Source of the DNA: Oscillospiraceae bacterium
GTDB taxonomy: Bacteria; Bacillota; Clostridia; Oscillospirales; Oscillospiraceae
DNA length: 64,000 bases
Assembly (NCBI GenBank): GCA_009777235.1
Contig: WRMH01000009.1
Coordinates: forward strand, 25,057-89,056
Direction of reading: 5' to 3'
Numbering within the stretch: the first letter of the stretch is position 1; every line of letters starts with the position of its first letter. Below, one piece after another: positions 1-64,000 of this stretch. The position numbers and the translations under genes are program-made. Under the pieces are notes generated by a model. That model saw only the letters and a program-made list of their open reading frames with translations, did no database searches and had not been told where the DNA came from.

Positions 1-34
1 AAATCAGCTGCTCTACCAACTGAGCTACACAAGC
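1..34 (-). tRNA. tRNA 5' part (truncated by window start); possibly tRNA-Thr(TGT), anticodon not fully visible
   Basis: Reverse complement reads GCTTGTG-TA-GCTCAGTTGGTAGAGC-A-GCTGATTT: acceptor, D-arm and start of anticodon arm. Confidence 0.8.
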
Positions 35-187
35 ATTTTATCTTGCGCGATGCTTAACGTGCATTGCGCACACTTTCAGTAACGTAGAATATATCAAACG
101 TCCGCATTTTTGTCAACACCGAACTTACCTGTCGAACTTTTTGCCGTGCGATCAACCCCGCACCCCCGCACCCGTTTACCCGCACAC

Positions 188-1066
188 TCAATCATCAATT
201 CCTTCAAAAAGCGACAACTGCCTCTCTTTTGTCTCGAATTCACGCAGATATGAGAAAACATCTTTCAGATTACATATTATACCGTGCCGACTGCACTCTT
301 TTTTGAATATATCCATCAAACGATTGTTATCCGGGCTTTGACATTCATAACTGCCGCCGAATGTCTGTATATATTTTTGCTTCATTCCGGGAAAATGCTC
401 GTCCAATTTTTTGTAGAAATAATCCCGGCTGCCCTCCCGCATGGTCATGCCAAACCCAAAGCATATAATCCCCCGCACTTTAGCCCGGACGCAGTAATCG
501 AGCAGACCTCGCAGATTTTCTGCCGTGTCGTTGATAAAGGGTAAAATTGGGTCAAGCCAAACCACAGTCGGGATTTTTGCATCACGCATGGCTTCTAAAA
601 CGGCAAAACGCTCTGCGGTGGTTGATACGTCCGGTTCGATAATGCGGCATAAATCCTCGTCATATGTAGTCAGAGTTATTTGCACCACGCATTTCGTTTT
701 TTCGTTGATAGCTTTCAGAATATCAATATCTCGCAGGATTCGGGAGGATTTCGTTTGGATTGCAAGCCCGAAACCGTACCGCTCTATCAACTTCAGACAT
801 TGCTGGGTGATTTGCGTTTCTTCTTCAAGATGGATATAAGGATCGCACATTGAACCGGTGCCTATCATGGCGGGCCTTCGTTTTCGTTTTAATTGCTCCT
901 CAAAAATCCGCACGGCGTCCCGCTTGATTTCAATATCCTCAAAATCATGCTTTATTTGATAACACACGCTCCGGCTGTCACAGTATATGCAGCCGTGGGT
1001 GCATCCACGGTATATGTTCATCCCGTTTTGCGGCGAAAGGATTGTTTTATAATCGGCGTAATGCAT
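188..1066 (-). CDS. SPL-family-like radical SAM protein
   Basis: 292 aa; CxxxCxxC cluster motif (CTHGCIYC), NIYRGCTHGCIYCDSR and MCDPYIHLEEE typical of spore-photolyase-like radical SAM proteins. Confidence 0.8.
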   Translation of the reverse strand: MHYADYKTILSPQNGMNIYRGCTHGCIYCDSRSVCYQIKHDFEDIEIKRDAVRIFEEQLKRKRRPAMIGTGSMCDPYIHLEEETQITQQCLKLIERYGFGLAIQTKSSRILRDIDILKAINEKTKCVVQITLTTYDEDLCRIIEPDVSTTAERFAVLEAMRDAKIPTVVWLDPILPFINDTAENLRGLLDYCVRAKVRGIICFGFGMTMREGSRDYFYKKLDEHFPGMKQKYIQTFGGSYECQSPDNNRLMDIFKKECSRHGIICNLKDVFSYLREFETKERQLSLFEGIDD

Positions 1067-1220
1067 ATGCCGCTCCCCTTTTGTACTTATAAGCCCGATT
1101 ACGATTATATCGTGTTTTGCAAAGTGTTTTACAAAGTATTTTTACGCTTTTTAAAATAATGCTTTATTTTTGGCGCATGAAATAGTATACTTGTTTCTGC
1201 AAGTTTCTGCAAAAAAATAA

Positions 1221-2246
<1,026 letters not shown>

Positions 2247-2264
2247 TTTACTTTACGCGCCGGA

Positions 2265-2295
2265 TAGGGGCTGTTACAAAAAGAAACAGCCCCTA
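2265..2295. terminator. intergenic hairpin between gap and pyk (terminator/attenuator-like)
   Basis: Perfect 11-bp arms TAGGGGCTGTT...AACAGCCCCTA; weak T-run after. Confidence 0.6.
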
Positions 2296-2333
2296 ATCTG
2301 TTTAATCGGGATGTTTGGAAGGAATATCATAAA

Positions 2334-3770
2334 ATGAGAAAAACCAAAATCGTCGCAACTCTCGGCCCCGCCACCGATCCGCCCGACATTTTGCGTTCAC
2401 TGCTGCTGGCCGGTCTGAATGTTGCGCGTTTTAACCTGTCACACGGTACGCACGAAGATCACACAATTAGGCTAAACCAACTGCGGGCAATGTGCGAAGA
2501 AACAGGTAAATCCGTCGCATACCTCGCCGACACTAAAGGACCTGAAGTAAGGATAGGCACTTTTGAGGGCGGCGGGGCGGTTCTTGAAGAGGGAGACACA
2601 TTCACCCTCACAACCGATTCTGTTGTCGGCACTTCTTCTATTGTCAGCGTTTCATACGAGCCTCTCCCCTCAAAAATCAAATCCGGCACAAGACTGCTCC
2701 TCGCCGACGGGCTGATTGAGCTTATGGTAGAATCTGTGACCGCCACGAACATCCTCACGCGCATTATTAACGGCGGCTATATCTCCGACAGGAAAAGCGT
2801 CAATGTGCCGTCTGTAAGTCTGGGTATGCCATATATTTCCGCGAGAGATCGCTCCGATCTCAGATATATCGTTGAAAGCGGCTTTGATATAATCGCCGCC
2901 TCATTTGTCCGCACGGCGGAAGACATCAAGCAAATGCGCGATGAGCTGTATCGTATTGACAATACAAACAAAATCAAGATTATCGCGAAAATAGAAAACG
3001 CCGAGGGCGTGTATAACTTAGATTCAATACTGTCTGTTTGCGACGGCATCATGGTGGCTCGCGGAGATTTGGGCGTGGAGCTTGAGTATGAAGAGCTGCC
3101 CGTTATACAAAAAGATATGATAAAGCGCACATTGCAGCAGGGCAAGCCCGCTATCACGGCAACGCAAATGCTTGAATCCATGATAGATAATCCGCGCCCG
3201 ACCCGCGCAGAAACGTCGGACGTGGCAAATGCCATTTATGATGGAACCAGTGCTATTATGCTCTCCGGTGAAACCTCTGTCGGCAAACATCCGGTCGAGG
3301 CTCTTAAATCCATGGCAAAGATTGCCGAGCGCATCGAAAAATCCATTGATTATCAAGAACGGTTTAAACACGGTGAATATTTGGCAAAGGCGTCCATCAC
3401 AAACGCAATATCTCACGCCACAGTCACCACCGCGCACGACTTAAACGCCTCGGCGATTTTAACGGTGTCCTTATCCGGCAATACCGCTCAAAATGTCTCC
3501 AAGTTTCGTCCCGACTGCCCGATTATTGCCTGCACTCCCGATCCGGTTATTCAGCGGCAATTGCTCCTAAACTGGGGGATAGTTCCGCTATTGACCTGCC
3601 AGGAAAGCGATAAAACGGCTTTGTTTAATCACGCGCTGGAGGCAGCCCAGAAGGCCGGATATATCAGCGAGGGCAATCTTATTGTTCTGACTGCCGGCGT
3701 GCCCGTAGGACATTCGGGTACTACAAATATGCTCAAGGTGCATGTCGTCGGCGAAGAAATTCTGGTTTAG
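2334..3770 (+). CDS. pyk: pyruvate kinase
   Basis: RKTKIVATLGPATD, ARFNLSHG, MVARGDLGVE, ATQMLESM. Confidence 0.97.
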   Translation: MRKTKIVATLGPATDPPDILRSLLLAGLNVARFNLSHGTHEDHTIRLNQLRAMCEETGKSVAYLADTKGPEVRIGTFEGGGAVLEEGDTFTLTTDSVVGTSSIVSVSYEPLPSKIKSGTRLLLADGLIELMVESVTATNILTRIINGGYISDRKSVNVPSVSLGMPYISARDRSDLRYIVESGFDIIAASFVRTAEDIKQMRDELYRIDNTNKIKIIAKIENAEGVYNLDSILSVCDGIMVARGDLGVELEYEELPVIQKDMIKRTLQQGKPAITATQMLESMIDNPRPTRAETSDVANAIYDGTSAIMLSGETSVGKHPVEALKSMAKIAERIEKSIDYQERFKHGEYLAKASITNAISHATVTTAHDLNASAILTVSLSGNTAQNVSKFRPDCPIIACTPDPVIQRQLLLNWGIVPLLTCQESDKTALFNHALEAAQKAGYISEGNLIVLTAGVPVGHSGTTNMLKVHVVGEEILV

Positions 3771-3806
3771 AATACTTTTTTTGTTGTATTTGTTGTAATT
3801 ATAACA

Positions 3807-5144
3807 TTACTGTGCCGCTTTAAACACGACGGTAAAAGTCATGCCGCCATTTTTGCGTCTGTCCGCGCTGACCCGGCCTCCGATACGCTGCACCGTATCT
3901 TTGACAATCGCAAGCCCAAGCCCGCTGCCGCCCGCGTCCCGGGAACGCGCTTTATCAACCCGATAAAATCTGTCAAATATATGCGGTAAATCTTCGCTTG
4001 GAACACCCACTCCCCTGTCTTTTACCGTAAAAGCAACATAGCTGCCGCGATTTTCAAGCCTGATAAGCACATTGCCGTCGGGCTGGTTGTATTTTATCGC
4101 ATTTTCGATTAAGTTAAAAGTTATGTGATGAACCGCGTCTTCCGTGGCGAGTATGAAGCAATCATCGGTCAGCTCCGTTTGCAGATTCATCCCGCTACGC
4201 TCCGCCAGAGGCTCCAACATTCTGACCGTTGCCGTGACCGCTTTTTTCATATCTACGCGTACTGTCTCATCGTGAATTTGACTGTCAAGCCTCGTAAGAG
4301 CCATAAGTTTGCTTGTCGTCCTTGCGAGCCTCTCCGCTTCCATACCTATATCTCCGATAAACTCTTGAACCGTTTCCTGCGGGGTATCTTTGTTTTGCAA
4401 TATGCTGTCCGCCAGCAGCCTGATCGATGCAAGCGGCGTTTTCAACTCATGCGAAGCGTCGGCAACAAATCTGCGCCTTACCTCCTCTGTTTCCCTGAGC
4501 CTTCCCGTGAGGGAGTTAAATTCGTCGCCAAGGAGCGCCAGCTCGTCACTGCCGCTCATGTCAATAGTATAGCTATACTCCCCTTCCCTCACCGATTTTA
4601 CGGCTTTAATGATGCTGTTGACGCGGCGCATGACAGACCATAGGACGAGCGTTATAAAAACAACCGAAAAACCGGCCACCACCAACGAAATGTTTCTGAT
4701 AGTCGTCTGCATTTCAAGCAGCAATGAACCTTGATTTGCGTCCTCTTCGTTAAAATATACGGCGCCTATTGGCAAGCCTTGGCTTATGACAGGAGTAAAT
4801 GCGCTGCTCGAAAATTTACCGCCGTAAAATTCCGAGTAAAACACATTTTGCTTCTCCAATGCGTTTTTGATATGGTGCAGCGGAAAGTTTTCCCGATGAA
4901 ATCTATCGGTTGGGTCGTAAATGACATTCGCTTCGCCATCGGTTATGACTATGTGAGTGCCGCCCGCTATCTCAAGCTGCGACACTATGGCCGTGACACG
5001 CTCCTCATCGTTGGCGGACAATGTCTCAAATGTTTCCTCAAGGTGAGCGGCAATGAGGGAAGCCTGACTTTGCACAAATTGTTTCTTTGACGAAAAAATT
5101 ATGTCACGGGAAGCCACCAAAAAATAGGTGTTAATAAGCAGCAA
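3807..5144 (-). CDS. membrane sensor histidine kinase (HAMP-HisKA-HATPase)
   Basis: FVADASHELKTPLASIRLL, N-box NLIENAIKYN, DRGVGVP, GGSGLGLAIVKD. Confidence 0.93.
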   Translation of the reverse strand: MLLINTYFLVASRDIIFSSKKQFVQSQASLIAAHLEETFETLSANDEERVTAIVSQLEIAGGTHIVITDGEANVIYDPTDRFHRENFPLHHIKNALEKQNVFYSEFYGGKFSSSAFTPVISQGLPIGAVYFNEEDANQGSLLLEMQTTIRNISLVVAGFSVVFITLVLWSVMRRVNSIIKAVKSVREGEYSYTIDMSGSDELALLGDEFNSLTGRLRETEEVRRRFVADASHELKTPLASIRLLADSILQNKDTPQETVQEFIGDIGMEAERLARTTSKLMALTRLDSQIHDETVRVDMKKAVTATVRMLEPLAERSGMNLQTELTDDCFILATEDAVHHITFNLIENAIKYNQPDGNVLIRLENRGSYVAFTVKDRGVGVPSEDLPHIFDRFYRVDKARSRDAGGSGLGLAIVKDTVQRIGGRVSADRRKNGGMTFTVVFKAAQ

Positions 5145-5220
5145 AACAACGGCGACAACGGCAAAATACGTAAGAGCGAATTTTGTCCGTATGCTGCTGA
5201 AAAACCTTAGTTTTCTGACT

Positions 5221-5898
5221 TTAACCTCTGATATAGTACCCTACCCCCCATTTCGTCAAAATATGCTCCGGCTCGGCAGGGTCTCTTTCGAGTTTCTCGC
5301 GCAAACGCCGTATATGCACATCTACCGTCCTGATATCGCCCTGATACTCATAGCCCCAGACAATGTTAAGGAGCGATTCCCTGCTGTACACTCTGCCGTT
5401 GTTCTTTGCAAGTAGCTCAAACACGTCAAATTCTTTTGCCGTCAGCTCAATTTGCTCATCACCTCTTACAGCGGTGCGCTTTTCCGTATCAATTGCGATT
5501 TGGCCGACACACAGTACAGTCGCCGTATTATTGCTGACAAGCGCGCTGCGGCGGAGCAATGCGCGTATTCTGGCTTTTAATTCAAGAATATTAAACGGTT
5601 TGGTGATATAATCATCCGCCCCATGTTCAAAGCCCATGATTTTATCCGTATCTTCACCGCGGGCAGTGAGCATAATTATCGGTATTGTTGAAAACTCGCG
5701 GATACGCATACAGGCTTCCAAGCCGTTTAGCTCCGGCATCATGATATCGAGTATGATCAGGTCATAGCCGCCGCCTCTGGCGAGTTCTACGGCTTCATGG
5801 CCGTCCTGACCCGTATCAACTATATAGCCTTCATTTTCAAGATTAAATTTAATGCCTTTGACGAGTAGCTTCTCATCGTCCACAACCAATATTTTCAT
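5221..5898 (-). CDS. OmpR/PhoB-family response regulator (start trimmed to MKILVVDDEK)
   Basis: REC domain (VDDE, LIILDIMMPE, TKPF) plus winged helix (VDVHIRRLREKLE). Confidence 0.95.
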   Translation of the reverse strand: MKILVVDDEKLLVKGIKFNLENEGYIVDTGQDGHEAVELARGGGYDLIILDIMMPELNGLEACMRIREFSTIPIIMLTARGEDTDKIMGFEHGADDYITKPFNILELKARIRALLRRSALVSNNTATVLCVGQIAIDTEKRTAVRGDEQIELTAKEFDVFELLAKNNGRVYSRESLLNIVWGYEYQGDIRTVDVHIRRLREKLERDPAEPEHILTKWGVGYYIRG

Positions 5899-5966
5899 AA
5901 TCGCCCCCAAAGTATGTGTCGCCACAGTTTTTGTTACTAAGCAAACCCTTGCTCTCAAACCGCCCG

Positions 5967-6470
5967 CTAATTGCCGACGGTGATCAATTCCGCAATCGCT
6001 TCAAATTTGCGCTCTCCTATGCCCGAGACCTTCATTATATCTTCAACTATCCTAAAGTTGCCGTTACTTGTTCTGTAATCAACGATCCGGGCGGCTATTA
6101 CATTGCCTATACCCGGAAGATTTATAAGCTCAGAGGCGGCCGCGGTGTTGATATTTATCTTGCCGTCGCCGCTTTGAAAATCGGTTTGCGGTTGCTCCGT
6201 GTTTGCGTTACCTTGATTTTCCGGCGTGGTCTGCGCAAATCCGCCGCTCACCTCTCCCGCGTTATTTGGCGTCGCCCCTGTTTCTGGCTGCGCCGCCGAT
6301 GATTGCGTACCGGAGACGCCTGCGGATGCACCGTTTGATAAACTGCCGGCTTCGGACGTCGATATCACATTTACGGTACGTGAGCTGCGTCCGGTAAAAA
6401 AGCCTCCCATGAAAAAAGCAAATGCCAACGTAGCTATCAAGATAGCAAATTCTAAACGCCTCAGTCTCAT
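5967..6470 (-). CDS. comEA: ComEA-like helix-hairpin-helix DNA-binding protein
   Basis: N-terminal TM, low-complexity linker, C-terminal INTAAASELINLPGIGNVIAARIVDYR HhH. Confidence 0.85.
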   Translation of the reverse strand: MRLRRLEFAILIATLAFAFFMGGFFTGRSSRTVNVISTSEAGSLSNGASAGVSGTQSSAAQPETGATPNNAGEVSGGFAQTTPENQGNANTEQPQTDFQSGDGKININTAAASELINLPGIGNVIAARIVDYRTSNGNFRIVEDIMKVSGIGERKFEAIAELITVGN

Positions 6471-6667
6471 AATATTGCCCCCTGTTTTGTAAAATGTATA
6501 AATATATAACTTGGGGGCAAAAAAAGTTGGAACTTTTCTACATTTGACCTTTCTCCCTTAAAATTGTATCATACCCGGAATGTTTTTTCCACTATTTGCA
6601 TAATGTTTTTTTGTTTGATATACTATTGACGGTAACACCGCGTCATATAATTTCAACGGAGAAAATC

Positions 6668-8062
6668 ATGTTCAGAAAAACAGCTATAATTTTGGCGCTC
6701 ATATCGGTATCTTGGCTGCTTGCCTTTTTACCCGCCGACGCAAATATATCTCCCGATGGGCTTGTGGCAACCTCTGCTATATTGGCCGAGAGCGGCACCG
6801 GATATATTCTGTATGAGCAAAATGCCTATATGCGTCATCCGGCGGATTCGCTGACAAAAATAATGACGCTTTATTTGGCTTCTATCGCCGTCGAGGGCGG
6901 TGTGCTCAGCGACAGCGAGCCGGTGGAAATGACCGAAACCGCATGGCTTGATTTGACCGAAAGCAGTACCACGCAGGCTATCGTGCCCGGTCAGACCATG
7001 ACATTTATAGACCTGATGTATAGCGCTTATGTCGGCAGCGCAAATGAGGCTTGCAATATGATTGCCCTGCGGCTTGCGGGGAGCATAGACGCGTTTGTCT
7101 CCATGATGAACGATAAAGCCGCCGAGCTTGGTTTGAGCGATACAAACTTTGTGAACGCGCACGGGCAATATCACGAAAATCAATATACGACGGCATATGA
7201 TATGTACATATTATATAACGAAGCCGCAAAGAACAGGCTGTTTAGCGAAATATCCGGCACATACCGCCATGTTTTGGAGCGCGAGGAAGAAACGGTTTCG
7301 CGTACGCTCGTCAGTTCAAACCATATGCTCAATCAAAACAGCAATTATTACTACAGATATTGTATGTCGGGCATAGCCAGCGCGACATATGAGGGCGGGT
7401 ATTCTCTTGTTGCGGCGGCATTGGAGGAAGACCTTTCTCTCATCTCGGTCGTGCTTGGCTCAAGGGCTGTCATAAATGACGACAGCTCTACCACTATGCT
7501 AAATTTCACCGAAACGCACAGGCTGCTCCTATGGGGATATGCAAATTTCGGTTGGCGCGATATACTCAAAACAACGGATTTGCTTACAAAAGTGCCGATT
7601 TTGCACGGAAGCGGCGCGGATTATGTCAATGCCCGTCCCGAGCAATCCCTTACGCTGCTGCTAAATCACAATGTGCCTGACGAGGCATTTCAGATCGACT
7701 TCAAAATATACTCCGAAGAAACAGATACGCCGCTTGCCGCGCCCATCGAGGCCGGTGATAAGCTCGGCGAGGTCACTGTCTCAAGGAAGCTAAACGACGG
7801 CACAGTGGTCAGCTACGATCCTATAGCCCTTATCGCAAACACAAGCATAGAGCTAAATGGCGTTGAGTTTATGCGAAGAAAGATAACGGAAGTCTTAACA
7901 ACTCCCATCGCTCAAGGCATTATTGCCCTGCTCATCATCATTTTGGTGATTTATCTGATTTTAGTAATCCGCTACAATATAATGAGAATAAACCGGCTTC
8001 GCAGGATAAAAAACGCCAAAAACGACATAATGCGCCAAAGACACGAAGGTTTCAGAGAATAG
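6668..8062 (+). CDS. D-alanyl-D-alanine carboxypeptidase (DacF/PBP5-like)
   Basis: Signal peptide; SLTKIMT (SxxK), SAN motif (GSANEA), C-terminal TM; SD before ATG at 6668. Confidence 0.9.
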   Translation: MFRKTAIILALISVSWLLAFLPADANISPDGLVATSAILAESGTGYILYEQNAYMRHPADSLTKIMTLYLASIAVEGGVLSDSEPVEMTETAWLDLTESSTTQAIVPGQTMTFIDLMYSAYVGSANEACNMIALRLAGSIDAFVSMMNDKAAELGLSDTNFVNAHGQYHENQYTTAYDMYILYNEAAKNRLFSEISGTYRHVLEREEETVSRTLVSSNHMLNQNSNYYYRYCMSGIASATYEGGYSLVAAALEEDLSLISVVLGSRAVINDDSSTTMLNFTETHRLLLWGYANFGWRDILKTTDLLTKVPILHGSGADYVNARPEQSLTLLLNHNVPDEAFQIDFKIYSEETDTPLAAPIEAGDKLGEVTVSRKLNDGTVVSYDPIALIANTSIELNGVEFMRRKITEVLTTPIAQGIIALLIIILVIYLILVIRYNIMRINRLRRIKNAKNDIMRQRHEGFRE

Positions 8063-8100
8063 CCGCCATAGCTTCATCTCTCGCTTCTCTTGATTATAAA

Positions 8101-8203
8101 GCAGTCATGAAAATCATTCCGAGAGCGGAGCATGGATGCGGAGCGTCCGATCGTTTGCGCACGGATGACGCAATTGATCGGGGAGGAATGATTTTATGAC
8201 TGC
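8101..8203. repeat. dispersed structured element A, copy 1
   Basis: Terminal inverted arms GCAGTCATgAAAATCATTCC / GGAATGATTTTATGACTGC with two internal stems; related copies at 37491, 41756 and 44766. Confidence 0.85.
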
Positions 8204-8207
8204 GTCA

Positions 8208-9407
8208 CTATACAACAATTGGTGATTGCCGCCATTCACTGCCGCCTGCCCGGCAGCTTTCTTTTTGATAAGCGAGCACATAAAAATCTGTAGCCCTGCT
8301 TTCCGCTTCAAATAAAGCTATTGACTGCTTGCATAGCTTTTTTACCGATGCGGGCTTGGTTATTATCGGCAAGCCCGCGCCCTTTGAAGAATCGTTCAAT
8401 ATACGCATACCCGTTTTGTTCATAGCCAATACACGTATATACGGCGGCGGGTTTCTTATATGCTCATAAGTTATGCCCAAAACAGCGCACATGAGCATAC
8501 GCCGTATTCTGGACATTGCAAAGCGTTTTGTCTTTATCTCGCGCAATATTTCCTCTATCGAGGACGCTTCACTCGCAACACGCAAAAAACGGCGGTCAAG
8601 CCCGTCTGTGCCGCCGGGCACAGCGGCAAAATCGCTCACAGTGCGCAGCCGTGACAAGATGGCTTGCTCAACGCTTTTTATACTGACCGGACCTTTGCCC
8701 GATGCTATTTCTTCCATACATACGTCCGCTGCAGCTTTTGGCATTTGCTTTTGCGGTATCTGCCCTTTGCCAAAAGCGCGGCGCAAAGAGAGCGCGCTGT
8801 ATCCGGTATCGCCATCATGCTTGCCGCCCGTGCGCGTCACGGTTATAGGCTTCATTTTTGAATCGCTCTCTCTCAAAGCCTTTATATATTCGATAGCAAG
8901 AATATTATTTGGCGACCTGAATATATCGGATTTCTCGCCCAGCAAGGCATCCGCCGCGCTCTGTTGCGCCAGCGCATAAGATAAGCCTCTGCCGAGCGCG
9001 TCTTTTAAAAGCGCTCCGGCTTTATCATACATGAGCATATCGGCGGCTATATTAAGATCGTCCATATTCCCCGATTCGCTGCCAAAAGACAGATAGCCGC
9101 AAATGCCGAGCGAGTCTATCAAATGCACTCCTGCCCGCGCAAAACCCTCCGCCGATGAGAGCGCGTAAGGGGCAGCGATCTCAATAACCAAATCGGCTCC
9201 GCACAGCACTGCCATTTTTGCCCTTGCGTGTTTGTTGAAAATAGCAAAATCGCCGCGCTGCGCGAAATTTCCGCTCATAGCGCATATAACTCCGACGTCG
9301 CAATCGTCCCCATGCTTTTGCTTTATGATTTCCTTTGTTTTGCTTATATGCAAAGCATGTCCCAAGTGAAATGGATTATACTCACATATAATGCCTATGT
9401 TTATCAT
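8208..9407 (-). CDS. tmcAL: tRNA(Met) cytidine acetate ligase-like nucleotidyltransferase
   Basis: MINIGIICEYNPFHLGHALHI, MSGNFAQRGDFAIFNKHARAKMA, FRSPNNILAIEYIKAL. Confidence 0.9.
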   Translation of the reverse strand: MINIGIICEYNPFHLGHALHISKTKEIIKQKHGDDCDVGVICAMSGNFAQRGDFAIFNKHARAKMAVLCGADLVIEIAAPYALSSAEGFARAGVHLIDSLGICGYLSFGSESGNMDDLNIAADMLMYDKAGALLKDALGRGLSYALAQQSAADALLGEKSDIFRSPNNILAIEYIKALRESDSKMKPITVTRTGGKHDGDTGYSALSLRRAFGKGQIPQKQMPKAAADVCMEEIASGKGPVSIKSVEQAILSRLRTVSDFAAVPGGTDGLDRRFLRVASEASSIEEILREIKTKRFAMSRIRRMLMCAVLGITYEHIRNPPPYIRVLAMNKTGMRILNDSSKGAGLPIITKPASVKKLCKQSIALFEAESRATDFYVLAYQKESCRAGGSEWRQSPIVV

Positions 9408-9500
9408 AACGCTCCCTTTTTTGTACTTGTAATAAATGTAATTATACATTAAAATAGAAGTATCACAAACAAAAATATCTTTATAAGGTGGACAATGCAA

Positions 9501-10736
9501 ATGAACGTTCTTGTTATCAATGCCGGCAGCTCCTCGCTCAAATACCAGCTATTCAATATGAAAACTGAAAGTATTCTGGCAAAAGGGCTTTGCGATAGGA
9601 TTGCCTTAGACGGCCACTTAAAGCACACACCCGCAAACGGAAAACCCGTGTATGACAGCGACATCCCCTTGCCGACACATGCCGAAGCCATCAGCGCGGT
9701 CATAGACAAGCTCACATCGGAAGATTACGGCGTTATCGGCGACTTGTCGGAAATAAACGCGGTTGGCCATCGGGCTGTGCACGGAGGCCGTAAATTTTTC
9801 GGCAGCACACTGATAAATGATGATGTCATCGCCACGCTCGAAGATTACATCAGGCTTGCTCCCTTGCATATACCGGCCAATCTCATGGGTATTCGCGCCT
9901 GTCAGTCGGTCATGCCAAACATACCGCAGGTTGCCGTTTTTGACACGTCATTTCATTACACTATGCCGGAATATGCGTATATCTATCCCATCCCTTACAA
10001 ATACTATGAGCTTAACGATATCCGCCGCTACGGTTTTCACGGCACATCACACCGTTATGTCTCGGCGATAGCAATTGAACATCTGAATTTAACAGGCAAG
10101 GAATCTAAGGTCATTACCTGCCATCTTGGCAACGGTTCGTCTCTTGCCGCTGTCCGCGACGGCATAAGCATTGATACAACTATGGGCGTTACGCCGCTGG
10201 AAGGTCTCCCTATGGGCACGCGCGCCGGAAGCGTAGACCCCTCGATGGCAGACATAATCGCCACCACGGACGGCAGCTCTCTAAAAGAAGCAATCAACAT
10301 ACTGAACAAAAAATCCGGCGTGCTTGGCATATACGAGAAGTCATCCGATTTCAGAGATATTGAGCTCGCCGCCGGAGTTGATGGAAACACAGGATTTATA
10401 GACAGCTCCAAGGAGCATGACAAACGGGCGATGCTCGCGCTTGATATATTTTGCTACCATGCAGCAAAATATATCGGAGCTTACGTCGTTGCGCTCGGAG
10501 GGCTTGACGCCATCGTCTTTACGGCAGGTATCGGAGAAAATTCCCCATATGTCCGCAAGGCAATATGCGACCGTCTTGGCGGGTTGGATGTATGTATTGA
10601 TGATCAAAAGAATGTCGGCAGGGTGTCCGGCTTTAGGGACGTAACCGGGATAGGCTCAAAAGCAAAGATTTTTGTCATCCCCACAAACGAAGAGCTTGTT
10701 ATCGCGCGGGACACGATAGAGCTCATAAACAAATAG
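9501..10736 (+). CDS. ackA: acetate kinase
   Basis: MNVLVINAGSSSLKYQL, HRAVHGG, FHGTSHRYVS, FTAGIGENS. Confidence 0.97.
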   Translation: MNVLVINAGSSSLKYQLFNMKTESILAKGLCDRIALDGHLKHTPANGKPVYDSDIPLPTHAEAISAVIDKLTSEDYGVIGDLSEINAVGHRAVHGGRKFFGSTLINDDVIATLEDYIRLAPLHIPANLMGIRACQSVMPNIPQVAVFDTSFHYTMPEYAYIYPIPYKYYELNDIRRYGFHGTSHRYVSAIAIEHLNLTGKESKVITCHLGNGSSLAAVRDGISIDTTMGVTPLEGLPMGTRAGSVDPSMADIIATTDGSSLKEAINILNKKSGVLGIYEKSSDFRDIELAAGVDGNTGFIDSSKEHDKRAMLALDIFCYHAAKYIGAYVVALGGLDAIVFTAGIGENSPYVRKAICDRLGGLDVCIDDQKNVGRVSGFRDVTGIGSKAKIFVIPTNEELVIARDTIELINK

Positions 10737-10753
10737 AAAGCCTAAGCAAACTT

Positions 10754-13189
10754 ATGACATTGTGCGAAAAATCACTTAAACTACTTGAACTCCCCGATAT
10801 ATTAGACTTACTGGCCGGGGAGACCGCGAGCGCGGCGGCGGCGGACGAGGCAAAAGAGCTTCGTCCCGCTTGTGATTTAAGCACCGCGCAAACGCGCATT
10901 TTTGAGACCACCGCCGCTAAAAATATGATGGTGCTTAAACAAAGCCCCCCATTTTCCGGCGTAAAAGACATCCGGGCCATCGTCCGGCGCGCCGATATTG
11001 GCGGGCTCTTGAATACTAAAGAACTTCTTGATATTGCCGAAGTGCTCCGCGCCGCAAGCTCGTCAATCTCGTATTTTAAAAACGGCAAGACTGATCTGCC
11101 GTCCGCCATTGATTATCTCTTCTTGTCGCTTTCTTCAAATAAGCCGCTCCAAAACACAATATCAGAAACAATTATTTCCGAAGATGAAATATCCGACAAC
11201 GCGAGCAAAACGCTTCGCGATATACGCCGGAGCATTCGTTTGACGGAGGAAAAAATCCGTGCCGATCTGAACAAGATCATAACATCTCAAACTTACGCAA
11301 AAGTGCTGCAAGAAGCAATCATAACAATACGCAACAACAGATATGTTGTCCCGGTAAAAGCGGAACACAAGCATAGCTTGCCGGGCATGGTGCATGATAT
11401 ATCTTCATCGGGGGCGACGCATTTTATCGAGCCAATGAGCGTTGTCAATATGAATAATACCCTCCGGGAGCTTGCAAGCGAGGAAAGCGACGAAATCGAG
11501 CGGATTCTTATGGAACTTTCCGCAAGCGTAGCGGATGCGGGCGATAGCATAATAAGCGACTTTGAAATACTCGCCAAACTTGATTTTATTTTTGCAAAAG
11601 CAAAGCTGTCTTATAAAATGAACGCAAGCCCGCCCGAGCTGGTTTCATGCGCCCCATCCCCGTTGAGCGAAAAAAATAAAGCCGAATCCGTGTCTCGCGA
11701 TCAAACCGGCATAATCAGACTTATAAAGGCAAGGCATCCGCTGCTTCCCAAATCTGACGCCGTTGCTATCAATATCCATGTCGGCGGTGATTTCGACACG
11801 CTGATAATAACCGGGCCGAACACCGGCGGCAAAACGGTCGCGCTCAAAACACTCGGCCTTTTATGCGCGATGGCAAGCTGCGGCCTGCACATACCCGCCG
11901 ATCACGGCAGTATTGTACCCATATTTGGCAGTATTCTTGCCGATATCGGCGATGAGCAGTCAATCGAGCAATCCTTATCAACCTTTTCATCACATATGAC
12001 CAATATTATCGCCATTCTCGAAGCATGTCAATTTGACTCTTTGCTCTTGTTTGACGAGCTTGGCGCCGGAACCGATCCTGTCGAAGGCGCGGCGCTTGCT
12101 ATGTCAATAATCGAGTATGCCCGAAAAACTAAAGCCCTCGTCGCCGCCACCACTCATTATCCCGAGCTCAAAAGCTATGCCCTCACGTCCGACGGTATTA
12201 TGAACGCTTCCTGTGAATTTGATATTGAAACGCTAAAACCCACATATAAGCTGATAATCGGGATTCCCGGAAAATCAAATGCCTTTGCCATATCAAAGCG
12301 TTTGGGCCTCCCCGATAAAATCATAAACGACGCAAAAGCGCGTATAAGCACTGAGAATGTCTCTTTTGAAGACGCGCTAAAGGGTTTGGAGCAAACACGC
12401 GTTATGCTCGAAAATGAGCGAAACGAGACCGCTCTTCTTCTCGCTCAGGCAAAAACGGAAATGCAAAAAGCAAGCGAAGCTCGCGCAAAGCTCGAAAAAG
12501 AGCAAGATATCCAAATCGGCAAGGCAAAACGCGAGGCCGCAGATATAATAAAAAACGCCCGAAATACCGTAGAGTCCGTCATAGAAGAAATAAACACGCT
12601 TCACCGCAGCGCACTGTCCAATACTTATTCGGAAAACTCCAACGAGGATAAGGCAAAGCTGCTCGGCAAGCTAAACAAAGCGGCCGACGCCGCCCTTGCG
12701 ACGGACGAGAAGTCCTTGGATACTACTCCGCCGGAGCAAACCATTGTCCCCGGCGATAAAGTAAAAATCCGCGGTATTGATACGCTTGCAGACGTTATTT
12801 CCGTAGATTCCGGCATCCTGACATTGCAAGCCGGCATAATGAAGGTTACGATAGAGGCAAACCGGGTAGTTCTGGCGGAGGATGCCAAAAAAGCTCCCGC
12901 CAATATTCACGGCTCGTCCAATCGCCGTGAGCCGCGTCACGCGGCGGCAAAAAACGAGCTTGACATGCGCGGCATGAATGTTGATGAGGCTCTCCCCGTA
13001 ATGGATCAATTTATTGACAACGCAATCATGGCAAAATTAAACTTGGTAACCATCATTCACGGCAAGGGCACCGGTGTTTTGCGTAAGGCTGTACACAGCA
13101 GCTTGAAAAAAGACGGCCAGAGGATAAAATCATTTCGCCTCGGCTTATACGGAGAGGGCGAAAACGGCGTAACAATCGTGCAATTGTAG
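10754..13189 (+). CDS. mutS2: MutS2 (Walker ATPase plus C-terminal Smr domain)
   Basis: TGPNTGGKTVALKTLG, LLFDELGAGTDPVEGAALA, C-terminal LDMRGMNVDEAL...HGKGTGVLR Smr. Confidence 0.97.
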   Translation: MTLCEKSLKLLELPDILDLLAGETASAAAADEAKELRPACDLSTAQTRIFETTAAKNMMVLKQSPPFSGVKDIRAIVRRADIGGLLNTKELLDIAEVLRAASSSISYFKNGKTDLPSAIDYLFLSLSSNKPLQNTISETIISEDEISDNASKTLRDIRRSIRLTEEKIRADLNKIITSQTYAKVLQEAIITIRNNRYVVPVKAEHKHSLPGMVHDISSSGATHFIEPMSVVNMNNTLRELASEESDEIERILMELSASVADAGDSIISDFEILAKLDFIFAKAKLSYKMNASPPELVSCAPSPLSEKNKAESVSRDQTGIIRLIKARHPLLPKSDAVAINIHVGGDFDTLIITGPNTGGKTVALKTLGLLCAMASCGLHIPADHGSIVPIFGSILADIGDEQSIEQSLSTFSSHMTNIIAILEACQFDSLLLFDELGAGTDPVEGAALAMSIIEYARKTKALVAATTHYPELKSYALTSDGIMNASCEFDIETLKPTYKLIIGIPGKSNAFAISKRLGLPDKIINDAKARISTENVSFEDALKGLEQTRVMLENERNETALLLAQAKTEMQKASEARAKLEKEQDIQIGKAKREAADIIKNARNTVESVIEEINTLHRSALSNTYSENSNEDKAKLLGKLNKAADAALATDEKSLDTTPPEQTIVPGDKVKIRGIDTLADVISVDSGILTLQAGIMKVTIEANRVVLAEDAKKAPANIHGSSNRREPRHAAAKNELDMRGMNVDEALPVMDQFIDNAIMAKLNLVTIIHGKGTGVLRKAVHSSLKKDGQRIKSFRLGLYGEGENGVTIVQL

Positions 13190-13224
13190 GCAGATAAGCG
13201 GCGGGCTAAAAGTAAGGTTGCCCA

Positions 13225-13259
13225 CTTATAAAGAGAGGGTCTTATGATTTTGGTAAAAC
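13225..13259 (+). repeat. dispersed repeat B, copy B1
   Basis: ACTTATAAAGAGAGGGTCTTATGATTTTGGTAAAA; upstream of HPr gene, same strand. Confidence 0.55.
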
Positions 13260-13335
13260 AATGCTTGACGTTACGCCCTGCATTTGATAGATTATATATA
13301 GAGCTGTTTAAAACGCCGTAGGAGGAAAAATACCG

Positions 13336-13599
13336 ATGTACGAAAAAAAAGCCACAATCATGAAACAGGTAGGTCTCCATGCAAGACCGGCCACCTTTCT
13401 CATTCAAAAAGCCCATGAGTTTAGAAGCAGTATATGGATAGAAAAAGATGAGCGCAGGGTCAACGCAAAAAGTCTGCTCGGCGTCCTCTCCCTTGGCGTG
13501 GCACAAGGGGCTACCATTAGCATCATCGCGGACGGGCCTGACGAGAAAGAAGCGGTCGAGACCCTATGCGAGCTTATTGATTCTGACTTTGAAGAGTAA
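13336..13599 (+). CDS. HPr-family phosphocarrier protein
   Basis: GLHARPA active His and Ser-46 region NAKSLLGVLSLG. Confidence 0.92.
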   Translation: MYEKKATIMKQVGLHARPATFLIQKAHEFRSSIWIEKDERRVNAKSLLGVLSLGVAQGATISIIADGPDEKEAVETLCELIDSDFEE

Positions 13600-13626
13600 A
13601 TTTTTGCAACTTGGCACATCGTGACT

Positions 13627-13663
13627 AAAGAGGGGCTGGCCTTTTGGCAACCCCTCTTTTCTT
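13627..13663 (+). terminator. Rho-independent terminator after HPr gene
   Basis: AAAGAGGGGcTGGCCTTTTGGCAaCCCCTCTTTTCTT. Confidence 0.85.
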
Positions 13664-13696
13664 GGCGAAATTTAGATTTTCATCGGCAGGAGGTCA

Positions 13697-14542
13697 TTAT
13701 GTCCGGCAAAACAAAATGCCCACGCAGACCGGCCCGCAGTGATTGGAAATGACACAACCTGCCTGACAGGGTATTATTTCCTCAAAATCCTTTAACGACT
13801 TTATCTTATCTATAACCATAGAGATAAGGTCGTCTGTCGTGGTTGGCGGATATGTGACAAAAATCCGCTTTGTGTCAATATCATTTCTATCTTTTAGCCT
13901 GTCCTCGACATACTCCAAAATCGTTTTCTCAAAGACACCGCGATATTTCTTTGTGACCTCCATTTTTCCGTCAATGACGCCAATGCAAGGGTTGAGCTTT
14001 AGTATGTTTGCGCCAAGGGCGGCAAGGCTTGAGCAACGCCCGCCCAAGCGAAGATATTTTAGGTTGCCGATAACAAAGCTCGTCTCAACCTTTGGCACAA
14101 GAGCTTCGAGCTTTGCGACAATACTCGCGGCGTCCATGCCCGACTCAGCCATAACAGCCGCATTATAAACAACGTGGCCGCTTCCGGTAGACAGACTGAG
14201 CGAATCCACGATATATACATTGTCAAAATCCTCTGCGGCAATTCTGGCGCTTTGATTGCACGCGGAAAGGTGACTGCTGATGCTGATATGTACAATTGCA
14301 TCAAAGTCACTGCTCCACTTTGAAAAATACTCCTGATATTCGCTGATGTTTATGGCATTGCTGCGGGTTATTCCCTTGCCGCTCTCAACATATTCAAAAA
14401 TATCACTGACATTGATCTCCTCTCGGTCTTTATACGGCTTTTCATCCATTATAATATAAAGCGGAGTAATGCCTATGTCGTATTTGTCAATGATCGTTGC
14501 CGGCAGATCGCATGTGCTGTCGGCAGATATTTTAACTCTCAT
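13697..14542 (-). CDS. DegV-family fatty-acid-binding protein
   Basis: VKISADSTCDLP, GITRSNAI, LRLGGRCS. Confidence 0.9.
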   Translation of the reverse strand: MRVKISADSTCDLPATIIDKYDIGITPLYIIMDEKPYKDREEINVSDIFEYVESGKGITRSNAINISEYQEYFSKWSSDFDAIVHISISSHLSACNQSARIAAEDFDNVYIVDSLSLSTGSGHVVYNAAVMAESGMDAASIVAKLEALVPKVETSFVIGNLKYLRLGGRCSSLAALGANILKLNPCIGVIDGKMEVTKKYRGVFEKTILEYVEDRLKDRNDIDTKRIFVTYPPTTTDDLISMVIDKIKSLKDFEEIIPCQAGCVISNHCGPVCVGILFCRT

Positions 14543-14545
14543 GAG

Positions 14546-14815
14546 CTATATCTCTCCCGCGTTTTCTTCATAAACACAAACGCGTTTTCTGTCACGCCCA
14601 AACGGTTCAAATTTAACACGCCCGCTCTTTTGCGCGTATAAAGTGTCATCACTGCCTCGTCTGACATTATCGCCGGGATGTATCTTTGTGCCCCGTTGGC
14701 GCACCAAAATATTGCCCGCCAAAACAAACTGCCCGTCGGCTCGTTTTGCCCCAAGTCTTTTTGACTTGCTGTCTCGTCCGTTTTTGGTTGAACCTACACC
14801 TTTTTTATGTGCCAT
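14546..14815 (-). CDS. rpmA: 50S ribosomal protein L27
   Basis: [31 protein letters not shown]...[21 protein letters not shown]. Confidence 0.97.
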
Positions 14816-14905
14816 AATTATTTCATTCCTTCCTGATTTGGGGATTGATAAAAAATCAAAATTGTCATTTGCGGAAATTGACGCTCCCTGTCACAAAAGA
14901 CTGCC

Positions 14906-15232
14906 TTAACTTTTTGCTGCCTTTTGCGTTATCTTCTCAATCTTAATCTTTGTATAGGGTTGTCTATGACCTTGTTTTCTGCGATAGCCTTTTTTTGGAT
15001 GCATCTTGAATACGATTATTTTCTTTGCTTTTCCTGTTTTGACTATACCGGCCGTTACCGTCGCTCCCTTGACATACGGGTCGCCGATTTTCGGCTCTTT
15101 GTCGTCAAGTATCGCGAGCACTTTGTCAAACACAACCTTACCTTCTGAAGCCTCGAGCTTTTCAATAAAAATCTCGTCGCCTTCCGTGACCCTGTACTGC
15201 TTTCCTCCGGTCACAAAAACTGCATATGCCAT
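14906..15232 (-). CDS. rplU: 50S ribosomal protein L21
   Basis: [41 protein letters not shown]. Confidence 0.97.
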
Positions 15233-15238
15233 ATTCAC

Positions 15239-15330
15239 ACCTCAAACTTACTGTAAGACTCGCTGTCGTGGGCGGTGCAAGGTTTGCACACTTAAAAAGC
15301 CCATATCAAGGCGGCTCGACTATAGTAGCA
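15239..15330 (-). promoter_or_regulatory. probable L21 leader (5' UTR of rplU-rpmA)
   Basis: Reverse complement AGCCGCCTTGATATGGGCTTTTTAAGTGTGCA... directly upstream of rplU resembles the Firmicutes L21 leader; not verified by covariance model. Confidence 0.45.
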
Positions 15331-15339
15331 CCGAAATTT

Positions 15340-16029
15340 TCAAAAGTCAAGCACTTTTTTATAGTAGTCGAGGGTTTTAAAAGTTCTGTCAAGATGTGTG
15401 AGGAGGTAATTTTCCGTTGCCGAGGCCAACTCATTTATACTATTATCGCTTAGCTTGAACGAAAACAACTTTTTTGGATTGCATGTCAATATGTATTTTG
15501 CGGCCTCAAGAGCTTTCCCGTCAAGCGTCAGGATGCCCTCTTTTGTCTCAAAGCCGCCCTCTGCCTTCGGTTTTTCCAATATCGGCTCAAAACCCGATAT
15601 TGCCATTAGCCGCAATTCAAAAACCGGCTTAACGAAATTTGCCGGTCTCACTTTCTCGCTCAACGCATAGATCGAATTTAACATAAGGGGCAATAGCTGT
15701 GTGTTTAAACTGTCTTCATCGGAGATTGCCTCTGTAAGCTCGGCGATATAAGACGCAAGCGACAGCAATTTTAATTCTTCTCTCAACCCGAGAAACTGCT
15801 CTATCGGTTCGGCTTCCTTGAGTGTCCATCGCTCGCCCCGGCGTGTGAGCGTCATATGCGAGAAAACAAGCAAGCCCGTGCTTACCGCGAGCTTACTGTT
15901 CTTGCGGCCGGAGCCATATGCCGACACCGTGAGCTTACCCTCCGTGCTTGTCAGCACAGTCAGTATCTTTGCGGAATCCTTATATGCAACCTCCCGCAGC
16001 ACTACGCCTGTCGTGTTTAAATACGTCAC
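15340..16029 (-). CDS. recO: DNA repair protein RecO
   Basis: TTGVVLREVAYKDSAKILTVLTSTEGKLTVSAYGSG; adjacent to era. Confidence 0.9.
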   Translation of the reverse strand: MTYLNTTGVVLREVAYKDSAKILTVLTSTEGKLTVSAYGSGRKNSKLAVSTGLLVFSHMTLTRRGERWTLKEAEPIEQFLGLREELKLLSLASYIAELTEAISDEDSLNTQLLPLMLNSIYALSEKVRPANFVKPVFELRLMAISGFEPILEKPKAEGGFETKEGILTLDGKALEAAKYILTCNPKKLFSFKLSDNSINELASATENYLLTHLDRTFKTLDYYKKVLDF

Positions 16030-16940
16030 TCGATATAACCTAAATTCCTCATTGCTTTTGGGCTTTCACGCCAATTCTCTTTAACCTTTATCCATGTCTG
16101 CAAAAATATCTTCGCTCCCATAAATTTCTCAATATCCGTCCGGGCATATTCACCGATTCTCTTTAGCATAGCTCCCTGTTTGCCTATTATAATACCCTTG
16201 TGGCTTTTCTTCTCGCAATAAATCACAGCGTCAATATCAATCATGGCATTATCGTCTTCACTGTCCCCGCCATACCCGGCGCGTTCGGAAAACTTGGTGA
16301 TCTCGACCGCTATGCCGTGAGGTATCTCTTTGTCGAGGCATATAAGCAGTTTTTCGCGAATGATTTCGCCAATTATCTGAATTTCAGGCTGATCTGTTGT
16401 CATTTCTCCGCCAAAGAGCTGCGGCCCCGGTTTTGCATATTTTAAGAGCATCTCCGGCAGCTTTGAGACACCTTCACCCGTTTTTGCGGATATGGGTATT
16501 ATCGCGTCAAACTCGTAATGATTTGAGTATATGGAGATAATCGGCAAAAGGCTGTCGTATTTGACCGTGTCTACTTTATTTACGAGAAGGATAACAGGCA
16601 CTTTTATATTTTTTATATGTTCAAGCAGCATTCTCTCTTGCGTGCCGACATTATCTATAGGTTCAACCACGAGCATTATGGCGTCAACATCGGCGACGCT
16701 TTTCTTAATTACTCCAACCATATAATCGCCTAAGCGTGTCTTCGGTTTGTGAAATCCGGGCGTATCAAGCAGGACAAATTGCGTGTCGCAATGCGAGAAA
16801 ACCCCAAAGATTCGGTTGCGCGTCGTCTGCGGCTTTGGCGAAACGATCGCGACCTTATCCCCCGTCAATTTGTTTGTGAGGGTTGATTTGCCGACATTTG
16901 GCCTGCCGATTATAGCTATCATCGCCGTTTTATTTATCAT
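16026..16940 (-). CDS. era: GTPase Era
   Basis: IIGRPNVGKSTL, DTPGFHKPK, NKVD, C-terminal KH domain. Confidence 0.97.
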   Translation of the reverse strand: MINKTAMIAIIGRPNVGKSTLTNKLTGDKVAIVSPKPQTTRNRIFGVFSHCDTQFVLLDTPGFHKPKTRLGDYMVGVIKKSVADVDAIMLVVEPIDNVGTQERMLLEHIKNIKVPVILLVNKVDTVKYDSLLPIISIYSNHYEFDAIIPISAKTGEGVSKLPEMLLKYAKPGPQLFGGEMTTDQPEIQIIGEIIREKLLICLDKEIPHGIAVEITKFSERAGYGGDSEDDNAMIDIDAVIYCEKKSHKGIIIGKQGAMLKRIGEYARTDIEKFMGAKIFLQTWIKVKENWRESPKAMRNLGYIE

Positions 16941-17430
16941 CTGTAAACCCCATATAGCGCATCAGCGCCAACTCCTTGCTTCGCATTTCCCTGCCGTGAT
17001 CGTATCCCAAAAGATGCAGCGCGGAATGAATGATCATACGCGTGGTCTCTTGTTCTATGCTATGCCCGTATCTGCGGGCGTTTCGCTTTATGGTGCTTAT
17101 GGAAATAACTATGTCGCCAAGCTGCACTGTTTGCGTATCCATATCTATATCCAAATTTACGATATTGCTCCATCCGTGCCCGATAAAGTTATGCATCGGA
17201 AATGATAAAACATCCGTAGGCTTGTTTACTCCCCTATAGTCATTGTTGTATTTCTTAATTCCTTCATCGTTTGTAATCAGCACACTGACCGCGCAAGGCA
17301 TATCAACATGCTCGCTCTTCAATGTCATCAATATAGCTTGCTTGATAAGATTTGTGTATATTTTGTCGGTCGGTAAAACGCCTATATGCCGCGCACAAAG
17401 CCTGTGCTTTATTTTTTTTATTTCGCTCAT
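16930..17430 (-). CDS. ybeY: endoribonuclease YbeY
   Basis: NNDYRGVNKPTDVLSFPM, HSALHLLGYDH zinc motif. Confidence 0.95.
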   Translation of the reverse strand: MSEIKKIKHRLCARHIGVLPTDKIYTNLIKQAILMTLKSEHVDMPCAVSVLITNDEGIKKYNNDYRGVNKPTDVLSFPMHNFIGHGWSNIVNLDIDMDTQTVQLGDIVISISTIKRNARRYGHSIEQETTRMIIHSALHLLGYDHGREMRSKELALMRYMGFTDDK

Positions 17431-17432
17431 GG

Positions 17433-18410
17433 TTATTTCCTTTTATCGGCGGTCTGCCGCTTTGCGCTTTTTTTGTCATACGCCTCAACTATCCGGGATA
17501 CCAGCTCATGGCGCACGACGTCTGATGTATCAAGCCTGCATATTGCTATATCCTTTACATCGTCAAGTATGCGCATTGCATCACGAAGTCCGCTGGTTTT
17601 GTCTGGCGGCAAATCAATTTGCGTTATATCCCCTGTTATGACGATTTTTGAGCCAAAGCCAAGCCGGGTAAGGAACATTTTCATTTGCTCCCTTGAAGTA
17701 TTCTGAGCCTCGTCCAAAATAATGAAAGAATCATCAAGGGTTCTGCCGCGCATATACGCGAGCGGGGCTATTTCAATGTTTCCTTTTTCCAAATACTTGC
17801 TGTATGTCTCGACGCCCATCAGTTCAAAGAGCGCATCGTATAAAGGCCGCAGATATGGGTCTACCTTGCTTTGCATATCTCCCGGCAAAAATCCAAGCCG
17901 CTCCCCGGCTTCAACCGCCGGGCGGGTGAGTATTATTCTGCTTATGCTTTTCGCGCGAAAAGCGGCAACGGCGCACGCGACGGCCAAAAATGTTTTACCA
18001 GTTCCGGCAGGCCCTATTGACAAGGTCACGGTATTATTCCGGATGGCTTCCGTATATCTTGTTTGCCCCAGAGTCTTTGGTTTGATCGGCTTTCCCTTTG
18101 CCGTTATACATATCAGATCGCGGTATATTTCATTAAGTTTGCCCTCATGCCCGTCTTTGACTAAATTCAGTATATATTTTACATTTTGCGTGTCAATCGT
18201 CTCGCCTTTTGCCGCAATAACAATAAGCCCGTCTATGACCTTTTCGGCGCGTCTGATATCCTCATCATCTCCGCATATGCGAAGCTCGGAATTTCTGTCA
18301 ATTACTTGCACATTCAGTTCGCTTTCAATGAGCTTTAGATTCTCGTCAAGCGAGCCAAAAACATTTATTATATTCTCTAATTTGTCCGTACTGATTGTTT
18401 TCTCGCCCAT
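17433..18410 (-). CDS. PhoH-like ATPase
   Basis: SIGPAGTGKTFLAVACAV, ILTRPAVEAGERLGFLPGD, IILDEAQNTS. Confidence 0.95.
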   Translation of the reverse strand: MGEKTISTDKLENIINVFGSLDENLKLIESELNVQVIDRNSELRICGDDEDIRRAEKVIDGLIVIAAKGETIDTQNVKYILNLVKDGHEGKLNEIYRDLICITAKGKPIKPKTLGQTRYTEAIRNNTVTLSIGPAGTGKTFLAVACAVAAFRAKSISRIILTRPAVEAGERLGFLPGDMQSKVDPYLRPLYDALFELMGVETYSKYLEKGNIEIAPLAYMRGRTLDDSFIILDEAQNTSREQMKMFLTRLGFGSKIVITGDITQIDLPPDKTSGLRDAMRILDDVKDIAICRLDTSDVVRHELVSRIVEAYDKKSAKRQTADKRK

Positions 18411-18495
18411 AACCTCTCCCCTCATTATGCAGTTATTATATCATATCTGCATGATATGATGTATCATATTTTTCGGAAAACATGACAGACAGCAG

Positions 18496-18526
18496 GAGGA
18501 ATTGTTTAATAATTAAACAATTCCTC
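18496..18526. repeat. perfect 15-bp-arm palindrome (1-nt centre) between trpF and phoH
   Basis: GAGGAATTGTTTAAT-A-ATTAAACAATTCCTC. Confidence 0.8.
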
Positions 18527-18616
18527 AAAGCGTTGCAATAAGCGGGTGCTAATGTGTAAATAACGTAATTTTCAGAAAATCAACAAGTATAGCAAACGCA
18601 AATCATGATTCAATTT

Positions 18617-19297
18617 TCAAATACAATTTCGCACCAAGCGCACAAACGCCTCAATCTTTGCCGCGTCTTTCACGCCGTCCGTTTCCACGCCGCTGCTCAC
18701 GTCAACGCAATAGGGAGATAGCGTTTTTATGGCTTTGGCGGCGTTTTGCGCACTAAGCCCTCCTGCCAAAAAATACGGCAATCCCGCGCAGCTTTTCAGC
18801 AAATCCCAGTCAAAAGAAACTCCCGTGCCGCCCCTATTCGGCGATAATGTGTCAAACAAGAGGTAATCGGCATTTTTTGGCAGCGGCGGCATGGTATCTC
18901 CCACACTCACCGCCTTGATGATTTGAAGCGGCGGCCTTTTTTGTCCGCCTGACCGCACGCTCTTGCCCATCCACTCCCGTCCGTCCGCTCTCCCCTGCTT
19001 TCCGTCCGTCCGCTCCCGCAATCCGGCGATATACGCCTCGTCCTCATCGCCGTGCAACTGTGCCAAATCAATCACTCCGCTTCGGTAAAGGCTCTCAATC
19101 AAAGATGCTGTCTCATTGACAAAGACGCCCACGGTTTTGATTCGCGCGTCTATCCGCGCTTTTAGCTCCGCCGCCGTTTTTATATCCACCCGGCGACGGC
19201 TCGGCGCGAAAACAAATCCGATATAATCCGGCAAGGCGCGGTTTACGGCACATATATCCTCCGCACTACACAGTCCGCAAATCTTTACCTTGCTCAT
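18617..19297 (-). CDS. trpF: phosphoribosylanthranilate isomerase with a lineage-specific insertion
   Basis: KVKICGLCSAED, AQLHGDED, LLFDTLSPNRGGTG, FLAGGLSAQNAAKA. Confidence 0.93.
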   Translation of the reverse strand: MSKVKICGLCSAEDICAVNRALPDYIGFVFAPSRRRVDIKTAAELKARIDARIKTVGVFVNETASLIESLYRSGVIDLAQLHGDEDEAYIAGLRERTDGKQGRADGREWMGKSVRSGGQKRPPLQIIKAVSVGDTMPPLPKNADYLLFDTLSPNRGGTGVSFDWDLLKSCAGLPYFLAGGLSAQNAAKAIKTLSPYCVDVSSGVETDGVKDAAKIEAFVRLVRNCI

Positions 19298-20064
19298 AGC
19301 AAGCTCCTTAGCTCGGCAAGCGCCGCCGTCTTATCCGGCGCGCGCATCAGCGTTTCGCCGATCAAAACCGCCGAGGCTCCGGCCTCATTTGCCGCCCAAA
19401 CGTCCTTTGGCGTTTGTATGCCGCTTTCCGAAACAAATAAAACCTCAGGCGGGATTTTGACCGATAGTCGCTCACAAAGCGATGTATCTACCTTAAAAGT
19501 TTTCAGGTCTCTGTTATTGACTCCGATAATCCTCGCTCCGGCGGCAATCGCCATATCCGCCTCTTTCTCATTATGAATCTCCACAAGGCAAGAAAGTCCA
19601 AGCCCGTCGGCTTTTTTGATATATTCGGCAACTTGCGCCCGCGTCAAAATGGCGCAGATTAGCAAAACCGCGTCCGCGCCGAGCTTTTTTGCCTGCTCTA
19701 TCTGAAACGGGTCAATAATAAAATCTTTCCTTAGCAGAGGAATATCAACAATCTCGCGTATTTGCGAAAGATAGCTGTCGCAGCCTTGAAAAAACTCCGG
19801 CTCGGTCAATACCGATATGGCAGAGGCTCCCGCTTTTTCATACGCTCGCGCAATGTCAAGATGGGGAAAATCCTCCGCAATCACCCCTTTTGACGGCGAC
19901 GCTTTTTTGACCTCGCAGATAAAGTGAAATCCCGGACGGCGCAGGGCTTGTTCAAACAAAAACGGCAAACGTGAAGATACAGCCGCGCCCAATTTCGCGC
20001 TCCGGCTTTTGTCCCGCGCCACCCGTTTTTTGGTAGCTTCAACGATTTTATCAAGAACGGTCAT
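19294..20064 (-). CDS. trpC: indole-3-glycerol phosphate synthase
   Basis: FICEVKKASPSKGVI, PLLRKDFIIDPFQI, GVNNRDLKTF. Confidence 0.96.
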   Translation of the reverse strand: MTVLDKIVEATKKRVARDKSRSAKLGAAVSSRLPFLFEQALRRPGFHFICEVKKASPSKGVIAEDFPHLDIARAYEKAGASAISVLTEPEFFQGCDSYLSQIREIVDIPLLRKDFIIDPFQIEQAKKLGADAVLLICAILTRAQVAEYIKKADGLGLSCLVEIHNEKEADMAIAAGARIIGVNNRDLKTFKVDTSLCERLSVKIPPEVLFVSESGIQTPKDVWAANEAGASAVLIGETLMRAPDKTAALAELRSLL

Positions 20065-20066
20065 AG

Positions 20067-21077
20067 TTACACCTCATTTGAGCGGCTTATAAACTCTTCC
20101 AGCTTGCTTTTAGCAGCGCCGCTGTCTATCACATCTTCGGCGGCCTTTACAGCCTCGCCGATAGAGTCATACTTGCTCGCCACATAGAGCGCGGTGGCGG
20201 CGTTTATGACGGCAGCACCGCGCTTTGCCCCCTGCTCTCCGCTCAATACCGCGCGGAGTATTTGCGCGTTTTCCTCCGGCGTGCCGCCTACAAGCTCGGA
20301 CTTCTCACACCGCTCAAAGCCGAACTGCTCCGGCGTTATTTCATACGTCCGCACCCAACCGTCTTTAACCTCGCACAACGTCGTGGACGCGCTCATGGAT
20401 ATCTCGTCTATCCCGTCGTTTCCATGCACCACCATCGCGTTTTTCACGCCGAGATTCATCAAAACCTTTGCGAGGGGTTCTACCAATTCCCTGTCATAAA
20501 CCCCCATCAGCTCCATGTTTGCCCCGGCGGGATTTGTGAGCGGCCCGAGTATATTAAAAACGGTCCGTATGCCAAGCTCCTTTCGCACCGGCGCAACATA
20601 TTTCATGGCTATATGATAGTTTTGCGCGAACAGAAAACAGATACCGATGCTATGAAGAAGCTCGGCGCTCTTTTCGGGCGCGATATGAATATTCACGCCA
20701 AGCGACTCGAGCACATCCGCCGCGCCGCATTTGCTTGACGCGCCCCTGTTTCCATGCTTTGCCACAGCAACTCCCGCCGCCGCCGCGATAATCGCCGCGG
20801 TTGTGGAAATATTAAACGTATTGGAGTGGTCGCCGCCGGTTCCGACAATTTCCAGCGCGTCCACATTGTGCAAGAGCCGCACGCAATGAGAGCGCATCCC
20901 AAACGCGGACGCGGTGATTTCGTCGGTGGTTTCCCCTTTTAGGCTGAGCGCGGTGAGATACGCGCTCATTTGCACGGGAGTAGCTTCTCCCGTCATGATC
21001 TCGTGCATGACCGCCTCCGCGGTTTCGTAAGATAAATCCTGCTTCTTTGACAGGGATATAATTGCTTCTCGTATCAT
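20067..21077 (-). CDS. trpD: anthranilate phosphoribosyltransferase
   Basis: EIVGTGGDHSNTFNIST, KHGNRGASSKCGAADVLE, FNILGPLTNPA. Confidence 0.96.
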   Translation of the reverse strand: MIREAIISLSKKQDLSYETAEAVMHEIMTGEATPVQMSAYLTALSLKGETTDEITASAFGMRSHCVRLLHNVDALEIVGTGGDHSNTFNISTTAAIIAAAAGVAVAKHGNRGASSKCGAADVLESLGVNIHIAPEKSAELLHSIGICFLFAQNYHIAMKYVAPVRKELGIRTVFNILGPLTNPAGANMELMGVYDRELVEPLAKVLMNLGVKNAMVVHGNDGIDEISMSASTTLCEVKDGWVRTYEITPEQFGFERCEKSELVGGTPEENAQILRAVLSGEQGAKRGAAVINAATALYVASKYDSIGEAVKAAEDVIDSGAAKSKLEEFISRSNEV

Positions 21078-21125
21078 GGTTTGTTTCTCCTAATTTCTAA
21101 TTCATAATGTATAATTGTCCGGCGG

Positions 21126-22550
21126 TTATCCGAAAAAACCAAAAGAGTTCCAAAGCGGGATCGCGGCAAGCAAAGAGAGCAGACACGCCGCAAAGTATAT
21201 AAGACCGTATACGCCAAGGTGCTTGTTTGTCCAAATCCTGTCGCCCGCCATAGCTTTGCTCATCATCGCCCAAACATTTTGATAATTCATAAAGAAAGCG
21301 TTGCCCGCGAACATAAACACCGCTATCCAGACCAATGGGCTGATATTATACGCCTGCGCAATTTCCGGGAGAATGGGCGCGATGACCGCAATCGTCGGAA
21401 GAAAGATGGCCACATCCGCAAATCTGATTATAAACATGATCGTCATAATCACGAACATAAATATCCAAGGATTGCCCGCAATCGGCTCTAACGCGGGAAC
21501 TATAATGCCCGAGAGCCATACAGATATTCCCGTCGCGTTTAAGATTCCTCCCAAGCTCAATGCCATCGCTATAAATATAATCATATCCCAATTGACCCCG
21601 GTGTTAAAATCTCCGGGTTCCAAAACTCCGAATACAAAAAACAAAAACACGGCGGCAAGGCAGAGAACGGCTGAAGATATTCCGTGCAAACTTGCTGTCA
21701 CAAAAAATCCAAATACAACGACAAGGATCAATGCTGTAATGATTTCCTTCGCGCCCATCTTTCCGAGCTTTTGATTTTTGATGGCTCCGGCGGCCTCCGG
21801 GGGGATTGCTTCTTTTGGCTTTAAAATCAAAAGGCTTCCCAGCACAAGCAAAGCCGCCGCAATAAGCGTGGGTACAAACATGACCATAAACCAACTGTTG
21901 AAGTCCACAAGAGGGCCGAGTCCCGCCGTGCCTTGAATGAACGGCCCCCATACCACACCGGTCAGCCATCCCGCGCCGGGTATCAACGCCATCGAAAACG
22001 CGGTCAGCATGATCAGTGAATTGCCTTTTGATCCTTTTTTTAGCTTGCACAGCTCACAGCACTGCATGGCAATAGGAATGACGATAGCTACCCTTACCGT
22101 GGTGGCCGGGGTAAGTACGCTAAGTACAACCCCTATTATGACCCATCCGAGTACAAGGGTCGGGTACGACGGTTTGAAAACTTTGATAATACCCATTGCT
22201 ATCCTTTTTCCAAGCCCGGTTTTAGCCAGCGCGAAACCGAAGAAAAGCGCAGGGACAAGCGTCCACATGGCAGAATGTGTGAAGCCCGAAAATACGGTGG
22301 CGGAACTAAGCCCGCTTTCTGGCATAAACCCGCCGATGGCAAGGGCAAATAGCGCCAAAAACAACCCGCCTACCGCGTAAGGCAGGTCAAAAGGCTTGAA
22401 AATCCAAATCCCGAGCGTAATCAGTATACCGCCGAGCATGAAATGCGCGGAGGAATTTAAGCCGGCCGAAAAAGGCTGCGCTATCATGACTGCGGCTGCG
22501 AGCAGTAAAATAAGCCCGCTCCCTATAACAGATATTTTAATTTTATTCAT
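21126..22550 (-). CDS. SLC13/DASS-like anion permease (ion-transporter superfamily), inside the trp operon
   Basis: 474 aa, about 11-12 hydrophobic segments; LTPATTVRVAIVIPIAMQ, SLGGILNATGISVWLSG. Confidence 0.8.
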   Translation of the reverse strand: MNKIKISVIGSGLILLLAAAVMIAQPFSAGLNSSAHFMLGGILITLGIWIFKPFDLPYAVGGLFLALFALAIGGFMPESGLSSATVFSGFTHSAMWTLVPALFFGFALAKTGLGKRIAMGIIKVFKPSYPTLVLGWVIIGVVLSVLTPATTVRVAIVIPIAMQCCELCKLKKGSKGNSLIMLTAFSMALIPGAGWLTGVVWGPFIQGTAGLGPLVDFNSWFMVMFVPTLIAAALLVLGSLLILKPKEAIPPEAAGAIKNQKLGKMGAKEIITALILVVVFGFFVTASLHGISSAVLCLAAVFLFFVFGVLEPGDFNTGVNWDMIIFIAMALSLGGILNATGISVWLSGIIVPALEPIAGNPWIFMFVIMTIMFIIRFADVAIFLPTIAVIAPILPEIAQAYNISPLVWIAVFMFAGNAFFMNYQNVWAMMSKAMAGDRIWTNKHLGVYGLIYFAACLLSLLAAIPLWNSFGFFG

Positions 22551-23322
22551 GTGTTTTTATACTCCTTTTCATTTCTTTTGCAAAATCGCTAACCGGTTTT
22601 ACGCACGCTCGCCCATGCTCCGCGATAATGCGGACAATGGCGCTTCCGACAATGACGCCGTCCGCAAAACCGGCGATCTCCCCTGCCTGCTCCGGCGTGG
22701 AAACGCCAAAACCTACCGCGCACGGAATATCGCTGATTTTCCGCACCCGCTGTATCATGTTCCGTGCGCTGCCGCCCAGTTCATTTCGCGTCCCGGTGAC
22801 GCCGAGCGACGAAACGCAGTATAAAAACCCGCTCGAACGCTCAGCTATATATGTGATTCTCTCATCCGATGTAGGGGCAATCATCGAGATTAGCTCTATC
22901 CCGCATGCGGCGCACGGCGCCTGCAATTCCTCCCGTTCTTCAAACGGCAAATCGGGTACGATCAATCCGTCAACGCCGCTCTTTGCGCATCGCAGCGTAA
23001 ATTTTTCGGCGCCGTAGGCAAATATGGGGTTGTAGTATGTCATAAGTAAGATGGGAATCTGTATGTCCGCTCTGACTTGCGAAACGAGGTCAAACAGCTT
23101 ATCCGTCGTGCAGCCGGCTTTTAAGGCGCGTTCATCCGCCGCCTCAATGACCGGGCCTTCGGCGATGGGGTCGGAAAACGGGATACCTATCTCAATTAAG
23201 TCAGCTCCTGCCTCATATAGCGCGTACAACAGTTTTTTTGTCGTTTCCAAATCCGGGTCGCCGCCCGTTATAAACGGGATAAACGCTTTTTTTGACGAAA
23301 ACGCTTTAGAAATCCTATTCAT
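22543..23322 (-). CDS. trpA: tryptophan synthase alpha chain
   Basis: [32 protein letters not shown]-like motif, [11 protein letters not shown]. Confidence 0.96.
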
Positions 23323-24499
23323 GAATCTTCACCCCCCTGTATTTGGCGATGGACGCTACATCCTTATCACCGCGCCCGGACAGTGTCACCACAATAATTT
23401 TATCCTTGCCCATAGCGGGCGCGATTTTCATTGCGTATGCCACGGCGTGGGCGCTCTCGATTGCCGGAATGATTCCCTCCGTCCGGGTCAGGTATTCAAA
23501 GGCATCCACCGCCTGTGCGTCCGTGATTGCTTCGTACCGCGCCCGTCCCCGATCAAAAAGGCAGGCGTGCTCCGGGCCTATGCCGGGATAGTCGAGCCCT
23601 GCCGAAATTGAATAGACCGGCGCGATTTGCCCGAACTCATCCTGACAGAAGTACGATTTCATACCGTGAAACACTCCGACCGATCCGTTGGTTATGGTGG
23701 CGGCGGACTCTTCTGTGTCCGCGCCCTTGCCTCCGGCTTCGCATCCGATCAGCTCCACGCTTTCGTCGCCGATAAACTCATAAAAAGAACCTATGGCGTT
23801 GCTTCCGCCGCCCACACAGGCGATGACGGCATCGGGCAGCCTTTTTTCAAACTCCGCCGTCTGCTCTTTGATTTCACGCCCGATGACGGCTTGAAAATCA
23901 CGCACCATGACCGGAAAAGGATGCGGACCCATCACCGATCCGAGACAATAGTGAGTATCGTCCATGCGCCCCGCCCATTCACGCATCGTGGCGTTTACCG
24001 CATCCTTTAGCGTCGCCGTGCCGGAGACGACGCGGTTTACCGTTGCTCCCAAGAGCTTCATGCGATACACATTCAACGCTTGCCGCTCCATATCCTCCGC
24101 CCCCATGAATATCTCACATTCCAAGCCGAGCAGAGCGGCGGCGGTCGCCGCGGCAACACCGTGCTGTCCCGCGCCGGTTTCGGCGATCAGCCGGGTTTTT
24201 CCCATTTTTACCGCCAAAAGAGCCTGCCCCAATACGTTATTGATTTTATGAGAGCCCGTATGGTTCAAATCCTCGCGCTTGAGATAAATCTTCGCCCCGC
24301 CCAAATCGGCGGTCATTCGCTCTGCGCAGTACAGCAGCGACGGTCTTCCGGCGTATTGCCGCAAGAGCGTACTATATTCGCTCACAAAGCCCTCGTCGCT
24401 TCGCCATCGTTCATACGCCCGTGCCAGCTCCAAAACCGCACTCATCAATGTTTCGGGGATATACTGCCCCCCGTAAGCGCCAAACCTTCCGTTTTCCAT
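23315..24499 (-). CDS. trpB: tryptophan synthase beta chain
   Basis: [48 protein letters not shown]. Confidence 0.97.
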
Positions 24500-24517
24500 G
24501 TTTTCATCTCCTTGCAT

Positions 24518-24890
24518 AAAAAATCCCTGACAAAGTCAACGGCCTTGTCAGGGACGAATATCGCAATATCCGCGGTGCCACCCTGTTTCACGGTTATAAT
24601 CGGTGTCGGCCTGCCCTGTGGATTGAGCCAATCTGCCCGAAAAACCCGTGCGCTCTGCGAGGTACAAACATACCCCCGGCAACTGACGTATGCCCACACG
24701 TCACTGAATACTCGGCAGTCTCTTCCTGTGCCTTTCTTCCGTGCCCTCAACGGCCCATTTGCGCTCTCCGAACGGACAAGCCCGCCCTTCGTGCTGCAAA
24801 CCGCTTCTCCTGCCCGGCTCTCATCTGCCCGGGCTCTCTGTATGGCGCGTATTTGCCTTTACTTCCGTCTCAACGGTTTTGCTAAGTATA
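24518..24890 (-). promoter_or_regulatory. T-box riboswitch leader with terminator, controlling the trp operon
   Basis: T-box core AGGGTGGCACCGCGG (complement of about 24570-24583), terminator CCCTGACAAGGCCGTTGACTTTGTCAGGGATTTTTT (complement of 24518-24553), AGAGAGCC-type Stem I motif. Confidence 0.92.
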
Positions 24891-24913
24891 TAGCTGTCTC
24901 TCATCGTTGTCAA
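24885..24913 (-). promoter_or_regulatory. sigma-A-type promoter of the T-box/trp operon
   Basis: TTGACA - 17 nt - TATACT on the minus strand. Confidence 0.8.
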
Positions 24914-24955
24914 GCATTTATTTTTATTTGAGTTTCCGCGGGGGATCAAACTATC

Positions 24956-25123
24956 TTACGATAAATTATCTTTAGGCAACTCATTTTTTTCTTCGCACTT
25001 AGGACATGAGTTTTCTTTTCTTGTGATACAACGAAAAATCTTATAGATAAAATAACATATAAGAGCAACAATCCCTACGTTTATAATGAGTGCGGCCGTC
25101 TGAATGAAAGTTTGATAATCCAT
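24956..25123 (-). CDS. small single-pass membrane protein, 55 aa, with CPKCEEK motif (absent from supplied ORF track)
   Basis: MDYQTFIQTAALIINVGIVALICYFIYKIFRCITRKENSCPKCEEKNELPKDNLS*, preceded by GAGGAG SD. Confidence 0.65.
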   Translation of the reverse strand: MDYQTFIQTAALIINVGIVALICYFIYKIFRCITRKENSCPKCEEKNELPKDNLS

Positions 25124-25379
25124 ACTGTCACGCTCCTCACCAGCCCACGCTTCCCGATAAATCTACCGGGAACACGGAAAGTTTATTTTCTAATAGCCTT
25201 AAGTAAATATAGCACGCACGCTCTCATTTTGTCAATGTTATTACCCGAAAAAGTTTACTGAATTTCCGCCAAAACAACTGATTGCATGGGATAGTGGGAT
25301 ATGCTATAATTGGAAGAGGCGTATTGTTACGTCACAACGGGAACACGTTAATACCTGTATTACCGGACGGAGAGCTAAA

Positions 25380-25694
25380 ATGTTATCAATAGAGGAACTC
25401 AAGTCATATATTATACCTGTGGTTGAAAAGCATCCTGTTGAGAGAGTTATACTCTTTGGTTCTTATGCGCGAGGGGACGCTTCCGAGACAAGTGATGTTG
25501 ATTTGGTCGTTGAAAGCGGCGGTAAAATGCGAAACAGTAAAATATTTACTTTAGGCGGCGATTTACTGGCTGCTTTACCGGTTAGGGTTGATGTGTATGA
25601 CATTCTTGAAATTAAAGAATCTTCGCCTTTATACAATAGCATAGTAGAGGATGGGATAACAATATATGAAACAGCAACTCAAAGAGCAGTTTAG
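25380..25694 (+). CDS. MntA-like nucleotidyltransferase antitoxin
   Basis: LFGSYARGDASETSDVDLVVE minimal-nucleotidyltransferase motif; overlaps the downstream HEPN gene. Confidence 0.88.
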   Translation: MLSIEELKSYIIPVVEKHPVERVILFGSYARGDASETSDVDLVVESGGKMRNSKIFTLGGDLLAALPVRVDVYDILEIKESSPLYNSIVEDGITIYETATQRAV

Positions 25695-26019
25695 CAAAAT
25701 GTTGAAATTTTCCAACAATGCCGCCGAAATAGCTGCGGATATTTCGTTAGATAAGTTAGCGTCTGATATTCCATACCAGTACAGCTTATTATACCCTTTA
25801 GGGCAAATAGGTGAATTAGCGGCTCACATGACCCGCAATAAGGACATCGAAGAGGTTTATCCGAATATAGAATGGTCTAAATGGCGTGGATTTAGAAATA
25901 GAATTTTTCACGATTATGATATGATAGATTTTTCGATTGTCTTGGAAATGATTTCCGAAGCACTTCCGTTATTACGGGCAGAGTTGAATACTATTATCGT
26001 GGATTGCCAAATCGAGTAA
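25666..26019 (+). CDS. HepT-like HEPN toxin
   Basis: RX4HXY motif RNRIFHDY; paired with MNT gene. Confidence 0.88.
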   Translation: MKQQLKEQFSKMLKFSNNAAEIAADISLDKLASDIPYQYSLLYPLGQIGELAAHMTRNKDIEEVYPNIEWSKWRGFRNRIFHDYDMIDFSIVLEMISEALPLLRAELNTIIVDCQIE

Positions 26020-26085
26020 GCACGGTATCGCCATTAAAGCATATCGCCTGTTTATTCTGCTTTCTATATACTCCATTGATTTATT

Positions 26086-26233
26086 AAAATCATAAGACCC
26101 TCGCTTCTATAAGCGGTGGGCTACATTATAGCAAAAATCAGTGGTGAGTACAAGCTCCGATTGATTTTGATAAAACATCACGCGCATCTGCGCGGGTGGC
26201 TTCGCCGAATTCATTTCGGCGAAGGCGATATAT
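26086..26233. repeat. repeat pair C, locus 1 (includes repeat B copy B2)
   Basis: AAAATCATAAGACCCTCGCTTCT (26086-26108) and CATTTCGGCGAAGGCGATATATT (26211-26233); both 23-mers recur exactly at 56934 and 56985. Confidence 0.85.
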
Positions 26234-26250
26234 TTGACTATGATGTGTTA

Positions 26251-26289
26251 AAAGACCGTCGCCCATAGTTGTGAAATGCCGACGGTCTT
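26251..26289. terminator. hairpin terminator-like element
   Basis: AAGACCGTCG...CGACGGTCTTTG. Confidence 0.6.
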
Positions 26290-26511
26290 TGTCATATCAT
26301 TGATAAAAATTTAGCGCAGGCATTTGCTCTAAGTAATCAAACCGGATGGCTGCGCAGCCCGCTATGCTGACTAACGCTATAACTCACAAAAAAACGCCGC
26401 CCCCTCCCACTATTATTTACAAATCCTATTGCAAAATCTTCAAAAATACATTAAACTGTCCGTGCGGGAATATGAAGAGGCTGCCCAAATAATCGGGCAA
26501 AGGAGAACACT

Positions 26512-29500
26512 ATGAGCACAAAAAAAATAATCTGCGCCTTACTTTGTGCTGTTTTCTTATCATCGCTGTTTTCAGGCTGCCAAACCTCAGTCCCGGAACC
26601 GCCGCCGGAGGCTCTGCTTTCTTCATACCGCGACATACCCGGCATAACGCAAACAGAAATTGACGCCATCGAAGCATATCAAAAAGATAACGCTTCCTTT
26701 ACGCTGATAGCGCCAAACAGCACCGAGCTATACACAGACAATACAGGAGAGCTTCGCGGCTACACGGTTTTGCTCTGCCAGTATCTGTCGTCGCTTTTTG
26801 AAATACCCTTTACGCCGCAGATGGAAGCGCTCGGCATTATCACGCAGTCTCTCGACGACGGCGACGCCATCTTTGCTCTATCGGTCATCAGCGACGATCG
26901 CGCAGAGCGTTATTTTATGACAGACACCGTTGCGCAGCGTTCGGTCAAAACCATGCGCCTTTCGGAAAACCCCGCCCCCTCTGACATAGCCCAGTCAAGG
27001 CCACCGCGCTACGTTCTGCTCACGGGCGCGATGATGATAGATTTATTTCCCGAAATATTAGAGCCCGGTTCATACGAAATGCTTATTGCCGAAGACTATG
27101 AGATGGCCTACAGGATGCTGCAAAGCGGCGAGGCGGACGCCTTTGCCGGAAACAGCGCGATGGAGATCGCCTTTGACGTTTACGGCGGCGTAGTCACCGA
27201 CGACTTCTTCCCCCTCACCTTTCTGCCCGTATCCATCGCGACGGGAAACCAAAATTTTGCGCCAATTATCTCCGCGATTGACAAAGCCCTGCAAGGCGGT
27301 TTGCATAGCCATCTGACCGAACTTTACGCACGGGGCTACTCCGACTACCGCAAGTACAGATTTAATGAATTTTTGACCGACGAGGAAAGGTCGTATTTGA
27401 GGGATAACCCCACAATACCTTTCGCTTCCCAATATATGTCCTATCCCGTGAGCTTCTACAATACGGTAGAAGAACGCTGGGATGGTGGGGTTTTTGATGT
27501 ACTTAGCGAAATGCAGCAGCTCTTCGGCGTCGTTTTTGAGCTTGTAAACGACACCGGCGCGGAGCTTTTAGAGCTAATGAATCTTTTAGAGGACGGAACG
27601 GCGTATTTCATGCCAAACCTAATCTCAAGCCCCGAACGCGCACCACGTTTTCTATGGCCGGACACTTTGTACATAAAGGACAGGTTCGCCCTATTATCCA
27701 AGCAGAGCTACCCAAATATCTCGACAAACGACATTCCCTTTGAGAAAATCGGGTTTGCCAGAGGCAGCGCCTTTGCCGATATGTTCAGAAGCTGGTTTCC
27801 CAACGCCATATCCGCAACGGAATACCCCAACACCGACGAGGCTTTCGCGGCCTTGGACCGGGGCGAGGTCAACCTTGTTATGTCGAGCCAGTCAAGGCTT
27901 GCCTCCTTGACCAACTATTATGAATATTCCGATTATAAGGCAAATTACCTCTTTGACGCAGCCTTTGAATCCACCTTTGGGGTAAACAAAGACCAGCAAG
28001 TTCTCGTTTCCATCATTGACAAGGCGCTTAAATTTATTGATACCGACAGAATTTTTGAGCAATGGAACACCAGAACCTTTGACTATCAGGCGAGAGCTTT
28101 AAGAGACAGAGAGGCTTTGATCTTTGCCCTATACACCACGGGAATGATCGCGCTCGCGCTGATAGTCTGCATCCTTTTGATCATGTTTTTAAAGAGCAGA
28201 AGAAACGCTAAAGTGATTACGGCGCAGGCTCTCACATTAGAATCCGCAAACGCGAGAATTGAAGCTATCGTCAAAAATATTCCCGGCATGGTTTTTCGGC
28301 ACATCTATGATCCTCCGAATTTTAGCTGCCTGTTTGTCAGCGACGGCTGCCGCGATCTCACAGGGTATGAACCGGAAGATATGCTAAAAGGAAAGATCAA
28401 GTTTTATGACTTTATTCATCCTGACGATATGCCAACCGTCATAAGTTTAAGTTCCGAAACACTTGAAAATGGTCTGCCCTATGAAAATACATTTAGAATC
28501 ACGACCCGCGGCGGCACGGAAAAATGGGTTTGGGAGCGCAGCCGCGTAGTAGAGAAAAACCAAGACGGCACGCCGCATATCATAGAGGGCTATCAGACGG
28601 ATGTGACCGAACGGGTAAAACTCGAAACCGCGGAGCTTGCGAGTCGCGCAAAATCAGACTTTTTGGCGACGATGAGCCACGAAATCAGAACGCCGATGAA
28701 CTCTATAATGGGCTTTGCGGAGCTTGCCGCCGACTGCGAGGCGATGCCGCAGATCAAAGATTATTTACGCAAAATCAGCGACGGCACAAAATGGCTTCTA
28801 AACATCATAAATGATATACTTGATATTTCCAAGATAGAAGCCGGGAAAATGGAATTTGAGAAGATATCTTTCAGCCTGAGCGAGGTTTTCTCGCGCTGTC
28901 AGTCTGTCATTTTACCGCCCATCAAAGAAAAAGGGCTTGACCTGCGCGTCTATGCCGAGGCGATAACCAACAAGCAGCTCATCGGAGACCCCTTGCGGCT
29001 ATACCAGATACTGATGAACCTTTTGTCAAACGCCGTGAAGTTTACAAGTGCCGGAACGGTCAAACTTTCCGCGCTTATTAAAAAAGAGAGCGCAGGCAAA
29101 GCCGCGATACATTTTGAAGTGTCCGACACGGGTATCGGCATGAGCGCGGAGCAGATAGAGAAGATTTTTGACAAGTTTGTCCAAGCCGATTCAAGCACAA
29201 CGCGCAACTACGGCGGCACGGGGCTCGGGCTTGCGATAGTACGCAATATGGTAGACCTCATGGGCGGAACGCTGACGGTAGAGTCCTCGCCCGGCGCCGG
29301 CAGTAAGTTTTGCTTTGAGATTACATTTGATACAGTGGATTCGTATTCGAAATCATCTAACCGCAAAGATTTTGCCCCGTTCGAAAAACCATGCTTTGAC
29401 GCTAAGATTTTGATTTGCGACGACAACCCCATGAACCAAGAAGTAGTCTGCGAGCATCTTTCCCGCGTGGGGGTACGGACAGTCGTAGCAAATAACGGCA

Positions 29501-30342
29501 AGGCGGGCGTTGAAACGGTTCTTAAATGTATCGAAAAGGGCGAAGCTCCGTTTGATTTGATTTTGATGGATATATTCATGCCCATAATGGACGGTATCGA
29601 AGCGGCGACGAAAATATCCGAGCTCAATACCGGCACTCCCATAGTCGCGATGACCGCAAATATAATGACCAGCGAGCTTGAAAAATACAAAAAGCATAAT
29701 ATGCCCGACTGCTTGGGCAAGCCTTTCACGGCGCAGGAGCTATGGCGCGTTTTATTAAAATACCTCACACCCATAGGCTCTTCTGTCGTAGCCGAGGACG
29801 ACGATGTGAATGAGGAGATTTTAAACAACCTGCGTGTCAATTTTGTAAAAAGCAACCAAACAGTCCATACCGACATAAAAAACGCGGTCGCCTCCGGAGA
29901 TATAACGCTCGCGCACCGCTTGGCGCACACACTAAAAGGAAGTGCCGGAATAATCGGCAAGGACGATCTGAAAAATGCCGCCGCCGAGGTCGAGGCGCTT
30001 TTGAAAAACGAGATCGATTCGATTTTAAGCAGCAAAATAAATCTGCTCGAAACAGAGCTGTCTGCGGTGCTCGGCGAGCTGGAATCGCTCCCGGACGGCT
30101 CGGCAGCAGATATCATGCCGCAAGCGCCAGAGCCTATGAGCGTAGAGCAGAGCTTGGCGCTGCTCTTACAATTAGAGCCCATGCTCGAGCAGTCAAATCC
30201 GCAGTGCGTAGAGCTGCTGGAAGAGCTTTTAAAGATTCCCGGATCGGAAAAGCTCGCGGAGCAAATAGAATCCTACGAGTTTGAATCCGCGCTGGAGATT
30301 CTTTTTGTGATAAAAAAGAAATTAAAGGAAGACAATTTATGA
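26512..30342 (+). CDS. hybrid sensor kinase HK1: lipobox-like N-terminus, two SBP_bac_3-like domains, TM, PAS, HisKA, HATPase, REC, Hpt, C-terminal helical tail
   Basis: LFSGCQTS lipobox; FLATMSHEIRTPMNSIMGF; GGTGLGLAIV; LILMDIFMPIMDG; HTLKGSAG. Confidence 0.93.
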   Translation: MSTKKIICALLCAVFLSSLFSGCQTSVPEPPPEALLSSYRDIPGITQTEIDAIEAYQKDNASFTLIAPNSTELYTDNTGELRGYTVLLCQYLSSLFEIPFTPQMEALGIITQSLDDGDAIFALSVISDDRAERYFMTDTVAQRSVKTMRLSENPAPSDIAQSRPPRYVLLTGAMMIDLFPEILEPGSYEMLIAEDYEMAYRMLQSGEADAFAGNSAMEIAFDVYGGVVTDDFFPLTFLPVSIATGNQNFAPIISAIDKALQGGLHSHLTELYARGYSDYRKYRFNEFLTDEERSYLRDNPTIPFASQYMSYPVSFYNTVEERWDGGVFDVLSEMQQLFGVVFELVNDTGAELLELMNLLEDGTAYFMPNLISSPERAPRFLWPDTLYIKDRFALLSKQSYPNISTNDIPFEKIGFARGSAFADMFRSWFPNAISATEYPNTDEAFAALDRGEVNLVMSSQSRLASLTNYYEYSDYKANYLFDAAFESTFGVNKDQQVLVSIIDKALKFIDTDRIFEQWNTRTFDYQARALRDREALIFALYTTGMIALALIVCILLIMFLKSRRNAKVITAQALTLESANARIEAIVKNIPGMVFRHIYDPPNFSCLFVSDGCRDLTGYEPEDMLKGKIKFYDFIHPDDMPTVISLSSETLENGLPYENTFRITTRGGTEKWVWERSRVVEKNQDGTPHIIEGYQTDVTERVKLETAELASRAKSDFLATMSHEIRTPMNSIMGFAELAADCEAMPQIKDYLRKISDGTKWLLNIINDILDISKIEAGKMEFEKISFSLSEVFSRCQSVILPPIKEKGLDLRVYAEAITNKQLIGDPLRLYQILMNLLSNAVKFTSAGTVKLSALIKKESAGKAAIHFEVSDTGIGMSAEQIEKIFDKFVQADSSTTRNYGGTGLGLAIVRNMVDLMGGTLTVESSPGAGSKFCFEITFDTVDSYSKSSNRKDFAPFEKPCFDAKILICDDNPMNQEVVCEHLSRVGVRTVVANNGKAGVETVLKCIEKGEAPFDLILMDIFMPIMDGIEAATKISELNTGTPIVAMTANIMTSELEKYKKHNMPDCLGKPFTAQELWRVLLKYLTPIGSSVVAEDDDVNEEILNNLRVNFVKSNQTVHTDIKNAVASGDITLAHRLAHTLKGSAGIIGKDDLKNAAAEVEALLKNEIDSILSSKINLLETELSAVLGELESLPDGSAADIMPQAPEPMSVEQSLALLLQLEPMLEQSNPQCVELLEELLKIPGSEKLAEQIESYEFESALEILFVIKKKLKEDNL

Positions 30343-30447
30343 AGTGTCTCCTACGGAGCCACATTAAATTTCAAACAGCGTTGGTCTTTCTCACTGCAAA
30401 GGCCATATACATAAGCCTTCACGAACCGGAAAGGATTGTATAAATTT

Positions 30448-33400
30448 ATGAGCAAATCCGCAAAAAACAGCATACTCATTGTCGGCGGCGAAAGTTCCGA
30501 TGTTTCATCTCTTTTTCAGTTTTTAAGCCCCGTCTATACCGTCTACACAGAAAAAAGCGGGGCGGACGCCCTTAAATCCGCGCAAAAGCATCTGCCCGAC
30601 GTAGTTTTGCTCTGCACTGTCTTACCCGATACCTGCGGATATGCCATACTCGCCGCGCTGAAGGCATCCGAAAGGACGCGGGATATACCCGTCATCCTCA
30701 CATCGGTCTGCTCAGCGTCTACTGACGTAGCCGCAGCGTCTGCTGTAACAGCTACAGCGGACGCAAGACGTGAGGAAATAAAAGCCCTGACCTTGGGGGC
30801 GGCGGACTATATTACCCATCCGTTTGACTTAGAATTCGTAAGGCTGCGAGTACAAAAGCAGATAGACGCGCTAAAAAAACTTCGCACGGCAAAAAACGAA
30901 ACTTTAAACTTTCGCTTAGCGAGCGAGGGTATGAAAATCGCGCTGTGGACTATGGACGTTGTCACCGACGACCCAGTCAACCCGACCAACAGATTCATGT
31001 GGTCACAGGAATTTCGCCATATGCTGGGCTTTTCTGACGAAAACGATTTTCCAAACGTGCTCGGAAGCTGGATTACCCGCCTGCACCCCGACGACAAAGA
31101 AAAAAGCATTGCGGCCTTTGCCGCGCACATGAACGACTACACCGGAAAAACGCCCTATGAAATAGAATACAGATTAAAGGGCAAGGACGGCGTATACCGG
31201 CATTATGACGGGATAGGCACTTCCTTGCGGACGCCGCAGGGTGTTCCTCTTCGGGTATCGGGATATATCAGGGACATTACCGAAAAAAAGCTGATAGCGG
31301 AGGCTCTTGATAAACATGAGCAGCTTTTGCGTGCGGTAAACCAAGCCGCGGGTCTTCTGCTGACGGATGCGGACGAAAAACCTTTCAACGATTTGATTTT
31401 TGACAGCATTAAGCTCATCGGCCAATGCGTCGGCGCGGACAGCATAGAGGTATGGCAGAACGAAACCTGCGACGGGGAGCTAAACGCCGTTTTAAAGCAC
31501 CACTGGAGCTCTGACGCATACGCGGGTTCTTTATCCGAGCTGCCTGTTTCAAGATTTGCTTATAAAAATACGGATCGCTGGGAAGAGCGGCTGTCAGGCG
31601 GGGATTTTATACAAGGGCCCGTGTCCCGCCTCTCTCCCGAGGATCAAGCGTTTTTGAAGGTTTTTAATATAAAGACCGTTCTGGTCATACCCATATCCAT
31701 TCAAAATAAGTTTTGGGGATTTTCCTGCATTGACGATTACCGCTTTGAGCGCGACTTTACAAAAGACGAGACCGCCATACTTCATTCCGTGATTTCCATG
31801 ATAGCAAACGCAATAAATCGCAATGCTTTGGCCGCGGCGATAAGCCGCGCCGAAATCGCCGAAGAGAGCAGCAAGGCAAAAAGCAGATTTTTGGCGGTGA
31901 TGAGCCATGAGATCAGAACTCCCATGAACTCTATCATGGGCTTTGCGGAGCTGGCGCTTGACACGCTCTCGGGTACTAAAGAGCAGCAAGTCAAGGACTA
32001 CTTGGATAAAATCAAAAGCAGCACAAAATGGCTGCTCAACATAGTTGACGATATTTTGGATATATCCAAAATAGAATCGAGCAAAATGTCTTTTGAATAT
32101 ATGCCCTTTGATTTGAGCGGCATAATAGCGCACTGCGAGTCTGTAATGATACCGATTGTCAGAGAAAAGAACCTTTCTTTCAAAATTGACCGCGGGCCGC
32201 CGCTCGGCAAAAAGCTGCTCGGCGACTCCGTGCGGCTCTCTCAGGTGCTGATGAACCTGCTCTCTAACGCCGTAAAATTTACAAATTCCGGCGAGGTCAA
32301 TCTATCGTTAAAAATTAAAAGCCCGGACGATAAGAGCGCGGCGGTGTATTTTGAAATAAGCGACACAGGGATAGGCATGAGCCCCCAGCAGCTTGATAAG
32401 ATATTCGACCCCTTTATACAGGCCGATTCCGGCACGACCCGCAACTACGGCGGCACGGGCTTAGGGCTTGCCATTACAAAAAATATAGTGGAAATGATGG
32501 GCGGCGAGCTCAAAGTAAAAAGCCAAAAAGATGTCGGAAGCACCTTTTCTTTCGAGATAACTTTCGATCTGGCAAGCGCATCCGAGTCTCTGGCAAGCGG
32601 GGCTGCGCCTGACGTCGTCAAAAAACCGCGTTTTGACGGCCTTGTGCTTGTTTTTGACGACAACGCACTAAATCAACAGGTTATCTGCGAGCATCTTTCG
32701 AGCGTCGGGCTTCAAACTGTGGTAGCCGAAAACGGGCAGATAGGCGTAGATTTGGTCAAAGAACGCATAGAAAATAAAAAAGCGCCGTTTGATTTGATAT
32801 TTATGGATATGTTTATGCCCGTCATGGACGGCATGGAAGCCGCGTCAAAAATAAACGCCCTGAATATAAAGACCCCCATCGTGGCTATGACCGCAAACAT
32901 TATGGCAGACGAGCTTGAAAAATACAAAAACAACGGGATGCCTGACTGCTTGGGCAAGCCCTTTACGTCGCAGCAGCTATGGCGCGTGCTCTTAAAATAT
33001 CTTAAACCCATAAGCTCTGATGCCGGGCAAGGAGCAAGCGCCGAGCAGGAGTCGGAGATTTCCTCTTTTGAAGATGAGCTGCAATTAAAATTGATGGTCA
33101 ATTTTCTCAAAAGCAACCGGGACACATACGCAAAGATAACGCAGGCTGTCGCCGACGGAGACATAACGCTGGCTCATCGCTTGGCGCATACGCTAAAAGG
33201 CAACGCGGGTCAGATAGGCAAGACGGGACTTAAAGACGCGGCGGCGGATGTTGAGACCCTTTTGAAAAACGCGGGTGAAAGGCGCGCGAAGTCACAGGCA
33301 GGTCGGGCGGCAAATGCTATGCCGGCGCCGCAGGCCGGGTCGTCTTTCATATTCGAAAACAAGATGACCACACTCGGCGTCGAACTGGCGGCGGTGTTGG

Positions 33401-33642
33401 ATGAGCTCCGGCCGCTTCTTGACAAAACGCAAAAAACCGCCCCGCCGCTCGGCAATGACGAGATAAAAGAATTGTTTGAAAAACTTGAGCCCATGCTTGA
33501 CAATATCAACCCCGAGTGCGTAAATTTTCTCGACAGGCTAAAGTCCGTCCCGGGCGCGGAGGAGCTTGCTTCGCAAATAGAAAATTATGATTTTGAAACA
33601 GCGGCGGGTACGCTTGCGAAGTTGAAAAAGCAATGGCGTTAA
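30448..33642 (+). CDS. hybrid sensor kinase HK2: degenerate N-terminal receiver, PAS, GAF, HisKA, HATPase, REC, Hpt, C-terminal helical tail
   Basis: FLAVMSHEIRTPMNSIMGF; LIFMDMFMPVMDG; HTLKGNAG; N-terminal VVLLCTVLPDTCGY lacks the phospho-Asp. Confidence 0.93.
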   Translation: MSKSAKNSILIVGGESSDVSSLFQFLSPVYTVYTEKSGADALKSAQKHLPDVVLLCTVLPDTCGYAILAALKASERTRDIPVILTSVCSASTDVAAASAVTATADARREEIKALTLGAADYITHPFDLEFVRLRVQKQIDALKKLRTAKNETLNFRLASEGMKIALWTMDVVTDDPVNPTNRFMWSQEFRHMLGFSDENDFPNVLGSWITRLHPDDKEKSIAAFAAHMNDYTGKTPYEIEYRLKGKDGVYRHYDGIGTSLRTPQGVPLRVSGYIRDITEKKLIAEALDKHEQLLRAVNQAAGLLLTDADEKPFNDLIFDSIKLIGQCVGADSIEVWQNETCDGELNAVLKHHWSSDAYAGSLSELPVSRFAYKNTDRWEERLSGGDFIQGPVSRLSPEDQAFLKVFNIKTVLVIPISIQNKFWGFSCIDDYRFERDFTKDETAILHSVISMIANAINRNALAAAISRAEIAEESSKAKSRFLAVMSHEIRTPMNSIMGFAELALDTLSGTKEQQVKDYLDKIKSSTKWLLNIVDDILDISKIESSKMSFEYMPFDLSGIIAHCESVMIPIVREKNLSFKIDRGPPLGKKLLGDSVRLSQVLMNLLSNAVKFTNSGEVNLSLKIKSPDDKSAAVYFEISDTGIGMSPQQLDKIFDPFIQADSGTTRNYGGTGLGLAITKNIVEMMGGELKVKSQKDVGSTFSFEITFDLASASESLASGAAPDVVKKPRFDGLVLVFDDNALNQQVICEHLSSVGLQTVVAENGQIGVDLVKERIENKKAPFDLIFMDMFMPVMDGMEAASKINALNIKTPIVAMTANIMADELEKYKNNGMPDCLGKPFTSQQLWRVLLKYLKPISSDAGQGASAEQESEISSFEDELQLKLMVNFLKSNRDTYAKITQAVADGDITLAHRLAHTLKGNAGQIGKTGLKDAAADVETLLKNAGERRAKSQAGRAANAMPAPQAGSSFIFENKMTTLGVELAAVLDELRPLLDKTQKTAPPLGNDEIKELFEKLEPMLDNINPECVNFLDRLKSVPGAEELASQIENYDFETAAGTLAKLKKQWR

Positions 33643-33663
33643 CCTCGCAATGCAACTGCCCGC

Positions 33664-33698
33664 ATAGAGAGACTGTTGACTTATGATTTTGTTAAACC
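33664..33698 (+). repeat. dispersed repeat B, copy B3
   Basis: ATAGAGAGACTGTTGACTTATGATTTTGTTAAACC upstream of the HD-GYP gene. Confidence 0.55.
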
Positions 33699-33741
33699 CT
33701 CTAAACTCTCAACGAGGCGCGGTGAAAGGAGCACAGCACGC

Positions 33742-34779
33742 ATGAAAACCATTTTTATTGTTGATGACAACGAATCCAACCTATTTTCGGCAAAAACCGC
33801 GCTCGAAGGCATATATAAAACATATGCTTTGCTCTCTGCCGAGCGAATGTTCAAAATGGCGGAGAGGATCATACCCGACCTTATTTTGCTTGATATTGAA
33901 ATGCCCGATATGAACGGTTTTGAAGCCCTGCGGATATTAAAATCGGACGAGCGCTGGAAATCAATCCCCGTTTTGTTTCTTACTTCAAGAAATGACGCCG
34001 ATGCGGAAATAAACGGATTTGAAATGGGGGCGCTTGATTTTATAAGCAAACCTATCTCACCGCCCCGTCTGATAAAACGCTTAGAAACGCATCTTGAGAC
34101 GGACGCTTTGATAAAGGAAAGTCAAAAAGCCCTGCGTGATATCCATAACGCAACCATAAACGTCATAGCGGATTTGGTGGAAACGAGAGATGAAACAACG
34201 GGCGGGCATATTGAGCGAACATCCGTTTATGTCGAGCTTTTGGTAAACGATCTTCTTCGCACCGGAGTTTACAAGGATGAAATTTCCCTTTGGGACATCA
34301 GTATTCTCCTGCCGTCGGCGCAGCTCCATGATTTGGGCAAAATCGGGATAAGCGATTTGATACTAAACAAACCGGGAAGGCTCACCCCCGAGGAATTTGA
34401 CATAATCCGGCAGCATTGCGAAATAGGACGGCGGGCTATCGATCGAATTATTGAAAAAACAGGCGACGACACATTTTTGCAGCACGCAAAACGGTTTGCG
34501 TCTTATCATCACGAAAAATGGGACGGCTCGGGCTATCCGAGAGGACTTCGCGGAGAGGAAATCCCGCTCGAGGGGCGGATAATGGCCATAGCCGACGTTT
34601 ATGACGCGTTGGTTTCCGAGCGTCCGTATAAAAAACCTTTTACCCATGACGAGGCCGTACATACTATACAAAAGGACAGCGGCACACATTTTGACCCAAA
34701 AATCGTAGAGGCTTTTTTGAATGTAGCGGATGATTTTTGCGCCGAGCTCACGCGAGAGAGCGGGAGCGCGGATATGTGA
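33742..34779 (+). CDS. REC-HD-GYP protein (putative c-di-GMP phosphodiesterase)
   Basis: REC IFIVDDNE...LILLDIEMPDMNGF; HD LHDLGKIGI; HHEKWDGSGYPRGLRGEEIP (HHExxDGxGYP). Confidence 0.95.
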   Translation: MKTIFIVDDNESNLFSAKTALEGIYKTYALLSAERMFKMAERIIPDLILLDIEMPDMNGFEALRILKSDERWKSIPVLFLTSRNDADAEINGFEMGALDFISKPISPPRLIKRLETHLETDALIKESQKALRDIHNATINVIADLVETRDETTGGHIERTSVYVELLVNDLLRTGVYKDEISLWDISILLPSAQLHDLGKIGISDLILNKPGRLTPEEFDIIRQHCEIGRRAIDRIIEKTGDDTFLQHAKRFASYHHEKWDGSGYPRGLRGEEIPLEGRIMAIADVYDALVSERPYKKPFTHDEAVHTIQKDSGTHFDPKIVEAFLNVADDFCAELTRESGSADM

Positions 34780-34814
34780 TGGCAAAGGGTACTTCTAAAG
34801 GAGACTATACGAAT

Positions 34815-37457
34815 ATGGAAAACAGCTTGCCCGAGCAAAATAAAAATGCAAACCCGTCCCGGCGAAAATCATTAAACTTTCGTATGAGGCTGATTCTTGT
34901 CGGCCTGTCGCTTTTTATCGGAATTGTCATGATGATTTTTTTGTCTATTATCTATCAAAACCGCATCGAATCAGAATACACGAACAAAGCGATCATGCTG
35001 TCTAAAATCGCGGCATCCATGATGGACGGCGAAGATATTGACCGCTATCTGCTGACTCTTGAAAAAGACGACGCGTATTACCGCATTTTTCGGCAGCTAC
35101 AGCTTTCACAGCAGGAAAGCGGCGTCACCTATGTCTATATTTCAAGAATAGACGGACTGAATGAAATCATTGTTTTTGACGCTGAGCTTGATTTAGGCTC
35201 TGTCATTTCAATCGCCGATGAGCAGTATGACAACATATTGGCGGCTACGCAAAGCGGAAAACTGATTGAGCCGTATATCTACGATACAAAATGGGGCAGC
35301 CTCTTTACGGCAATCGAGCCGATCTACCGAAAAGACGGCAGCGTGTCCGGCTACGCGAACGCCGCCATTGCCTTAGAGCAAATAATCACAGAACGTATCT
35401 TTATATTTACGCTGCTGGGCGTCATCATCTTGCTGACCTCTCTGGCTTTTGCGACGGCGGGCTTTTACGCTGTTCAAAGAATCGTCCTCTCCCCTGTCCG
35501 CGATCTTACAAACAGCATATCAGCTTATCACCCCGGCGAAACTCTCCCGGATTTGTTCAACCCGGAAAAATCAACGCCAAAAACACATTCAAGCAATGAA
35601 ATTGATATTTTGGAACGCAGCTTAACCCAAATGACAGCGCGGACGGACAAAATGTTTGCCGAGGTAAAGCAGCTTGAAGCCGTAAGGCTTGCCAACCGCG
35701 CAAAATCTGATTTTCTCGCGAGAATGAGCCACGAGATACGCACCCCAATGAACGTAATCGTCGGCATATCTCAAATGCAGCTTCACAAAAACGGACTCTC
35801 ACAGGAAAGCGAGCAGGCGTGGAATCATGTCTATGAAGCGGGAAACAACTTGCTTGCTATAATCAATGATATTTTAGATATGTCAAAAATTGAAACGGGT
35901 AAAATGGCGCTTGAGCTATCGTCATACAGCTTGCCGAGCCTCATAAACGACGTGGTGACGCTAAGTATCGTGCGCATTGGCTCAAAGCCTATCGAATTGC
36001 GGCTTGACATCGCCGAAGACCTACCGCTCAAAATGCGCGGCGACGAGGTGCGGCTTAAGGAGATTTTGACAAACCTTTTATCAAACGCCATAAAATATAC
36101 GGACGCCGGGAGTGTAAAAATATCCGCAAACCACTTTTTGCAAAACGGGGCTTTAATGCTGCGCTTTGTCGTAGAGGACACGGGGCAAGGCATAAAACCG
36201 GAGGATATGCCAAATTTATTTACGGAGTTCATGCGCTTTAACGCATCCACCACGCGCTATATCGAGGGTACGGGGCTTGGCCTTAGCATAACCAAAAGTC
36301 TCGTTGAGATGATGGGCGGTACGATAAAGGCCGAAAGCGAATACGGCGTTGGCAGCAAGTTTACCGTAACTGTCATGCAAGAATCCGTAAACGGTGAGGT
36401 CATCGGAAAAGAACTTTCGAAACGGCTTTCTAATTTCACCTTCAACATAGACAGACGTTTTCAAAACAAACGAATCGTCCGCTACCCCATGCCCTACGGA
36501 AAAGTATTGATAGTTGACGACGTACGCTCAAACCTCTTTGTCGCGCAAGGGCTGCTGCTCCCATATGAACTGCAAATCGAAACCGCCGTCAGCGGATATG
36601 AAGCGATAGAAAAAATCAGCGCGGGCAGCACCTATGACGTTATATTCATGGATCATATGATGCCGCAGATGGATGGGATAGAAACTACAAATAAGCTGCG
36701 CGAAATAGGATATAAAGGCACAATTATCGCGCTGACGGCAAACGCCTTGGTCGGCAACGAAGAGATGTTCATACAAAACGGCTTTGACGACTTTATCCCA
36801 AAGCCCATTGACATACGTCATTTAAACACCGTCTTGAATAAATACGTGCGCGATAAATATCCAAAAGAGGCCGCAAAGTATAAGATGACGTCAAGCGAAG
36901 AGCCGAGCGGCGAAAGCCCCGAAGTTGACCGCAAGCTCTTAGAGTTATTCTTGCGCGATGCACAAAGAGGCGAGGCAAACTTGAAGAAAGCTCTCGCAAA
37001 CGACGATATGAAATTATACATCATCGCCGTACACGCCATGAAGTCCGCTCTCGCCAACATCTCAAAAGACGAGCTTTCCAAGTCCGCCGCCGCTTTGGAA
37101 AACGCCGGGAGAACGGGCGATACGGCGTTTATCAAAGCTAACCACGAAAACTTTATGACCTCACTAAGAGCGCTGATAGACAGTTTGACCGCACTCGGGG
37201 ATGCAAGTGACGGCGGTGCGGCCATTGATACGCAAATACAGGAAGATACGCCCTTCTTATCAAAAGAGCTGCTTGTCATAAAAAAAGCCTGTGAGGATTA
37301 CGACGACGCGGCGGCATTCACGGCGCTCGGCAGGCTGAGGGAAAAACAATGGAAGCGGGAAACTTCCGCCGCCTTGAAAGAAATTTACGACATCTTGTTT
37401 ATAGACAGCAATTTTGAAAACGCCGCAGAGCGGGTAGTCAAATTAATGAAATCATAG
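34815..37457 (+). CDS. hybrid sensor kinase HK3: TM-extracytoplasmic-TM, HAMP-like linker, HisKA, HATPase, REC, Hpt, C-terminal tail
   Basis: FLARMSHEIRTPMNVIVGI; GTGLGLSITKSL; VIFMDHMMPQMDG; Hpt HAMKSALANI. Confidence 0.93.
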   Translation: MENSLPEQNKNANPSRRKSLNFRMRLILVGLSLFIGIVMMIFLSIIYQNRIESEYTNKAIMLSKIAASMMDGEDIDRYLLTLEKDDAYYRIFRQLQLSQQESGVTYVYISRIDGLNEIIVFDAELDLGSVISIADEQYDNILAATQSGKLIEPYIYDTKWGSLFTAIEPIYRKDGSVSGYANAAIALEQIITERIFIFTLLGVIILLTSLAFATAGFYAVQRIVLSPVRDLTNSISAYHPGETLPDLFNPEKSTPKTHSSNEIDILERSLTQMTARTDKMFAEVKQLEAVRLANRAKSDFLARMSHEIRTPMNVIVGISQMQLHKNGLSQESEQAWNHVYEAGNNLLAIINDILDMSKIETGKMALELSSYSLPSLINDVVTLSIVRIGSKPIELRLDIAEDLPLKMRGDEVRLKEILTNLLSNAIKYTDAGSVKISANHFLQNGALMLRFVVEDTGQGIKPEDMPNLFTEFMRFNASTTRYIEGTGLGLSITKSLVEMMGGTIKAESEYGVGSKFTVTVMQESVNGEVIGKELSKRLSNFTFNIDRRFQNKRIVRYPMPYGKVLIVDDVRSNLFVAQGLLLPYELQIETAVSGYEAIEKISAGSTYDVIFMDHMMPQMDGIETTNKLREIGYKGTIIALTANALVGNEEMFIQNGFDDFIPKPIDIRHLNTVLNKYVRDKYPKEAAKYKMTSSEEPSGESPEVDRKLLELFLRDAQRGEANLKKALANDDMKLYIIAVHAMKSALANISKDELSKSAAALENAGRTGDTAFIKANHENFMTSLRALIDSLTALGDASDGGAAIDTQIQEDTPFLSKELLVIKKACEDYDDAAAFTALGRLREKQWKRETSAALKEIYDILFIDSNFENAAERVVKLMKS

Positions 37458-37490
37458 GTAGCGGGCGGCATTAATGTAACCCACCACAAA

Positions 37491-37594
37491 GCGGGCATAA
37501 AATTCATTCCGAGAGCGGAGCATGGACGCGGAGCGTCCGAACCGTCTGCGCAAGGATGACGCAGTGGTTCGGGGAGGAATGATTTTATGACCGC
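37491..37594. repeat. dispersed structured element A, copy 2
   Basis: GCGGgCATAAAAttCATTCC ... GGAATGATTTTATGACCGC; internal GGACGC-GGA-GCGTCC and CCGAACC...GGTTCGG stems. Confidence 0.88.
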
Positions 37595-37628
37595 GAAAGA
37601 ATAGAAGCGCGCTGTCGCCGCCGCAAAA

Positions 37629-38459
37629 CTATTTAAAGACGGAACGGATCATTCGCCGCTTGAGACAATCGCCCAATTGCGCCGCTATTTTCTCACGCAG
37701 CAAAGCCGCGTCTATTGGCTTTAGTATATATTCGCTGATTCCAAGCCCAATGGCGGCATATAAGGCGTCCTTGTTGCTCTCGGATGTCAAGAAAACGATG
37801 GGCGTATCTTCATTTGGCGGGGTATTTCTGATTATTTTTACCAACTCAAATCCGCTCATATTCGGCATATTGCAATCCAACACGAACAAATCAGGCGTCA
37901 CCCTTTTTAAGACCTCCGAAATCGCCTCCGGTCTCGTAAGCGTATATACTTTATACATATCATTTAGCGTCTCATTGAGTGCCTTTAATATACTCGGCGA
38001 ATCATCAACGGCAAGAATGATTGGCTGTTTATCTCCATAGCTTTCGGGATTAAACTGATAATCAATCCGCTCGAGCAGTTCTTCCTTGGTGATAGGCTTG
38101 AATAAAACATCAACCGCCCCGAGTTCAAACGCTTGAACCACACTTTCTTTATCCCGGTTGCCGGTCAGAAACATAATCGGTATAGCCGCATACCGCTTAT
38201 CACCTTTCAATCTCCTGATGATCTCGTAGCCGTCAACATTCGGCATATTTATATCCAATAATATTAAGTCAATATCCTCCGTTTTCTCAAGGATTTCAAA
38301 TAATATTTCGTCGCTTTGCGCCGGATAGACCTTGTAGTAGTCTTTTAGCCTGTCTTTTAATGATAAGAGCATAAACTGAACGTCGTCAACGCAGATTATC
38401 TTTTTGCGATCATCTTTTTCCGTCTGATTTACCTCTTTGCCAAATTCAGCGCCGCTCAT
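37629..38459 (-). CDS. double-receiver response regulator (REC-REC)
   Basis: KIICVDDV...LILLDINMPNVDGY...FKP and ILAVDDS...LFVLDCNMPNMSGF...LKP. Confidence 0.93.
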   Translation of the reverse strand: MSGAEFGKEVNQTEKDDRKKIICVDDVQFMLLSLKDRLKDYYKVYPAQSDEILFEILEKTEDIDLILLDINMPNVDGYEIIRRLKGDKRYAAIPIMFLTGNRDKESVVQAFELGAVDVLFKPITKEELLERIDYQFNPESYGDKQPIILAVDDSPSILKALNETLNDMYKVYTLTRPEAISEVLKRVTPDLFVLDCNMPNMSGFELVKIIRNTPPNEDTPIVFLTSESNKDALYAAIGLGISEYILKPIDAALLREKIAAQLGDCLKRRMIRSVFK

Positions 38460-38489
38460 AATCGCGCCCTCCTCTTTTACAATTCATAA

Positions 38490-38526
38490 TTTTAACAAAA
38501 TCATACGTCTCCCGCTTCGGCAAGCC
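38490..38526 (-). repeat. dispersed repeat B, copy B4 (overlaps 3' end of HK4 CDS)
   Basis: Minus strand GGCTTGCCGAAGCGGGAGACGTATGATTTTGTTAAAA. Confidence 0.65.
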
Positions 38527-41500
38527 TCTTTGCCATTTGCTCATAGTTTATCAAATCGGCATTTTCCCTAAGCCAGTCCGTCAAACCCTCGTCATTTTCG
38601 TACTCGTATTTTTCTATCTCCGCCATAGCCTTATCCACGCCGTCCATGTCATAGCTCTCGCAGGCAGCCAAAAGGCTCTCGAGCAATTTTCCGTCGGGTC
38701 TGTCTTTTTTTTGTTTTACGGCGGCGGCATTTATTTCATGCAGCATACCGTCAATGCCGGAAATCAGCTTCCAAGCCGCGTCAAGAAACGCCGCGTTATG
38801 CCCTTTGATATAGCTCATATCGCCGGATTTTGCCGCCATTTCGAGAGATTTCGCCGCGTCGCCGACATTATCCGCAAAAATATCATAGCTTGCGCCTTTT
38901 ATACCGTGAACGGTGATCTCATACCGCTTTATGTCAAACCCATCCGGGGCTTTTCCCGGCTCCTCCCCTGCCGTTGGCACAGTGTCCATTGAGCTTAGCA
39001 TGGCGCGGACGCTTGCCGCGTATGAGCGCAATATCTTTAAATATGACTCCTCGTCGCCGTTATATCGCTCCAGCCCCTTTACAATGTCTATCCCCGCGAC
39101 TGTTCTGTCCGCGATTTTTGTTTGCTCCGGGTTTTCGCATATTTGCCCGAGCGTTGTTGCCGTATCATCTTGCGTGACCTCGCCGGCGTGCGCATCGTGT
39201 ATATAATGATTTAAGATACTGTTCAAACGCCGTATATCTATGGGTTTTGAAACGAATGCGTTAAAGCCGTTTTTTAGGAACATATCCGCCTGACCGACAA
39301 GCGCGTTTGCGGTCAAAGCGACTATGGGACGGTCATATCCCATTTTGCGCAAGATTTGAACCGCTTCGATTCCGTCCATTTCCGGCATCATGTGATCCAT
39401 AAAGATTATGTCATATACGCCGCCGTTTTTGACTTTTTCGATAGCCTCCGCTCCGCTCATAACTGCGCTGATTTTCAGACCGTAAGGCTTCATAAGGCCC
39501 TCTGCGACATATATGTTGGACTCCACGTCATCTACGACCAAAACGCTGCCATAGGGCATATGATGGCGGATAATCTGCGAATTTTTTATCCCTTTTGGAT
39601 AATTTGCCTGATCAAACTGATGATAGTTTCGCATCTCATCGCTCAATTTCCTGCCTATCACGCCATCGCCCACGACAGCTTGCGGAATATGCACGGTAAA
39701 GACGGAACCTTTGTCCGGCTCGCTTTTTACCTTGATCTCGCCGCCCATAAGGTGAAGCAATTGCTTAGTGATCGCCATGCCCAGCCCGACACCCTCAATA
39801 GTGCGGATGCTCTCTTGGTTAAATCGCGAATACTCGTCAAAAAGCCTGTCAAGCTGCTCTTTTGTCATGCCGCGCCCCGTGTCGCTCACTCGGAGTACGA
39901 GCATCCCGCCTCCCTTTTTGTCCCCGCCGCTTCCTTTATCCTTATCGTATTTAAAAGAAACCGCCACGGCGACATTTCCGGCATCCGTATATTTAAAAGC
40001 ATTGGAAAGCAGGTTGTTTAGTATTTGCTTTATACGCATTTCATCGCCGCACAGCTCCGCCGGGGTGTTTTCATCAATTGAAACATCAAGCTCTATATCT
40101 TTGTCGCCGCGCCGCATGAGGTTTAACGCTATCGCGTCATTGAGCAAGGATGCGACGTCGTACGCAATCGGCCTGATTTCTAATTTTCCGGCTTCTATTT
40201 TGGATAAATCCAAAATGTCATTGATTATGCCAAGCAGCAGGCCGCAAGCGTTGCGTATCCTGCTTAAATCTTCCATTGTCTTTTCGGGAAGCTCTTCGTC
40301 TTGCATAAGAATCTCGATAATGCCCCAGATCGCGTTCATCGGCGTTCGTATCTCATGGCTCATGTTCGCTAAAAACGTGGATTTGGCGCGGCTTTGCATC
40401 TCGGCTTCCGTTTGCTGCTTTGTGAGCCTTAGTATATTGGTTATATCCTGTATGATTTCTACATATCCGGCGACTTCCCCCGCCTTGTCAATAAGCCTTT
40501 CGACGTCACTTTGATAAGACAAACCGTTATGCTCAAAGAAGGTCTGCTTTAATGTATGCTTTGCGCAGGACGCTCCGCATTTTTCGTTGCCGCACGCGCC
40601 GATTTTATACTCGCCGCACGCTTTGCCCAGCACTTTATCAACCTGTTCTCCCAAAAACCTTTCGACGGCTTTGTTGACAAATGTAAATTTCAGGTTCTCA
40701 TCGGTAACGATAAGCGGCAATGAAACGGCGTCAAGGATAGATTTGTACCAATGGGCATCATTTTCGATTTTCTCTACAAATTCGGCTATTTTACTTTCCG
40801 CTTGCTTTTTGTCGTTAATATCTAAGAGCGCTCCGGCAACCCTGATTGGGACACCGTCTCTGTCCCTAAAGGTAGTGCCCATCGCGTGAAAATACCTGTA
40901 GCTGCCGTTTTTTTGCATCATCCTGTATTCGATATCAAATGGCGTCATCCCCGTATAGTCATTCAAATGCGCCGCAAAAGCGTCAAACGCCATTTGCCTG
41001 TCTTCGGGATGCACCCGCTCGCCCCAGCTTCCGAGCACGTTCGGAAAATCATGCTCGTCAGAAAAGCCCAGCATATGCCGAAATTCCTGTGACCAGATGA
41101 ACCTGTTGCCCGGATTTACCGGGTCGGTGCTCACGACGTCCATATCCCATAGCCCGACGCCAAGCGCGTCATTTGAGAGTTTATATTTCATAATGTCGTA
41201 TTCATTTGTGATAAACTGCTCGATCAGTTTTATTTGGTTTAAAACCCTAAGTTTGACGAGAGCCGGGGAAAACGGCTTGATGAGATAATCCGCCGCGCCC
41301 AGTGCCAAGCCTTTTTCTTCATCATCGGGATCGCTAAGGCCGGTGATAAAAATAACGGGGATATTGCTTGTTTTTTCTGACGCCTTTAGCTTTGATATTA
41401 CCTCATATCCGTCCATATCGGGCATGATGATGTCAAGCAATATGAGGTCAGGCAGATATTTCTCCGCCGCGGCAATCGCTTTTCTTCCGCTTTTTGCCGC

Positions 41501-41599
41501 ATAGACGGTATAATCGGCGCTGAGTATATGCGTGAGATTTAGTATATTTAAGTTTTCATCATCTACGACAAGTATTCTATACTTTTGTGCCCCAATCAT
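38501..41599 (-). CDS. hybrid sensor kinase HK4: REC, PAS, PAS, HisKA, HATPase, REC, Hpt-like region, C-terminal tail
   Basis: YRILVVDDEN...LILLDIIMPDMDGY; FLANMSHEIRTPMNAIWGI; VIFMDHMMPEMDG; Hpt-like HGIKGASYDI. Confidence 0.93.
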   Translation of the reverse strand: MIGAQKYRILVVDDENLNILNLTHILSADYTVYAAKSGRKAIAAAEKYLPDLILLDIIMPDMDGYEVISKLKASEKTSNIPVIFITGLSDPDDEEKGLALGAADYLIKPFSPALVKLRVLNQIKLIEQFITNEYDIMKYKLSNDALGVGLWDMDVVSTDPVNPGNRFIWSQEFRHMLGFSDEHDFPNVLGSWGERVHPEDRQMAFDAFAAHLNDYTGMTPFDIEYRMMQKNGSYRYFHAMGTTFRDRDGVPIRVAGALLDINDKKQAESKIAEFVEKIENDAHWYKSILDAVSLPLIVTDENLKFTFVNKAVERFLGEQVDKVLGKACGEYKIGACGNEKCGASCAKHTLKQTFFEHNGLSYQSDVERLIDKAGEVAGYVEIIQDITNILRLTKQQTEAEMQSRAKSTFLANMSHEIRTPMNAIWGIIEILMQDEELPEKTMEDLSRIRNACGLLLGIINDILDLSKIEAGKLEIRPIAYDVASLLNDAIALNLMRRGDKDIELDVSIDENTPAELCGDEMRIKQILNNLLSNAFKYTDAGNVAVAVSFKYDKDKGSGGDKKGGGMLVLRVSDTGRGMTKEQLDRLFDEYSRFNQESIRTIEGVGLGMAITKQLLHLMGGEIKVKSEPDKGSVFTVHIPQAVVGDGVIGRKLSDEMRNYHQFDQANYPKGIKNSQIIRHHMPYGSVLVVDDVESNIYVAEGLMKPYGLKISAVMSGAEAIEKVKNGGVYDIIFMDHMMPEMDGIEAVQILRKMGYDRPIVALTANALVGQADMFLKNGFNAFVSKPIDIRRLNSILNHYIHDAHAGEVTQDDTATTLGQICENPEQTKIADRTVAGIDIVKGLERYNGDEESYLKILRSYAASVRAMLSSMDTVPTAGEEPGKAPDGFDIKRYEITVHGIKGASYDIFADNVGDAAKSLEMAAKSGDMSYIKGHNAAFLDAAWKLISGIDGMLHEINAAAVKQKKDRPDGKLLESLLAACESYDMDGVDKAMAEIEKYEYENDEGLTDWLRENADLINYEQMAKRLAEAGDV

Positions 41600-41755
41600 G
41601 ATTTAAAAATAATTCCCCCTCATCGCTTGAAATTCGCCGCGCCTAAAATAATATCATAGTTTCCCGCCGCAAACAAGATTGTTTTATTTTCTGTAAAATT
41701 ACTGTTTTGCGACCAGTATATTGCGACCCGGTGAGGAAGGTTGCATTTTTGACCC

Positions 41756-41836
41756 GTAAGCGGAGCATGGACGCGGAGCGCGCGAGTTAGGCGCATGGAT
41801 GACGCAGTGGTTCGGGGAGGAATGATTTTATGACCG
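41756..41836. repeat. dispersed structured element A, copy 3 (left arm degenerate)
   Basis: AAGCGGAGCATGGACGCGGAGCG...GGATGACGCAGTGGTTCGGGGAGGAATGATTTTATGACCG. Confidence 0.8.
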
Positions 41837-41850
41837 TGAGTAACGTGAAT

Positions 41851-41886
41851 AAATAGAAGTGGGGGAATTATGATTTTGTTAAAATT
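41851..41886 (+). repeat. dispersed repeat B, copy B5
   Basis: AAATAGAAGTGGGGGAATTATGATTTTGTTAAAATT upstream of the BMP lipoprotein gene. Confidence 0.6.
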
Positions 41887-41976
41887 TTTCACTATCTTTT
41901 AATCTATCTATTGCTTTTTGCCGCGACTTGCTTTAAAATTGAGAAAGTAAACAAAAATATCTTTGGAGGAAAAAAT

Positions 41977-43092
41977 ATGAAAAAGTTTAGACATGCAACC
42001 CTAATTATCATGATCGCCTCTATGCTCTTGCTCATGCTTGCGGCTTGTGGCAACGGCAACGGCAGCGGCGGCAGCGACGGCGACGGCCTGAAAATCGTCA
42101 TCGTAACATCCGGTTCGAGCGTTGACGACGGTTCGTTCCAGCAAAACAACTATGAGGGCATACTCGACTTTATTGCCGACTCAAGCCCCGAATCTGCCGT
42201 GACGGCGGTCACTTCAAACGACATTGCTACCTCTCTGCAAGACGTTGAAGCGGTCGTTGCCGATTATGATGTAATCGTAGTACCCGGATTCCAGTTTTCC
42301 ATCATATCGTCAATCGCGCTCGACAACCCCGACAAGTTCTTCATTCTTGTTGACTCCGACCCCGTAGAGATTGACGGTCAGACGGTATTTGACAACATCT
42401 ATGCCATGACCTTTAAGGAGCACGACAGCGGATTTTGCGCGGGCATTGCGGCGGCAATGGAAACAACCACGGGTAAGGTCGCTTTTATCGGTGGTATCGC
42501 GTTCCCAGCCGTTGTCAACTATCAGTTCGGATTTGACGCCGGCGTCCGCTACGCAAATGAAAATCTCGGCACAAACGCCGAAATAGTCGAGCTTCCCGCC
42601 TTTGCGGGCACTGACGTCAGAGACATAAATGTCGGTGGAAACTATATAAACGACTTTGGCGACCAAGCTCAGGGCAAAGTCGTAGCCGAGGCACTTATTG
42701 CCGAGGGCGTTGACATTCTGTTTGTGGCTGCCGGAGGCGCCGGGCTCGGCGCGTTCACAGCGGCAAAGGAAGCCACGGGCGTCATGATTATCGGCTGTGA
42801 CGTTGACCAATACAACGAAGGCGTATACGCGGGCGGCAACGTCGTTCTCACTTCCGGCATCAAGAATATGCGTATCAACGTGACCCGCCAGCTCAACGCT
42901 ATCGCTGACGGCACATTCAAGGGCGGCAACTACCTGCTCGGCGCCGACACCGACTCCACCGGCTTTATCTCCGCCGCCGGCAGACATCAGCTCTCCGCCG
43001 ACACCCTCTCCGCTCTAAATGACGCTTTCGCCAAAGTAAAATCCGGCGAGATTCAACCGCCCGGCAACTTCGACCCGGGCAACATGGGATAA
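41977..43092 (+). CDS. BMP-family ABC transporter substrate-binding lipoprotein (nucleoside-type)
   Basis: LLMLAACGNG lipobox; VTSGSSVDDGSFQQNNYEGI; followed by matching ATPase and two permeases. Confidence 0.93.
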   Translation: MKKFRHATLIIMIASMLLLMLAACGNGNGSGGSDGDGLKIVIVTSGSSVDDGSFQQNNYEGILDFIADSSPESAVTAVTSNDIATSLQDVEAVVADYDVIVVPGFQFSIISSIALDNPDKFFILVDSDPVEIDGQTVFDNIYAMTFKEHDSGFCAGIAAAMETTTGKVAFIGGIAFPAVVNYQFGFDAGVRYANENLGTNAEIVELPAFAGTDVRDINVGGNYINDFGDQAQGKVVAEALIAEGVDILFVAAGGAGLGAFTAAKEATGVMIIGCDVDQYNEGVYAGGNVVLTSGIKNMRINVTRQLNAIADGTFKGGNYLLGADTDSTGFISAAGRHQLSADTLSALNDAFAKVKSGEIQPPGNFDPGNMG

Positions 43093-43104
43093 ATTCTCAA
43101 AATA

Positions 43105-43149
43105 GAGGCTGTCGCAAAACGATTTAAAGAAATCGTAAGCGACAGCCTC
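43105..43149. terminator. strong intra-operon hairpin between BMP gene and ATPase gene
   Basis: GAGGCTGTCGC-aaaa-CGATTT-AAAG-AAATCG-taa-GCGACAGCCTC; no T-run. Confidence 0.7.
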
Positions 43150-43210
43150 AGGCAAGCCGTCCGGCGGCGCGGCATACCAATTATACGTCTTGTAAAGTGG
43201 CATATCATTT

Positions 43211-44734
43211 ATGGAAAACATCATTGAAGTAAAAAACATAACAAAAGCCTTTCCGGGGATAATCGCCAACAACGACATATCATTGGAAATTCGGCGCGGT
43301 GAGATATACGCGTTGCTTGGCGAAAACGGCGCGGGCAAGAGTACCTTGATGAACATACTCTTTGGCCTGTATAAGCCCGATCGCGGAGATATTATCCTGC
43401 GCGGAGAACGCGTAATAATTTCGTCTCCGGCTCACGCGGCATCCATGTCAATCGGAATGGTTCATCAGCATTTTCGCCTTGTCGAAGACTTTTCGATAGC
43501 CGAAAACATCGTGCTCGGCATTGAGCCGAAACATCGCTTTCTCGGCATACTTCCGTATGTTGGCATGACCTCCGTAAACCGCAAAATCGCGCAGTTGTCA
43601 CGGGATTTGGGACTCGATGTTGATCCCGAAATGAAGGTTTCGGATGCCGGGGTTTCCATCCGTCAGCGCGTGGAGATACTAAAAATGCTCTACCGCAACG
43701 CGGAAATATTGATATTTGACGAACCGACCGCGATGCTGGCCCCGCAGGAAATAGCATACTTGCTCAAAATACTCAAAAACCTCAAAGAGCAAGGCAAGAC
43801 CATCATCTTGATAACGCATAAGCTAAGTGAGGTCAAGGAAATAGCCGACCGGTGCGGCATCCTCAATCGCGGCAGGCTTATCGGAGTTTATGATGTCGCA
43901 AGCACATCCGCCTCGGATATGGCGGCCTACATGGTCGGCCGTGAGCTTGACGACGAGCTGCCTCCTCCGCCGCAGGATTTCGGAGATGTGGTGCTTGATG
44001 TATCAAACATGAGCGTGGCGCAGCGAGGCTTGAAATGTGTTGACGATGTGTCTTTTTCCGTGAGAGCCGGAGAGGTCTTTGCCATTGCCGGTGTGGATGG
44101 CAACGGACAAAAAGAGCTTGCCGACGCTCTTGCCGGTCTGATTGATGTCTCGGGCGGCAGCATTATGTTATCGGGGCAGGATATGACCCGGGCCTCGGTG
44201 CGTCAGCGCATAGAAGCCGGGCTTTCTTACGTGCCGGAGGACAGGCACGGCATCGGCTTGATATTGGATTTTCCGCTCAGGCATAATTTAGCCCTCAGAC
44301 GTTACTATGTTTCGCCTTTTTGCGTAAACGGCGTTTTTAAAGAGTCTGTATTTGATGATTTTTCAACCGGCCTTATAGAAAATTTTGACATACGCTGCGG
44401 ACAGGGCGGCCATACCGTCACACGCTCTATGTCTGGCGGCAATCAGCAAAAGGCAATAGTGGCGCGTGAGATCGAGCTTGCTTCCAAGCTCATGATTTTC
44501 GTACAGCCGACGCGCGGGCTTGACATCGGCGCCACACGCGCAATCCACAAGCATATCATGCGCCAGCGGGAGGCGGGTCACGCGATATTCCTTATCTCTA
44601 TGGAGCTTGACGAGATCAGAGTGCTTGCCGACACGATAGGCGTCATTTATGACGGGCGCATAAATCGTATCGCTCCGGCGCGTGAGCTGTCTACCGAGGA
44701 GATCGGCGAATACATGATGGGCGTTAAAGTTTAG
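43211..44734 (+). CDS. sugar/nucleoside-type ABC transporter ATPase (two ABC domains)
   Basis: LLGENGAGKSTLMNILFG, second domain GVDGNGQKELADAL, MSGGNQQKAIVAREI. Confidence 0.95.
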   Translation: MENIIEVKNITKAFPGIIANNDISLEIRRGEIYALLGENGAGKSTLMNILFGLYKPDRGDIILRGERVIISSPAHAASMSIGMVHQHFRLVEDFSIAENIVLGIEPKHRFLGILPYVGMTSVNRKIAQLSRDLGLDVDPEMKVSDAGVSIRQRVEILKMLYRNAEILIFDEPTAMLAPQEIAYLLKILKNLKEQGKTIILITHKLSEVKEIADRCGILNRGRLIGVYDVASTSASDMAAYMVGRELDDELPPPPQDFGDVVLDVSNMSVAQRGLKCVDDVSFSVRAGEVFAIAGVDGNGQKELADALAGLIDVSGGSIMLSGQDMTRASVRQRIEAGLSYVPEDRHGIGLILDFPLRHNLALRRYYVSPFCVNGVFKESVFDDFSTGLIENFDIRCGQGGHTVTRSMSGGNQQKAIVAREIELASKLMIFVQPTRGLDIGATRAIHKHIMRQREAGHAIFLISMELDEIRVLADTIGVIYDGRINRIAPARELSTEEIGEYMMGVKV

Positions 44735-44765
44735 CAGCCACTGATTTTATGAAAACTATTAAGCG

Positions 44766-44822
44766 TTCATAAAATTCATTCCGAGAGCGAAGCATGGATG
44801 CGAAGCGTCCGAACCATCTGCT
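44766..44822. repeat. element A, copy 4 (3' half missing, abuts repeat B6)
   Basis: TTCATAAAATTCATTCCGAGAGCGAAGCATGGATGCGAAGCGTCCGAACCATCTGCTG. Confidence 0.75.
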
Positions 44823-44823
44823 G

Positions 44824-44856
44824 ATAGAGGCGTAGGACTTGTGATTTTGTTAAAAT
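44824..44856 (+). repeat. dispersed repeat B, copy B6
   Basis: ATAGAGGCGTAGGACTTGTGATTTTGTTAAAAT upstream of permease gene. Confidence 0.55.
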
Positions 44857-44881
44857 ACATGATAGGTAAAGGGTTATATTT

Positions 44882-45991
44882 TTGAAGATTAAACGACTAC
44901 TTAGAAGCATAATAGGAGGCGAAAAAAGGCAGGCTTTCATTATTCCGCTGCTTGCTATTTTTTGCTCGCTCGTGGTGTCCGCCTTGCTGCTCCTTTCAAT
45001 GGGTCGAAACCCGTTTGTAGCTTTTCAGTCAATTCTCGCGGGCGCGGGGGTACTCGCAAAGCCGAATTATGCCGGAGGCAGAGGAATGGTCACCGATATC
45101 ATGATGACGCTTGCCGCGCTTACCCCGATGATATTTGCCTCGCTTGCAGTGACCGTCGCGTTCAAGGGCGGGCTGTTCAATATCGGAATTTCCGGGCAAA
45201 TGTTATTTTCGGGTTTTCTCGCCACCATACTCGTTGGATATTCTGACCTTCCCTCATACGTTGCCATACCGCTTGTACTTATCGTCGGAGCTGTTGCCGG
45301 AGCGCTTGTCGGCGGCCTGATCGGGATATTGAAATCAAAATTTAACATAAACGAAGTAGTCTCAAGCATCATGCTAAACTATATAATCATGTATGTTATC
45401 AGCTTCTTTATACTGACACGCTATGTTGACAGCATCACCCGAAATTCTTCCGCGATAAACGCTTCGGCGCGGCTTGTTTTTCAAAATTTCATGATCGGCC
45501 CATACAGGGCTGTATTGCCCGTTTTCATTATCCTTGCCATCGGAGCGGCCATCGCGATCAAATTTTTCTTGGATCGTACAAGGATGGGCTTTGATTTGCG
45601 GACGGTCGGATTGAACACCCAAGCCGCGCGTTATCTCGGCATAAGCCCGCAGCTCAACATCATGTTTGCCATGACATTTTCGGGAGCTCTGGCCGGGATT
45701 GCCGGAGTCATGCACTATCTCGGATATAACGACATGATTCCGCCGGGTTCTCTTTCGTCTATCGGATTTGATGCCATCGCCGTAGCTTTGCTCGGCAATT
45801 TAAACCCGATAGGGACGATCTTCGCGGCGGCTTTGATAACGGTCATATCTCAAGGGACGACCTATATGAGCAGCGTTTTGGATATTCAGCGTGAAATCGC
45901 CCAGGTCATAACGGGACTTATTTTGCTGTTTTCGGCATGTGGCGCGTTTTTGAGGCAGCTTCTCAGCCGCACGGGAGAGCGCACAGAATAG
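44882..45991 (+). CDS. ABC transporter permease (nucleoside/sugar type), TTG start
   Basis: FKGGLFNIGISGQMLFSGF; operon context. Confidence 0.9.
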   Translation: MKIKRLLRSIIGGEKRQAFIIPLLAIFCSLVVSALLLLSMGRNPFVAFQSILAGAGVLAKPNYAGGRGMVTDIMMTLAALTPMIFASLAVTVAFKGGLFNIGISGQMLFSGFLATILVGYSDLPSYVAIPLVLIVGAVAGALVGGLIGILKSKFNINEVVSSIMLNYIIMYVISFFILTRYVDSITRNSSAINASARLVFQNFMIGPYRAVLPVFIILAIGAAIAIKFFLDRTRMGFDLRTVGLNTQAARYLGISPQLNIMFAMTFSGALAGIAGVMHYLGYNDMIPPGSLSSIGFDAIAVALLGNLNPIGTIFAAALITVISQGTTYMSSVLDIQREIAQVITGLILLFSACGAFLRQLLSRTGERTE

Positions 45992-46002
45992 TAATGCTCA
46001 CA

Positions 46003-46043
<41 letters not shown>

Positions 46044-46064
46044 GGAAAGGTAAGGCAATAATAT

Positions 46065-47024
46065 ATGGACACTGTATTTATTGATGGCCTATCATACGGT
46101 ATACCGCTTCTTTGCATTGCAATCGGCGGTATATACAGCGAACGCTCGGGGATAATCAACTTGGCTCTCGAAGGCTTGCTCGGCATGGGCGCATTTACCG
46201 GCTCTTTGTTTGTGGCTTTCTTTGGCGGATTTTTTGTCCAACATTCATCCGTGCCGATGTACTTTGCTTTTCTCTTCGCAATGATTGGCGGCGCTTTGTT
46301 CGCCATGCTGCACGGCCTTTTATGCGTCAAATTGAAAGCAAACCAAGTAATATCCGGCGTTGTCATAAACATACTTGCCATAGCTTTTACGGGATTTTTC
46401 ACACGCCAGCTCAACTCACAGGTTTTCGGCCAGCCCTCCGACAGGATCAACCTCGGTGTGTCGGTTCGCTTCGATATCCCCTTTTTGTCCGACATACCCA
46501 TTATCGGCGCGGCTTTTCAGCGGGTTTATCCGTTCCAGCTCGTTATTATCGCCGTTGTTGTCCTCTCGTGGTACTTGCTGTATAAAACCCGTTTTGGCAT
46601 GAGGCTGAGGGCATGCGGCGACAATCCCCACGCGGTGGACGGCGCCGGAATCAGCGTTGCAAAAACACGTTTCGTTGCCGTTATGATATCTGGCGCGCTC
46701 GCCGGGCTCGGCGGCATGTCTTACGCATACTCCATAGCCGCGAGTTTTTCACCCGGTATTTATATGGGTACCGGATATCTCGCCATTGCCGCCCTCATCT
46801 TTGGAAATTGGCGTATCATGCCCACCGTGGCCGCCTGTATGCTCTTTGGTTTTGCGCGCTCCGGCGGACAAAGGCTCTCTCATCTGCTTGAGCTGCCCGC
46901 AAGCTATTCCGATCTTATTTTTACGTTGCCTTATGTGGTGACGCTGCTCGTTCTCATATTTTTCTCAAAATCAAACAAAGCCCCCCGCGCTCTCGGCGAA
47001 ATATACGACAAAGGCAAGCGTTGA
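46065..47024 (+). CDS. ABC transporter permease (nucleoside/sugar type)
   Basis: SERSGIINLALEGLLGMGAF; operon context. Confidence 0.92.
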   Translation: MDTVFIDGLSYGIPLLCIAIGGIYSERSGIINLALEGLLGMGAFTGSLFVAFFGGFFVQHSSVPMYFAFLFAMIGGALFAMLHGLLCVKLKANQVISGVVINILAIAFTGFFTRQLNSQVFGQPSDRINLGVSVRFDIPFLSDIPIIGAAFQRVYPFQLVIIAVVVLSWYLLYKTRFGMRLRACGDNPHAVDGAGISVAKTRFVAVMISGALAGLGGMSYAYSIAASFSPGIYMGTGYLAIAALIFGNWRIMPTVAACMLFGFARSGGQRLSHLLELPASYSDLIFTLPYVVTLLVLIFFSKSNKAPRALGEIYDKGKR

Positions 47025-47026
47025 AA

Positions 47027-50000
47027 TCAGTGTACGTGCTCTTGTAAGAACCAGCTTTTGAATTTATTTAAAGATGCTTCTATCAGCCGCCAAATATCCG
47101 ATGGCAGCTTAGTATCGTCGCGGTGATCGGACACCACGCCGTCTAACCTGACGCGGATAGTACCGTCTTCCATCGCCAAGAAGCCGGGGTTTTCGCTTGC
47201 CAAAAAGTCTTGCTCATAGATGAAATAGGTAAACTTATCAAACTGCGGCGCGCTCGAATACGGGCAAAACACCTCGCAGTTTCCGCATTCATTGCACATA
47301 AAATCAATATGCACGATCTGTGTGCGCCCGTCTATTTTGACGCCGATGTTCGCCCTGTTCGGACATACGTCAACGCATAGGCTGCATACCGCCTCACACT
47401 CCAAGCAGCAAGCCGCTTCATCCGGCCTGCATTCATTGCAGTAGAGGATGCCTTTTTTTCCGATTGCGTCAGCTTCGTTTGTCCTGACATTTAAGTGCTC
47501 GTATTTATTAAATTCCGCTCCGGCAATGGCGGCGGCGCACTTTGCGGCATCCGCGATGGCCTCGGCAACCGTGGCCGGTCCTCTCTTCGCATCGCCGATT
47601 ATGTGTACATTTTGCTTATCGTATACGGCGAGCACGGCATCAACAATGCGGTTATCCGCAATGCTTCCGATTGCGGATATTATCGTATCTGCCGGTATTT
47701 CGACGCTCTCTCCCGTAGAAATCGGAGAGCACCTTCCCGATTCGTCCGGTTCTCCAAGCTCCATGACATTACAGGTCAAAACTCCGTTCACATGACTTGC
47801 CGGCGCCAAAAGCTCCAAAAGCTCTACTCCCTCGTTTTGCGCCAAAATAAGCTCTTCGCTGTCCGCGGGCATATAACGCTTTGTGCGGCGATATATGATC
47901 CTGACTTTTTTGACATCCTTTTGGCGCACAACGGCTCGCGCCACATCTATGGCAGTATTCCCGCCGCCAATCACCGCGATATTTTCTCCGAGCTTTACGT
48001 TTTCCGGCGTTTTCTTCAATCGGGCCAAAAATGGTATGGCGTTAATGGCAGTTCCCCTTTCAAGCTCGACCGAAAGCGATTTCCAAGCTCCTGTGGCAAT
48101 TATTACATGCTCATATCCATAAGCGCGGACCTTTTCTATGTCAACAACCCTCAGGCCGAGCCGTAAATTTATGCCCGCCGACAAAACAAGCTCTATATCT
48201 TTATCTATCGCGCTTTGAGCAATTCTAAACTCCGGTATGACATGGCGGACAATACCGCCCAGCGAGCTTTTCTCCTCATGTATAGTCACCGCGTGACCCG
48301 CCCCGGCGAGAAAATACGCCGCCGCAAGCCCTGCCGGGCCGCCCCCGATTACGGCGATTTTGCATTTTGATTTCGGCATACCTTTTTTGCCTATCCTCTC
48401 GGCCAAGACCGCTTCAAACGCGCCCTTTGCCGCCGCGAGCTTTTCCGCCCGGATATCAACGCTGCTGTCATAGAAGCCGCGCACACACCGGGTCATACAA
48501 TTATGTGAGCATATAGTTCCGGTAATGTGGACAAGGGGATTTTTTTCAATGATGACACGCAGAGCTTGGGCGTATTTTTTTTCTCCAATCAGCCGTAAAT
48601 ATGCCGGTACATCCTGCCCGAACGGGCAGCCGTCGCGGCATGGCGCTCTAAAGCAGTCTATCAGCGGTACTTTATCATCTATCTTCCGGCTTTTTTGTAT
48701 GTTCTCCGGCTTGGCATACATGGGGTTTATAAGCGTATTGTCAAAAAGTTCCTGAAGTTTTATGAGATTTACAAAACCGCCCGTTGCATCATTTTTTCTG
48801 AAATTATCATAGCCTGTCTCGCCGCTTTCCTCTTTGCAGCCCTCGCCGTCTGTCTCGCTCAATGCGCAGGCTATTTGATGAAGCCTCTCATAGCCTCCGG
48901 GTTTGAGTACTGTCGTGGCAAGGGTAATAGGCCATATGCCCGCTCTTGCGATGTCAAGAATATTCCTGACGTCCGCTCCGCCCGAGTAACTGATACGGAG
49001 GTCTCCGTCAAAAGCCTTTGATAATCGGTTTGCCACAGCCATAGACAGCGGAAATAGCGCACGGCCGGACATATACATTTCTTCACCTGAAAGTATATTT
49101 TGATCGTTTTGCACTGGAAATGTGTTTGTCAGCTTCACGCCAAACTCAAGCGACAGGCTGTCGGCAAGAGATTTTAGGCGCCGGAGCATCAAAACGGCAT
49201 CGTCAAATTGCAAATCGGCCAAAAAATGCCTCTCGTCAAAACTTACATAGTCAAATCCGAGCTTATTGAGCAAAGAGCGGGCATCTTCATACCCGAGCAG
49301 CGTCGGATTGCATTTAATAAAGGTGTGCAAGCCTTTTTCGCGGAGCAAATACGTTGCTATGCGTTCTATTTCGTCGGGCGGGCAGCCATGAAGCGTAGAG
49401 AGCGTGATCGAGTTTGAAATATTTGGTTTCAGGTTATCTATAAGCTGCTTGTCAACATATTTAAATCGCGTGAGGTTGTCTTTTGCCCATTGCGTACATG
49501 TTTTCCAATAATCCGTGTCCCCCGCATTTTTCAGACCCTCGATAAAACTGTCTATCTTTGCTGTTTGTATGCCTTCAAGGTCATAGCCGACGCTCATGTT
49601 AAACACAAAACCCTCGTCGCTGCCAAGCCCGAGTTCACGGCCCAGCAGAACTATGGCAAGCCATCCCTTAATATATTCATCCAAGGCTTGCGGCACATAT
49701 AGTTCTGTTGACCACTCTATATTATATCCTTCGTCCCCGGCATATATGCACGGTTTTGACACAGGCAAATCTTCCCCGTCTAAGACCTGCACGGTCTTGA
49801 GTTCAAAGAAGCGAGCCCCCGCCGCATAGCTTGCCACTAAGTTTTGCGCGAGCTGCGTATGCGGCCCTGCCGCCACGCCAAACGGCAGCTCAAGCCCTTT
49901 TCCAAAGATACTGCGCATCCGGCTTGGCTCATGGCTGTACAGCTTGTGAATACCAAATACTGTTTCGTCGGTTTCATACTCATTTAACGCCCATGTCATG

Positions 50001-50038
50001 AGCTGCCCGAATGGAATCTGCCTCATTAAATCACTCAT
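47027..50038 (-). CDS. ygfK: YgfK-like putative selenate reductase subunit (dihydropyrimidine-dehydrogenase-like plus GltD-like flavoprotein, Fe-S)
   Basis: 1003 aa; MRQIPFGQLMTWALNEYE, IAVIGGGPAGLAAAYFLA, CxxCxxxC clusters near C-terminus. Confidence 0.88.
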   Translation of the reverse strand: MSDLMRQIPFGQLMTWALNEYETDETVFGIHKLYSHEPSRMRSIFGKGLELPFGVAAGPHTQLAQNLVASYAAGARFFELKTVQVLDGEDLPVSKPCIYAGDEGYNIEWSTELYVPQALDEYIKGWLAIVLLGRELGLGSDEGFVFNMSVGYDLEGIQTAKIDSFIEGLKNAGDTDYWKTCTQWAKDNLTRFKYVDKQLIDNLKPNISNSITLSTLHGCPPDEIERIATYLLREKGLHTFIKCNPTLLGYEDARSLLNKLGFDYVSFDERHFLADLQFDDAVLMLRRLKSLADSLSLEFGVKLTNTFPVQNDQNILSGEEMYMSGRALFPLSMAVANRLSKAFDGDLRISYSGGADVRNILDIARAGIWPITLATTVLKPGGYERLHQIACALSETDGEGCKEESGETGYDNFRKNDATGGFVNLIKLQELFDNTLINPMYAKPENIQKSRKIDDKVPLIDCFRAPCRDGCPFGQDVPAYLRLIGEKKYAQALRVIIEKNPLVHITGTICSHNCMTRCVRGFYDSSVDIRAEKLAAAKGAFEAVLAERIGKKGMPKSKCKIAVIGGGPAGLAAAYFLAGAGHAVTIHEEKSSLGGIVRHVIPEFRIAQSAIDKDIELVLSAGINLRLGLRVVDIEKVRAYGYEHVIIATGAWKSLSVELERGTAINAIPFLARLKKTPENVKLGENIAVIGGGNTAIDVARAVVRQKDVKKVRIIYRRTKRYMPADSEELILAQNEGVELLELLAPASHVNGVLTCNVMELGEPDESGRCSPISTGESVEIPADTIISAIGSIADNRIVDAVLAVYDKQNVHIIGDAKRGPATVAEAIADAAKCAAAIAGAEFNKYEHLNVRTNEADAIGKKGILYCNECRPDEAACCLECEAVCSLCVDVCPNRANIGVKIDGRTQIVHIDFMCNECGNCEVFCPYSSAPQFDKFTYFIYEQDFLASENPGFLAMEDGTIRVRLDGVVSDHRDDTKLPSDIWRLIEASLNKFKSWFLQEHVH

Positions 50039-51362
50039 TTATTCTGCTCCATATCTTCTGAGCCCTTTCGCGGCACAGCGCGTGGATTCTCTCCTCGTCA
50101 ATGCCGATAAGCTCACGATTTTTCATTTTTACTTCACCGTTTATTATTGTGGCCGTTATGCTCCGTCCGCTAATGCCAAAAAGCACATGACTGTCACAAT
50201 TGCCGGCCGTCATAGGGGTATGTGGTATATAGTCGCTGACCGCAATATCTGCGGCGGCGCCGGGCTCAAGTATGCCGATTTTGCTCTCAAAGCTGCGGGC
50301 GCACATTTTGGCATTATTGTAAAACAGCATTTGAGGCACTTCGCTCCAAGCGGCTCCCGGGTCTTTGAGAACGTGCTTGTGTATAATACCCGCGACTTTT
50401 TCAGACTCAAACATATCGTTTGTATAACCGTCTGTGCCAAGCCCTATCAGTATGCACCGCCGCATCATTTCCATACAGGGCGGTATGCCTACGGCGTTTC
50501 CCATGTTTGACTCGGGATTATGCACAACCATTGTATCCGTGTCCTTTATTATCTCCATTTCGGCTTCGTCCACATGGATGCAATGACCAGCAATTGTCTG
50601 CTTACCCAGTATATCATGACTATGCAATCTGTCAATTACACGTTTTTTATATTTTAACAAGCAGTCATTTTCATCTTCTATGCCCTCCGCGACGTGAATA
50701 TGAAAACCTATGCCCGCAGGGGTGTTTTCGCGGCAAAGCTCAATGGTGCTTTGCGAGAGCGTAAAGGATGCGTGCATACCCATCATAGCTTTTATCATAT
50801 CTGTTTTATCGGCAGCCGCGTATTTGATAAATTCGGCGTTTTCGGCTACGGCTTCGCGCATCTTTGCTTCGCCGTCCCTGTCCGATACCTCATAGCAAAG
50901 GCTTGTCCGCACACCAAGCTCACTTGCCGCCTCCGCGATTTTAAACAGGCTTCCCGCTATTTGACCATAGCTCGCGTGATGGTCAAATACTGTTGTACAT
51001 CCATTTTTTATGCAGTCAACATATGTGGCCATCGCGCTCATATATGTGTCTTCAATCAGCAGATTTCGGTCAAGAGTCCACCACAGGCCATCTAATATTT
51101 CGGGAAAACTTTTTGGAGCGTAGCCTTTTATAAAAAGCCCTCGCGCAAAAGCTGAGTATATATGATTGTGCGCGTTGATAAGTCCGGGCATTATAACGCC
51201 GCCTCTCGCGTCAATATATTCGGCGTCTTTGCATTTTTCGCGAAGCGCCGCGCTGTCGCCCACTTGCGCTATTTTGCGCCCGTCAATTAAAACAGCCCCG
51301 TTTTCTATAAGTCTGTTTGGAGTACCTCTTGTTATAAGACGCCCGTTTCCCACTATTAGCAT
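50031..51362 (-). CDS. ssnA: SsnA-like amidohydrolase
   Basis: GGVIMPGLINAHNHIYSAFARG, HIHVAEG, GTDGYTNDM; adjacent to ygfK. Confidence 0.88.
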   Translation of the reverse strand: MLIVGNGRLITRGTPNRLIENGAVLIDGRKIAQVGDSAALREKCKDAEYIDARGGVIMPGLINAHNHIYSAFARGLFIKGYAPKSFPEILDGLWWTLDRNLLIEDTYMSAMATYVDCIKNGCTTVFDHHASYGQIAGSLFKIAEAASELGVRTSLCYEVSDRDGEAKMREAVAENAEFIKYAAADKTDMIKAMMGMHASFTLSQSTIELCRENTPAGIGFHIHVAEGIEDENDCLLKYKKRVIDRLHSHDILGKQTIAGHCIHVDEAEMEIIKDTDTMVVHNPESNMGNAVGIPPCMEMMRRCILIGLGTDGYTNDMFESEKVAGIIHKHVLKDPGAAWSEVPQMLFYNNAKMCARSFESKIGILEPGAAADIAVSDYIPHTPMTAGNCDSHVLFGISGRSITATIINGEVKMKNRELIGIDEERIHALCRERAQKIWSRINE

Positions 51363-51489
51363 ATATGCCTCCCCCGCTTTTTAATTCATAATGCGTAGTT
51401 CGTAGTTATCCTGTATTGACTGCCGTATTTAAAATTATCGCTTAGTAAGGATAATTTATTGTTTTATCGAGTCGAAGGCTTGAATTAGA

Positions 51490-51750
51490 CTAATCACCAT
51501 AATGCCCTTTACAGGATAAAATTTCAAGTATCCCGTCTCTGATTCGGTAGACAAATCTATTAACATCATCAATTCGCTTGCTCCAAAAGCCGCTAAACTC
51601 CCCCTTTAACGGCTCCGGCTTGCCGATTCCGGAATAACCGTTTCGCTGTGAATCTTGAATTAGTTGATTAATTCGCTTGATGGTTTTTTTGTCTTGCGAC
51701 TGCCAGTAGAGATAATCGTCCCAAGCCTCCTCAAACCAAATTGTTTTCAT
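51490..51750 (-). CDS. YoeB/Txe-family toxin
   Basis: WFEEAWDDYLYWQSQDKKTIKRINQLI, KPEPLKGEFSGFWSKRIDDVNRFVYRI, KGHYGD. Confidence 0.93.
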   Translation of the reverse strand: MKTIWFEEAWDDYLYWQSQDKKTIKRINQLIQDSQRNGYSGIGKPEPLKGEFSGFWSKRIDDVNRFVYRIRDGILEILSCKGHYGD

Positions 51751-52019
51751 TCCGACACCTCAATAATATCGCGTTCTATGCCTTTACCGCTGTTTAGGGC
51801 ATAGACGCCGCGTCGAAGGTGAGCGAGATTGCTTTCGCTATAAAATGGGTCGAATTCGGTCGTTACTTCAAAAGGCAAACGTCTTTCGCGCAGCACAGCG
51901 CGAGCAAACATATTAAATGCCACCGTTGTGTTCATTCCGACTTGTAAGCAGAAGTCATCCAATTGTTTTTTTACGTCCGAATCCATACGAACGCTAAATG
52001 TTGTTTGTGACATAAACAA
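51747..52019 (-). CDS. RelB/DinJ-family antitoxin
   Basis: TTFSVRMDSDVKKQLDDFCLQVGMNTTVAFNMFARAVLRERRLPFEV. Confidence 0.92.
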   Translation of the reverse strand: MFMSQTTFSVRMDSDVKKQLDDFCLQVGMNTTVAFNMFARAVLRERRLPFEVTTEFDPFYSESNLAHLRRGVYALNSGKGIERDIIEVSE

Positions 52020-52089
52020 GACCTCCTATAAAATATGGATTAGACTATGCTACTATTATAACCTATTAGGTTCGTTTCGCCAATAGTTA

Positions 52090-52851
52090 TTAGTTATTCG
52101 CGCCGCTTTTAATCAATATCCGCACCGCTTCAACTGCCGCCGCTATAGCATGGCTTGTGTCGTGCACTTCTTTGCCGCAAAGCCCCTTTGCCGCGTTTTC
52201 CTGATTCCAAACAACGCTCAATATACACCCCGCTCTGACGCAAAGCGTCTGCGCGACAATGTAAAGGGCGGCGCTTTCCATTTCGGAAGCCAGACAGCCC
52301 GCCTTGATCCACGCCTGCCACTTATTTTTGAGCTCATATGAAACGGGCATCCGCTCGGGGCAGTGCTGCCCGTAGAATGAATCCTTGCATTGGACTACGC
52401 CCGCGTGCCAAGATAGATTGGTATTCTTTGCCGCCTGTATAAGGGCATTTGTCACATCAATACTCGCAATAGCGGGAAATTCAATGGGGATATATTCCCG
52501 GCTTGTGCCCTCCTGCCTTATTGCGCCGGTAGCTATGACCAAATCTCCGGCGTTTACTTTTTCGGCCATACCCCCGCAAGTACCTACGCGGATAAATGTA
52601 TCAACTCCGAGCTGTGCCAATTCTTCAACGGCAATAGCCGTAGACGGTCCGCCCATTCCGGTTGACATCACCAAGACCGGCTCACTCGCCGCCTCGCCCA
52701 TCCATGCCGTATATTCCCGGTTTTGCGCGTGAAAACGAGGATTATCAAGTTTTTCTGCAATGCCCTGCACACGACCGGGGTCTCCCGGTAAAATAGCATA
52801 GCGCGCGCCGCTTGCGTCCGCAAACCCTAAATGATATTGCGCATTTGGCAT
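52090..52851 (-). CDS. nucleoside phosphorylase (uridine phosphorylase-like)
   Basis: YAILPGDPGRVQGIA, STGMGGPSTAIAVEEL, RVGTCGG, ASEMESAALY. Confidence 0.9.
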   Translation of the reverse strand: MPNAQYHLGFADASGARYAILPGDPGRVQGIAEKLDNPRFHAQNREYTAWMGEAASEPVLVMSTGMGGPSTAIAVEELAQLGVDTFIRVGTCGGMAEKVNAGDLVIATGAIRQEGTSREYIPIEFPAIASIDVTNALIQAAKNTNLSWHAGVVQCKDSFYGQHCPERMPVSYELKNKWQAWIKAGCLASEMESAALYIVAQTLCVRAGCILSVVWNQENAAKGLCGKEVHDTSHAIAAAVEAVRILIKSGANN

Positions 52852-52852
52852 A

Positions 52853-53521
52853 CTAATAGCCCGCTCCTTTCGCCGTTTCTGTGCATAGGATTTTGACAGC
52901 GGAGCTTGTTCCCAGCCTTTTTGCCCCGTGGTCTAAAAATGCTATCATGTCCTCCCGGATGCGAATCCCTCCGGCGGCTTTGATTTTTACGCCCTGTCCC
53001 ACATTTGCTTTAAAGAGCTTGATGTCGTCGAGCGTCGCTCCCCCCGTGCCGAAACCTGTTGATGTTTTGATGTAGTCCGCCCCTGAATCCGTAACTACCT
53101 GACATAGGGCGATCTTCTCCGCCTGCGTCAAATAACATGTTTCGACTATGACTTTAAGTATCTTTACACCCACAAGCTGCTTTAGCGTATAGATTTCTTC
53201 CCTCACTTTGTCAAACTCACCGTTTTTTACGTCGGCAAGGTTTATTACCATGTCAAGCTCGTCGGCGCCGTCGCCAAGGGCTATTTGCACAGCGGCGGAT
53301 TTTGTGTAAATGCTGTCATAACCGAGAGGAAACCCTATGACCGAGCAGATATTGAGCGACGGAAAAAGTGAGCGGACGTGTTTTATATAGCAAGGCGGAA
53401 TACAAACGCAGGCCGTTTTGTAAGTGACAGCCTCGCCGCATAATCTTTCAATATCCGCCTGCGTTGCGGTCATAGTGAGCAATGTATGATCCACATGACT
53501 AAAAATCGTCGAATTATCCAT
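52853..53521 (-). CDS. deoC: deoxyribose-phosphate aldolase
   Basis: VDHTLL, CSVIGFPLG, KVIVETCYL, DYIKTSTGFG. Confidence 0.95.
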   Translation of the reverse strand: MDNSTIFSHVDHTLLTMTATQADIERLCGEAVTYKTACVCIPPCYIKHVRSLFPSLNICSVIGFPLGYDSIYTKSAAVQIALGDGADELDMVINLADVKNGEFDKVREEIYTLKQLVGVKILKVIVETCYLTQAEKIALCQVVTDSGADYIKTSTGFGTGGATLDDIKLFKANVGQGVKIKAAGGIRIREDMIAFLDHGAKRLGTSSAVKILCTETAKGAGY

Positions 53522-53726
53522 ATGGTTCTCCTTTTGTGACTGCTATATACTGCCATATGTTGTATATAGATTACCATATTTTATCCGTCATAGCAACTAT
53601 ATGTTGATATATGACGAAGTTTTATGAATTTTTTAATATTTTTTTGAATATTGTTGACAGAGTAGATACAATGTGTTACAATTTGGTTACAGTTATTTTT
53701 AAGTCTTATTTAAAAGGAGTCAGACA

Positions 53727-54023
53727 ATGCCGGTTAACGCGAAAAATAAAATGCTTACATATAAGGGCCGCCCTTTGAGAAGGAAAGATGACATCGTGTA
53801 TTACGGAAGTATGTCCGACAAATATATTATAATGCTTCAAATTACCGAGTCTGAATCTATGGAAGACCTCTCTCTCGCAAAACGCATAGTTGTTCAACTG
53901 CAATATACGGACCCGGAACTAAAATCACGCGACAGAGTTGTAAAAAAGAGCGAGAAAGAAAGTTTCTTTGAGGCAATGGATGTCGCCGCGGTCTGGCTTG
54001 AACGCGCACTCGCATCCGGGTAA
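53727..54023 (+). CDS. conserved-looking hypothetical protein, 98 aa
   Basis: Good SD (AAAGGAG) and compact fold-like composition; family not recognised. Confidence 0.65.
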   Translation: MPVNAKNKMLTYKGRPLRRKDDIVYYGSMSDKYIIMLQITESESMEDLSLAKRIVVQLQYTDPELKSRDRVVKKSEKESFFEAMDVAAVWLERALASG

Positions 54024-54042
54024 AAGAGGTGTAATTATCATT

Positions 54043-55227
54043 ATGAAAATCATTAAAAAGTTAGTTGCATTACTTGTCCTTGTATCCATTATATCGGCAA
54101 TGTTTACCTTGTTCGCTTCCGCAAACTCGGGCACAATTGCCTGGGGCGCGGCAAATGCCATCGGCAACGGAGTCCGCATACGCTCCGGACCCGGCACCAA
54201 CCATGATATCCTGACGCAGGCTGCCGCCGGTGAAGCGATGGTCATACTTGAACGCACAAACAGCCAATGGTATAAAGTCAACTACAACGGCACCATCGGA
54301 TATGTCAGCGTTCCGTTGCTCGACAGGCCCCGCGTCGTTGCGGATTTTAACGCGGTCGGCACTATCACCGGCAGCGGCGTAAACCTGCGAGACAAGCCAA
54401 ACACCAATTCCGCAGTGCTCGGCAATTACCCGAAAGGCACAGATGTTGTCATTGTCGGCATCAACGAGGGTTGGTATAAAATAAAATATGACGGCAAAAT
54501 CGGCTATATGCGCTCCGATTTTATCAGTATTTTCACCTCCGGCATTGATGACGAAGACGGCCCGGATTCCATTATTACCGGCACAGTGTCCGCAAACAAT
54601 GTAAATATGCGCGCCGGAGCAACCACAAGCTCCACCCTTCTCGGCACTTATTCAAAAGATACGGTAGTTCGAATAATCGGGGCTGAAGACATCTGGTATA
54701 ATGTAATGCACGACGGAAAAACCGGATACATTCGAGCCGATTTATTAAACGTCACACCGGAGTTTTCCATTTTCTCCGATACCTCATCGGCAACTTCCGG
54801 TTCTAATACCGTACCTCAGGTCGCCCCCGTTGTTTCCGCTCCCAATCCAAACGCGGAGCTAAGTCAGCAAATTGTGGATTTGGCTGTCAGCTTTGTCGGC
54901 ACAAAATATGTTTACGGAGGCTCCTCCCCCGCGGGATTTGATTGCTCCGGTCTTACGTCATATGTCTATAAGGCTTTCGGCATCACCTTGACACGCAATG
55001 CCGGCGGGCAGTACCGGGATAACGGCGTTCACGTCAGAAGAGAAGAGCTTGCCCCGGGCGATTTGATTTTCACGTCACTAAACGGAACGACAATCAACCA
55101 TGTGCTTATATACATGGGAAATAACAAAGTGGTTCACGCTTCCAGTTCAAACGGAAAAGTCATCATCGGTAATTTCGACACCGAATATTATGCCAGAACA
55201 TTCTTCGGCGCCAAACGCATAGTATAG
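54043..55227 (+). CDS. secreted SH3-repeat NlpC/P60 cell-wall hydrolase
   Basis: Signal peptide; three bacterial SH3 repeats; NlpC/P60 FDCSGLTSYVYK...HV.IYMGNNKVVHAS. Confidence 0.95.
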   Translation: MKIIKKLVALLVLVSIISAMFTLFASANSGTIAWGAANAIGNGVRIRSGPGTNHDILTQAAAGEAMVILERTNSQWYKVNYNGTIGYVSVPLLDRPRVVADFNAVGTITGSGVNLRDKPNTNSAVLGNYPKGTDVVIVGINEGWYKIKYDGKIGYMRSDFISIFTSGIDDEDGPDSIITGTVSANNVNMRAGATTSSTLLGTYSKDTVVRIIGAEDIWYNVMHDGKTGYIRADLLNVTPEFSIFSDTSSATSGSNTVPQVAPVVSAPNPNAELSQQIVDLAVSFVGTKYVYGGSSPAGFDCSGLTSYVYKAFGITLTRNAGGQYRDNGVHVRREELAPGDLIFTSLNGTTINHVLIYMGNNKVVHASSSNGKVIIGNFDTEYYARTFFGAKRIV

Positions 55228-55286
55228 CAAAACCTTTTTCCATCAGGTTTAGTCACAGCCGATGCCGGGTATTTTCGCAGGGTCGC

Positions 55287-55688
55287 TTAGTTTCCAATGA
55301 TCTTTACATAAAACTTCCGATTTCTCGGCGGGTCAAACTCGCAGAAATATATCCCCTGCCACGTTCCGAGAAGCAGCTTGCCGTTTTCAACAATGACAGT
55401 CGCGCTCGAACCCATCGCCGACGCTTTGAGATGTGCTGATGAATTACCCTCGCCGTGCCGGAACTCCGCACGGTCGGGGAACGCTTTATCAAGACCAATC
55501 AACAGGTCATGCACAACATCAGGGTCGGCGTTTTCATTTATTGTAATACCCGCCGTGGTGTGAGGGCAAAATACGACAGCTACGCCGGCCGATACACCGC
55601 TTTTCGTCACGGCTTCACGAACTTTTGGCGTGATGTTGTAAAAATCCTCCCGCTGCGCGGATAGCGTGTATTCATAGAGCATAGCCAA
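55287..55688 (-). CDS. YjbQ/UPF0047 family protein
   Basis: CPHTTAGITINENADPDV, FRHGEGNSSAHLKAS, GTWQGIYFCEFD. Confidence 0.92.
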   Translation of the reverse strand: MAMLYEYTLSAQREDFYNITPKVREAVTKSGVSAGVAVVFCPHTTAGITINENADPDVVHDLLIGLDKAFPDRAEFRHGEGNSSAHLKASAMGSSATVIVENGKLLLGTWQGIYFCEFDPPRNRKFYVKIIGN

Positions 55689-55704
55689 TCACCTCACTGA
55701 TAGA

Positions 55705-55740
55705 TTTTGACAAAATCATAAGTCTCCCCTGCTTCTGCAA
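55705..55740 (-). repeat. dispersed repeat B, copy B7
   Basis: Minus strand CCGCTTGCAGAAGCAGGGGAGACTTATGATTTTGTCAA upstream of the YjbQ gene. Confidence 0.65.
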
Positions 55741-55843
55741 GCGGTGATACGGGTATGTACATTATTTTGTACCCCTGTTCAATTTGTAGCCATTAGTTCC
55801 ATAAAGTAAGTGCCTCAGCCCTAACCTCATTTTTTTCTAACGG

Positions 55844-56194
55844 CTATCTTCCGCTCCCTCTCGTAACGAACTTAAGCGAACTGACAATTGCATATATTAC
55901 AATAAGCCCGCAAAGAATCCACATGGGGTATAGCGGCAAACGATATGAAAAAATGCAAAAAGCTGATAAATAGCCAAAGGCAAGAGCAAGACCGCCGAAC
56001 ACAATAGTAAGTTGCCTATACTCAGCCTTTATGTCTACTTTCGCCAACTCTCTTATTTTTTCTTCTTTCCCCATCCAAATCCAAGGATTCGACAATATAG
56101 GGCCTTTGCACCTTGCTGTAAAAGCAGTATAGCCCCCGAGCGCGGCGGCGATAACTGCAAAAATAATGCACAATACGATATTTGTAGTTGCCAT
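55844..56194 (-). CDS. small membrane protein (DUF3784-like)
   Basis: 116 aa, three hydrophobic segments, GGYTAFTARCKGPILSNPWIWM. Confidence 0.55.
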   Translation of the reverse strand: MATTNIVLCIIFAVIAAALGGYTAFTARCKGPILSNPWIWMGKEEKIRELAKVDIKAEYRQLTIVFGGLALAFGYLSAFCIFSYRLPLYPMWILCGLIVIYAIVSSLKFVTRGSGR

Positions 56195-56277
56195 AACTGC
56201 GTTACCTCCAAAAACAAGTCGTCTGTTTAGCAGAATAGATTAATAATACTTGCTTGTCAATAATTTTTTAGAAAATC

Positions 56278-56904
56278 TTAGACGGGCGGCAAAAACTGAG
56301 AAACATCCATAGGCACATTTTCCCAGCCGACGGTAACATCCAGCTCGGCAAAAACAACGTCCAAATCAATTGCTATTATCCAGCCCGCCATATCTTCTGT
56401 CCCTGCTTCCGGGATGTGTCTTTCAGCTTGAACCCGCAATACGCCTTCTTTTTCTGTTAATGCAGTAACTTTATGGCGGATAGACCCGCTTCCCTCGGGA
56501 AAAACGATGAAAACCAAAAAACGGTTTTCAAAAAAGACCTCGCCATACTGATCGTCATTGAAAAAAAGCTCCTCAAATACCCTGCTTAAATTCTGCGGCT
56601 GTATTATTTCATAACTCTCCCGCAGTTCTTCGACAGACCGTATTTTTACAACATTTTCTATATAATCTTGATGGTCAACACGATAGTACAAGTCAGTCCA
56701 GCCTTCAACCGCTGTATCTGCTTGTGTCGCAGCCGGCTGCTCACTTGGAGTTGCTGTGTCTTGATTTGAATCAGAAGTTAGCCCATAGTCGGCTTTTCCG
56801 CCATTTGATGGCTCACTTTGAGTATTTACTGTTGGTTGAGCAGTTTGGCAGGCTGTTAATAAGAAAACTGAAATCAATAACAATAGTATAATCAGGCATT
56901 TCAT
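56278..56904 (-). CDS. putative lipoprotein of unknown function
   Basis: Lipobox LLTACQTA, low-complexity linker, C-terminal globular region. Confidence 0.7.
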   Translation of the reverse strand: MKCLIILLLLISVFLLTACQTAQPTVNTQSEPSNGGKADYGLTSDSNQDTATPSEQPAATQADTAVEGWTDLYYRVDHQDYIENVVKIRSVEELRESYEIIQPQNLSRVFEELFFNDDQYGEVFFENRFLVFIVFPEGSGSIRHKVTALTEKEGVLRVQAERHIPEAGTEDMAGWIIAIDLDVVFAELDVTVGWENVPMDVSQFLPPV

Positions 56905-56933
56905 TTTCTCTCATCCTTTCGGGTATGGTTATC

Positions 56934-57007
56934 AAAATCATAAGACCCTCGCTTCTTCTGCCTCCGGCAGCGTTCGGGTTCGGTCATTTCGGCGAAGGCG
57001 ATATATT
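56934..57007. repeat. repeat pair C, locus 2 (includes repeat B copy B8)
   Basis: Same two exact 23-mers as at 26086/26211, closer together (28 bp apart here versus 102 bp). Confidence 0.85.
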
Positions 57008-57164
57008 ATAGTGATCATTTAGACGAAAAAAATCACTGTTTGTTTCATAAACTCATATGACGGGGCTTCGCCTCGCCATTAATAAGTACATTATATAAGT
57101 CATAATGAAATATATACTTGACAATGTAATTTGTATATGTTATATTGTTCGTGGAGGTGAGATT

Positions 57165-57383
57165 TTGGCAAAGAATCTGAAACTAAAAGCGGCAAGGGCG
57201 GCGAAAGATATGTCGCAAAAAGAACTGGCTGAGGCTGTGGATGTTGCTCGCCAAACGATTAACCTGATTGAGCTTGGTGATTACAACCCATCAATAAAGC
57301 TATGCAGAACCATATGCAAGGTTCTCGGAAAAACTCTAAATGACTTATTTTGGGAGGAAAACGAAAATGAAAGCGAAACTTGA
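57165..57383 (+). CDS. Xre-family HTH regulator, TTG start
   Basis: LKAARAAKDMSQKELAEAVDVARQTINLIELGDYNPSIKL; GGAGGTGAG SD. Confidence 0.9.
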   Translation: MAKNLKLKAARAAKDMSQKELAEAVDVARQTINLIELGDYNPSIKLCRTICKVLGKTLNDLFWEENENESET

Positions 57384-57801
57384 TGAACGTCAAATCCTCG
57401 AAAGAGGCAAAGTATTTGAGCACGGAGTAATCGCTGCTGTTATTCTGCTCGTTGGAAACGCCGCATTGCATAGCAGCGGAATAGTGTGGGCAAGCGGCTT
57501 CGCACAAAGTATTATTATCATGTTTGCGATTGTCACAATTATATCAGTCGAAATGGTGATTCGTGATGTATATTTCGGGTTTAATCAATTTAACAAATTG
57601 CCCGTTACCATTATTTTTATACTCATAGCCTTGATGTTGTCTATTTTTTCAATGAAGCATATAGTTGATGGCGATGTGTTATTTGAAAATGGCACGCTTA
57701 CGCCAGACGGCGAATATATTCCAACAGCAATTATGGCACTCATTATTGCTGTTTGTATGACAATAACTTTCATAAAAAATCGTCGCAAGCCGGAGGACTA
57801 A
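57367..57801 (+). CDS. small membrane protein partner of the HTH regulator
   Basis: Overlaps HTH gene; MKAKLDERQILERGKVFEHGV and TM segments. Confidence 0.75.
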   Translation: MKAKLDERQILERGKVFEHGVIAAVILLVGNAALHSSGIVWASGFAQSIIIMFAIVTIISVEMVIRDVYFGFNQFNKLPVTIIFILIALMLSIFSMKHIVDGDVLFENGTLTPDGEYIPTAIMALIIAVCMTITFIKNRRKPED

Positions 57802-57812
57802 AAACAATAAAA

Positions 57813-57905
57813 TCAAATTAGAATATAGCTTAGTGCTTCTACAGGATAGCCCGGACGTGCGGCAGCATACGATTGTGCTTTGCCAGTAAAACTCTCTGTG
57901 TTCAC
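57813..57905 (-). pseudogene. N-terminal remnant of a class I SAM-dependent methyltransferase (GTG start)
   Basis: MNTESFTGKAQSYAAARPGYPVEALSYILI*: the FTGKA.xYAxARPGYP N-terminus of small methyltransferases, stops after 30 aa. Confidence 0.65.
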
Positions 57906-57948
57906 TTTACTCCCCAAGATTTATTCGTAATCAGTTACCTCATAGTGA

Positions 57949-58212
57949 TCATTGATTGAAGCCCCCAATACGCTTAACTTCCAAATCAATCCATTGATAA
58001 ATTATTGCTGATATGTTGCTGTATTTTAAGTCAGAGGCATATTCAACACAACGAATCAATTCCACTAAAATCAGATTTATGCGATCAACAACTTCTTGCT
58101 TGAAGCGCATACGGTTAAAGACATTGATTATCAATACATATAATATCACAAAGGAATAGACTGTGATAGTCGCTGTTTTCCTTTCGGGTGAAATATCGCC
58201 ATTGGTGTCCAA
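57949..58212 (-). CDS. hypothetical protein, 87 aa
   Basis: ORF with one hydrophobic segment; family not recognised. Confidence 0.35.
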   Translation of the reverse strand: MDTNGDISPERKTATITVYSFVILYVLIINVFNRMRFKQEVVDRINLILVELIRCVEYASDLKYSNISAIIYQWIDLEVKRIGGFNQ

Positions 58213-58234
58213 CTGACAACCTTATTATAAACCT

Positions 58235-58580
58235 TTATTCGTCATTTCTCAACTCAATCTGCATATCCGCATCATACGCCAAATCCCGAAAAAACGCCAC
58301 TATCCAATCATACGGTTCGGCATATTCCGGCTGCAAACTCATATTCATCGCCATCGATTCGTTGCCAAATGTCATAGCCAACGCTTGCATATTTCTGTTC
58401 TCCTTGCGAACAGTCCATTGCGCTGTGCGTTCATCTTTGTAGACATCCGTCACATCGAACAGGAAAAAGAGCGCGGTTATAGTCCTGCGCGGTCATGGTT
58501 TCTTCTTTGATGAAGTGATTTTTAGGCAGATATACGACGGTATAGTCCGTAAAATCCGCTGTTGTGGGTAATGCCGTCAT
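58235..58580 (-). pseudogene. frameshifted gene remnant
   Basis: MTALPTTADFTDYTVVYLPKNHFIKEETMTAQDYNRAL continues in another frame as FFLFDVTDVYKDERTAQWTVRKENRN...; frame changes in the CTTTTTCC run. Confidence 0.6.
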
Positions 58581-58716
58581 AAATCCGAGCAGGCCATATT
58601 TACTCTTTCCGTTTAATCACAAATGTTAGTGGACAAGTAAACAAAAGTCTGCTAATATTAAAAGTTATTATAGGCTTAATAACTAATTTATATTAAAATA
58701 AAGTTGGGGTGAGTTT

Positions 58717-60366
58717 ATGGCGACTATTACGTTGTACGCAAATAAAATTAACCAAATGCCAACATTGATTTCAAATATCAAACAGTCTGTGGTTGATTAT
58801 AAGGCAGAGCTAGCAGCACTTAGTACAAAAACATTATCAATCAACCAAAATGTATGTAATTTAGATGATGTTATCAACTCTATTCAAGCATCTACACAAA
58901 CACAAGAAGAAAGAATCGCTTCGCTTGATACCTTTCAAGCAAGCATGGAAGATTTTATTGTCGATGTTGTCCGTATTGATGGCGAAGTTTCCGAACTAAT
59001 CAAACAACGCAAAGATGAGTTTTATTCTCGACATTCATATCTTAAACCGGACATTGAAAAAAACGGCTGGGACAATTTCGTGGATGGTTTAAGTTCAGCC
59101 GCAGACTGGTGTAAAGATAATTGGAAAGCAATTGTTACGGTAGTTTTAGTCGTTGTAGCGGTTGTGTTGATATGTACCGGTATTGGAGGAATATTTGCAC
59201 CTATTCTATTAGGTATTGCTAATTTAATTATATCAGGTGCAATTGTAGGAGGTGTCTTGGGAGGAATCTCATGCTTGATTGCCGGAGGCTCGTTCTGGGA
59301 AGGTTTTATCAATGGTGCCTTTACCGGAGCGTTGATGGGTGGATTATTCGGCGGTCTTAGCGGTTTGGGTTTTGTTCTTGGGAGTTCATGTAGACTATTT
59401 GGTAATTCTACTCTACTGAACCAAATAATACCGTACATTGCAAAAACGACTACCGCAATTTCTTTGAGCATGGCAGGATTTGATTTGCTCGCATGGGGTG
59501 CAGGATTGTTTAATCCGGATAATGCTTTAACTGCTTTTAACCATCGATTACATTCCAGTAAAACATATAACACATTTCAAATATCAATAAGTGCACTAGC
59601 AGCTTTCACAAGCGGGTTTAATGTAGGTTTGCAAAATCAAGTCTGTTTTGTGGCAGGAACAATGATTTTAACTGCAACAGGAGTTGTTGAAATAGAGAGG
59701 ATAAGAGCGGGCGATAAGGTTATTTCAACTAACATTGAAACTGATGAAACCGCTGAGAAAAATGTAGTTGAGACTTATATACGTGAAAGCGGTTCGCTTG
59801 TGCATGTTTGGGTTGACGGGAGCGAGACATTAGTTACCCCCGAGCACCCATACTGGGTGCAGAGCAAAGGCTGGGTCATTGCTCGCGAACTGGCCGCCGG
59901 AGATCAACTGCGCAAATCGTGCGGCAAGCTGGTTACTGTACAGGAAATTGAATTAGAGGAACTGGAAAAACCGGTTACTGTATATAACCTCCAAGTCGAA
60001 GATTTCCATACTTATTACGCAGGCAGCGTCTGCGTATTGGTGCATAATGCAAATAATACTTATAACCGTCCTTCTGGACATCGAAAGGGTGTACGAGAGG
60101 AGTCATGGGAAAATGCTAAGAGTTCAGACGGCATTGTAAGAGATCCTTTAACAAAAAGACCAATAGATTCTAACAATCCTTGGGATATGGGTCATAGACC
60201 AGGATACGAGTTTAGAAAACATCAGGCAAGTGCAGCTGAAAGAGGAATAAGCAGAAGACAATTCTTAGACGAGCACAATAACCCAAACCACTATCGACCC
60301 GAGTTACCAAGTTCTAATAGGAGTGGTCTTGCAGAAGACCCAACAAATCTATACCTTGGACCATAA
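58717..60366 (+). CDS. polymorphic toxin: helical N-terminus, hydrophobic middle, Hint domain, C-terminal GH-E (HNH/ENDO VII) nuclease
   Basis: CFVAGTMILTATGVVEIERIRAGDKV (Hint); VEDFHTYYAGSVCVLVHNA (Hint/pre-toxin end); WDMGHRPGYEFRKHQ...NPNHYRPELPSSNRS (GH-E). Confidence 0.88.
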   Translation: MATITLYANKINQMPTLISNIKQSVVDYKAELAALSTKTLSINQNVCNLDDVINSIQASTQTQEERIASLDTFQASMEDFIVDVVRIDGEVSELIKQRKDEFYSRHSYLKPDIEKNGWDNFVDGLSSAADWCKDNWKAIVTVVLVVVAVVLICTGIGGIFAPILLGIANLIISGAIVGGVLGGISCLIAGGSFWEGFINGAFTGALMGGLFGGLSGLGFVLGSSCRLFGNSTLLNQIIPYIAKTTTAISLSMAGFDLLAWGAGLFNPDNALTAFNHRLHSSKTYNTFQISISALAAFTSGFNVGLQNQVCFVAGTMILTATGVVEIERIRAGDKVISTNIETDETAEKNVVETYIRESGSLVHVWVDGSETLVTPEHPYWVQSKGWVIARELAAGDQLRKSCGKLVTVQEIELEELEKPVTVYNLQVEDFHTYYAGSVCVLVHNANNTYNRPSGHRKGVREESWENAKSSDGIVRDPLTKRPIDSNNPWDMGHRPGYEFRKHQASAAERGISRRQFLDEHNNPNHYRPELPSSNRSGLAEDPTNLYLGP

Positions 60367-60424
60367 TTAAATTCTTGTACATTAAATAGATGCAATTTAA
60401 AATTAAACTGCAAAGGAGAGTAAA

Positions 60425-61000
60425 ATGATTAGCATACAGAAAAAAACTTTATTTGAAAAATTACATGAAGCAATAGGGTTTACTCCTAAAGTCGCTACAT
60501 ATCATGATGCAAGCAATACTTCCAAAATAGATTTGTATGTTGGCGTTGATAGACCTGATTTTGGGATTACGACTTATTCGACAATTGGGTTATCAGAGTC
60601 CTCAATTGACTTAGTAGATAAAAATAATAAAGATATACGAGTTGAATTTATAGGGATTTGTAATAGTGACGTTCTAGAATTTCCGAATATCATTTCTTCA
60701 TGTGCATTTAATATAATTAACAGCAATTATTCTTGTGACCCTGGAACCGTATACCCTAACGTTGTAAAAGCCTATTACCCTAACATTGATTTAAAACATA
60801 TTTTATTCACACCGCCCTATTTATGGGAAACCCTTGGCAATTTAGAGTTAGAAAAATTTCACATTAATTGGCTGATGACAATACCTATTTCCGACAACGA
60901 GCTACAATATTTAGAAACTAATGGTAGCGATGCGCTTGAGGAAGCATTGGAAAAAAACGATGTATGTGTTTTTGACATATATCGCAAATCTATACTATAA
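60425..61000 (+). CDS. SUFU (suppressor-of-fused)-like immunity protein
   Basis: INWLMTIPISDNELQYLETNGSDALEEALEKND...YRKSIL SUFU-type C-terminus; directly downstream of toxin. Confidence 0.8.
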   Translation: MISIQKKTLFEKLHEAIGFTPKVATYHDASNTSKIDLYVGVDRPDFGITTYSTIGLSESSIDLVDKNNKDIRVEFIGICNSDVLEFPNIISSCAFNIINSNYSCDPGTVYPNVVKAYYPNIDLKHILFTPPYLWETLGNLELEKFHINWLMTIPISDNELQYLETNGSDALEEALEKNDVCVFDIYRKSIL

Positions 61001-61115
61001 TAAGAGATTATTTACCTGGACGAAACAACTGAAAGTGATGACTTGAAAAGAGTTGTAAACTGTCAGTAGTTTTAACCCAAATCGGCAAATAAAATTGAGT
61101 CATAAAGAGAGATTA

Positions 61116-61406
61116 ATGTTGAAAATTATTGACAAAGCGGCATGGCAGATTGATGGTGGGATTCCTGAAGTATTTGTTGTTAAACACTTTAAAACTTTAT
61201 TTGAATGGCTTAATCAGCATGATATGCTATCTGAAGAAGGAAAAGAAGAACTTTTTGATGGTATTGATAATTGTGCGTCATTAAATGAGAATCTTGTTAC
61301 ACCTGATGCATTAATTTTTTGGGAGATGTGTTATGATGAATATTTGAAAGCACTCGAAGATGGGAAATACAGAGCCAACTACTCCAAACGGCAGGGATCA
61401 TCATAA
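61116..61406 (+). CDS. putative immunity-like protein (start may be 61095)
   Basis: Small acidic ORF between SUFU and SMI1 genes; position typical of immunity arrays. Confidence 0.55.
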   Translation: MLKIIDKAAWQIDGGIPEVFVVKHFKTLFEWLNQHDMLSEEGKEELFDGIDNCASLNENLVTPDALIFWEMCYDEYLKALEDGKYRANYSKRQGSS

Positions 61407-61482
61407 AACTCAACTATAAAGTTAGTGGATGGTGGAGAAGCTTGCAACATCAATTAACAGGAAAATAGTTTGGAGATTAGTT

Positions 61483-61908
61483 ATGAATAATCAAATAAAA
61501 ACATACATAGAAAAACTAAAGCTGAAGCCTCCGACAACTAAAGAGTATTTGGAAAGTTTTGAACGGAAAATTGGAATACAGCTTCCTATTGAGTATAGGG
61601 AATTTATGTTGTATTCAGATGGAGCGGAAGGTATGGTAGGAAACTCATATCTGTTCATTTGGTCTATTAGAGAAACTATGGAAATAAACCTACTCAGTGC
61701 AGAAGATAAAACAATGTGCCTTAATAGTGAGTCACCACCAGTAATATGCTTTGGTTCGGATGGTAGTGATACAACCTATGCTTTCGATAAAAGAACAAAG
61801 GATTCTTCGATAATAACCTTTCCATTAATATCTATTATAAGTGAAGAATATAAGTTATGTGGTAATACATTTAATGAATTTTTGCATAATTTATATCTCG
61901 GATTATAA
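61483..61908 (+). CDS. SMI1/KNR4-family immunity protein
   Basis: PPTTKEYLESFERKIGIQLPIEYREFMLYSDGAEG. Confidence 0.88.
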   Translation: MNNQIKTYIEKLKLKPPTTKEYLESFERKIGIQLPIEYREFMLYSDGAEGMVGNSYLFIWSIRETMEINLLSAEDKTMCLNSESPPVICFGSDGSDTTYAFDKRTKDSSIITFPLISIISEEYKLCGNTFNEFLHNLYLGL

Positions 61909-61914
61909 TTTTTG

Positions 61915-62355
61915 TTACACATTTTCAGACATTTCACCTTTTCTTCCCCAAAATTGTGTCATTCCGGCACCGAAATATTCATTGGGTCTTTCTATAAACC
62001 CATATTTTGAATAAAATTTTTCCAATCCCTTTGCGGACATTAATCCAATATAACTATTAATTGGGGCATTTTCCTCCAGAAAGTCCATTAACAACTGAAC
62101 TATTTTAGAGCCAATTCCCCTTTTTTGAAAAGTTTTTAAAACCATTATATCCTGTATATAAAAACAAAGACCTCCGTCTCCAACGATCCTGCCGGAACCA
62201 ATAATGTTATTTCCATTATATACAGATATTCCATATATAGTCCTTCCAAAACTTTTTTCCACAATATTTATCGGCATTAAACCCCACCCGACATTTTCCC
62301 TCAATTGGTTATATTCTTCTGCGGTGGGTAATATCTTTTTATAGATTAAGTCCAT
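61915..62355 (-). CDS. GNAT N-acetyltransferase
   Basis: FYIQDIMVLKTFQKRGIGSKIVQLLMDFL, FYSKYGF. Confidence 0.9.
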   Translation of the reverse strand: MDLIYKKILPTAEEYNQLRENVGWGLMPINIVEKSFGRTIYGISVYNGNNIIGSGRIVGDGGLCFYIQDIMVLKTFQKRGIGSKIVQLLMDFLEENAPINSYIGLMSAKGLEKFYSKYGFIERPNEYFGAGMTQFWGRKGEMSENV

Positions 62356-62373
62356 ATTAATTTCTCCAATATT

Positions 62374-62805
62374 TTATTGAGTATATACACAATTATACCT
62401 GATTTTTTTATATTTTTCTTCATAATACGAAGTATATTTAAACCCATATTTTTCATAAAATATTATTGCGTCATCATCGGTTGATAATATTATTGTTTTC
62501 CCCTTTTCTTTAATATGATCCATTAATTCCGTTCCCAATTTTTTGCCCCTATATTCAGGGTGTATCCCAAAATGTAATACTTCAATATTTTCAAAATTAT
62601 TTTTTACCCCTATTATTCCAACTAATTTTTTGTCTAAAAAATAACCATACATTATTCTGTCTTTATCCTGCTTATATTCCATAAGAATATTGTTGATATT
62701 ATTTTCACTTGGATCATATACAATATCCCTAAAAACATCTAAAACTTCAAAAGAATCATAATTCTTTCCAATTTCTTTGAATTCTTTTTGAATATTATTC
62801 ATCAT
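62374..62805 (-). CDS. GNAT N-acetyltransferase (ORF extends to 62898)
   Basis: LHFGIHPEYRGKKLGTELMDHIKEKG, FYEKYGF. Confidence 0.88.
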   Translation of the reverse strand: MMNNIQKEFKEIGKNYDSFEVLDVFRDIVYDPSENNINNILMEYKQDKDRIMYGYFLDKKLVGIIGVKNNFENIEVLHFGIHPEYRGKKLGTELMDHIKEKGKTIILSTDDDAIIFYEKYGFKYTSYYEEKYKKIRYNCVYTQ

Positions 62806-62907
62806 ATATCCTTTGGCAAACTTGCGCATAACGCCCGGCAGCTTTTTTTTTGCACCTTTTGGCTTCTTGGTAAATACAACCAATTCATTATTCAGCATGG
62901 TTAGTAG

Positions 62908-63282
62908 CTATTCACGTTCCAAGATTATATCACGCAATTGTGTATCGTTCATATTTCCAGATGCAAGTTCTAAACCAATACGAATTATATCATCATCTGT
63001 GAAAGCAGTTTCAATGTGATTTAACTCCAAAAGCACCAACATCACATATGTACCTATACGCTTATTCCCATCTGCAAACGGGTGATTGATGACAAGGCCA
63101 TATGTAAGACGGGCAATTTTAGCTACAGTAGATGCGTATAGCTCAACACCATCAAATGTTTGAAATGCCGCAGACAACACCGAGTCTAACAAGCCTTCGT
63201 CGAGTATCCCTTCTAAACCACCCGTGGCTTCCAACAATTTTCCATGTAGGCGTATGATTTGCTCTTTGTTTAACGTAATCAT
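62908..63282 (-). CDS. Doc-like Fic-fold toxin
   Basis: HPFADGNKRIGTYVML, LNKEQIIRLHGKLLEATGG. Confidence 0.92.
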   Translation of the reverse strand: MITLNKEQIIRLHGKLLEATGGLEGILDEGLLDSVLSAAFQTFDGVELYASTVAKIARLTYGLVINHPFADGNKRIGTYVMLVLLELNHIETAFTDDDIIRIGLELASGNMNDTQLRDIILERE

Positions 63283-63539
63283 TTAGCCAACGCCTCAAAT
63301 GCTTTAATGTGCTTAATCATAATACGAGAGGCAATTTCATCCACATTCGCATCATCAGCAATATTACTTTGTCGGAAAAAATTGTAATCCAACAGCACAT
63401 ATCTCGGAACACTATTTTTCAAAATGATAGCTGTTCCTTTCTCATCAACAAGACGGGCTATCCTTGAAAAATTTTGATTTGCTTCTGAGATTGAGACAAG
63501 GTTATCAATATTTATGGTCATCTTCTCACTTCCTTTCAA
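63279..63539 (-). CDS. Phd-like antitoxin
   Basis: LVSISEANQNFSRIARLVDEKGTAIILKNSVPRYVLLDY; overlaps toxin by 4 nt. Confidence 0.9.
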   Translation of the reverse strand: MKGSEKMTINIDNLVSISEANQNFSRIARLVDEKGTAIILKNSVPRYVLLDYNFFRQSNIADDANVDEIASRIMIKHIKAFEALAK

Positions 63540-63651
63540 AAAAGAATAGCATACTATTAGGATATATGCAACCTAAAATATATCATAGTAAACAATTCAA
63601 AACATCAGTTTTCAATTTGTATTCATATCCATCTAAAAAACTTGCGTATTT

Positions 63652-63795
63652 TTACAGAGCGCGAACATAACGCATTTCTGACATATTTTCCAAATACTCG
63701 TCCGATATGATGCCTTTATATGCCGCTTTCCAACAAGCGATATGGTTTGCAGCGTATTCATATGCGTCTTTCTCTAACGCTTTGCGAATCTGCAT
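63652..63795 (-). pseudogene. truncated GNAT acetyltransferase N-terminus
   Basis: MQIRKALEKDAYEYAANHIACWKAAYKGIISDEYLENMSEMRYVRAL*: GNAT N-terminal pattern, stops at 47 aa. Confidence 0.65.
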
Positions 63796-63897
63796 TTTTC
63801 CAATCTCCCCCTCTAATATGTTTTGCTCGACATTTCGCTAAACTGCTTGTTATGTGACGTTTTCGCGGACTTAAATCCGTCTATCTTAACATTATGC

Positions 63898-64000
63898 TTA
63901 TTGACTCAAGTCTATTTCAAACGGAGCGGAAACCTCTCCGTTTTCGCAATTATACCAATAATAACCAGAATGAATGTTGTTATTTGCATCCAAAAATGAA
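63898..64000 (-). CDS. C-terminal end of a CDS running past the window edge
   Basis: ...SFLDANNNIHSGYYWYNCENGEVSAPFEIDLSQ*. Confidence 0.5.
   Translation of the reverse strand, partial: SFLDANNNIHSGYYWYNCENGEVSAPFEIDLSQ

Follow-up and report, generated by a model that had tools for sequence, protein, structure and literature searches.

Four copies of a structured repeat

The window, by which we mean the whole 64,000-nt stretch of DNA analysed here, contains four copies of a short repeat, element A, of which copies 1 and 2 are full, copy 3 is a chimera and copy 4 is incomplete (Table 1). Each full copy consists of two complementary arms that enclose a first hairpin of the form GC-GNA-GC(C)[ANGGAN](G)GC-GNA-GC and a second hairpin with the loop ANGGAU. 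An earlier reading of the letters alone (the sequence-only reading) had listed these four related copies; all four were found, and its observation was right but understated. It did not include the pair of ANGGAU loops, the connection with TwoAYGGAY and CsrA, the second subfamily or the chimera. Positions 26512-41599 of the window encode four large hybrid histidine kinases in a row, together with response regulators.

Table 1. Copies of element A and ends of element B in the window
Feature	Position	Strand	Remarks
Copy 1, complete first-subfamily element	8101..8203	+	
Copy 1, closing-stem 5' arm	8101..8120	+	
Copy 1, first hairpin	8125..8144	+	GC-GGA-GC[AUGGAU]GC-GGA-GC, loop 8132-8137
Copy 1, second hairpin	8147..8181	+	CCGATC..GATCGG plus TTGCGC/GACGCAA, loop ACGGAU 8161-8166
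Copy 1, closing-stem 3' arm	8185..8203	+	
Copy 2, complete	37491..37593	+	loops AUGGAC 37522-37527 and AAGGAU 37552-37557
Copy 3, chimera	about 41725..41836	+	left half second-subfamily, right half first-subfamily
Copy 4, first hairpin only, ends thereafter	about 44766..44822	+	in ABC-transporter operon
Element B, right end	41853..41885	+	adjoining copy 3
Element B, right end	44824..44856	+	fused to copy 4
Element B, mostly right ends (with the two above)	13227-13259, 33666-33698	+	
Element B, mostly right ends	26074-26106, 38488-38518, 55698-55728, 56929-56956	-	

The chimeric copy 3 retains both ANGGA loops and has mismatched arms. Its subfamily junction lies at window positions 41795-41800, within or adjoining the ANGGAU loop of the second hairpin, which suggests recombination or template switching at that loop. 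The second subfamily and elements in the congeners G013 and G014 have in common an outer module that is conserved, GGTGAGG..AG / C.GAGCGCAAGG (L082, L086-L089, L091-L093; L124, L164, L172, L178), whereas the arms of the first subfamily change fast. Element B, a second repeat that occurs frequently in the window, measures about 100 bp, with ends TTTAACAAAATCA and a TATAAT in its interior; some copies of element A are fused to it, and at L071 it is found in both states, with element A inside it and without. A third repeat, whose end reads GAGGCAACC, adjoins element A in several copies (L044, L061, L062, L065, L074, L081), attached to one arm at AATGATT, which points to nested insertion. An apparent third arm type (GGTTGCCTC..) proved to be another repeat joined to the arms.

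A fold maintained across species

Copy 1 folds at -48.6 kcal/mol, compared with -30.4 kcal/mol for shuffled sequences (z -4.9; none of 200 shuffles was as good). Over 74 distinct cross-species rows, the nine scored hairpin pairs are 98.5% paired, compared with 70.4% when shuffled (0/500), and their covariation score is 0.684, compared with 0.158 in shuffles and at most 0.134 in slid controls, in an alignment that was fitted to the structure and leans toward it. Despite this fitting, the second hairpin has several positions at which all four Watson-Crick pairs are seen. Compensating change in the internal stem, as the sequence-only reading had proposed, recurs among the copies, where every inner-stem variant is compensated (GATC/GATC, GAACC/GGTTC, GAATC/GATTC, GAGCC/GGCTC). 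The same reading had drawn a second stem, GGACGC-GGA-GCGTCC; this does not hold, and the conserved first hairpin is instead GC-GGA-GC[AUGGAY]GC-GGA-GC.

The long stem that it had drawn from the ends of both full copies is borne out as a closing stem of about 20 bp with a covarying tip. There the change of GCAG/CTGC to GCGG/CCGC does occur as a pair: of the 74 complete copies of the first subfamily, 49 have G-C at pair 2/103, 9 have T-A and 2 have A-T, and 61 are paired there, compared with 47.1 in shuffles (0/1000). Across the arms of 15 families, 18.5 of 20 positions pair when both arms come from one copy, and 14.1 when they come from different copies. Arm covariation in the source genome is confined to the tip (z 2.8 to 4.6 at positions 16-23), and its copies show no complementarity past about 24 pairs, counted from the inner end. 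The outer arms of congeners are site-specific, near-perfect palindromes of 28-35 bp.

In the loops, A-GGA is nearly invariant. In the 74 complete copies, the second-loop N is T in 17, A in 23, C in 28 and G in 6, and varies inside both main stem subtypes, while the A, GGA and T of that loop are invariant; A and GGA are kept in both loops with a single substitution. A free N beside a fixed A-GGA is what a protein site of the ANGGA type would show. Conservation also extends outside the loops, so that another binding partner is possible.

A diverged relative of TwoAYGGAY

Rfam returned no match on the window at the gathering threshold. With an E-value threshold, copy 1 aligns end to end to the TwoAYGGAY RNA (RF01731, clan CL00106) at 16.5 bits, against a gathering cut-off of 43, and the family model found no match in the source genome at E 0.01. 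In congeners the same search found members in seven genomes, two of which reach the cut-off (G010 at 52 bits and G014 at 43 bits), and the congener element L096 aligns over its full length at 36.1 bits (E 1.5e-4). We also built a model, R1, on 16 sequences taken from congeners, from the second subfamily and from Gracilibacter. Window copies 1 to 3 score about 52 bits with it, and most elements of Gracilibacter, Peptococcaceae and Ca. Dichloromethanomonas, where the core is nearly identical, score 43-58 bits. Element A is a diverged relative of TwoAYGGAY; because the window copy falls below the cut-off and two congeners reach it, the homology rests on these intermediates.

In both, a closing stem carries two hairpins whose loops are of the AYGGAY type, with an internal GNA/GNA loop in the first hairpin; both occur in Clostridia, and covariation supports the closing and core stems of element A. 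Element A differs in that its second loop takes any base at N, where the family has Y, and in being inserted and spreading, in about 90 copies. TwoAYGGAY was listed without a function in the original paper (PMC2864571), and its binding of CsrA was predicted in 2015 by Gardner and Eldai in the RMfam paper (PMC4333381). In the open-access papers searched we found no report of TwoAYGGAY as repetitive or mobile. A Gracilibacter MAG (L126, L130, L132, L135, L137) holds several copies, each with its own arms of 15-20 bp and some as inverted pairs. An order-wide search also gave weak model matches (18-28 bits) in 39 other genomes, those inspected looking like noise, and the viral contigs searched for the element A core gave no match.

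Insertion and multiplication

The genome-wide search that the sequence-only reading had called for found 88 copies in the 2.63-Mb genome with a 25-nt core pattern (0 with a reversed-pattern control) and 90 with a covariance model; gathering by pattern biases the set toward conserved cores, and the model search adds only about two. By BLAST, the copies are 90-99% identical. With the covariance model, eight congeners have 65, 44, 40, 37, 31, 28, 13 and 12 copies and ten further ones 0-2 each, so that copy number within the genus spans 0 to 90, counts that are lower bounds since the genomes are draft MAGs with many congener copies at contig ends. Arms are species-specific: multi-copy congeners have the same core between different arms that are still complementary. 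We take the source genome and the congeners G008 and G009 to be of termite-gut origin.

Comparison of orthologous sites, also suggested beforehand, shows filled and empty states. The convergent dac-tmcAL pair, conserved in the genus, is spaced by 145 nt here, with copy 1 between the genes, and by about zero in G007, G010, G009 and G008 and about 45 in G002. At the site of copy 4, genes that lie 147 nt apart here overlap at ATGA in G007, and a third site (the gene pair of L073 versus L115) brings the sites empty in the closest relative to three. These empty sites and the spread in copy number show that element A inserts and multiplies. The sequence-only reading had offered a structured RNA or a hairpin-based mobile element, and the evidence supports both.

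No known IS or MITE family was found that explains the element. Bacterial MITEs and REPINs, including RUP, BOX, Correia and REPIN, are short, non-coding, palindromic, intergenic and of high copy number, as is element A; it differs from them in having no fixed terminal sequence, no clear target-site duplication signal (best z 3.78 versus a permuted 95% level of 3.65) and a core whose RNA fold is conserved among distant Clostridia. Y1 transposases, the only family searched for, are absent from the source genome and were rejected as the mobiliser. Some insertion sites looked shared between species, but we gave this no weight, as the source-genome set had been chosen around elements. Elements also stand at changes of gene order between species (L054/L110, L059/L101/L106, L081/L101) and may mark rearrangement breakpoints, in a sample biased toward elements.

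By a crude ORF caller, the copies in the source genome are nearly all intergenic; most lie at the 3' ends of genes and, where these are in tandem, in sense orientation. Tandem settings hold 33 sense and 8 antisense copies (33/41), while 21 copies lie between convergent genes and 5 between divergent ones; the 19 inside called ORFs lie mostly in short, probably spurious ones, and allowing for these by hand gives a ratio of about 35 to 12. An upstream promoter was rejected as a general feature (2 copies versus 2.8 in shuffles, not above chance). Twelve copies lie behind the TATAAT of element B.

A CsrA-type double hairpin?

What might such an element carry? The source genome encodes a canonical csrA (83.9 bits) downstream of a fliW-like gene, the two forming an operon, and element A presents ANGGA in hairpin loops, as CsrA-binding RNAs do. 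Like the CsrA-sequestering sRNAs of the CsrB/RsmZ type, it displays GGA in hairpin loops, in pairs; those RNAs gather many sites in one molecule, whereas each of the many dispersed copies of element A has two putative ones. As of PMC4333381, Gammaproteobacteria were the only group in which CsrB-type RNAs had been identified.

In Firmicutes, the main known CsrA antagonist is a protein, FliW. The reading we lean towards, with moderate confidence, is that element A is a hairpin-based insertion element built on a CsrA-type double hairpin, a putative portable CsrA site and/or dispersed sponge. It is a non-coding element of about 105 bp encoding a diverged TwoAYGGAY-type RNA, whose palindromic closing stem of about 20 bp carries two hairpins with ANGGA(U/C) hexaloops, the pair arrangement that would be expected for a dimeric protein, and it has spread to about 90 intergenic sites. 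We infer that the copies are transcribed: read-through transcripts of neighbouring genes would carry the double hairpin, which may bind a CsrA dimer and so place single transcripts under CsrA influence, and the whole set could act as a dispersed CsrA sponge, to the presumed benefit of host or element. A bolder version, which we regard as rather doubtful, is a transposable element with a CsrA-decoy cargo that titrates or recruits the host regulator and spreads thereby, either selfish or domesticated as a Firmicutes sponge.

Several observations weigh against a CsrA-type role. The presence of CsrA is untied to copy number: our search found none in G014 (65 copies) and G013 (28), both incomplete genomes, and six element-poor congeners encode it. 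The long congener arms exceed what CsrA binding needs, upstream promoters are not consistent, and the link to TwoAYGGAY has against it the low score of the window copy and the lack of a family match in the source genome. The first of these points, together with the very long, perfect palindromic arms of congeners, the insertion and copy-number pattern and the conservation outside the loops, would also suit a MITE acting purely at the DNA level, its arms and core required either in the form of folded single-stranded DNA or for binding by a mobilising protein, and its RNA fold and CsrA resemblance without function. We consider this unlikely, given the sense-strand bias in tandem settings (33 to 8), the freedom of the loop N beside a fixed A-GGA, as expected of an ANGGA protein site, and the lack of a Y1 transposase in the genome.

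The arms could owe their covariation to palindrome correction, that is, template switching between arms, and not from selection on an RNA stem. The near-perfect, site-specific outer arms of congeners, complementarity that fades outwards and arm covariation limited to the tip within the source genome would all fit, but the invariant ANGGA loops are left unexplained; we think correction less likely than not, though for the arms it may in part coexist with the insertion element carrying a CsrA-type double hairpin. That the copies are old regulatory RNAs of the chromosome, immobile and since lost from relatives, seems very improbable and is mostly refuted already: the near-identity of the core in distant Clostridia would agree with it, and against it stand the zero or overlapping spacing at sites in relatives, the similarity of over 90% within the genome and the fusion with element B.

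Our analysis ties TwoAYGGAY, an orphan structured RNA of unproven function since 2010, to a repeat of about 90 copies. Natural variation from 0 to 90 copies in one genus provides a means to test the CsrA-sponge hypothesis outside Gammaproteobacteria. Each insertion may set a CsrA-type binding site beside a gene, which suggests a route by which a genome could gain many post-transcriptional regulatory sites at once.
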